From contig JABIXH010000256.1 of the NCBI GenBank assembly GCA_018664975.1, positions 1 through 34,089 of the forward strand: a stretch of 34,089 bases of DNA. The letters run 5' to 3'. The stretch is from Nitrospina sp. GTDB taxonomy: Bacteria > Nitrospinota > Nitrospinia > Nitrospinales > VA-1. The translations under genes and the position numbers were made by a program. The number at the start of each line of letters is the position of its first letter. The stretch's first letter is position 1. The notes beneath the pieces were generated by a model. That model did no database searches. It was not told the DNA's origin and saw only the letters and a program-made list of their open reading frames with translations. Shown piece after piece: positions 1 through 34,089 of this stretch.

Positions 1-1743
1 GACGGGACCCTGCTCCACAATTTTCCCCAAATACATAATCGCTACTGTGTCCGCCATATACCGTACTACACTGAGGTTATGACTGATGAAGAGGTACGTC
101 AACTGGTGCCGCGCTTGCAATTCTTTTAGAAGATTAAGAACCTGTGCCTGCACGGATACATCCAAAGCGCTGGTGGGTTCATCCAGCACCAGAAATTCCG
201 GTTCCAGAATCAAGGCTCGTGCAATGGCAATGCGTTGTCGTTGACCCCCGGAAAATTCATGGGGATAACGCTCCAAAATGGATGCTCCCAATCCTACCTC
301 CTCCAGAACCTGGGCAATTTTTTGAATTCGTTCATCAGAAGAAAGTAAAGGCTGGTGAACTTCTAACCCTTCACCTACAATTTTTTCGATAGTCATTCGC
401 GGTTGCAGGGAGCCAAAAGGATCCTGGAATACAATTTGAATATATTTGCGAAACTTTTTCAAAGTTTCACCTTTCATCTTCATGATATCTTGATCATTAA
501 AAAATACTTCTCCGCGCGCATCGGGAATCAATTGCAGTATGGATTCCCCCAGAGTTGTTTTTCCGCAACCCGACTCTCCCACCAGGGCAACGGTTGACCC
601 TTTAGGAATATTCAGATCGATCTGATCCACTGCTCGGACATGGTTGGCTACCCGAAGGAACACTCCTTTGCGGACAGGAAAATAGGTCTTTAAATTCCGT
701 ATCTGAACAAGGGGCTTATCCTCAATCTTTCTAGTTGGTATGGGTTCAGCTTTACTGATATGTTTTTGGTATGTTCTTGATCCGTGATCCAACAGGTGAC
801 AAACGCTTTGATGATTGCTGTTAATGTGGTGAACCTGGCTCTCTTTCTCATGGCAAATGTCCATGACTTCTGAACAACGGTCTGCAAATCTGCATCCCTT
901 GCCATATTCCGTAGCGGATGGGACCATGCCCGGAATAGTGGCGAGCAGAGTATCTGCTTTTTCAAGTTTTGGAATGGAACTGAAAAGTTTTTGCGTGTAG
1001 GGGTGGGTCATATTATTAAAGATGTGTTCTCGTTTTCCATACTCTGCCACCTGTCCTCCATACATGATGCATAAGTCATCAGCCATCTGGTTGACGATTC
1101 CCATATCGTGGGTGATCAGCAGGATAGACATGCCAGTTTGTTTTTGCAGGTCACTCATCAGTCCCAGGACTTGAGCTTGAATAGTGACATCCAGGGCGGT
1201 GGTGGGTTCATCGGCAATGAGCAGTTTAGGCTCGCAGGCCAGAGCCATAGCAATCATTACTCGTTGTTTCATGCCCCCTGAAAGTTGATGGGGATAATCA
1301 TCTATGCGTTTATGCGGTTCGGGAATTCCCACCCGATCGAGAAGCTTAATTGCTCTTTTCCTGGAATCTCCTTTTGCAACTTTCAAATGTTGTCTCAAAG
1401 GTTCTTCCAACTGGTCACCAATACGGAATAATGGATTCAGGGAGGTCATGGGTTCCTGAAAGATCATGGAGATATCATTTCCCCTCAGATTTCGCATTTC
1501 CTCAGGGTTTAACTGGAAAAGGTCCTGCTCCTGAAACCGGATTTCTCCCGTGGGATGATAACCGTTCTCGGCAATGAGCCGGATGATTGAAAATGCGGTT
1601 TGGGTTTTTCCACAACCAGATTCCCCAACCAGAGCCAGAGTTTTGCCCTGTTCCAGATCAAAAGAGATGCCATCCACTGCCCGGGCAATTTTCCCAGGAC
1701 CGGCATGGAAATGAGTGGCCAGATTTTTCACTGACAGCAACAT
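1..1743 (-). CDS. yejF: Peptide ABC transporter, fused double ATP-binding protein (YejF-like), 3' end missing
   Basis: Energises import of oligopeptides through the YejB/YejE pore at the inner membrane. 581 codons are visible from ATG 1743, and the frame is still open at the window edge. Two complete ABC modules lie in tandem. The first has Walker A GESGCGKT (about residues 40-47), signature LSGGMKQR and Walker B LLIADEPT. The second has [13 protein letters not shown], signature FSGGQRQR and FLVLDEPT. After the first module comes the oligopeptide-transporter C-terminal region with a cysteine cluster (CRFADRC). This double-ABC layout is that of E. coli YejF (529 aa); the present protein is longer. 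The start lies 3 bases after the yejE stop, so the genes are translationally close. Family assignment is firm; the exact peptide substrate is unknown. Confidence 0.93.
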
Positions 1744-1746
1744 TTT

Positions 1747-3000
1747 TTAAAGTGTTTTCCTTGGGTCGAAAGCATTGCGAATGCCTTCTCCAATAAACGT
1801 TAATAATATTATCATCGAAGTGAGAGCGGTGAAGGTCGGCAATAATATCCACAGTGCCTGCAGGTTATTCTTACCTTGCGCCAGCAGTTCTCCCATACTG
1901 GGTGCGGGACTGGGTACACCCAGATTTAAATAGTCCAGGCTTACCAGTGCGAGTATTCCGGCAGTAACTTCAAATGGGAAAAATGTGACCACCGGGGTTA
2001 ACGCATTGGGCAAGATATGCTTACGCATGATGGTGAAATTAGAAACTCCTAATCCTTTAGCCGCTTTGACAAATTCAAAGTTGCGAACTTTTAAAAATTC
2101 CGCACGAATATAGGCGGCAATCCCCATCCAGGCTGTAAGGTTCAAAATCAAAAATAACAATAACGCCGAAGGAACCAGGAAGGAACTTAAAATTATTAAA
2201 ATATAAAGGCGGGGAATCGACCCCCAGATTTCTGTCAACCTCTGACCGACAAGATCCACCCAGCCGCCAAAAAATCCTTGAACTCCACCCATCAGGCATC
2301 CAATCAAGGTTCCGGTGATCGCCAGCGAAGCTCCAAAGATCATGGAAATGCGGAAGCCGTAAATCAGACGTGCCAATACATCCCGGCCCCGGTCATCGGT
2401 TCCAAGATAGTGGCCATCTTCCCAGGCGGATTCTATGAATCCTTTACCATTAGGAGTAGGGGTACGGTAAGGTGCGGCCAGCACTACATTTCCGGTATTT
2501 GATTCGGTCGGGATATATTTATAGTCATAACGTACGGGAGGCCAAAGGGTCCAGAATTCCCTTGGCGAGAGAAGATTTTTCGTTGTGGGCTGTGTCTCAT
2601 TGGGTTGGGAAATAGAGTCCTCACTGTCTTCAAAATCACCCAGACCGATGCTGAAATCATTTTCCTCAAAATCATCCATTGCCAAGCCAAAGGCGTTCTC
2701 TGTTTCTGTATGTTGCATCTCAGGAATACCCTTTAAAATCTGTAAAAATCGGGCGGATTTGTAATCGGGTTCGCTGGGCAAAGTGCCGCCAAAATCTTTC
2801 TCACTGTAGGTGAAAGTGATGGGGAAATAGCTCTTTCCTTCTACAACGATCATAATGGGACGCACATTACAGATCAGTTCGGCGGGCAGGGTGGCTAGAA
2901 AAAGAAAAGTCAGGATTAAAAAACTGGTGTAGGCGCGTTTATCTTTTTTAAAAATTTCCTGTTTAACCTGCAACTCTTTATTCAGTTTAAACATTTTCAA
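1747..3000 (-). CDS. yejE: Peptide ABC transporter permease YejE-like, with an acidic periplasmic insertion
   Basis: Inner-membrane permease of the Yej peptide importer. One membrane segment at about residues 25-42 is followed by a periplasmic part carrying the YejE-like stretch SEKDFGG. The binding-protein-dependent transport domain begins near LGTDDRGRDVLARLIYG (199-215), with the cytoplasmic EAA-type loop KAAKGLGVSNFTIMRKHILP (312-331). It ends in GEGIRNAFDPRK, closely matching E. coli YejE. At 417 aa it is longer than E. coli YejE (341 aa), mainly because of about 50 acidic, polar residues at roughly 96-147 (DDFEENDF, DFEDSEDS), between the first helix and the main domain. The ATG overlaps the yejB stop by 4 bases. 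Assignment is firm; the insertion is unexplained. Confidence 0.93.
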   Translation of the reverse strand: MKMFKLNKELQVKQEIFKKDKRAYTSFLILTFLFLATLPAELICNVRPIMIVVEGKSYFPITFTYSEKDFGGTLPSEPDYKSARFLQILKGIPEMQHTETENAFGLAMDDFEENDFSIGLGDFEDSEDSISQPNETQPTTKNLLSPREFWTLWPPVRYDYKYIPTESNTGNVVLAAPYRTPTPNGKGFIESAWEDGHYLGTDDRGRDVLARLIYGFRISMIFGASLAITGTLIGCLMGGVQGFFGGWVDLVGQRLTEIWGSIPRLYILIILSSFLVPSALLLFLILNLTAWMGIAAYIRAEFLKVRNFEFVKAAKGLGVSNFTIMRKHILPNALTPVVTFFPFEVTAGILALVSLDYLNLGVPSPAPSMGELLAQGKNNLQALWILLPTFTALTSMIILLTFIGEGIRNAFDPRKTL

Positions 3001-4136
3001 CCCTGTGACTCATCAAAAGAAATTCGCTTGTCGATTAAAACGTACGATAGATCGGTTAATAACTGACCGACCAGGGCCATGAGCGAGAAGATGAACAAGG
3101 TGCCAAGGACAATAGGATAGTCCCTTTGTATCACTGCTTGATAGGAAAGAAGACCCAGCCCATCCAGAGTAAAAATTTGCTCCAGTAATAATGAGCCACT
3201 GAAAAACATGGCTAAAAAAGCGATGGGAAATCCTGTCACAAGAGGGATGAGGGAGTTTTTCAGGACATGTTTGAATAATACTCGTTTTTCCGGCAGACCT
3301 TTAGCCCTCGCTGTCAAAACATATTGCTTGCGCATTTCTTCCAGGAAAGCGTTTTTTGTCAGTAGGGTCAATGTGGCGAATCCGCCTAGGACATAACACA
3401 ATAAGGGAGCCGCCAAATGATGGAGGTAATCGGTCAGTTTATCCCAAAAGGACCAGGTTTCGTAACCGGGGGTTCCTGCAGATGTAAGTCCGGCGATGGG
3501 TATTAGATGGGCGACGGCTCCATCTCCGGGACCAAAAAGAACAATGATGAAAATTGCCAAAACAAAACCCGGAACACTGTAACCGATGAGTACGATCAAG
3601 CTGGTAGCGGTATCAAAGCGGGTTCCATGTTTTACTGCTTTAGCGATACCGAGAATAATGCAGATGGTGTAGGTCAAGAAAAAGCTGGTGACACCCAGTG
3701 ATGCGGAAACCGGTAATTTCTCCTTGATGAGTTCCAGAACAGACTTGTTTCGATAGAACGAGTTGCCGAATTTGAATACCAGAAACCCCTCCCAATTATC
3801 ATAATTAAAAACACTCTCCATGACGGAAGTGTTCTCATCCTCTGGTGAGTACCATAAAAACGTACGCAAATATCTTTCCCAAAGGGGTCTATCAAGATGG
3901 TAGATTTTTTTTAATTGCTCCATATGCTTGGGGTCCAACTCGCCAAATTTTTGTCCGGGATCCATCAAGGCACCCCCTCCCGCTTCTGTCAAGGTGCTAC
4001 CGTGACCTCTTAATTGTGATTTGATCTGATCTATGGGACCTCCGGGAACGAATTGAGTCGCTATGAAAGTAATGGTGATAATCCCAATCAGAGTAGGGAG
4101 CATCAATAGAAGTCGGCGTAAGATATAAGCAGTCAT
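2997..4136 (-). CDS. yejB: Peptide ABC transporter permease YejB-like
   Basis: Second inner-membrane permease of the Yej system; it pairs with YejE to form the translocation channel. The N-terminus MTAYILRRLLLMLPTLIGI is the classic start of DppB/OppB/YejB permeases, and the first helix runs to about residue 28. The EAA-type loop reads LTARAKGLPEKRVLFKHVLK, followed by NSLIPLVTGFP. Length is 379 aa, close to E. coli YejB (364). The extra residues include a glycine-rich stretch near 50-65 (GGGALMDPGQKFGEL) in the periplasmic loop. It lies 22 bases after yejA and overlaps yejE by 4 bases, so it is part of one yejABEF operon. Confidence 0.94.
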   Translation of the reverse strand: MTAYILRRLLLMLPTLIGIITITFIATQFVPGGPIDQIKSQLRGHGSTLTEAGGGALMDPGQKFGELDPKHMEQLKKIYHLDRPLWERYLRTFLWYSPEDENTSVMESVFNYDNWEGFLVFKFGNSFYRNKSVLELIKEKLPVSASLGVTSFFLTYTICIILGIAKAVKHGTRFDTATSLIVLIGYSVPGFVLAIFIIVLFGPGDGAVAHLIPIAGLTSAGTPGYETWSFWDKLTDYLHHLAAPLLCYVLGGFATLTLLTKNAFLEEMRKQYVLTARAKGLPEKRVLFKHVLKNSLIPLVTGFPIAFLAMFFSGSLLLEQIFTLDGLGLLSYQAVIQRDYPIVLGTLFIFSLMALVGQLLTDLSYVLIDKRISFDESQG

Positions 4137-4158
4137 GAAACTAGAAAATTTGGGTAAG

Positions 4159-6021
4159 TTATTGGAGAGAATTTCCTTTAGATCTCGCGCTCTTGAGTTC
4201 CTGAGCTTTCATTTCGTCCCACCACCACCATTGCAGGAGGTTGTTAAGAATGGAGCTTTGAGAAGGGTTTATTTTTGGCCGACTGAATTTGTTCCAGTAA
4301 ACAGCCCGATCATAAGATATGTACCAATGCGGAACCATGTAAAACTGATGCGTGAGAATTCGATCTAGTGCGTGAATATGAATGATCAGGTCTTTGCGGG
4401 TTTTAGCTTGGATGATTCCGTCAATCAAGTCATCAATAGCGGGATTCTCAATGCCCATATAATTTCTACTTCCGGGCATTTTGGCGGCTTCACTTCCCCA
4501 CATGGAGCGTTGTTCGTTTCCCGGTGACCGGCTTTGTAAATAGCTGGCAACGATCATGTCATATTTGAAATTGCGCAGGCGCTCTTCATATTCTGCAATT
4601 TGTACCACCTTGATATCAAGCTGGACCCCGATCTTCTTTAAATTATTCTTGTAGGGTTCAGCGATACGCTGAAATCCGGGACCGGCTAAAAGAAGTTCAA
4701 ACTGCAATCGCTGTTTGCCTTTTGTGCGAATTCCATCTGCACCGATTTTCCATCCGGCGGAATTCAGCAAAGCGTTGGCAACCTGGTTATTTTTGGCGGA
4801 TGACTGGCCTTGCCCCGGAGCTCCTACCGGTTTGGTGAGTGCAGTTCTAGGAACCTGGCTTTGGTGTTTTTCCCGCAATTCAAGAAGAAGAGATTTGACT
4901 TCTCCTTGTGGCAGGCCCTGGGCTTTCATTTCAGGGTTGTTGTCGAAATAACATTCATTTCGCGTGTATTGCCCATAAAATAAATTTTTGTTGCTCCATT
5001 CAAAGTCGAAAGTCATGGCGATGGCGGCCCGAACCTTGCGGGATTGGAACATTTTGTTTCTCATATTCATAGCGAATCCCTGCATGCCAGCAACTCGGGA
5101 GTGTGGAAATTCTCCGCGGAGGTAATAGCCTTTTTTGACAAAATCCCCTTTATAATCCAGTGCCCAGTCGCGGGAGCTGTTGACCATCTGCATATCGAAT
5201 TCCCCACCCTTGAAAGCTTCACGCTGGGCAACCGGGTCAAGGTAGATTTTGTACGTCACGCGGTCAAAATTATAACGCCCCTGATTGATGGCGATATCAT
5301 TACCCCACCAATTAGGATCGCGTTTAAAGGTAATGTATTTGCCGTACTCATATTTTTCTATCGTGTAAGGTCCACTGGCGATGGCGATATCATCGAAATC
5401 CGCACCAAAAGATTTATCTTTGGTTCCGTAAATATGTTTTGGATAAATTGTCATCTGGCCGGTTATCAATGGGAGTTCCTGATTATATATTGCAAAATGG
5501 TAGCGAACCGTATGGGCATCAATTTTTTCGATGGACTTGATGTCTTTGAAATATTCTTTAAAGAAGGGATGATATTCTGGGTCTTTAATCAGGTTAAATG
5601 AGAAAACAAAATCATCGGCGGTCAGAGGATGTCCATCCGAAAACCGTGCTTGTTTATAGATAGTATAGGTCATGGAGAGCCGATCTTCGGCAAGTTCAAC
5701 TTTTTCGACTAGATGACCATATATGGAAAAGGCCTCTTTATCATCGGTGGAACTGTCCATGGCAGTTTGAAATACCAACTGACTGATACCCGGAGCAATT
5801 ACGCCCTTGAGAGAGGCTGGATTCAATTTAGTGAATGCCCCGAAATCAGATAGAACCAGACTGCCGCCTTTCGGGGCATTGGGGTTAGCATGGTCGTAAT
5901 GCTGTCCTGATTTGTATTTCAGGTCCTCCGGGCCATATAATGAAAGCCCATGCTGAGGAGTTCCCCACGCTTGTTGGGCAATGATTAGCAGGAAGAGAAT
6001 AGAAGAAAGAAAATTTTTCAT
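4159..6021 (-). CDS. yejA: Periplasmic peptide-binding protein YejA-like
   Basis: Captures peptides in the periplasm and delivers them to YejB/YejE. The 620 aa include a clear Sec signal peptide: a short basic start, a hydrophobic core LSSILFLLII, and a likely cut after AWG at residue 20. The rest is a family-5 (SBP_bac_5) solute-binding protein, with YEYGKYITFKRDPNWWG and the LTADDFVFSFNLI region typical of the YejA/OppA group. E. coli YejA is 604 aa. It is the first gene of the operon, and its 5' end faces the divergent radical SAM gene across 76 bases, where the operon promoter should lie; I could not fix a confident -35/-10. E. coli Yej takes up peptides including microcin C; here the ligand is not inferable. 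Confidence 0.93.
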   Translation of the reverse strand: MKNFLSSILFLLIIAQQAWGTPQHGLSLYGPEDLKYKSGQHYDHANPNAPKGGSLVLSDFGAFTKLNPASLKGVIAPGISQLVFQTAMDSSTDDKEAFSIYGHLVEKVELAEDRLSMTYTIYKQARFSDGHPLTADDFVFSFNLIKDPEYHPFFKEYFKDIKSIEKIDAHTVRYHFAIYNQELPLITGQMTIYPKHIYGTKDKSFGADFDDIAIASGPYTIEKYEYGKYITFKRDPNWWGNDIAINQGRYNFDRVTYKIYLDPVAQREAFKGGEFDMQMVNSSRDWALDYKGDFVKKGYYLRGEFPHSRVAGMQGFAMNMRNKMFQSRKVRAAIAMTFDFEWSNKNLFYGQYTRNECYFDNNPEMKAQGLPQGEVKSLLLELREKHQSQVPRTALTKPVGAPGQGQSSAKNNQVANALLNSAGWKIGADGIRTKGKQRLQFELLLAGPGFQRIAEPYKNNLKKIGVQLDIKVVQIAEYEERLRNFKYDMIVASYLQSRSPGNEQRSMWGSEAAKMPGSRNYMGIENPAIDDLIDGIIQAKTRKDLIIHIHALDRILTHQFYMVPHWYISYDRAVYWNKFSRPKINPSQSSILNNLLQWWWWDEMKAQELKSARSKGNSLQ

Positions 6022-6097
6022 AATTGATAGAAGAATAGTTAATGAGTCTTTTTTATTATCTTACCATCCCTAAATCTTTAAGTGAGAACAAACTAAA

Positions 6098-7099
6098 TTG
6101 GGTTATCTCGAATTAAGTCAGTCTGAATTAGAGTCTAAAGCTCAACAGGCATATGAGATTTATAAGGAATGCCGAGTGTGCCCACATGCCTGTGGAGTGA
6201 ACCGGACTCAGGGCGAAACCGGGTTTTGTGGCCAAACTGATCTTTTGAGAGTTTCATCCAGCGTTCGACACTTTGGTGAAGAGCCTCCGCTGGTCGGGCA
6301 GGGTGGGGTGGGCAACCTGTTTGTCACCTCATGCAATATGCGTTGTGATTATTGCCAGAATTTTCAGATTTCTCAGCAATGGAAACCCCCTCTGGATACG
6401 ATTAGCCCAAAACATTCTTATGAGGACATAGCCAGACAAATGGTTCGATTGCAGGAAGAGGGGGTGCATTTCATTGGTTGGGTTTCCCCTTCACATGTGG
6501 TGCCGGGGTTGTTGAAAAGTCTATGTATCGCCCGGGGAATGGGTCTGAAAATTCCAATTATATATAATACCAATGCTTATGATTCTCTGGCCTCCTTAAA
6601 GCTTTTGGAGGGGGTGGTGGACATTTATTTGCCAGACCTGAAATATGCACACCCTTCTACGGCCAAGGAAATTTCCCATATTAAAGAGTACCCGGAATTT
6701 TCCCGCCATGCTGTTGAGGAAATGTATCGGCAGGTAGGGCCTTTGGTGTTGGGAGAGGATGGCCTGGCTAAACAGGGTTTATTGATCCGTCATCTGATAT
6801 TGCCAGAAGACCTTGCCGGTACCTGGGAAACCCTGTGCTTTATCGCTCTCGAACTGTCCCCCAGTATTCCTTTGAGCCTGATGAGTCAATACCGTCCTGT
6901 TCATAAAGCCCGGTCTTCTTTAAACAGAGAAATCACCTCTGAAGAATATGAAAAAGCCATCACCATGGCGAGGGACCTGGGTTTTGAAAATTTGTACCTT
7001 CAATCCATGGAAACAGCCGTGCATAATTTGCCGAATTTTGACAATGCAGAGAACCCCTTTCCCTTGGATTGCACGCATAATAACCTGGAAGCCAGGTGA
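6098..7099 (+). CDS. Radical SAM protein, PflX-like (pyruvate formate-lyase activase homologue)
   Basis: A 333-residue radical SAM protein. The [4Fe-4S]/SAM motif is CNMRCDYC (C79, C83, C86). Ahead of it is a second cysteine set, CRVCPHAC...GFCG (C25, C28, C32, C44), characteristic of the PflX group (COG1313) and related to the AmmeMemoRadiSam enzymes. LVTSC-type strand, GWVSPSH and YLPDLKYA follow in the usual barrel order. The only usable start is TTG 6098: an in-frame stop lies at 6083-6085 and no ATG or GTG precedes the first cysteine set. The ribosome site is weak. The substrate is unknown, as for the family. It is divergent from yejA and convergent with the chemoreceptor gene. Confidence 0.87.
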   Translation: MGYLELSQSELESKAQQAYEIYKECRVCPHACGVNRTQGETGFCGQTDLLRVSSSVRHFGEEPPLVGQGGVGNLFVTSCNMRCDYCQNFQISQQWKPPLDTISPKHSYEDIARQMVRLQEEGVHFIGWVSPSHVVPGLLKSLCIARGMGLKIPIIYNTNAYDSLASLKLLEGVVDIYLPDLKYAHPSTAKEISHIKEYPEFSRHAVEEMYRQVGPLVLGEDGLAKQGLLIRHLILPEDLAGTWETLCFIALELSPSIPLSLMSQYRPVHKARSSLNREITSEEYEKAITMARDLGFENLYLQSMETAVHNLPNFDNAENPFPLDCTHNNLEAR

Positions 7100-7131
7100 T
7101 TTCAGGCTCAATGATTCCAAGGTACGAGTTG

Positions 7132-10100
7132 CTACCCTGAACGTTTATTGCTACTCACTATTTCCTGTAATTTACTGGCCATTTTAGAGAGCTCGGCGGC
7201 CGCTTGTTGAGTATCTGTTGCTCCGGTCGTGGTGCTTTCCGCCGCAGTGGCTACACCAGAAATGTTCTCGGTGATTTCACTGCTCCCTCGGGAAGCTTCT
7301 GATACATTTCTCCCAATTTCAGCTGTGGTAGCACTTTGTTCCTCTACCGCACTGGCTATGGTCGATGAGATGTCATTGATTCGAGAAATAATTTCAGTGA
7401 TTGAAGCAATGACCTCCACAGCATCGTTGGTGTTTCCTTGAATAGCTTGAATTTTATTACTAATTTCCTCGGTTGCCTTTGCCGTCTGATTAGCGAGTTC
7501 TTTAACCTCATTGGCAACCACTGCAAATCCTTTTCCCGCTTCTCCTGCACGTGCCGCCTCGATGGTAGCGTTGAGTGCGAGGAGATTGGTTTGCTCAGCA
7601 ATGGAAGTAATTGTCTTGATTACATCACTGATCTCAGTGGAAGCCGTTCCTAAATTAAGAACTGTCTCGTTTGCCGATTGAGCCATTTTCACGGCTTCGC
7701 CTGTTACTTGAGCCGCTTCATTAGCATTTTGAGCGATCTCTTTAATACTGGCACTCATTTCCTCAGTACCTGTCGCCACAGTTTGGACATTATTTGCAAC
7801 TTCCCCACAGGCGGTAGAAACAACATTTGCCTGGGCGGAGGTCTCTTCGGCATTGCCAGCCATTTGCTGGCTAGTCGCTGTCAATTCTTCTGCCGCGCTT
7901 GCGAGGGTTTGGGCGGTCTCGGAAACCTGACTCATTACTTCTTTTTCCCTCTTCTCCATAGCAATTTTTTCTGTGATAACAGCCCAGGAAACCATAGGTC
8001 CGTCATAATTGCCGTTAGAATCGAAAACTGCCGTTACATCTAAATCAAAAGTTTCCGGCCCAACCTGAATAATAGCTTTATGAGGCAGGTTTTTGGGGTC
8101 GGATAGAATCTTGCGTTGATGGGCCGGGTTCTTATGGAAAATATCGATGGATTGGCCTATCAGGTCATCGACCTTTACGGTTAAATGTTCTTGTAGCGTT
8201 TTTAAGAGTTTTGCGGTTGCTGGATTCATGTATTTAACATTGAAATCTTTATCTGCCAGCAAAAGATTGATGGGTGCATTATCGACTAACGATGAAACAG
8301 AACGAATTTTTTCTTCCGCCGCCAATTTCTCAGTGATGATGTCCCAGGTCAGCATGGTTCCCAAGTGTTGGTTATTTTTGTCAAAAATAGCAACGGCCAG
8401 CAAATCCAATATTTCCGGGCCAACCTGAATATGGGTATCTATTGGCAGGTTATTAGGGTCCGATAATAGTTTGCGTTGGTGGGCCGGGTTTTTATGGAAA
8501 ATGTCAACACTTTGTCCAAGAATATCATCTACCTTAGCGGGCAAATATTCTTCAATACGCTTCAAAGTCTTTTTGGAAGAGGGGTTGATGTAGGTGATGT
8601 TATAGTCAAGATCGGCAAATAATATGTTGGCGCGGGAACTTTCCACAATCGCATAAACTTTAAAGGCTTCCCGTTCAGCAATTTTTCTCAGGTCTGCTTC
8701 CTTCAACATACCCTCCAAACCTTCAAGAAATTCTCCTTTTACCAGAGATTCGTCAAGATTCGGTAGAGTCCCATCAAGGATTCTGTTGGAGCTTCCCATA
8801 AACTCTTTGAAACTGCTTACCAAAGTATTGAAAGATTTTTCAAGCATACGAAATTCATCTTCGGTATTAACTTTTAGTCCTTGCAGACCTTTAATATCAC
8901 CTTCAGCAAACCGGCCCAATTCCTGGGTCAAGGAGATAATCGGAGTCGCAAATCCTCGTCCAATAATTATGGCGATAAAGGTCAGTACGCCGATAAGGAC
9001 AACTACGATAAATATAGTATTGGTTTGAATTTTATATAGCGTCTGGAACGCTTCATCTTCATCAATTTCAGCCAAAATCCCCCAATTTAATCCTAAAATA
9101 TTTACCGGGGCATAGGCACTGAGCACTGGAATATTTCGGTAATCGGGGAATATTTGGAAACCACTTTTACCACTTAGTGATTCGATGGCACCCGGAGATC
9201 TGACTTCACTTATACCGATGCTTGTTTTTAAATCTTTTTGGTTCTGGATTATTTTAGAATCGGTCCCTAAATCTTTCAGCAATTGGAAATACTCATCGGG
9301 AGATTCAATTAAAAATCGAGAATTGTTTCTCAATTTGTAATCGGGGCCTACTAAATAGACTTCGCCAGATTCTCCTAATCCTACCTTTTTCCATTCTTTT
9401 TGGCTGGTCATAACGCCATCGATTTTGTCAATGGGAGCTTGAAAAATGAGAACGCCTACGATTTCACCCACATCCATAATGGGAGAAGCTATGAAAGCCG
9501 CTGGTGCGTTGTAAGAGGGTTCGTAGGGGGCAAAATCATCTAAAATAAAGGCATCCGGCTCACTTGCGTTCATGACACCCTTGAATGCCCGACCAATTCC
9601 TGAATTGCTATAAGGGCCTGTCTTCAAATTAGTGGCATAATCGACTTCCTTGAAAACGGAGTAGACAATATAACCAGTTTCTGCATCAACCAGGAAAATG
9701 TCATAGTAACCATTTTTTTCAAGATATTTGCGGATTGTTGGATGATATTGCTCGTGAATCTGATTATAGGTGCTGAATTCTGAGTTGGTATCCAGCTTGT
9801 GTTTTTCTCCAATAGGATTGGGGTTTTCGGAAATATAAAGAGATTGTAAAATTTGCGTGGTTTTATTTTCAGGAAACCACCGGGAGACGGCATCCTTCGA
9901 TGCCCCGGGGGTGTTCTCTTCTTGATAGGTATAGCGTGCCATGAGTTTACTCTTTTTATCATCGGTAAAGTTCTGCCCTAGTTGGTCTTCCACAAAGTTA
10001 AACGCTCCGCCAAATTTCCCCATCGCATCAATGACTGTAATGCTCTCTGAAAAAGTTTGTATCTGATTTTTAATTTGCTCAAAATATTCTTCTATTTGGA

Positions 10101-10266
10101 TCTTCTTCAGTTCACGCAACGAAATCAAACGTTCACGATTTACATTTGTCAATTCATCAGCGATTTTATTATTGGAAAACCACGCATATCCTATTAAGGG
10201 TATTAAACCCATTAAGAGAAAGAATAGGATGAGTTTATTGCGTATCGCCCATGAAGAGAAATTCAT
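7132..10266 (-). CDS. Methyl-accepting chemotaxis protein with dCache-like sensor and two tandem PAS domains
   Basis: Transmembrane chemoreceptor of 1044 aa that would signal to CheA/CheW. TM1 is at about 12-29, followed by a large periplasmic sensor (30-415, dCache-like by layout), TM2 at 416-436 and a HAMP linker at about 437-490. Two cytoplasmic PAS domains follow (about 533-650 and 655-772), then the signalling coiled coil (about 780-1040). The conserved hairpin tip reads [20 protein letters not shown] (891-910). The two PAS domains share long identical blocks such as [12 protein letters not shown] and are clearly a duplication about 120 residues apart. ATG 10266 is preceded by a good ribosome site (AAAGGAAT). 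No che genes are adjacent; the only other chemotaxis-like gene here is the receiver at 15817. The ligand is unknown. Confidence 0.95.
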
Positions 10267-10816
10267 TGTTATATTCCTTTTGTAATAGATATGAAATTCT
10301 GTAATTGCAATTTGAGTTTGTAATTAAAACAGCAAAAATATTTTCTATAGTTCAATAGGTAACCCCTAAATGCTTTATATGTCGCAAGCATACTTTAGAA
10401 TTATATCAACTTTCAAGGTTTATTTTTTATTGCGCATTCGATATGTGTCATATATCTAATAAACTCAACCTAATTAAAGTCTTAGGGAAGGAAAAATTTT
10501 TATACAAATCAATTTATATGTATTCAAAATTCCTCCTATTAACGAAAATAGGGTTTAAGTTAGACAGCAAAAAAAACAATAAAGGCCTCATGGAAGCAAT
10601 TAAATCCGAATAATTAGAAAGTAAAGAAATCACAGGCGAAGCATTAACCCAGTATGAAAAAATTCCCTCAATTTATGTAATAATGAGTGCATCAGATTAG
10701 GATTTGAAATTACCCACCCCTGTCTTGTTCTGGAACCCTTTATTTGTTAACCTTTAATCTTGACCCTTTCACTCCCGCCGGGTATGAAAAGGAAATTTCT
10801 ATAGAAATATGAAACT
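10267..10816. other. AT-rich intergenic region between divergent chemoreceptor and ispG genes
   Basis: About 550 bases with no convincing intact gene. It should hold the promoters of both flanking genes, but I see no near-consensus pair. One plus-strand frame is open from ATG 10518 to 10700 except for a single TAA at 10611-10613. Its conceptual product begins MYSKFLLLTKIGFKLDSKK and resumes after the stop as LESKEITGEALTQYEK. It could be the remnant of a gene of about 60 codons or chance. No recognisable repeat or RNA gene was found. Confidence 0.4.
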
Positions 10817-11989
10817 ATGAATTCCAGGAAAACACGAAAAATACGTATAGGAAAAGTTGAAATTGGCGGCGATGCCCCCATTGCGGTACAAAGTATGGCG
10901 GCCACCCAAACCCAGAATCTGGAAGCCACTGCCAGGCAGATAGAAGTTTTGGAAGCGGCTCAGGCTGATATCATTCGCATTGCTGTTGACAGTGAGCAAG
11001 ATGTGGAGGCATTACGTGTCCTGCGTCAGAAGTTTCCGGAAAGTGTTTGGTCCGTAGACCTTCAGGAAAACTATAAGCTTGCCCCGATTGTTGCGCCTCT
11101 GGTCGATAAAATTCGGTACAACCCAGGCCATCTGTTCCACTTGGAGAAAGAGAAGACGATTCGCGAAAAAGTTGAGTTTATTGTCAACGCGGCGAAGGAA
11201 AATGATTGTGCGATTCGCATCGGGGTCAACTGTGGGTCAGTGGACCCGGATTATAAAGAACGTTATAAAGACGACTCCGTAGAGGCCATGGTTCGGTCCG
11301 CTGTGGATCATTGTCAAATGCTCGATGACATGGGCTTTGAAAATTATTGCGTTTCCCTTAAGGACTCAGAATCGCAGAAGGTGATAGATGCTAACCGTCG
11401 GTTTTCCGAAGAACGCCCGGATGTACCCTTACATTTGGGTGTCACCGAAGCCGGACTTCCTCCTGAAGGAATCATCAAGACCCGGATAGCTTTTGAACAA
11501 TTGATCTCAGCTGGAATTGGCGATACGATTCGTGTTTCATTGACTCTGCCAAACGATGATAAAGGCCAGGAAATTGAGGTAGGTCGTGAAATTCTGAAAG
11601 ATATTCAGGAAGGGCGCTTTCGGTCAGTGCCGGAGAACTTTCTTGAAGGATTGAATATCATCGCTTGCCCCAGTTGTTCCCGTGTAGAAAATGACAAGTT
11701 TGTCGACCTGGCTCAGGATGTTCGTAAAATGACAGAATATGCTGAAAAGTATAAGCTGACCATTGCAGTGATGGGGTGCCGGGTAAATGGTCCCGGAGAA
11801 ACCGATGATGCAGATTTGGGGCTTTGGTGTGGTCCCACCCGGGTTAATCTTAAGAAAGGCACAGAAGCTCTGGGTTCATTTTCGTACGAGGAAATTCTGG
11901 GTCAACTTAAAAAAGAAATCGACCAAATGATTTTTGATAAATTTGCCGGCGAGCCGCCGGTAGCAACAGGGATTATTGAACCGAGTTAA
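10817..11989 (+). CDS. ispG: 4-hydroxy-3-methylbut-2-en-1-yl diphosphate synthase (IspG/GcpE)
   Basis: Penultimate step of the MEP isoprenoid pathway: converts methylerythritol cyclodiphosphate to HMBPP using a [4Fe-4S] cluster. 390 aa, close to the 372 of E. coli. The N-terminal TIM barrel opens with [12 protein letters not shown]. Cluster ligands are C284 and C287 (ACPSCSR), C321 (GCRVNGPGE) and E328, in the standard order; the C287-C321 gap is two residues longer than in E. coli. The barrel segment usually reading ADIHFDY is replaced by SVDLQENY, a divergent variant. The ATG at 10817 gives the family N-terminus, although the nearest purine-rich site (AAGGAAA near 10789) is further away than usual. 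Confidence 0.95.
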
Positions 11990-12008
11990 CTGGATATAGG
12001 AGCCATTC

Positions 12009-12086
12009 GTGGCGCGAAGTACTCGTACCAGGCATGACGGAAGAGATCATCATAATTACGGGTCCAATGCTAATGGAAAGGTTTAG
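12009..12086 (+). CDS. Possible 25-codon leader peptide upstream of tig
   Basis: A short frame starts at GTG 12009, 6 bases after an AGGAG ribosome site (11998-12002), and stops 2 bases before the tig ATG. The product, MARSTRTRHDGRDHHNYGSN followed by ANGKV, is rich in Arg, His and Asn and has no recognised relatives. The spacing suits a translated leader or coupling peptide for trigger factor. It may equally be chance, since 25 codons is short. Confidence 0.22.
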   Translation: MARSTRTRHDGRDHHNYGSNANGKV

Positions 12087-12088
12087 AA

Positions 12089-13465
12089 ATGGAATTTGAT
12101 GTTGAAGAGCTAGAAGGTTTGAAGCGGAAGATCAATATTGTCATCCCTGAAGAGGTGGTGTCCAAACGAGTGAGTGACGCTTATAAGGTGTTGAATCGCA
12201 AAGCCAAAATCCCTGGATTCCGGTCAGGAAAGATTCCGCAGAAAGTACTTGAGAAACAAGTTCCCATGCAGTCATTGGGGGACATGTTCCAGGAACTGAT
12301 GCAGGAATATTATGATGAGGCACTGCATAAATCGGGACTCCGGGCCACGGGCCAGCCGGAGATTGATCATTCTGGCATGCAGGATATTAAGAAAGATGAA
12401 CCTTTAAAATTTTCTGTGATTCTTGATATTAGACCGGAAGTAAAGGTTAAGGATTATAGGGGACTAAAATATAAAAAGAAGGAAGCTAATGTTAAGGATG
12501 AGGAAATTGAAGAAACATTGGAAAAGGTTCTTAGTCGCCAAGGTTCCGTAGAAGAAATGCCAGCAGATTATGCAGTTCAGGATGGAGATATTTTGACTTT
12601 GGATTTTGATGGCACCATGAATGGAGAGGTGCTGGAGAATGGAAGCGCAAAGGACTTTGAAATGCGGGTGGGCGAAAAGAAAATGATTCCGGGATTTGAG
12701 GATCAATTGATCGGGCACACTCAGAATGAGGAGTTTGAAATTAGGTGTGTGCTTCCTGCAAACTGGAACCAAAAAATGAGACGGATCAGTTTTCCCATTC
12801 CCGGTGCTCCTGACGAACAGCAAGAAGATGACAGGGCGGTTTTTAAAGTAAAAATTAAGCAAACGAGAAAACTATATCTTCCTGAACTGACAGATGAAAT
12901 TGCTCAACGGGAAGGGGTTGACACCGTTGCTGAACTTCGCCGAGCTATTAAAATTGACCTGCAAAACCACAAGGACCAGGAAGAAGAGTTGAGAATAAAG
13001 GAAGAAATATTTAATTTGCTTGTCAAAGATGCGGAGACGGCTCCGCCTGAATCCCTGATTGAGCGTGAACTAAAATTCATGATTGAGGGTATGAAGTATC
13101 AAATTGCCCAATCTGGAATGAAAGTAGAGGATTCCGGTTTCGAGCCAGAGAAGGCGATGAAAGAATGGCGGGAGAGAGCGATCTTTAACACCACTGGCTA
13201 TATGATGCTGGAATTTGTTGCCAATGCGGAGAATATTCATGTGACCCAGCAGGATATGGAAGGGGAATATGAATTGCTTGCCAAACAAACGAAACAAAAA
13301 GTGGAAGAAATTCAAAAACGACTCATGTCTAACCCGGACTCTTTGAGCCAGACCACGACCAAGATTTTAGGGCAAAAAGCCATGAACTTTATTTATTCTA
13401 ACTGCGAGTTCGAATTTTATAAAGAAGGCGAGGGGCCTGAGAACGATGGCAAACAGGAAAGTTGA
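12089..13465 (+). CDS. tig: Trigger factor, ribosome-bound chaperone and prolyl isomerase
   Basis: Binds at the ribosome exit tunnel and protects nascent chains. 458 aa in three parts. The N-terminal ribosome-binding domain carries the signature GFRSGKIP (43-50). The FKBP-type isomerase domain lies at about 155-250 (GDILTLDFDGTMNGE, MIPGFEDQLIG), followed by the long helical C-terminal chaperone domain. The isomerase domain has an extra basic/proline loop (RRISFPIPGAPDEQQ) where the E. coli protein is shorter. The product ends in a charged tail. ATG 12089 is preceded by AAAGG. It lies downstream of ispG on the same strand and 6 bases before the Rieske gene. The usual clpP-clpX-lon neighbours are absent. 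Confidence 0.95.
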   Translation: MEFDVEELEGLKRKINIVIPEEVVSKRVSDAYKVLNRKAKIPGFRSGKIPQKVLEKQVPMQSLGDMFQELMQEYYDEALHKSGLRATGQPEIDHSGMQDIKKDEPLKFSVILDIRPEVKVKDYRGLKYKKKEANVKDEEIEETLEKVLSRQGSVEEMPADYAVQDGDILTLDFDGTMNGEVLENGSAKDFEMRVGEKKMIPGFEDQLIGHTQNEEFEIRCVLPANWNQKMRRISFPIPGAPDEQQEDDRAVFKVKIKQTRKLYLPELTDEIAQREGVDTVAELRRAIKIDLQNHKDQEEELRIKEEIFNLLVKDAETAPPESLIERELKFMIEGMKYQIAQSGMKVEDSGFEPEKAMKEWRERAIFNTTGYMMLEFVANAENIHVTQQDMEGEYELLAKQTKQKVEEIQKRLMSNPDSLSQTTTKILGQKAMNFIYSNCEFEFYKEGEGPENDGKQES

Positions 13466-13471
13466 AGATCT

Positions 13472-13888
13472 ATGAAATACGTCAGAGTAATGAAAGAAGA
13501 AGAGCTTCCTATCGGCAAATCGGCGATCATTTCTGCAGGGGAGGCAGAGATAGCCCTTTTCAATTATAAGGGAAATTATTATGCTGTCACCAACAAGTGT
13601 CCGCATAGAGGTGCGCCGTTAGGGGAAGGACGCATTGAGGAGGGAATTGTTATCTGTCCAAACCATGAATGGAGATTTAAATTAGAAAACGGGGCGAATA
13701 TGCAGAACCCCGAATTATTTATCCCAACCTATCCGGTAAAGGTTAAAGACGATAATATCTATATTGGACTGGAGGGAGAAAGTGGAAATATTGCCTACGG
13801 GAAAAAAGCCTCCACTTTGCCATCAAGTCTTAAATTCAATGTTCCTACCATCCAGAAGCCGCGTAATCCAGAAGAAGAACTCGATTGA
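13472..13888 (+). CDS. Small Rieske [2Fe-2S] ferredoxin-like protein
   Basis: A 138-residue soluble protein with the Rieske ligand pairs C43-P-H45 and C62-P-N-H65 (CPHRGAPL, CPNHEWRF), spaced as in NirD-like and dioxygenase-ferredoxin proteins. There is no signal peptide or membrane anchor, so it is probably a cytoplasmic electron carrier or a subunit of an unidentified reductase or oxygenase. The last 35 residues extend beyond the usual compact Rieske fold. The start lies 6 bases after the tig stop, suggesting co-transcription. No oxygenase or nitrite reductase gene is nearby, so the partner is unknown. Confidence 0.85.
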   Translation: MKYVRVMKEEELPIGKSAIISAGEAEIALFNYKGNYYAVTNKCPHRGAPLGEGRIEEGIVICPNHEWRFKLENGANMQNPELFIPTYPVKVKDDNIYIGLEGESGNIAYGKKASTLPSSLKFNVPTIQKPRNPEEELD

Positions 13889-13900
13889 TAATTATTAGCA

Positions 13901-14044
13901 GGTTGCTGAAAAACTCTCCGTGATGAGATTTTTCTTCGATGTCATGCTGAGGTTCTCGAAGTATGCACCCTATTTGAAGGGTTTATCACCCTTCGAGGGC
14001 CTCAGGGTGACATTTTTTTCTGTGCAACAGAGTTTTCAGCACCC
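13901..14044. repeat. MITE-like inverted-repeat element between convergent genes
   Basis: About 143 bases with imperfect terminal inverted repeats: TGCTGAAAAACTCT (13904-13917) against AGAGTTTTCAGCA (14029-14041). An inner inverted repeat follows, GTCATGCTGAGG...CTCGAAG against CTTCGAG...CCTCAGGGTGAC. The whole element folds into one long stem with a small loop near 13970. No transposase is encoded and no clear target duplication is seen. Its right end lies about 3-5 bases from the stop codon of the gene at 14047. Similar small palindromic elements with GTCATGCTGAGG ends occur in many bacterial genomes. It may also act as a bidirectional terminator. Confidence 0.75.
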
Positions 14045-14046
14045 GG

Positions 14047-14322
14047 CTAGTGGGCCTGCATTCCTAAACTCTTTCTAAACTCTGCATAACTGGGTAATTG
14101 AAGGGAACAACCTCCATTTTTTGAGGCCATTTTCTCACCTACAATCAGTCTTCCATTTTTTAAAATGGTAGGAGAGGTGTATTGTTTGAAGGCATGGTCA
14201 TCGGGTAGGTTGGATTGGTTGATTTCTTCAAATTTGCAACCTGATTGCAATAAAAGATTTTTTGCTACCTCATAATTTGGACATCCATCAAAATAAATAA
14301 GCTTGATATCACTTTGATTCAT
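14047..14322 (-). CDS. Small thioredoxin-fold protein with CPNY motif
   Basis: A 91-residue cytoplasmic protein. It begins with a short strand and the motif FDGCPNY (C14), followed by a helix. A cis-proline-like SPTILKNGRLIVGEK, as in thioredoxin and glutaredoxin folds, comes near residue 50, then GGCSLQ. It resembles small thioredoxin-like proteins seen near mercury or metal genes, but there is only one cysteine in the active-site position, so a classical CxxC dithiol is absent. It is probably co-transcribed with the upstream gene at 14374 (51-base gap). The C-terminus abuts the inverted-repeat element. The function is unknown. Confidence 0.65.
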   Translation of the reverse strand: MNQSDIKLIYFDGCPNYEVAKNLLLQSGCKFEEINQSNLPDDHAFKQYTSPTILKNGRLIVGEKMASKNGGCSLQLPSYAEFRKSLGMQAH

Positions 14323-14373
14323 AGTGTGGATATTTTCCTGGTAAACACCAGTATTAAATGGAGGAATATTTAT

Positions 14374-14811
14374 TCAGCCTGTTGGGTTGTCGTCTTCAAT
14401 TTCTACCCATTTGGGATCGCCATGGGCCTTGTAGTTTTCTGTTCCGCAGAAAGTCCCTTCGTGATAGATATTGACCTTGAATTTTCCTCCGCCATACTTA
14501 TCGGTGATGTAAGGAACCGGGTCTTCGATTTCTATGAGATCGGGGGTACTATATTTCCCAATCAGTTTGAATTCCATTCCCATGCCTGAGGGAAGCAGGA
14601 CGTAAAATTTCAGGTTCGTTTCGGCTAAAATTCTTTTAAAATCATCTTCGCAATCGTCACGAGTATAATTGGGGCCTGCCTTTTGCCTGGCCCGGCGTTT
14701 GAGGTAGTCTTCCATCAGGTTATAAAACCACCAGTTTTTTTGTTTACGTGTGTCGTGGAGAAACGGGTACTCAACAAACCCGTGTTTGTTTATAAAAGGT
14801 TTTTTTGCCAT
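14374..14811 (-). CDS. Hypothetical 145-residue protein
   Basis: I do not recognise this family. It is a real gene by its strong ribosome site (AAAGGAGT just ahead of ATG 14811), length and coding character. It is charged and aromatic, with no signal peptide or membrane segment. The N-terminal half is basic and helical (WWFYNLMEDYLKRRARQK). The second half looks like beta strands (LKFYVLLPSGMGMEFKLIG, GKFKVNIYHEGTFCGTENY). There are two cysteines, one in each half. It is divergent from the methyltransferase gene and 51 bases upstream of the thioredoxin-fold gene. Confidence 0.7.
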   Translation of the reverse strand: MAKKPFINKHGFVEYPFLHDTRKQKNWWFYNLMEDYLKRRARQKAGPNYTRDDCEDDFKRILAETNLKFYVLLPSGMGMEFKLIGKYSTPDLIEIEDPVPYITDKYGGGKFKVNIYHEGTFCGTENYKAHGDPKWVEIEDDNPTG

Positions 14812-14897
14812 CTGTTACTCCTTTTGGTTGCAACAATGATTATATTCTTTTGCCTTGTGGCTGACAAGCGATTGAAGCTTTAGATTTCAGGTTATTC

Positions 14898-15641
14898 ATG
14901 GGAAATTTTTACAGTAAAAGATATTGGTCGGTGGGATTTCAATCCAGATTGTATGATCGATTATCTCCGGAATCTTATTTTGAATCCATGCGAAGGGTGG
15001 TTGCCCAGCTACCAAAAGAAAAATTCTTGAGTCTTTTGGATGCAGGTTGTGGTTCGGGACTGCTTTTGAATTTTCTTCAAGAAGCAATTCGGGAAGGTAT
15101 GGATTATACGGGTATAGATCTCCTTGAATCCGGGGTAGGCCAGACGTTACTTCGCGCTCAAGAACTTGGGATTGCTGATCGTGTTTCCTGTTTTCAATCA
15201 GATTTAACCTCTCCTCTACCTGCGAATACCGAAAAGTTTGATGTCGTTGTTGGACATTTCTCTTTATATACCCTGGCCACCGATGAATTAAGGCAGGTGG
15301 CTTTGAAAAATTTAAGTACCCTCCTGAAATCGAAAGGGTTGCTTGTTCTGGTAAACCCTTCCATAGGTTATGACGCAGATTTAATTGTTGATCAAAGTAT
15401 TCAGTTGGTTCGAGAACGTTATGGTTTTTTTTCTAGTCTGGTTAAACAATATTTCATTTTCCCGTTCACCAAATTGATAGGACTACGGTTTATACAAAAA
15501 CAATTAAATTCGAAAAGTTGGAAAGCGTATACGCGCGAAGAGTTTTCTCGAGAAATGGAACACGCAGGATTCAAGGCTCTGCATGTTGAGGAGGTTTATG
15601 CCGGGGGAGCCTTTTTAGGATGTTTTGTCCGGAACCAATAG
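14898..15641 (+). CDS. Class I SAM-dependent methyltransferase
   Basis: 247 residues with the Rossmann-type methyltransferase motif I, LLDAGCGSGLLL (47-58), then YTGIDLLESG (motif II). FDVVVGHFSLYTL is motif IV, and LLKSKGLLVLVNP is the post-motif strand. The C-terminal part (EEFSREMEHAGFKALHVEEVYAGG) is the usual cap of small-molecule or lipid methyltransferases of the UbiE/type-11 kind. The substrate cannot be told. No membrane segment is evident, although LVKQYFIFPFTKLIGL is amphipathic. It is divergent from 14374 and has no obvious partner. Confidence 0.85.
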   Translation: MGNFYSKRYWSVGFQSRLYDRLSPESYFESMRRVVAQLPKEKFLSLLDAGCGSGLLLNFLQEAIREGMDYTGIDLLESGVGQTLLRAQELGIADRVSCFQSDLTSPLPANTEKFDVVVGHFSLYTLATDELRQVALKNLSTLLKSKGLLVLVNPSIGYDADLIVDQSIQLVRERYGFFSSLVKQYFIFPFTKLIGLRFIQKQLNSKSWKAYTREEFSREMEHAGFKALHVEEVYAGGAFLGCFVRNQ

Positions 15642-15816
15642 TCTCAATTTAAATAAAAATTTTGTTAGGGATTGAATTCAAAGTGTGCAGATCTGAAATG
15701 TTAAAACGCTTAAAAAACAATAAGTTTGTCATGTTTTTAAGATTGTGTTAAAGTAAATCTAATTATAGATGATAGAATAAGTGCTAGAATGTCCTGTAAA
15801 CTAACTTTGATTCAAT

Positions 15817-16203
15817 ATGAATTACGATATTAATATTTTAATAGTTGAAGATCTTTTGACGACCCGGTTATTTCTGCGTCGAACATTGAAGAAACTGGGT
15901 TATACGAATGTGGTTTTGAGTGAAGATGGGGCGGCCGCATTGAAGGAGCTTGAGCGAAAGGGCTATGATCTTATAATCTCCGACTGGCATATGCCAAATA
16001 TGGATGGTCTGGATTTTTATAAGGCATTGAGTAAAAATCACAAATGGAGTGAAATTCCCTTCTTATTGATCACTGCAGAAAAAGAGCGTGACAAGGTCAT
16101 TGAGGCGGTCCAGGCAGGGATTAAAGAATATCTGGTAAAACCCGTTCAGCCGGAAAAATTAAGCAGTAAAATAAAAGAAGTGGTTTTTGGGGATGCGGCC
16201 TAA
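15817..16203 (+). CDS. Single-domain CheY-like response regulator
   Basis: A 128-residue receiver domain with no output domain. The acidic pocket is E11/D12 (IVEDL), the phospho-acceptor is D56 (SDWHMPNMDG), the switch threonine is T87 (LITAE), and the conserved pair is K108-P109 (LVKPV). The layout is like CheY. It could bind a flagellar motor or relay to another kinase. It stands alone, convergent with metK and about 5.5 kb from the chemoreceptor gene, so the partner kinase is not identified. Translation starts at ATG 15817 with a weak ribosome site. Confidence 0.9.
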   Translation: MNYDINILIVEDLLTTRLFLRRTLKKLGYTNVVLSEDGAAALKELERKGYDLIISDWHMPNMDGLDFYKALSKNHKWSEIPFLLITAEKERDKVIEAVQAGIKEYLVKPVQPEKLSSKIKEVVFGDAA

Positions 16204-16256
16204 TTCGCCAACCAACATCCCGAATAAGTTTATCGTTTTTCCTTCCTGTTTTTATA

Positions 16257-17417
16257 TCACAACCCGGCATCTTTTCTGATAGCTTTGGCTTTATCTGTTT
16301 TCTCCCAGGTGAAAGAATTTTCTTTTCTGCCAAAATGTCCATAAGCCGCCGATGGAAGGTAGCGAGGTTTTAAGAGATCGAGTGTTTTGACGATACCGGC
16401 TGGTTTAAGGTTGAAATGGGATCGCACCAGATCTTCGAGAATGTCTGGATTTACATTATGGGTTCCGAAGGTTTCAACACAAATGGAAACGGGGTCTGCT
16501 ACCCCAATAGCGTAAGCGAGTTGAACTTCGCATCGGTTTGCAACTTTAGCGGCGACCAGGTTCTTAGCTATATATCGGGCCATATAAGCGGCAGAGCGAT
16601 CGACCTTGGATGGGTCTTTCCCTGAAAATGCTCCTCCACCATGCCTGGCGAATCCACCATAGGTGTCCACAATTATTTTTCTTCCAGTTAAACCACAGTC
16701 ACCATGAGGGCCGCCGATTACAAAACGTCCCGTTGGATTGATATGGATTTTCATCTTTTTATGCTGCAGTTTTTTCGGGATTACCTTTTGAATTACAAGT
16801 TCAGTGATTTCCGCCCTGATTTGCTTGGTAGAAACGTCAGGGGCATGTTGAGTTGAAATGACAACTGTTTCAATGCTTACGGGTTTATTATTTTCATACC
16901 TGACAGAAACCTGAGATTTGCTGTCGGGACGCAAATACGGGAGTGTTCCTTTTTTTCTTAATTCGGCGAGTTTACGCACCAGCTTGTGTGAATACATAAT
17001 AGGAGCTGGCATAAGCTCTGGGGTTTCATCGCTGGCATAGCCGAACATCATTCCTTGATCCCCTGCACCTTGCTCACGTTTGTCATCATCCACCCCTTGA
17101 GCAATATCACCAGATTGTTCATCCAGAGCGACCATTACACCACAAGTTTCGAAATCAAAACCCATGTCGGAGTGGGAGAACCCAATATTTTTTATAGTAT
17201 TTCTGACAATTTTAGGAATATCCACATAGCACTTTGTGGAAATCTCTCCAGCAACCACCGCGAAGCCGGTAGTAATCATTGTTTCACAAGCAACTCTTGC
17301 TTTGGGGTCCTTCGCGAGTATAGCATCGAGAATCGAATCGGAAACCTGGTCGGCTATCTTATCAGGGTGTCCTTCCGATACAGATTCTGAGGTGAAAAGA
17401 TAATTTCCTGGATTCAT
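16257..17417 (-). CDS. metK: S-adenosylmethionine synthase
   Basis: Makes SAM from methionine and ATP, and so supplies the radical SAM and methyltransferase enzymes in this window. Motifs: SEGHPDK near the N-terminus, [12 protein letters not shown] in the middle, and the glycine-rich [19 protein letters not shown]. The frame can be extended to a TTG at 17438, but ATG 17417 has a good ribosome site (AAGGAAT about 7 bases ahead) and gives the family N-terminus ([13 protein letters not shown]), a product of 386 aa. It follows ptsI by 55 bases on the same strand. I saw no SAM riboswitch in that gap. Confidence 0.96.
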
Positions 17418-17472
17418 TAAGTTATTCCTTATATTCAAAGGTTAGAAATTTAGGTAAATATTTTTAAATTTT

Positions 17473-19251
17473 TTATTCGCGTTTGGCAGGGTTTAATTTC
17501 TCTTCAAAGCTGAGGTCCCGATCAAAATCTTCCGGGAATCGGACCCGCATTTCACTAGTAATAAAAGAGGTTATTTCGTCTGGAGAACTCATTTCTAGAA
17601 CTTCATCGGCTAATTGGCGTGCTTCCTCAAGTCGAATGGTGCGGATGATCTTTTTTACTTTAGGAACAGAATGAGGTTCCATGCTCAAATCATCCAATTT
17701 TCCCAAACCTAATAAAAGCATGGTTGCCATCGGGTCTCCTCCAAGCTCTCCACAAATTGAAACTTTTTTCCCGGCATTTTCAGCAGACTGCATGATATTT
17801 TTTAATGTCCTTAACACGGAAGGATGAAAAGGTTGATAAAGATGTGCGACATTCTCATTAATTCTATCAACTGCCAGAAGGTACTGGATCAAGTCGTTGG
17901 TGCCTATGCTGACAAAATCAACTTCTTTGAGGATGTGGTCAATGCAGATGGCCGCGGCCGGAGTTTCAATCATGGCTCCAACTTCGATATCTTCATTAAA
18001 TGGGATTTGATCTTTTCTTAATTCATTTTTTGCTTCTTCAAGGATTATATTGGCCTGAATGATTTCCGTTACTGAAGAAATCATGGGGTAGAGAATTTTC
18101 ACATTCCCGTATAAACTTGCCCTCAAGATTCCTTTTGCCTGATCGGTCAGTAGCTGAGGGTTAGCCAGAGATAAACGAATACCTCTGAGACCCAGGGCGG
18201 GATTGTCTTCATCAATACTCAAGCCATCTCCGAATTGCTTGTCCATTCCTATATCCAGGGTGCGAATGACAACAGGTCTGGAGCCCATTTCCTGTACAAC
18301 CGATTTAAAATTTTCATAGAGGTCTCTTTCCCCCGGCAGGGAAGATGCCGTCAAATAAAGGAATTCTGTGCGGTATAGCCCAACTCCTTCAACCCCAAAT
18401 TTATGAAGAGAACTAACCTCCTGATTCGATTCAATATTAGCCAGCAATTTAATCTGATGTCCATCTAGAGTTTCTGCAGGCTGATGGATGTTGGTCAATA
18501 ACCTTTCTTCATATTTGCGATAGTTCTCTTGTTTTTTAGCATAGTGTTGCAAATTTTCGCTGGTGGGATTAATGATGACTTCCCCATCAATGCCATCAAC
18601 AATGATTTGATCACCAGAATTTATTTTTGAAGTAAGCCCTTTAACTCCAGTAATAGCAGGCATTCCCAAGGCGGCGGCAAATATGCCAACATGGGAAGTT
18701 TTTCCTCCCGCCTCTGTGACCATCCCTTTAACAAAATTTTTAGGCATCATTATGGTGTCGGAAGGACTTAGGGAGTGGGTAACAATGATTACTGGCTCTT
18801 GAATGTCAGAGAGGGACTCTTGGGAATGGCCGATGAGATTTTTAAGTATAGTTTGCACCAGCAGATCGAGGTCGTCTTTTTTCCCCTTCAAGTAATCATC
18901 ATTTATATTATCAAAAAGTTTTAAGAAAGTATTTAATGTTTGTGTAAGCGCCCATTCCGCATTGGTTTTATGTTTCTTGATATTTTCGATGGTATCGTTA
19001 ACGAGGATGTCGTCGTCTAAAAGAAGGCTATATGTATCTAAAATAACTGCATATTTATCGGCAATTTTTTCGGCACGTTTTTTTATTTCCGTCATTTGAA
19101 GCTTGGTTTTTTCTATGGCTTCGCGAAAACGCTCAACTTCCTTTTCTGCCTCAACTTCATCAAGCTGATGTTTGATGATGCAAAACTTGGTTGAGTCAAG
19201 CAGGTACGCTTTTCCGATTGCGACCCCTTTTGATACGGCAATGCCTTTCAT
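17473..19251 (-). CDS. ptsI: PTS enzyme I (phosphoenolpyruvate-protein phosphotransferase)
   Basis: Transfers phosphate from PEP to an HPr-type carrier. 592 aa, slightly longer than E. coli EI (575). Phospho-histidine H187 lies in GGKTSHVGIFA, equivalent to E. coli H189. The PEP-binding barrel follows, with GLYRTEFLY, IGTNDLIQYLLAVDR and the active-site CGELGGDP. There is no N-terminal GAF domain, so it is not a full PtsP. It starts 5 bases after the ptsN stop, and no HPr or sugar permease gene is here. The context with rpoN, hpf and ptsN suggests a regulatory rather than sugar-uptake role. Confidence 0.94.
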   Translation of the reverse strand: MKGIAVSKGVAIGKAYLLDSTKFCIIKHQLDEVEAEKEVERFREAIEKTKLQMTEIKKRAEKIADKYAVILDTYSLLLDDDILVNDTIENIKKHKTNAEWALTQTLNTFLKLFDNINDDYLKGKKDDLDLLVQTILKNLIGHSQESLSDIQEPVIIVTHSLSPSDTIMMPKNFVKGMVTEAGGKTSHVGIFAAALGMPAITGVKGLTSKINSGDQIIVDGIDGEVIINPTSENLQHYAKKQENYRKYEERLLTNIHQPAETLDGHQIKLLANIESNQEVSSLHKFGVEGVGLYRTEFLYLTASSLPGERDLYENFKSVVQEMGSRPVVIRTLDIGMDKQFGDGLSIDEDNPALGLRGIRLSLANPQLLTDQAKGILRASLYGNVKILYPMISSVTEIIQANIILEEAKNELRKDQIPFNEDIEVGAMIETPAAAICIDHILKEVDFVSIGTNDLIQYLLAVDRINENVAHLYQPFHPSVLRTLKNIMQSAENAGKKVSICGELGGDPMATMLLLGLGKLDDLSMEPHSVPKVKKIIRTIRLEEARQLADEVLEMSSPDEITSFITSEMRVRFPEDFDRDLSFEEKLNPAKRE

Positions 19252-19256
19252 GTCAA

Positions 19257-19721
19257 TTAAATAAATTTAGAGTCTTCTTCTAAAAGAAGCGCATAGATTT
19301 GATTTGCGTCCTGTAACTTTAAAATACCTTCACGCAAATTCTGATTTTTAAAAAGTCTTGAAATACGAGCCAAAGCTTTTAAATGTTGCCCTGTTGAATT
19401 TGAGGGGGCAATAACCATACATACAAAGTGGACAGGTTTTTGGTCAAGTGACTCAAAATCCAGCCCTTCTATGGAACGCCCAAAAACTATAATGATCTGA
19501 GAAAGCTCATCAGATTTTCCGTGAGGAATGGCTACATTTTCACCAATGCCAGTGCTCCCCAACTTTTCTCTTTCCATAAGAGTATTAAATAAGGTTCCCT
19601 TATCTTTAATCAAACCCAGGTTTTGCAGAAAATCGGTGATTTCGCGGAGGACTTCCTCCTTGTTGGTTCCTGTCAAATTTGGAATAATGGATTCTTTGCT
19701 TAAAATTTCGTCTATTTTCAT
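19257..19721 (-). CDS. ptsN: Nitrogen-regulatory PTS EIIA protein
   Basis: A 154-residue EIIA domain of the fructose/Ntr type. The phospho-accepting H67 lies in ENVAIPHGKS, and the downstream FVCMVIAPSNSTGQHLKAL segment is typical. In other bacteria PtsN takes phosphate from NPr/EI and regulates potassium transport, envelope and nitrogen functions by contact rather than by transport. It sits between hpf and ptsI, downstream of rpoN, the conserved arrangement of this regulatory PTS. No linked EIIB or EIIC domain is present. Confidence 0.93.
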   Translation of the reverse strand: MKIDEILSKESIIPNLTGTNKEEVLREITDFLQNLGLIKDKGTLFNTLMEREKLGSTGIGENVAIPHGKSDELSQIIIVFGRSIEGLDFESLDQKPVHFVCMVIAPSNSTGQHLKALARISRLFKNQNLREGILKLQDANQIYALLLEEDSKFI

Positions 19722-19753
19722 TTCATGGGAAGCGCATTGAGGATAATGTTGGT

Positions 19754-20083
19754 TCAGTCTTGATTTCTTAATTTAGACTGGGAACCCTTTTTGATTCTAA
19801 GGTCCTGTGTTTTTTCTTTATGTTTTCTTAGCTGTTTTTCAATTTTTAGCAAGGCATTATCCATTGATGCGTAGAGATCATCAGTCTCATGTTGGCTATG
19901 AACTGTGAATCCCTTTGTTTTTACAGTTATTTCCGCAAAATGGCGGTGCTTTTCTACAAGTAGTGCTACATGAACATCGGCTTCTTCACCCAAGTCGCTG
20001 ATGGTCTTATCCATTTTGTTTTGTAAATGTCCCCGGATTCCATCCGTGATATCAATATTTCGTCCTGTTACAGTCAATTTCAT
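19754..20083 (-). CDS. hpf: Ribosome hibernation promoting factor, short form
   Basis: Binds the 30S decoding region and silences ribosomes in stationary phase. The frame extends up to a TTG at 20107, but ATG 20083 has GGAG 7 bases ahead and gives the family start MKLTVTGRNIDITDGIR, a product of 109 aa. That length is the short HPF/YfiA type, with no C-terminal dimerisation domain. The strand-helix pattern is conserved (VHVALLVEKHRHFAEITV, YASMDNALLKIEKQLRKHK), ending in a basic tail. It lies directly downstream of rpoN, the usual position. Confidence 0.94.
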   Translation of the reverse strand: MKLTVTGRNIDITDGIRGHLQNKMDKTISDLGEEADVHVALLVEKHRHFAEITVKTKGFTVHSQHETDDLYASMDNALLKIEKQLRKHKEKTQDLRIKKGSQSKLRNQD

Positions 20084-20173
20084 CGAGCTCTCCAAGAAAA
20101 ACGTCAATCAAAATATGTTTATATGTTTATAGGGTTGGTTCAAACTCTATAAAATACTAAAAAGAAGAGGAAA

Positions 20174-21601
20174 TTAAAACCATTTTTTCCTTTTACTTGC
20201 AGGGGGAATATTTAGTTCCTTTCTATATTTAGTAATAGTTCTTCGTGCTATTTTAGCATTTTTCCTCATTAACGCTTCCACCATTTGATCATCGGTTAAG
20301 GGATTACTCCCGTCTTCTTCATTAATGATTTCCTTAATCATGTTTTTAACCCGTATGGAGGACATGCTATTGCCCATATAGGATTTGATACCACTGTGGA
20401 AAAAGAATTTAAGTTCAAATATTCCCTGGGGAGTATCTATATATTTATTTGTAGTGATTCTACTTACCGTTGATTCATGCATTTCAATATCTTTAGCAAC
20501 ATCTTTCAGGACCATGGGTTCTAAATAGGATAATCCGTCATCTAAAAAACCTTTTTGCAGTTTTACGATACTTTTTCCGACTTTATAGATGGTTTGTCTG
20601 CGCTGGTCGATACTTTTAATCAACCATAAGGCAGACCGGAACTTGTCTTCCAAATACTCCTTGGTTTGCCCTTCTTTGGTGGTCTTTAATAGATTGTGAT
20701 AGTAGGAACTAACCTTAAGGCTAGGAACGCCATCATCATTTAAGACCACATCGTATCCCTCATCCGTTTTAATGACAACAAGGTCGGGGACAACATAGTC
20801 GACCTTTTCGGAACTGAATAAAAGCCCAGGTTTCGGGCATAAATCCCTGATAATTTTCAAGGCATCTAGAACTTCATTTAAATCAATTTTTAATTCTGAG
20901 GCAACTTTTGACAGGAACCTGTCTTCCAACCGCTCCAAATAATTTTCAATAAGTATTTCTACATAAGGGTTTTTGTCAGGAAGGGCGCGAGCCTGGTTTA
21001 TCAGGCATTCTTTCAGGGATCGGGCGGCTACTCCCAGGGGTTCAAAATTTTGTATTATGCTTAGAACCCTTTGAACATTTTCTTCTTGTGTATTACAGAT
21101 TGTGGCAATTTCATTTAGATCCGCACATAGATACCCATCATTTTGAATGTTTCCGATAATGCATGATCCTATAAACTTATCCAATTCAGAATCAACGGCT
21201 AAATCAAGTTGCCACATGAGATGGTCTGCTAAATCGGCCTCTTTTTTATATGTGGACTCAATAGACGGTCTTTCTGCATAACTTTCAACTGACATGCCTT
21301 TATCAATGTTGCCCTGAAAATAACTGTCCCAGTCTATTTCCTGGTCCTGAGAGGTAGAGCTAGGTTCTATATCTGAATTGAAGTCTTCATTGGGCTCTGC
21401 TTCCTCAGAATTGTTTTCCTGATCATTTTCTTCTTCAAGTAATTCTTCCAAAACTGGATTTTCTATAATTTCTTGTCTTACTAATTGGGCAAGCTCAAGT
21501 CTTGCCAAAGGCAGGAGCTTGATGGCCTGTTGAAGCATGGGCGTCATGACCAGCTTCTGGCTCATCTTGAGGTTCAAATTCATTTTCATTTCCATTGCCA
21601 T
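20174..21601 (-). CDS. rpoN: RNA polymerase sigma-54 factor
   Basis: Alternative sigma factor needing an AAA+ activator. 475 aa. Region I is Gln/Leu-rich (LKMSQKLVMTPMLQQAIKLL), region II is acidic (about 58-95, many Glu/Asp), then comes the core-binding region. The DNA-binding part includes a helix-turn-helix (KDVAKDIEMHESTVSRIT) and ends with the RpoN box ARRTITKYRKELNIPPA near the C-terminus. ATG 21601 is preceded by GGGAG at a slightly long distance; nearby in-frame ATGs at codons 3, 5 and 7 are alternatives. It is followed by hpf and preceded by lptB, the order seen in many proteobacteria. Confidence 0.96.
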   Translation of the reverse strand: MAMEMKMNLNLKMSQKLVMTPMLQQAIKLLPLARLELAQLVRQEIIENPVLEELLEEENDQENNSEEAEPNEDFNSDIEPSSTSQDQEIDWDSYFQGNIDKGMSVESYAERPSIESTYKKEADLADHLMWQLDLAVDSELDKFIGSCIIGNIQNDGYLCADLNEIATICNTQEENVQRVLSIIQNFEPLGVAARSLKECLINQARALPDKNPYVEILIENYLERLEDRFLSKVASELKIDLNEVLDALKIIRDLCPKPGLLFSSEKVDYVVPDLVVIKTDEGYDVVLNDDGVPSLKVSSYYHNLLKTTKEGQTKEYLEDKFRSALWLIKSIDQRRQTIYKVGKSIVKLQKGFLDDGLSYLEPMVLKDVAKDIEMHESTVSRITTNKYIDTPQGIFELKFFFHSGIKSYMGNSMSSIRVKNMIKEIINEEDGSNPLTDDQMVEALMRKNAKIARRTITKYRKELNIPPASKRKKWF

Positions 21602-21618
21602 AATTTATTGCTCCCGGC

Positions 21619-22341
21619 TTAAAATGAAAACTGGTTGCCCAGATAAATCTGTTTAACTTTTTCATCCTGGGCAACATCCATCGGTTTTCCCGATGAGATG
21701 ATTTCCCCGGCGTTAATAATATATGCGCGGTCAGTAATGCTTAGGGTTTCCCTGACGTTATGATCGGTGATTAAAACACCAATCCCCTTGTTTTTTAATT
21801 GTGAAATTATGGATTGAATATCAGCAACGGCAATAGGGTCAATCCCTGCAAAGGGTTCGTCTAAAAGAATAAATATTGGCGATGTCGCTAAAGCCCTACT
21901 AATTTCGACCCTTCTCCGCTCTCCCCCTGAAAGTGAAAATGCTTTGGAGTCTTTTATGTGGAGGATGTTAAGTTCGCGCAGGAGTGACCGGGCTTTTTTC
22001 TTGCAGTCAAAACTGGAAAGCTTTTGGGTCTCTAGAACCGCAATAATATTTTCCTCCACCGTCAATTTTCTAAAAACCGAAGGCTCTTGTGGCAAATAAC
22101 TGACCCCTTTTTTGGCTCGTTCATGCATGGGAAAATGGGTGACATCCTCATCATTTAATAGAACTTTGCCGTCATCAGGACGGGTCAGTCCTACGACCAT
22201 GTAAAAGGTGGTGGTTTTGCCAGCGCCATTTGGACCTAACAACCCCACAATTTCACCCTTCTTAACTTCGATACTTATTTTATTGACAACCTTTCGAGTT
22301 CGGTATGACTTGACAAGGTTTTCAGTTCTTAGGCCGGTCAC
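21619..22341 (-). CDS. lptB: LPS export ABC transporter ATP-binding protein LptB
   Basis: ATPase of the LptB2FG machine that extracts lipopolysaccharide from the inner membrane. It has Walker [10 protein letters not shown], signature SLSGGERRR, Walker [13 protein letters not shown] and switch histidine in ITDHN. An upstream ATG at 22416 would add 25 residues that overlap lptA and match nothing in the family. GTG 22341 lies one base after the lptA stop and gives the usual length (240 aa) and N-terminus ([13 protein letters not shown]), so I prefer it; translation would be coupled to lptA. The permease genes lptF and lptG are not in this window. Confidence 0.94.
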
Positions 22342-22342
22342 T

Positions 22343-22906
22343 TTATTTCTTTTTAGAGGAGGAGAGTTGATTTTGATCAGTGGATTTAGACTTCTTTCCT
22401 GGTTTATTGTCTTCATCTTTTGGATAAATTTTCATACGTACTCTTTCATTGACCACAAACCTGTCTTTCTCCAAAAGAAAAATCATTTCCCGACCTTCAA
22501 TCATATTGTCCTCTTCCCATGCGGTGGCTTTTGGGGTGCCCGTTAAAATTATTTTTTGTAGTTTATCCAGATAGACAGCGCGATCCCCGGTAGCTCTTTT
22601 TAATCCTCGAGTAATAACAACATTGCCAATAGCTACAATCTCGTCAGTTTCTTTTTTATCTTCGGTGTTGTAAACCTCCATAATGTCCGAGGTGATTTTC
22701 AGGTCGTCCTGATAACTCACTACATTGCCGGAAAAAACTATTTTAACTCCCCCATTTTCAGACCGCATTCGATCAGAGGTGATTTCAATAGGGGATTTGC
22801 TTTTTTTTGATTTTTCTTTTAGAGGACTCCCACCTTGAGCACTGACAGGTATAACCATCAATACCCAGGCAATAAAAATATATAATCCGAACGATTTAAT
22901 TTTCAT
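22343..22906 (-). CDS. lptA: LPS transport periplasmic protein LptA
   Basis: Forms the periplasmic bridge carrying LPS between LptC and LptD. 187 aa with a signal peptide: basic start, hydrophobic core [14 protein letters not shown], likely cut after VSA near residue 23. The OstA-type beta-jellyroll follows, with repeats such as [28 protein letters not shown] and [19 protein letters not shown]. The C-terminal 30 residues are highly charged, rich in Lys and Ser. It starts 6 bases after lptC, and its stop is one base ahead of the preferred lptB start. Confidence 0.92.
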
Positions 22907-22912
22907 ATGATT

Positions 22913-23347
22913 TTATTGCTTTTGAGATGCTGTCGGAGATTTGGTATTTAACCTGTCCATCAAAATATCCGGGGAACCTACAAATTTCACATTACCCATT
23001 AAATTAACGTCCTTGGTGGCTTTCTTATAGGTTCCTGAATCCGCAGAAATGACGTATTTTTTGTTTTCGGCCTTGTGAAGGATCATTTCCACATTTTGCA
23101 TTTTAGTCAGGTCTTCCTGGTTGTTGATTTGCGCAAAATCCGCTTTAAGTTCCCACTCTTTGACACCTTTAACTTCGTGAGCCACTCGGAAATTCTCAAT
23201 CTCAACATCAATCCCTTTTTCCATTATTTTGACTTTAATGTTTCCAATCTCGACCGAGGTATTGATATTTTTAAAAATATAATATCCGGCCGCGCCAATA
23301 ATGCAGAAGGCCAGTAACAGTAAAACTCTCCTGATGGTATTAATCAT
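22913..23347 (-). CDS. lptC: LPS export protein LptC
   Basis: Bitopic inner-membrane protein that passes LPS from LptB2FG to LptA. 144 aa with a single N-terminal membrane helix (about 5-25, RRVLLLLAFCIIGAAGYYIF) and a periplasmic OstA-like domain (VEIENFRVAHEVKGVKEWEL, AENKKYVISADSGTY). It is shorter than E. coli LptC (191 aa), within the range of diverged members. Sequence similarity in this family is low, so context supports the call: it is first in lptC-lptA-lptB. The kdsC/kdsD genes often found upstream are replaced here by tsaE and nnr. Confidence 0.88.
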   Translation of the reverse strand: MINTIRRVLLLLAFCIIGAAGYYIFKNINTSVEIGNIKVKIMEKGIDVEIENFRVAHEVKGVKEWELKADFAQINNQEDLTKMQNVEMILHKAENKKYVISADSGTYKKATKDVNLMGNVKFVGSPDILMDRLNTKSPTASQKQ

Positions 23348-23357
23348 TTAAATATTT

Positions 23358-23386
23358 AATTTATAAAGCATTATGGGTATATGCAA
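23358..23386 (-). promoter_or_regulatory. Possible sigma-70 promoter for the lptC-lptA-lptB-rpoN operon
   Basis: On the minus strand TTGCAT (23386-23381) and TAAATT (23363-23358) are separated by 17 bases, in the 77-base gap just ahead of lptC. The -35 has four or five consensus bases; the -10 is weaker. The start site would be very near the lptC ATG, giving a short leader. Confidence 0.3.
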
Positions 23387-23424
23387 ATGGCATACCACGG
23401 ATCTAATCATTACATATCAAAACT

Positions 23425-23907
23425 TTAAAGTAAAGTGAAATCAGGGAAAGAACGGGGGGCGGGGAGAAAGGTATTGAAGGTGAATTCTCGCTGAGAATCA
23501 CTGATTACTTTAATATTAATTTCTATTCTATCCTGAATATTTAAGAGAAGCTTGTCCGGGTTTTGGGATGATCGCAGTTTCTCTGCCCACTCAATAATAG
23601 TAACGCCTTGGTTGTATATAATTTCTTCCAGGCCGAGCGAATAAATTTCTTCAAGGCTGTCGAGACGGTAAAGATCAATATGGTAAATGGGAAGTCTTCC
23701 AGAGTACTCATTGATTAAGGTGAAAGTTGGGCTACGAATGTAGAAGTCTTTATCGAGTTCTAAACCGTGGCAGATTCCTTGGGTAAAGCAGGTTTTTCCC
23801 GCACCGAGATCTCCGAATAAAAGAATGATGTCGCCTGCTTCCAAGGAACTCCCGAGTGATTTTCCTAACTGCAGGGTTTCTTCCATACTATTAGATACTT
23901 TTTTCAC
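23425..23907 (-). CDS. tsaE: tRNA threonylcarbamoyladenosine biosynthesis ATPase TsaE
   Basis: ATPase needed with TsaB and TsaD to make t6A37 in ANN-decoding tRNAs. 160 aa with P-loop FGDLGAGKT (about 31-39), SPTFTLINEY, HIDLYRLDSLEE and VTIIEWAEKL, all hallmarks of the family. The GTG at 23907 overlaps the nnr end region (one base between stop and start), suggesting coupled translation; an in-frame ATG seven codons later (23886) is an alternative. The nnr-tsaE pairing is common in bacteria. Confidence 0.94.
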   Translation of the reverse strand: MKKVSNSMEETLQLGKSLGSSLEAGDIILLFGDLGAGKTCFTQGICHGLELDKDFYIRSPTFTLINEYSGRLPIYHIDLYRLDSLEEIYSLGLEEIIYNQGVTIIEWAEKLRSSQNPDKLLLNIQDRIEINIKVISDSQREFTFNTFLPAPRSFPDFTLL

Positions 23908-23908
23908 T

Positions 23909-25447
23909 TTATGGAAGTATGCGTTTCAGAGTTTCCGGAAGAGACCTTAGTAAATCTCCTGCTATCAATGTGGTTTCGCTTTCATTTTTTGCAAAATAAT
24001 CCCCTGCTTGACCGTGTATATAGGAACCTGCTATGGAAGCTTGGGGTAGGCCCTGAGCCATGAGCCCGGCAATAATTCCTGTTAATACATCGCCCGACCC
24101 ACCAGTCGCCATCCCCGCATTTCCTGTAGGATTTATGATAACAGTTCCATCGGCCATGGCAATCAAGCTGGGAGAACCTTTCAAGACCAGAGTTAAAGAG
24201 TGGTCGGCGGCAAATTGTGAGGCGGTAGCAATGCGGTTTTTTTGAATTTTTTGAGTTGCTAATCCCATTAAGCGGGACATTTCTTTGGGGTGCGGAGTAA
24301 GAACGGTTTCAGGATTCAAGATATCCAACCAGTTCTTATGAGTCGATATCGCGTTCAAGGCATCGGCATCTATCACTAAAGGACACTTAATCAATGGCAG
24401 GAGTTCACCGACTAGAGCAACAGTTTCCGGGTCTGTGGTTAATCCCGGTCCGATGGCCATTGCAGACTTATCTTTGAGATGTTCCAAAATAAGCTCTTTT
24501 GCCTTCAAAGATAATGTTCCATTAGCGGTTTCAGGAAGAGGGACCGTCATCACCTCCATGGGATGGACCGCTTTCTGACAGGATTCTGGAAAGGCCAATG
24601 TACATAAACCGGCTCCAGATCGCAGGACAGCCAGAGCGGTTAGTCCTGCCGCTCCCTCTTTACCTCTTGATCCCGCCAATACCAGAACATGACCGTAATC
24701 GCCTTTGTGACTATTGGGATTTCGTTTGTGGAAATAGGATTTTAAATCTTTCTCCTCAGACTGGTGGACTCGAATATTTTGGCTTTTTACAGATTTTTCC
24801 GGAATTCCAATATCAATAAGCCGGATTTCTTTCATGACACCCGCTGAAGGGTGGAGTAAATGGCTTTGCTTCCAACAGGCAAGGGCCAGGGTCAAATCGG
24901 ATTTAACATGTGGACCTATTAATTGCCCGCTGTCAGAGTCCAAACCCGAATTGATGTCCACCGAGACAACAAACTTTTTAAATTGATTGATTTTTGCGAT
25001 GACTTGTTCAGCGAAGCCGGATGCAGGTTTATTTAATCCCGTCCCGAAAACGGCATCAATGATGATGTCGCAATGGCGCAGTTTATGGTCATACTGGTTC
25101 AAGTTATCCGCGTCTAACTCGTTTACCTGAACCCCGATATTTTGCGCTGAAAGAGCGTTAACGCCTGCACCACCTTTTAACTCAGAAAATTTCCCAGCTA
25201 AAAGGACCCGTATGTCAGAGCCCAGATTAAAAAGATGCCGTGCGATGACAAAACCATCCCCACCATTATTACCTTTACCGCAAAATACGAAAATCTTTTT
25301 TTGGGAGAGGTCTGGAAAATGTTTTTGCAGGTCCTTAAAGATTCCAACTCCTGCATTTTCCATAAGAGTGATGCCTGGAATTCCAAGCTCATCAATGGCA
25401 TGGCGGTCGATGGCCTGCATTTGTTTTGCTGTAACGACGGGAAGCAA
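23909..25447 (-). CDS. nnr: Bifunctional NAD(P)HX epimerase / ADP-dependent dehydratase
   Basis: Repairs hydrated NADH and NADPH. 512 aa in two domains. The N-terminal epimerase (about 1-215, NnrE/YjeF_N) has GKGNNGGDGFVIARHL and AVFGTGLNKP. The C-terminal dehydratase (about 225-512, NnrD/carbohydrate-kinase-like) has the HKGDYGHVLVLAGS start, DADALN, TPHPKEM and the nucleotide-site TGGSGDVLTGIIAG. The start is TTG 25447, preceded by GGAG seven bases upstream; no ATG lies in frame before the conserved VTAKQMQAID. It heads the long same-strand block ending in metK. Confidence 0.95.
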   Translation of the reverse strand: MLPVVTAKQMQAIDRHAIDELGIPGITLMENAGVGIFKDLQKHFPDLSQKKIFVFCGKGNNGGDGFVIARHLFNLGSDIRVLLAGKFSELKGGAGVNALSAQNIGVQVNELDADNLNQYDHKLRHCDIIIDAVFGTGLNKPASGFAEQVIAKINQFKKFVVSVDINSGLDSDSGQLIGPHVKSDLTLALACWKQSHLLHPSAGVMKEIRLIDIGIPEKSVKSQNIRVHQSEEKDLKSYFHKRNPNSHKGDYGHVLVLAGSRGKEGAAGLTALAVLRSGAGLCTLAFPESCQKAVHPMEVMTVPLPETANGTLSLKAKELILEHLKDKSAMAIGPGLTTDPETVALVGELLPLIKCPLVIDADALNAISTHKNWLDILNPETVLTPHPKEMSRLMGLATQKIQKNRIATASQFAADHSLTLVLKGSPSLIAMADGTVIINPTGNAGMATGGSGDVLTGIIAGLMAQGLPQASIAGSYIHGQAGDYFAKNESETTLIAGDLLRSLPETLKRILP

Positions 25448-25586
25448 AGAAATTCTCCATTTACTACATGGTTATTTGACAATATACCTTAATCTATTAC
25501 CTTTTATTTTTCATTTAGAATGACTTGACCTGTCTCGGTGATAAGGTAATTGCATACATTGGCACCTTGATGGAAAAATAGATGTC

Positions 25587-26264
25587 CTAACATTTCAGCT
25601 CTTTATAATCCTGCAGTCGTTTGCCTTTTTCATCCTGAAAGCAATCCTTTGTTATTTTCATTTTATACATTCTATCCAAACGGAAATTGCGAAAATCATC
25701 GCGCATTTCGCACCATCCTAAAAGGAGCCATACAGGGCCGAAGAATGCCAGGCATAGCGGTCGCACCCGTCGGGTTGATACCTGGCCATCTTCTCTTGTG
25801 TAGCTGAATTTCACATAATTTTTGCTGCGGATAGCCCGGCGAGCTGCTGTGAAATCAATAGTAATAACGGGCTTTACTTGGGTGGGCAATGAAAACAAAA
25901 AAGTCTCAGCAATTTCTTGTTGCAGGCTCTCAGGTAGGACGGAAGTGATTTTATCAATGGCCTGATGTGCGGCTTTAATCAGCCCCTTATCGCCCCAGCT
26001 TTCCACCATTTGTGCTCCCAGCATCAATGCATCCAGTTCCTCAATATCAAACATTAATGGGCGCACTACATAATTTTTATCAAGCAAATAGCCTACGCCG
26101 GGCTCCCCAATAATTGGGACGTTGGATGCTCCTAGATCGGCAATATCGCGGTATATGGTGCGTACGCTTACCTCCAGTTTCCTGGATAGAGATTTAGCAG
26201 TCACGACTTGTCTGCGTGCTTTTAGATATTCGACTATGCGGAATAGTCGATCTGCTCTACGCAT
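25587..26264 (-). CDS. HTH/WYL-domain transcriptional regulator (YafY family)
   Basis: A 225-residue regulator. The N-terminal winged helix (HTH_11 type, about 1-60) has SRKLEVSVRTIYRDIADL as recognition region. The C-terminal WYL domain (about 135-205) has VRPLCLAFFGPVWLLLGWCE and FRNFRLDRM, with WLLLGWC in the position of the name-giving WYL. WYL domains sense ligands, often nucleic acid or small molecules. ATG 26264 has a strong AAGGAGG site. It is divergent from the VOC-VOC-tag genes, with a palindrome between them, so it probably regulates itself and that cluster. Confidence 0.9.
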   Translation of the reverse strand: MRRADRLFRIVEYLKARRQVVTAKSLSRKLEVSVRTIYRDIADLGASNVPIIGEPGVGYLLDKNYVVRPLMFDIEELDALMLGAQMVESWGDKGLIKAAHQAIDKITSVLPESLQQEIAETFLFSLPTQVKPVITIDFTAARRAIRSKNYVKFSYTREDGQVSTRRVRPLCLAFFGPVWLLLGWCEMRDDFRNFRLDRMYKMKITKDCFQDEKGKRLQDYKELKC

Positions 26265-26304
26265 TACACCTCCTTATTTAAATTAATCCTACACTACTGT
26301 CACG

Positions 26305-26328
26305 CTACTGACAACACGCTGTCAGTAG
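26305..26328. promoter_or_regulatory. Palindromic operator candidate between WYL regulator and VOC genes
   Basis: Perfect 9-base inverted repeat CTACTGACA (26305-26313), spacer ACACGC, TGTCAGTAG (26320-26328). A further half-site-like CACTACTGTCA lies immediately upstream (from 26292). Its position midway in the divergent gap suits an operator for the WYL regulator. No T-run follows either arm, so it is not a simple terminator. Confidence 0.6.
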
Positions 26329-26393
26329 TGCTGTGGATAATGCTAAAAAAAACTTGAAAGAGTCGAATAATTTAATTATCAAAGGAGGCTATC

Positions 26394-26855
26394 GTGACTA
26401 CTATTCCCAATGGATTTACTTCCGTAACACCCTATGTCGTAATGGATGATGCGGCGGCGGCTGTTAAGTTTTATAGAAAAGCATTTGGTGCAGAAGAAAA
26501 AATGTGTCTCTCTACGCCTGACGGAAAAGTGATGTATGCCGAGATACAGGTAGGCAATGCTCGTATAATGATGGGTGGGCCTTGTCCTGAATCGGGAGGT
26601 GATCTGACAAAATCAGCTAAAAGTCTCGGTGGCTCACCTATATCCTTTTATGTTTATGTTGAGGATGTGGAGACAGCTTTTAATAAAGCAAAAGAGGCGG
26701 GAATGACCGAGAAAAAAGGTATTGAAAATATGTTCTGGGGTGATCGAATGGGAACCCTCACTGATCCGTTTGATGTGGAATGGACCATCGCGGAACATGT
26801 ACGAGATGTCCCGTTGGAAGAAATGGAAGAGGTTATGAAAAATATGGCTTGCTAA
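26394..26855 (+). CDS. VOC-fold protein, PhnB/glyoxalase-like
   Basis: 153 aa of the vicinal-oxygen-chelate fold, close to the PhnB/YdcG-type proteins (GFTSVTPYVVMDDAAAAVKF, YRKAFGAEE, ARIMMGGP, WGDRMGTLTDPFDVEWTIAEH). No specific reaction can be inferred; members include resistance proteins and uncharacterised enzymes. The start is GTG 26394, with an excellent AAAGGAGG site about 6 bases ahead. It is the first gene of a plus-strand cluster with a second VOC gene and tag, divergent from the WYL regulator. Confidence 0.88.
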   Translation: MTTIPNGFTSVTPYVVMDDAAAAVKFYRKAFGAEEKMCLSTPDGKVMYAEIQVGNARIMMGGPCPESGGDLTKSAKSLGGSPISFYVYVEDVETAFNKAKEAGMTEKKGIENMFWGDRMGTLTDPFDVEWTIAEHVRDVPLEEMEEVMKNMAC

Positions 26856-26924
26856 CACTCCGATTGCAGGGGGTGAAAATTAATGCTGGCTAATTATTTT
26901 AGGATTGGCAAGGAGGAAAAATTT

Positions 26925-27275
26925 ATGGGCAACATAAACAACAGTATAAATTATATTGAACTGCCTATGGTTAAAAACGATGAAACAAAAAAATTCTATA
27001 ATCAGGTGTTTGGGTGGGAGTTTGCGGATTGGGGACCTGATTATATTAGTTTTTCCGGGGCAAATATTGATGGGGGTTTTAATGGGGTAGGGGACGCCGA
27101 GGTATCAAACTCAGGTGTTCTTGTGGTTTTATATGCTAATGACCTTGATCAAAAGCTTGAAGAAGTGAAAAGTGCTGGTGGAGAAATCTCAAAACCTGTT
27201 TTTGAGTTTCCCGGAGGAAAGAGATTCCACTTCCGTGACCCAAATGGAAATGAACTTGCTGTATGGTCAGAATAA
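26925..27275 (+). CDS. Second VOC-fold protein, glyoxalase-like
   Basis: 116 aa with paired beta-alpha-beta modules (INYIELPMVKNDETKKFYNQ, VFGWEFADWGPDYISF, then VLVVLYANDLDQKLEEVKSAGG and GKRFHFRDPNGNELAVWSE). The frame extends to an ATG at 26883, but ATG 26925 has AAGGAGG (26910-26916) at ideal spacing and gives the family N-terminus. It resembles single-module VOC proteins annotated as lactoylglutathione lyase-like. It is in the same cluster as the first VOC gene and tag; the substrate is unknown. Confidence 0.87.
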   Translation: MGNINNSINYIELPMVKNDETKKFYNQVFGWEFADWGPDYISFSGANIDGGFNGVGDAEVSNSGVLVVLYANDLDQKLEEVKSAGGEISKPVFEFPGGKRFHFRDPNGNELAVWSE

Positions 27276-27293
27276 TTTTTGCAGAGAGTAACA

Positions 27294-27866
27294 GTGATAA
27301 AACGATGTGCATGGGTGGGTAATAATTCAAAGCCGCTGGATATTAAATATCATGATGAAGAATGGGGTGTTCCTGTTCATGATGAAAGAACATTATTCGA
27401 GTTTCTAATTTTGGAAGGCGCACAGGCAGGACTCAGTTGGACTACCATCCTTAAAAAACGTGAAAATTATCGCAAGGCCTATGACAATTTTAATCCCAAA
27501 AAAGTCTCTAAATATAATGACACCAAACAACAGGAGCTCCTGCTGAATGAAGGCATTGTACGAAATCGCTTAAAAGTTGCGGCTTCTGTTACCAATGCCA
27601 AGGCATTTATAGCGGTGCAAAAGGAATTTGGGGGCTTCGATAAATATATCTGGGGGTTTGTCGGTGGCAAAGCCATGCAAAATAGATGGGAGTCTTTGGA
27701 AGCACTCCCCGCAACGACAAAGGAATCGGAAACGATGAGCAAAGATTTAAAAAAACGGGGTTTTAAATTTGTAGGTTCTACTATCTGCTATGCCTTCATG
27801 CAGGCAACAGGTATGGTCAATGATCATACTACCGATTGCTATAGGCATAAAGAACTGCTTGATTGA
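27294..27866 (+). CDS. tag: DNA-3-methyladenine glycosylase I
   Basis: Excises 3-methyladenine from alkylated DNA. The family core is plain: KRCAWVG, YHDEEWGVPVHD, LFEFLILEGAQAGLSW, and the C-terminal HTTDCYRH. The zinc ligands of E. coli Tag are matched by C5, H20 and the C-terminal His and Cys (from the start chosen here). The frame runs back to a TTG at 27279, but GTG 27294 gives the expected N-terminus and about 190 aa (E. coli 187). Placement behind two VOC genes under a WYL regulator suggests a stress- or damage-responsive cluster; that is inference. Confidence 0.94.
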   Translation: MIKRCAWVGNNSKPLDIKYHDEEWGVPVHDERTLFEFLILEGAQAGLSWTTILKKRENYRKAYDNFNPKKVSKYNDTKQQELLLNEGIVRNRLKVAASVTNAKAFIAVQKEFGGFDKYIWGFVGGKAMQNRWESLEALPATTKESETMSKDLKKRGFKFVGSTICYAFMQATGMVNDHTTDCYRHKELLD

Positions 27867-27906
27867 GCTTTATTCTCTTCTTGTCAGAAGCTGACGCAGT
27901 TAGCAA

Positions 27907-28521
27907 TCACACAAAAACTGTATATGGGTAATCGTTGGATTCATTGAGAGCCATTTCCTCCCGAGTGGGTGCCAGTCCGTTGACTACTCCAAACAGGTGA
28001 GGACAATCATAGCCGAGTTGGACTTTCTTTTCGCGCTCAAGGGAATTGAAATGTTCCGGGTCGACAAGGAATGCTCGATTGAAGAAATATTGGGTGATAA
28101 AGCTACCCAGGAATACAGATTTGCCTTTTAGTTCAGGAAGGAGTGTCAATTTTTCCGGTAAACTGTCATGGTTATAGTTAAAAGAAAAGCGGACTAACAC
28201 ATCGTATAAAAAACAAAAGTGGTAGGTGTTCATATGATGCCAGCAGGATTTTTCGTTTAACCCAACCTGTAATATATTCAAAATATCTTTAAGGCTGAGC
28301 AGGGAGTTGCTTCTGCCTGCATGAGGGTAGAATTGTTGAAAATCTTCTCTCCAGTACATTTTGGGCTGGCGTTCAATGAATGATAAAACCTCCTCATCCT
28401 GATTTAAGGCGACTTCAATAAAATGGCGAGGATCAAAATTGGAATCGTAATCTGTATCCGGAGAAGTGGCTTGATTGCCAGGAGATGAGGTTTCGTAAAT
28501 ATTATTTTTGAAAACCAACAT
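27907..28521 (-). CDS. Uncharacterised protein, paralogue of the gene at 29204
   Basis: 204 aa of a family I do not recognise. No signal peptide or membrane segment, so probably cytoplasmic. It aligns along its whole length with the product at 29204, sharing roughly a third of residues by eye. Shared blocks are ML-FK-NIY at the start, FYPHAGR/FPHASR near residue 65, KSxWxxMNxYHxxxLxD near 95-110, YFFxxAFL near 145, and EKK--L then LFGVVN near 170-180. The invariant His, Asp and Arg in these blocks could be ligand or catalytic residues. The ribosome site is weak. It is divergent from the glutathione peroxidase gene. Confidence 0.75.
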   Translation of the reverse strand: MLVFKNNIYETSSPGNQATSPDTDYDSNFDPRHFIEVALNQDEEVLSFIERQPKMYWREDFQQFYPHAGRSNSLLSLKDILNILQVGLNEKSCWHHMNTYHFCFLYDVLVRFSFNYNHDSLPEKLTLLPELKGKSVFLGSFITQYFFNRAFLVDPEHFNSLEREKKVQLGYDCPHLFGVVNGLAPTREEMALNESNDYPYTVFV

Positions 28522-28613
28522 TTGAAAAGACTCTTGAAATATTTCGCTCTATTATACCCTAACTTTAAGGTCAGTTTTGACCTGCAACCCTTACTTAAGA
28601 AGAAATAAAACCC

Positions 28614-29183
28614 TTGAATAAAAATATTTATAATTTTGAAGTAGAAAATATTGATAAAGAACCCGTCAATCTTTCCTCCTTTCAAGGACAGGTTTTGCTG
28701 ATTGTCAATGTGGCTTCTGAATGTGGGTTCACCCCGCAATATTTGGATTTGCAAAACCTATATGAAAAATATAAGGATCAAGGATTGAGTGTTCTGGCTT
28801 TTCCTTGCAACGATTTTGGTTCTCAGGAACCGGGGACTAACGAAAGTATAAAAGAATTTTGCCATAAAAACTATCAAGTGACATTTGATCTTATGAATAA
28901 GGTGTCTGTTTTGGGTGCGGAGAAATTCCCTCTTTATCAATATATATATAATTGTCGTCTGAAGCATCAGGGAAGGGGAGTGGTATCCCAACTATTTAAG
29001 CTGGTTAAACCCGTGTTGTATCGAATTAAAGGGATGCCGATTCCTGAAAAAAATGAGGCTCAATGGAATTTCCATAAATTTCTGGTTGGAAAAAATGGAG
29101 TTCCGGTAGCAAGTTTTTTGAGCGAGGTGAGTCCAGACGCCAGTATCTTTATTCAAAAGCTTGAAGAGGAGTTGCGAAAATAA
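28614..29183 (+). CDS. Glutathione peroxidase-family protein
   Basis: Thiol peroxidase of 189 aa. The peroxidatic cysteine C37 lies in VASECGFTPQY. FPCNDFGSQEPG and WNFHKFLVGKNG are the other family blocks. The usual catalytic glutamine of the FPCNQFG motif is aspartate (D67), and the place where many non-selenium members carry a resolving cysteine reads KVSVLG, with no Cys. A basic insertion (residues about 115-138, LKLVKPVLYRIKG region) precedes the WNF block. The start is TTG 28614; no ATG lies earlier in frame. It sits between the two uncharacterised paralogues, divergent from one and convergent with the other. Confidence 0.9.
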   Translation: MNKNIYNFEVENIDKEPVNLSSFQGQVLLIVNVASECGFTPQYLDLQNLYEKYKDQGLSVLAFPCNDFGSQEPGTNESIKEFCHKNYQVTFDLMNKVSVLGAEKFPLYQYIYNCRLKHQGRGVVSQLFKLVKPVLYRIKGMPIPEKNEAQWNFHKFLVGKNGVPVASFLSEVSPDASIFIQKLEEELRK

Positions 29184-29203
29184 AAACCCGTATTGAGATT
29201 TAT

Positions 29204-29800
29204 TTAGGGTGAATAAGGGGTTTCCACACTCGTCTTGAATTGGGTTTCTTCTCCATCAGGAATGAGTCTGTTGACAACCCCAAATAAGCAGGGATCAGTA
29301 AGATTTAAGCGCTTCTTTTCTTCTGCGGACATATTATTGTAACGTTCAGCATTCATTAAAAATGCTGTCCCGAAAAAATAATTGTCAAGAAAATGGTCGA
29401 AATCAATAATTTCTCCCTTAAGATTGGGAAACATTTCTTTTCTTTCTTCGGGTTCCAGGTAGCTGTACTCTTCATAGGAGCCATGCAGACTGTCAAACAA
29501 ATATGTCATGTGATAGGCGTTCATGGAATACCAACGGCTTTTGTTTACCAATCCTTCAAGGAGTGACTGTGAGAAAATTTTTAATAATGAAACAGAACCA
29601 AACCTTGATGCATGAGGAAACAAAGTCTTAAAATGACTCTGGCTTTCCTGTTGAGGAAGTTGTTCTAATCCGTTAAATATTTCACGGTCAGTAGTCAGAG
29701 ATTTGAAAATAAAATCATAGGGGTCCAGATATTGCTGGATTCCATTTTCTGGATTCGAGTCGTTACTTATATCGTAAATATTTTTTTTAAAAATTAGCAT
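29204..29800 (-). CDS. Uncharacterised protein, paralogue of the gene at 27907
   Basis: 198 aa of the same unrecognised family as the product at 27907. It contains MLIFKKNIYDIS, LFPHASRFGS, NKSRWYSMNAYHMTYLFDSL, DNYFFGTAFL, SAEEKKRLNL and LFGVVNRLIPDGEE. It has no cysteine-rich motif, signal peptide or membrane helix. Divergence from its neighbour suggests an old duplication or separately maintained roles. The start lies only 25 bases from the divergent UDP-glucose pyrophosphorylase start, so promoters must overlap coding sequence, or the neighbour starts later. The 3' end nearly meets the peroxidase gene (20 bases). Confidence 0.75.
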   Translation of the reverse strand: MLIFKKNIYDISNDSNPENGIQQYLDPYDFIFKSLTTDREIFNGLEQLPQQESQSHFKTLFPHASRFGSVSLLKIFSQSLLEGLVNKSRWYSMNAYHMTYLFDSLHGSYEEYSYLEPEERKEMFPNLKGEIIDFDHFLDNYFFGTAFLMNAERYNNMSAEEKKRLNLTDPCLFGVVNRLIPDGEETQFKTSVETPYSP

Positions 29801-29825
29801 GAATAAATTTGAACATTGAAAATTA

Positions 29826-31229
29826 ATGGTTCAGTTTATCATGGAACCAAAGGGTTTCGGTATGCTTGAAAGTAAAGATCCTTTATGGAGTGCATTGGGT
29901 AAATTGCTTGAACCTTCCCAATTGAATATTTATTGGGAAATGATTTCCCATTATCGTCAAGGCCCATCAAAAATTCAGGATTGGGATTCCATTAAGAGTC
30001 CAGATTCGGAGAGCTTGCTGGATTATTCCCGCTTGCCATCCCCCGAAGATTCAAAGACGGCGCAACAATTATCCAAGCTTGTTGTGGGCAAACTTAATGG
30101 CGGCATGGGAACCAGCATGGGTTGTATGGGGCCAAAGTCTCTGGTGATGGTGCGAAATAATAAATCATTTCTGGATTTGATCCTGGAGCAGGTTGAGAAC
30201 CTGAACCGTGAATGGAAGCAGAAAATTCCTGTTCTATTGATGAACAGTTTTTACACGCATAAAGATACCCAGGCCCATCTAAATTCACTGAATTTTTCCT
30301 CAGAAATAATTGGTTTTCAGCAAAATAAATTTCCACGCTTGCATGCGGGGAACCTGAATCCACTTACTCCGGAAAAATGGGGGGACCAGACATTTTACCC
30401 ACCAGGGCATGGGGATTTTTTTCAATGTGTGTCCCAACAGGGGATCTTGCAAAGGCTGATTGATGAAGGCAGGGAAATTCTCTTTATGTCTAATGCCGAT
30501 AATCTCGGGGCAGTCATGGATCCAGTCATTTTGAACTATATGGATGAATTCAATATTCCTTTCCTAATGGAAATGACTCCCAAGACTTCAGCAGATGTCA
30601 AAGGGGGTACCCTTTACCAGGTAGATGGAAAACTCAAATTATTGGAAATTGCTCAGGTTCCTGATGACAAAGTTGACGATTTTTGTGATCAGAATAAGTT
30701 CAAAGTGTTTAATACCAACAATATCTGGGTCAACCTGATTGCTTTGAACAAAAGGCTGAGTCAGGGGCCATTAAATTTGACGGTTTTGGTAAATGAAAAG
30801 AAGCTAGGGGATACTCCCATTGTGCAACTTGAAACGGCTATAGGTTCTGCTTTGGAATGCTTCGAGGGTGCGGTAGGACTAACAGTTTCGCGTGTGCGTT
30901 TTCTGCCGGTTAAAAAAACGGATGATTTACTGTTGGTGCGTTCCAATCTTTTTAACCTGGATAAGGGGCAATTAAAACGAAATCCAATAAGAAAGTCGAA
31001 ACAGTTACCAAAGATAAACCTGGGAAATTTTCTGCAAAATATAGAAAATTTTCAAAATAGTTTTCCAATCATTCCAGACCTTATTGATTTGGAAGAGTTG
31101 ATGATTAAGGGTGATGTGCGCTTTGAGGGAAAGGCTTCCCTCAAAGGAAAGGTGAATTTGGAGGGTTTAAAAAATGTTTTGGTGCTTCCATCAGAAATAT
31201 TGATAGCCGATGAGAGTCGGCAGGGGTGA
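29826..31229 (+). CDS. UTP-glucose-1-phosphate uridylyltransferase, eukaryotic-type
   Basis: Makes UDP-glucose from UTP and glucose-1-phosphate for polysaccharides and glycolipids. 467 aa of the UDPGP family (the eukaryotic kind, distinct from bacterial GalU of about 300 aa). The nucleotide loop KLNGGMGTSMGCMGPKS is at about 89-105, followed by SNADNLGAVMDP and FNTNNIWVNL. The C-terminal end (FEGKASLKGKVNLEGL) looks like the start of a left-handed beta-helix, as in these enzymes. Translation could start at ATG 29826, 29841 or 29862; none has a clear ribosome site. It is divergent from the uncharacterised paralogue. Confidence 0.91.
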   Translation: MVQFIMEPKGFGMLESKDPLWSALGKLLEPSQLNIYWEMISHYRQGPSKIQDWDSIKSPDSESLLDYSRLPSPEDSKTAQQLSKLVVGKLNGGMGTSMGCMGPKSLVMVRNNKSFLDLILEQVENLNREWKQKIPVLLMNSFYTHKDTQAHLNSLNFSSEIIGFQQNKFPRLHAGNLNPLTPEKWGDQTFYPPGHGDFFQCVSQQGILQRLIDEGREILFMSNADNLGAVMDPVILNYMDEFNIPFLMEMTPKTSADVKGGTLYQVDGKLKLLEIAQVPDDKVDDFCDQNKFKVFNTNNIWVNLIALNKRLSQGPLNLTVLVNEKKLGDTPIVQLETAIGSALECFEGAVGLTVSRVRFLPVKKTDDLLLVRSNLFNLDKGQLKRNPIRKSKQLPKINLGNFLQNIENFQNSFPIIPDLIDLEELMIKGDVRFEGKASLKGKVNLEGLKNVLVLPSEILIADESRQG

Positions 31230-31427
31230 CGGAATTGAATAATGATGGAGAGAATGTTTAACTCTGTTTTAATCTCGGCATAAATGCCTCTGGATTAGTA
31301 GGTGAAACGCCTTGAATTTTGTAGGAATAACGGAAATTTTGTTGAATTTTTTGTGATTTGAGGACTTAATATTTGATTTGCAACCTATTGTAAACAAATA
31401 TATTATTTGCATATATGGAAATAAACG

Positions 31428-31455
31428 TTGACATGTTTTGACGCATAAGTATACT
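31428..31455 (+). promoter_or_regulatory. Near-consensus sigma-70 promoter for the secreted-protein gene
   Basis: TTGACA (31428-31433) and TATACT (31450-31455) are 16 bases apart: a perfect -35 and a -10 differing from consensus at one base. Transcription should start near 31462. The 200 bases upstream (31230-31427) are AT-rich with no gene seen. Confidence 0.7.
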
Positions 31456-31461
31456 CTTTGA

Positions 31462-31681
31462 ATTATCGGATTTGGCCCTTGATAATGTAGGAGAAATCTT
31501 ACTTGGCGGATTTGGTAAAAGTACCCGAAAACTTCAGTCGCTGGGAGTTCAGGTACTGCGAAGTTCTTTGAGAAAACAAGTTTTAAAGTTCACTAAGGGA
31601 GGGGGCCGGTTCCCTGGAATTAGCCTCATTTAGAATATAAGTAGGTGAACGTTTGTTAACTAGGGTAAGGGAGAATTAAAA
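31462..31681 (+). promoter_or_regulatory. Long 5' leader of the secreted-protein gene
   Basis: About 220 untranslated bases between the predicted start site and ATG 31682. Possible stems include AGTACC/GGTACT enclosing 31521-31555, AAAAC/GTTTT near 31575-31590 and GGGA/TCCC around 31604-31618. It ends in a good ribosome site (AAGGGAGA). I recognise no known riboswitch class. Such a length suggests mRNA stabilisation, an RNA thermometer or another control, but this is inference. Confidence 0.4.
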
Positions 31682-32110
31682 ATGAAAAAACTCGCTGTTG
31701 TACTACTTGTTGCTGTTGCATCTTTTTGTCTCGCCAGTTCCGCATTTGCAGGGTCGTTGGCTCCGGGTGCAATGACTAAATGTAATAATGCTAAATCTAT
31801 CACCCTGGAAAATACGGGTGGCGGAGCGATTGATCGCGGTGAAGGAAATGCTTCAATTTGGAAATCTTCAAACTTTACTACCGTTCCTGTAAGCTTGAGT
31901 CCGACTGCTAACCAAGGTTTCTCGACGGATGGTGGTGGAGCGGCTGGCAATTCTTATGTGAAAATGCCCAGTAAGCACTCTATGGGACAAACTAAAGTAA
32001 CCTTGATGGGCCAAAGCAATTTCAGCCGTGGCGATTCCATTGGAGACATCAGTGGTGAAGTTAGAATCACCAATACGGGTACAACCAATCTTAATGTAAG
32101 CTGTGGTTAA
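31682..32110 (+). CDS. Small secreted protein of unknown function with two cysteines
   Basis: 142 aa with a textbook Sec signal peptide: MKK, hydrophobic core LAVVLLVAVASF, cut after SAFA near residue 23. The mature 119 residues are rich in Gly, Ser, Thr and Asn, with one cysteine near each end (C34 in MTKCNN and C141 in the final VSCG) that could form a disulphide closing the chain. The pattern (SITLENTGGGAIDRGEG, GEVRITNTGTTNLNVSCG) suggests a beta-rich fold. No lipobox or outer-membrane anchor. It has its own strong promoter, long leader, good ribosome site and strong terminator, so it is probably abundant. I do not recognise the family. Confidence 0.82.
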   Translation: MKKLAVVLLVAVASFCLASSAFAGSLAPGAMTKCNNAKSITLENTGGGAIDRGEGNASIWKSSNFTTVPVSLSPTANQGFSTDGGGAAGNSYVKMPSKHSMGQTKVTLMGQSNFSRGDSIGDISGEVRITNTGTTNLNVSCG

Positions 32111-32124
32111 TAAATTTTAAAATT

Positions 32125-32160
32125 AAAGCCGACCTGGTTTTCCAGGTCGGCTTTTCTTTT
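32125..32160 (+). terminator. Rho-independent terminator after the secreted-protein gene
   Basis: A perfect 13-bp stem (32125-32137 with 32142-32154; core GCCGACCTGG/CCAGGTCGGC), TTTT loop and T-rich tail TTTTCTTTT. An A-run on the other side means it may also stop uppP transcription from the opposite strand. Confidence 0.92.
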
Positions 32161-32192
32161 GCCTGAATTTAGAAATTCCCCCAAAACTCTTC

Positions 32193-32993
32193 TCAATAGT
32201 AAAGAAGAATCCCTCCTGCTAGAATAATTCTATAAATGATAAAGGGTAACAGTCCTACCCTCGCAACGATCTTAAGCAACAGCTGAATTGCAAATAAACC
32301 GACCAGGAAGCTTATTCCCAAGCCCAATAGCATGTGGAGATTGGAATAGGTCTGCTCCGAAGGGGGTTGTGTAATAAACTGCAATAGCTTGTGCATGCCC
32401 GCCGCAAAGATAATTGGAGTACCCAGAAGAAAAGAAAATCGGGTTGCAGAAGTATGCGAGAGGTTAGTGAAAAGTCCTGCGGCAATGGTAATTCCAGAGC
32501 GTGAGGTCCCTGGTAATAAGGCTATGGCCTGAGCAAAACCGATAAATAAAACTTTTTGCAAACTGAGTTGGTTTAATTCCGCCGTCGGGTTGGTGCTTTT
32601 TGAATTATAGCGATCCGCCCCAACAAATATGAAAGACCAGAATAAGAGGTTACACCCTACAAAAGTTGGGCCTCTCAAATTGGCTTCGATCCAACCCTCC
32701 CCAAATAGACCTACCAGTCCGGCAGGGAAAGATGCCAGAATAATGCACCATGCAAGGTGATGGACTTTGCTCTTTCGGTCAAACAGGCCTATCGCTAAAT
32801 CTTTTAGATCTTTCCTGAAAAAGATTATTATTGCCAGAAGGGTACCTAAATGCAAAATGGCATCCAGGGCCAGGCCTTGGTCTTCAAAATTGAAGACCAT
32901 CGGAGCCAATATCAAATGCCCGGAACTGGAAACAGGCAAAAACTCTGTGAGTCCCTGAATAATGCTCAATAAAATAATCTGAAATAATTCCAT
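32193..32993 (-). CDS. uppP: Undecaprenyl-diphosphatase
   Basis: Integral inner-membrane phosphatase that recycles undecaprenyl diphosphate to the monophosphate carrier for peptidoglycan and other surface polymers; it also confers bacitracin tolerance. 266 aa, about eight membrane helices. The two catalytic motifs are present: the glutamate-rich GLTEFLPVSSSGHL (14-27) and the arginine motif PGTSRSG (161-167). ATG 32993 has AGGA about 5 bases ahead. The start lies 9 bases from the divergent protease start. Confidence 0.96.
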   Translation of the reverse strand: MELFQIILLSIIQGLTEFLPVSSSGHLILAPMVFNFEDQGLALDAILHLGTLLAIIIFFRKDLKDLAIGLFDRKSKVHHLAWCIILASFPAGLVGLFGEGWIEANLRGPTFVGCNLLFWSFIFVGADRYNSKSTNPTAELNQLSLQKVLFIGFAQAIALLPGTSRSGITIAAGLFTNLSHTSATRFSFLLGTPIIFAAGMHKLLQFITQPPSEQTYSNLHMLLGLGISFLVGLFAIQLLLKIVARVGLLPFIIYRIILAGGILLYY

Positions 32994-33002
32994 ATAATCC
33001 TG

Positions 33003-33791
33003 ATGAATCCTTTTTTACGTAAGCCAGAGGGGAAAATTAATTGGACCTGGGTTTTGATGGTGGTAGGACTCATTGCCCTCCACAACCAGCATCTTATCAA
33101 AACCGATCCGGAAAATACTTATCCCAAGCGTATCCGTCGGGCGCTTCGACTTTGGGTCAATCCCGCTGAAACCGAATTGGAAAAACATCTCATTGGCAAA
33201 GGTATTGTCTGTGAAGAGCCTGCGCTCCTTTATCAAAAAGTGGCGGGGGCAACAGTAGTAATTAATACCAATGGGGCCATAGGCTCGGGAGTGTTCATTG
33301 GTCCCCGGCTTATTGCTACAGCAAATCATGTGGTGGATGGAAAAAATTTAAAAGTACTTCTTCCACAATTAGAAGAAGATAATCTGGCGAAGCCTGGAAG
33401 ACCGATTGCAGTGGATTTTGTCAATCGAATAAAGGGACTGGATTTAGCGTTCGTGACGACACGGCATCCCCACCACTCCTGGCTCAACCTGGAAAGAAAT
33501 CTTCAATTGGATACCAATATGATCATCGTTGGTCATCCCAAGGCAAAATACTACTCCCTGCAAAAGGCTAGAATCAAGAAAAAAGCATCCATGTCCTCCT
33601 CAGAATTTGTAATTTTTAAGGACAATGAAATATTTTTCGGCAACTCAGGAGGGGCAATGGTCAATTGTAATGGAAACCTTGTGGGGGTGGTATCCATGAT
33701 GTCTAATTTTCAGAACAGTATGCTCAAGCAGGGTATAGGAATTAATGCCAATACCATTGGACGGTATGTGCAGAATTTAAAGTTGGGATGA
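33003..33791 (+). CDS. Membrane-anchored trypsin-like serine protease
   Basis: A 262-residue single-domain protease of the chymotrypsin fold. The catalytic triad is visible: H109 in ATANHVVDG, D147 in GLDLAFV and S215 in FFGNSGGAMV. An N-terminal hydrophobic segment (about 14-27, WTWVLMVVGLIAL) is a likely uncleaved anchor or signal, placing the protease in the periplasm. No PDZ domain follows, unlike DegP/DegS. ATG 33003 has no clear ribosome site; a later ATG at 33057, inside the hydrophobic segment, is possible. It is divergent from uppP with almost no gap. The substrate is unknown. Confidence 0.88.
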   Translation: MNPFLRKPEGKINWTWVLMVVGLIALHNQHLIKTDPENTYPKRIRRALRLWVNPAETELEKHLIGKGIVCEEPALLYQKVAGATVVINTNGAIGSGVFIGPRLIATANHVVDGKNLKVLLPQLEEDNLAKPGRPIAVDFVNRIKGLDLAFVTTRHPHHSWLNLERNLQLDTNMIIVGHPKAKYYSLQKARIKKKASMSSSEFVIFKDNEIFFGNSGGAMVNCNGNLVGVVSMMSNFQNSMLKQGIGINANTIGRYVQNLKLG

Positions 33792-33827
33792 TTCAAATAT
33801 CCTGACGTGGATACTTCAGGTTTAGGT

Positions 33828-34038
33828 TTGCCGGGTTTTATAAATTATGTTATGTTACGCGGGCAATCAGCCCGATTCCCTTGGAAATTAATAGGTTGCC
33901 TCCTCACGAACCCTGGCTGACCAGGATGTTTTTTGCGGTTTAGCCTATCCTAGTTTAATGTTTGAGAATCCTGTTTTCTTCGTGATTATCAGTAGTCAGG
34001 GCATGATCGGGAACCGTCACAGATAACGTATTTGAGTC
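33828..34038 (+). promoter_or_regulatory. Possible promoter and structured leader ahead of the aminotransferase gene
   Basis: TTGCCG (33828-33833) and TATGTT (33851-33856) are 17 bases apart, a moderate sigma-70 match. Downstream are a hairpin CGGGC/GCCCG (33860-33874) and a second CCTGG-CTGA-CCAGG (33912-33925) followed by ATG and six T (33929-33934). The second could be a weak terminator, making an attenuator or a short RNA of about 70 bases. The rest, to 34038, shows nothing else. I recognise no RNA family. Confidence 0.3.
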
Positions 34039-34089
34039 ATGAGAGAATTTTCAAGAATTCAGCGCCTTCCTCCCTATGTATTAGGGATC
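34039..34089 (+). CDS. Class I/II aminotransferase, 5' end only
   Basis: Seventeen codons from ATG 34039 to the window edge read MREFSRIQRLPPYVLGI. The F-x-R-I-x-RLPPYV pattern is the characteristic start of AlaC/YfdZ-like and LL-diaminopimelate aminotransferases (PLP-dependent, fold I). Only the N-terminal tip is present, so the amino-acid specificity cannot be told. The ribosome site is poor. Confidence 0.65.
   Translation, partial: MREFSRIQRLPPYVLGI

Follow-up and report, generated by a model that had tools for sequence, protein, structure and literature searches.

Among the known marine nitrite oxidisers, the Nitrospinota are the main group, and to our knowledge few of their own proteins have been examined beyond the nitrite-oxidising machinery. 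The window analysed here, a stretch of 34,089 nt from Nitrospina sp. (GenBank assembly GCA_018664975.1, contig JABIXH010000256.1), contains two similar genes, here named P1 and P2, with a glutathione peroxidase gene between them (Table 1). A sequence-only reading had proposed that they encode paralogues of an unrecognised family, with a hint of a redox or peroxide link. What are these two proteins, and does the gene that lies between them say anything about what they do?

Table 1. Genes of the window at and around P1 and P2, in window coordinates
Feature	Coordinates	Strand	Remarks
tsaE, lptC, lptA, lptB, rpoN	20174..23907	(-)	Constant downstream operon
nnr, probable NAD(P)H-hydrate epimerase/dehydratase	23909..25447	(-)	Putative, by inspection; adjoins P1 on the same strand in nearly all genomes
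P1-nnr block: HTH/WYL-like regulator (-), two glyoxalase-like genes (+), methyladenine glycosylase (+)	25587..27866		
P1, orphan-family protein, nnr-proximal copy	27907..28521	(-)	204 aa, ATG start; orthologues across the order; pLDDT 91 model
Glutathione peroxidase (PF00255, E 1.2e-41), between P2 and P1	28614..29183	(+)	Pfam match; absent from several genera
P2, paralogue of P1, UGP-proximal copy	29204..29800	(-)	198 aa, ATG start
UGP, UTP--glucose-1-phosphate uridylyltransferase family (PF01704)	29826..31229	(+)	Divergent neighbour of P2, conserved

The positions and strand first given for the two open reading frames were confirmed, and the Pfam match of the middle gene bears out its naming as a peroxidase. 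The end-to-end BLASTP alignment of P1 and P2 (E 2e-39) spans 201 residues, of which 72 are identical (36%) and 105 positive, and has 4 gaps, in agreement with the earlier estimate that about a third of the residues are shared. The Smith-Waterman score of the pair was 326, compared with a mean of 34.4 (sd 5.7, maximum 61) for 1000 shuffles of P2. With respect to the nearest relative, dN/dS was 0.115 for P1 and 0.109 for P2, indicating purifying selection; the values for the peroxidase and nnr, measured for comparison, were 0.124 and 0.090. P1 and P2 are real, constrained paralogues. In the literature on Nitrospina proteomes, no usable detection of hypothetical proteins was found.

No Pfam or NCBIfam model reached its curated cut-off with either protein. 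DUF3106 (PF11304), the sole Pfam name raised for P2, was rejected as a chance match, since the likeness covers an 18-residue stretch at E 0.23, below the cut-off, in one of 77 members. Scanning 77 orthologues and paralogues singly against Pfam returned scattered chance-level matches only, alignment members scanned against NCBIfam fared no better, and a profile of 77 members found no match among PDB sequences (best E 0.46). The AlphaFold2 model of P1, built on a 77-row alignment, was compact and helical (mean pLDDT 91.0, pTM 0.89), a string of helices with short strands near residues 2-3, 94-96 and 193-195. A model of C1, a longer relative described below, reached a pLDDT of 79.5, and its elements follow one another in a similar way. 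Foldseek against the PDB gave a best E of 2.3 for both models (threshold E 0.001; TM about 0.2 for P1), and the P1 model had no match in a viral structure library. With nothing above cut-off in Pfam or NCBIfam and nothing in the PDB, the description of the family as unrecognised holds. These searches also bear on the idea that the proteins belong to an already known helical family, from which they have diverged too far for the tools used to see. Small helical domains can indeed escape both Foldseek and HMMER, but the chance-level Pfam matches, the PDB profile search and the Foldseek result, obtained despite a confident model, all speak against such an origin, which we consider rather unlikely.

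Within the phylum, a search with P2 detected family members in 64 of the 77 genomes, every one from the window's order, and the named records among the matches were Nitrospina, Nitrospinaceae and Nitrospinota MAGs. A profile search added two genomes of family f7, of the same class as the window, in which the relative is short and either cut by contig ends or incomplete. Outside the phylum, family profiles found no member in sets of about 215 and about 310 genomes, and neither tblastn of phages and plasmids nor a scan of viral contigs detected the family. A single-protein scan of a collection of 84,980 species returned Nitrospinota only, plus one contig filed under Emcibacteraceae. This 4.4-kb contig (L013), from a MAG titled Emcibacteraceae, has the gene order UGP-P2-GPx-P1-tag as in Nitrospina, and it is probably mis-binned.

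Most near-complete genomes of the order carry four members, P1 and P2 at a locus of the window's type and C1 and C2, of about 290-300 aa, elsewhere. The P and C profiles aligned by hhalign with 99.4% probability (E 4e-21, 158 columns), and all four proteins have in common the motifs MLxFxKxI and WxxxNxYH/YxxxxxD; judged by these alignments, they form one Nitrospinota family by common descent. The neighbour of C1 is hflKC/trk or a radical SAM gene; C2 adjoins nadE and an unknown protein of 146 aa. This protein, seen at L071 4358-4798 (+) just upstream of C2 and divergent from nadE, has no Pfam match and was present in all eight loci examined. In a quick, midpoint-rooted tree with long branches, where the C2 rows come from family f1 only, P2, C1 and C2 each form one side of a branch, and P1 is split by one divergent row, so that two changes are needed. 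In C1, in P1 and in P2 alike, several families of the order are represented, so the duplications predate its radiation; the quartet arose in Nitrospinota and had reached four copies before the order diversified. Within the collections searched, the P/C family appears undescribed and confined to the Nitrospinota lineage. It resembles other lineage-restricted orphan families in its fixed chromosomal sites in one order, its early duplication and the absence of matches in curated libraries; it differs from them by a confident predicted fold that the PDB does not match and by four persisting copies per genome.

The alignments also allowed us to look at the proposed active site. The conserved blocks described at first are all present in the window pair, but only part of them is kept across orthologues: in PHAxR only the Pro is fixed, with His in 53% of P1 and Arg replaced by Lys in 51% of P1, and LFGVVN is largely unconserved. 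The positions nearly fixed in P1 and P2 orthologues are P66, W94, N98, Y100, H101, D107, Y116, F141, Y145, F146 and F151. According to the alignment and the model, the pattern W-x-x-x-N-x-Y-H/Y-x5-D-x8-Y-N begins at a short strand and then runs along the longest central helix. Few features are as stable across the four groups as the N-terminal MLxFxKxI, whose K is shifted to position 6 in C1 and C2. C1 keeps P66, W94, N98, Y100 and Y116, has Tyr at position 101 in 88% of its members and Asp 107 in only 70%; C2 keeps H101 and D107, not W94. Because the Arg and His of PHAxR vary and C1 carries Tyr at 101, the invariant His/Asp/Arg site suggested earlier is not a family-wide feature.

Two of the nearly fixed residues, H101 and D107 of the central helix, could instead build a metal or acid-base site, which would make the family an enzyme. 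P1, P2 and C2 conserve both at 97-100%, Y100 and Y116 are close by, and YH and D are retained in the short relative from f7. Against this, C1 departs from both positions, no other His or Cys is conserved that could complete a site, and the fold matches no enzyme by Foldseek against the PDB; an enzymatic role for the family is therefore unlikely. An enzyme specific to P1, P2 and C2 is possible, since H101 and D107 are kept there almost without exception.

The gene neighbourhood of the homologues was found to be conserved, with UGP / P2-P1 / nnr-tsaE-lptCAB-rpoN as the constant arrangement. In 24 of 25 extended loci the P gene is on the nnr strand, either adjoining nnr or with a local insertion between, and in 24 of the 25 a P member is followed downstream by tsaE, lptC, lptA, lptB and rpoN; hpf, ptsN and ptsI come beyond rpoN where the sequence extends. 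UGP is divergent next to the P genes in nearly all loci. The P1-nnr block of the window is a local insertion, absent in other genera, and parts of it are present in only some loci of the window's genus. Adjoining UGP in 19 of the 25 extended loci is a 142-aa protein (window 31682-32110, (+)) that begins like a signal peptide and matches no Pfam family; it represents a second undescribed family, whose members are probably exported. The nnr neighbourhood of the P genes may be mere inheritance of gene order, because nnr, tsaE, lpt and rpoN are also linked in a family (locus L127) whose sole P-like gene lies elsewhere.

Not every lineage keeps both copies. The only copy next to nnr is of P1 type in g11 (G005), g3 (G023) and G052 and of P2 type in g16 and G012, suggesting that P1 and P2 are partly interchangeable; the existence of such one-copy lineages disfavours an obligate P1-P2 heteromer. 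In the streamlined genome G031 (1.7 Mb, 97% complete; L126 6141-9279), P2, the peroxidase and P1 are gone, UGP and nnr lie about 100 bp apart, and C1 and C2 remain elsewhere. This locus is a natural deletion, and since both P genes are missing there, the function of P1/P2 is dispensable in G031. The remaining Nitrospinales genomes without a P gene, as far as they were checked, also had no detectable nnr, and for this reason the P locus is probably unassembled in them.

The neighbours raise the possibility that P1 and P2 adjust the flow of glucose-1-phosphate by binding to glycogen phosphorylase or UDP-glucose pyrophosphorylase. In six genera from three families (g2, g6 (G047), g8, g11, g12 and g16), P2 or P1 is immediately preceded on its own strand by the glycogen phosphorylase gene glgP, with a spacing that ranges from overlapping to about 35 bp. 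The divergent UGP, the absence of both glgP and P genes from G031 and the glycogen deposits present in Nitrospina gracilis (PMC10839748) are in line with such a role. However, G009 (96% complete) and G045 (97% complete) hold P genes with no PF00343 match, which rules out glgP as an obligate partner, the glgP fragments of the window's genome are on other contigs, and the neighbours of C1 and C2 are quite different. We regard this storage-sugar role as improbable. In a single-contig genome, L086 2465-5524 (+) holds a 1019-aa open reading frame with glycine dehydrogenase domains in frame with a truncated glycogen phosphorylase, either a gene fusion or a misassembly.

The peroxidase itself adjoins the P genes in part of the order but is not homologous to them. 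Wherever the locus was read, in the window and in relatives, peroxidase and P genes are on opposite strands; the peroxidase converges with P2 and diverges from P1. Strong PF00255 matches occur in 30 genomes of the order, all at this locus, and the gene is nested there in seven genera of family f1 and in f3. The co-occurrence across genomes that a redox link would predict was not found: 22 genomes with P1 and/or P2, from g4, g5, g10-g12 and g14-g16, lack a strong match. We assume that their weak PF00255 matches (E about 1e-9 to 1e-6) come from other proteins with a thioredoxin fold, and where P2 and P1 share a contig in these genera, no peroxidase lies between them. P1 and P2 of the peroxidase-free g4 and g5 (53-57% and 50-53% identity to the window, respectively) are no more diverged than those of the peroxidase-bearing g2, g6, g7 and g8 (about 45-51%). 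G001, also of Nitrospinota, shows the reverse, a peroxidase with no family member. That P1 and P2 work with the peroxidase, for instance as reductant-supplying or regulatory partners, is very improbable: its confinement to this locus and the joint loss in G031 would fit, but the 22 genomes, the undiminished conservation in g4 and g5, the opposite strand, G001 and the lack of a conserved Cys pair in the family alignment all oppose it. This distribution rules out the peroxidase as a partner as a general rule. It is best explained as a dispensable passenger, and its nesting most plausibly reflects either a single insertion passed down in part of the order or an ancestral gene that part of the order has lost.

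Our favoured reading, held tentatively, is that P1 and P2 are soluble, mostly helical, non-catalytic binding or adaptor proteins of a lineage-specific four-copy family. An adaptor rather than an enzyme is suggested because aromatic, aliphatic, Asn or Pro residues occupy most of the conserved positions and because the one conserved His is replaced by Tyr in most C1. Both proteins are predicted to be cytoplasmic, as inspection revealed no signal peptide or membrane helix. Each member of the family keeps a core made of the N-terminal strand MLxFxKxI followed by helices, and the surface around Y100/H101/D107/Y116/N117 may be where the module docks onto another protein or a small ligand. The tasks of P1 and P2 would be similar and in part interchangeable, and their genes may share a transcript with nnr and, in the ancestral arrangement, with the glycogen phosphorylase gene, while the peroxidase on the opposite strand would be carried as a passenger.

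In conclusion, the position of a peroxidase between two paralogues is no evidence for a shared function. A further reading, which we consider less likely than not, is that a fold absent from solved structures arose in Nitrospinota, was present in four copies before the radiation of this order of dominant marine nitrite oxidisers and serves a conserved, lineage-specific cytoplasmic task. Lineage-confined, well modelled and unmatched in the PDB, the P/C family can serve to mark the order and is a clear candidate for structure determination.
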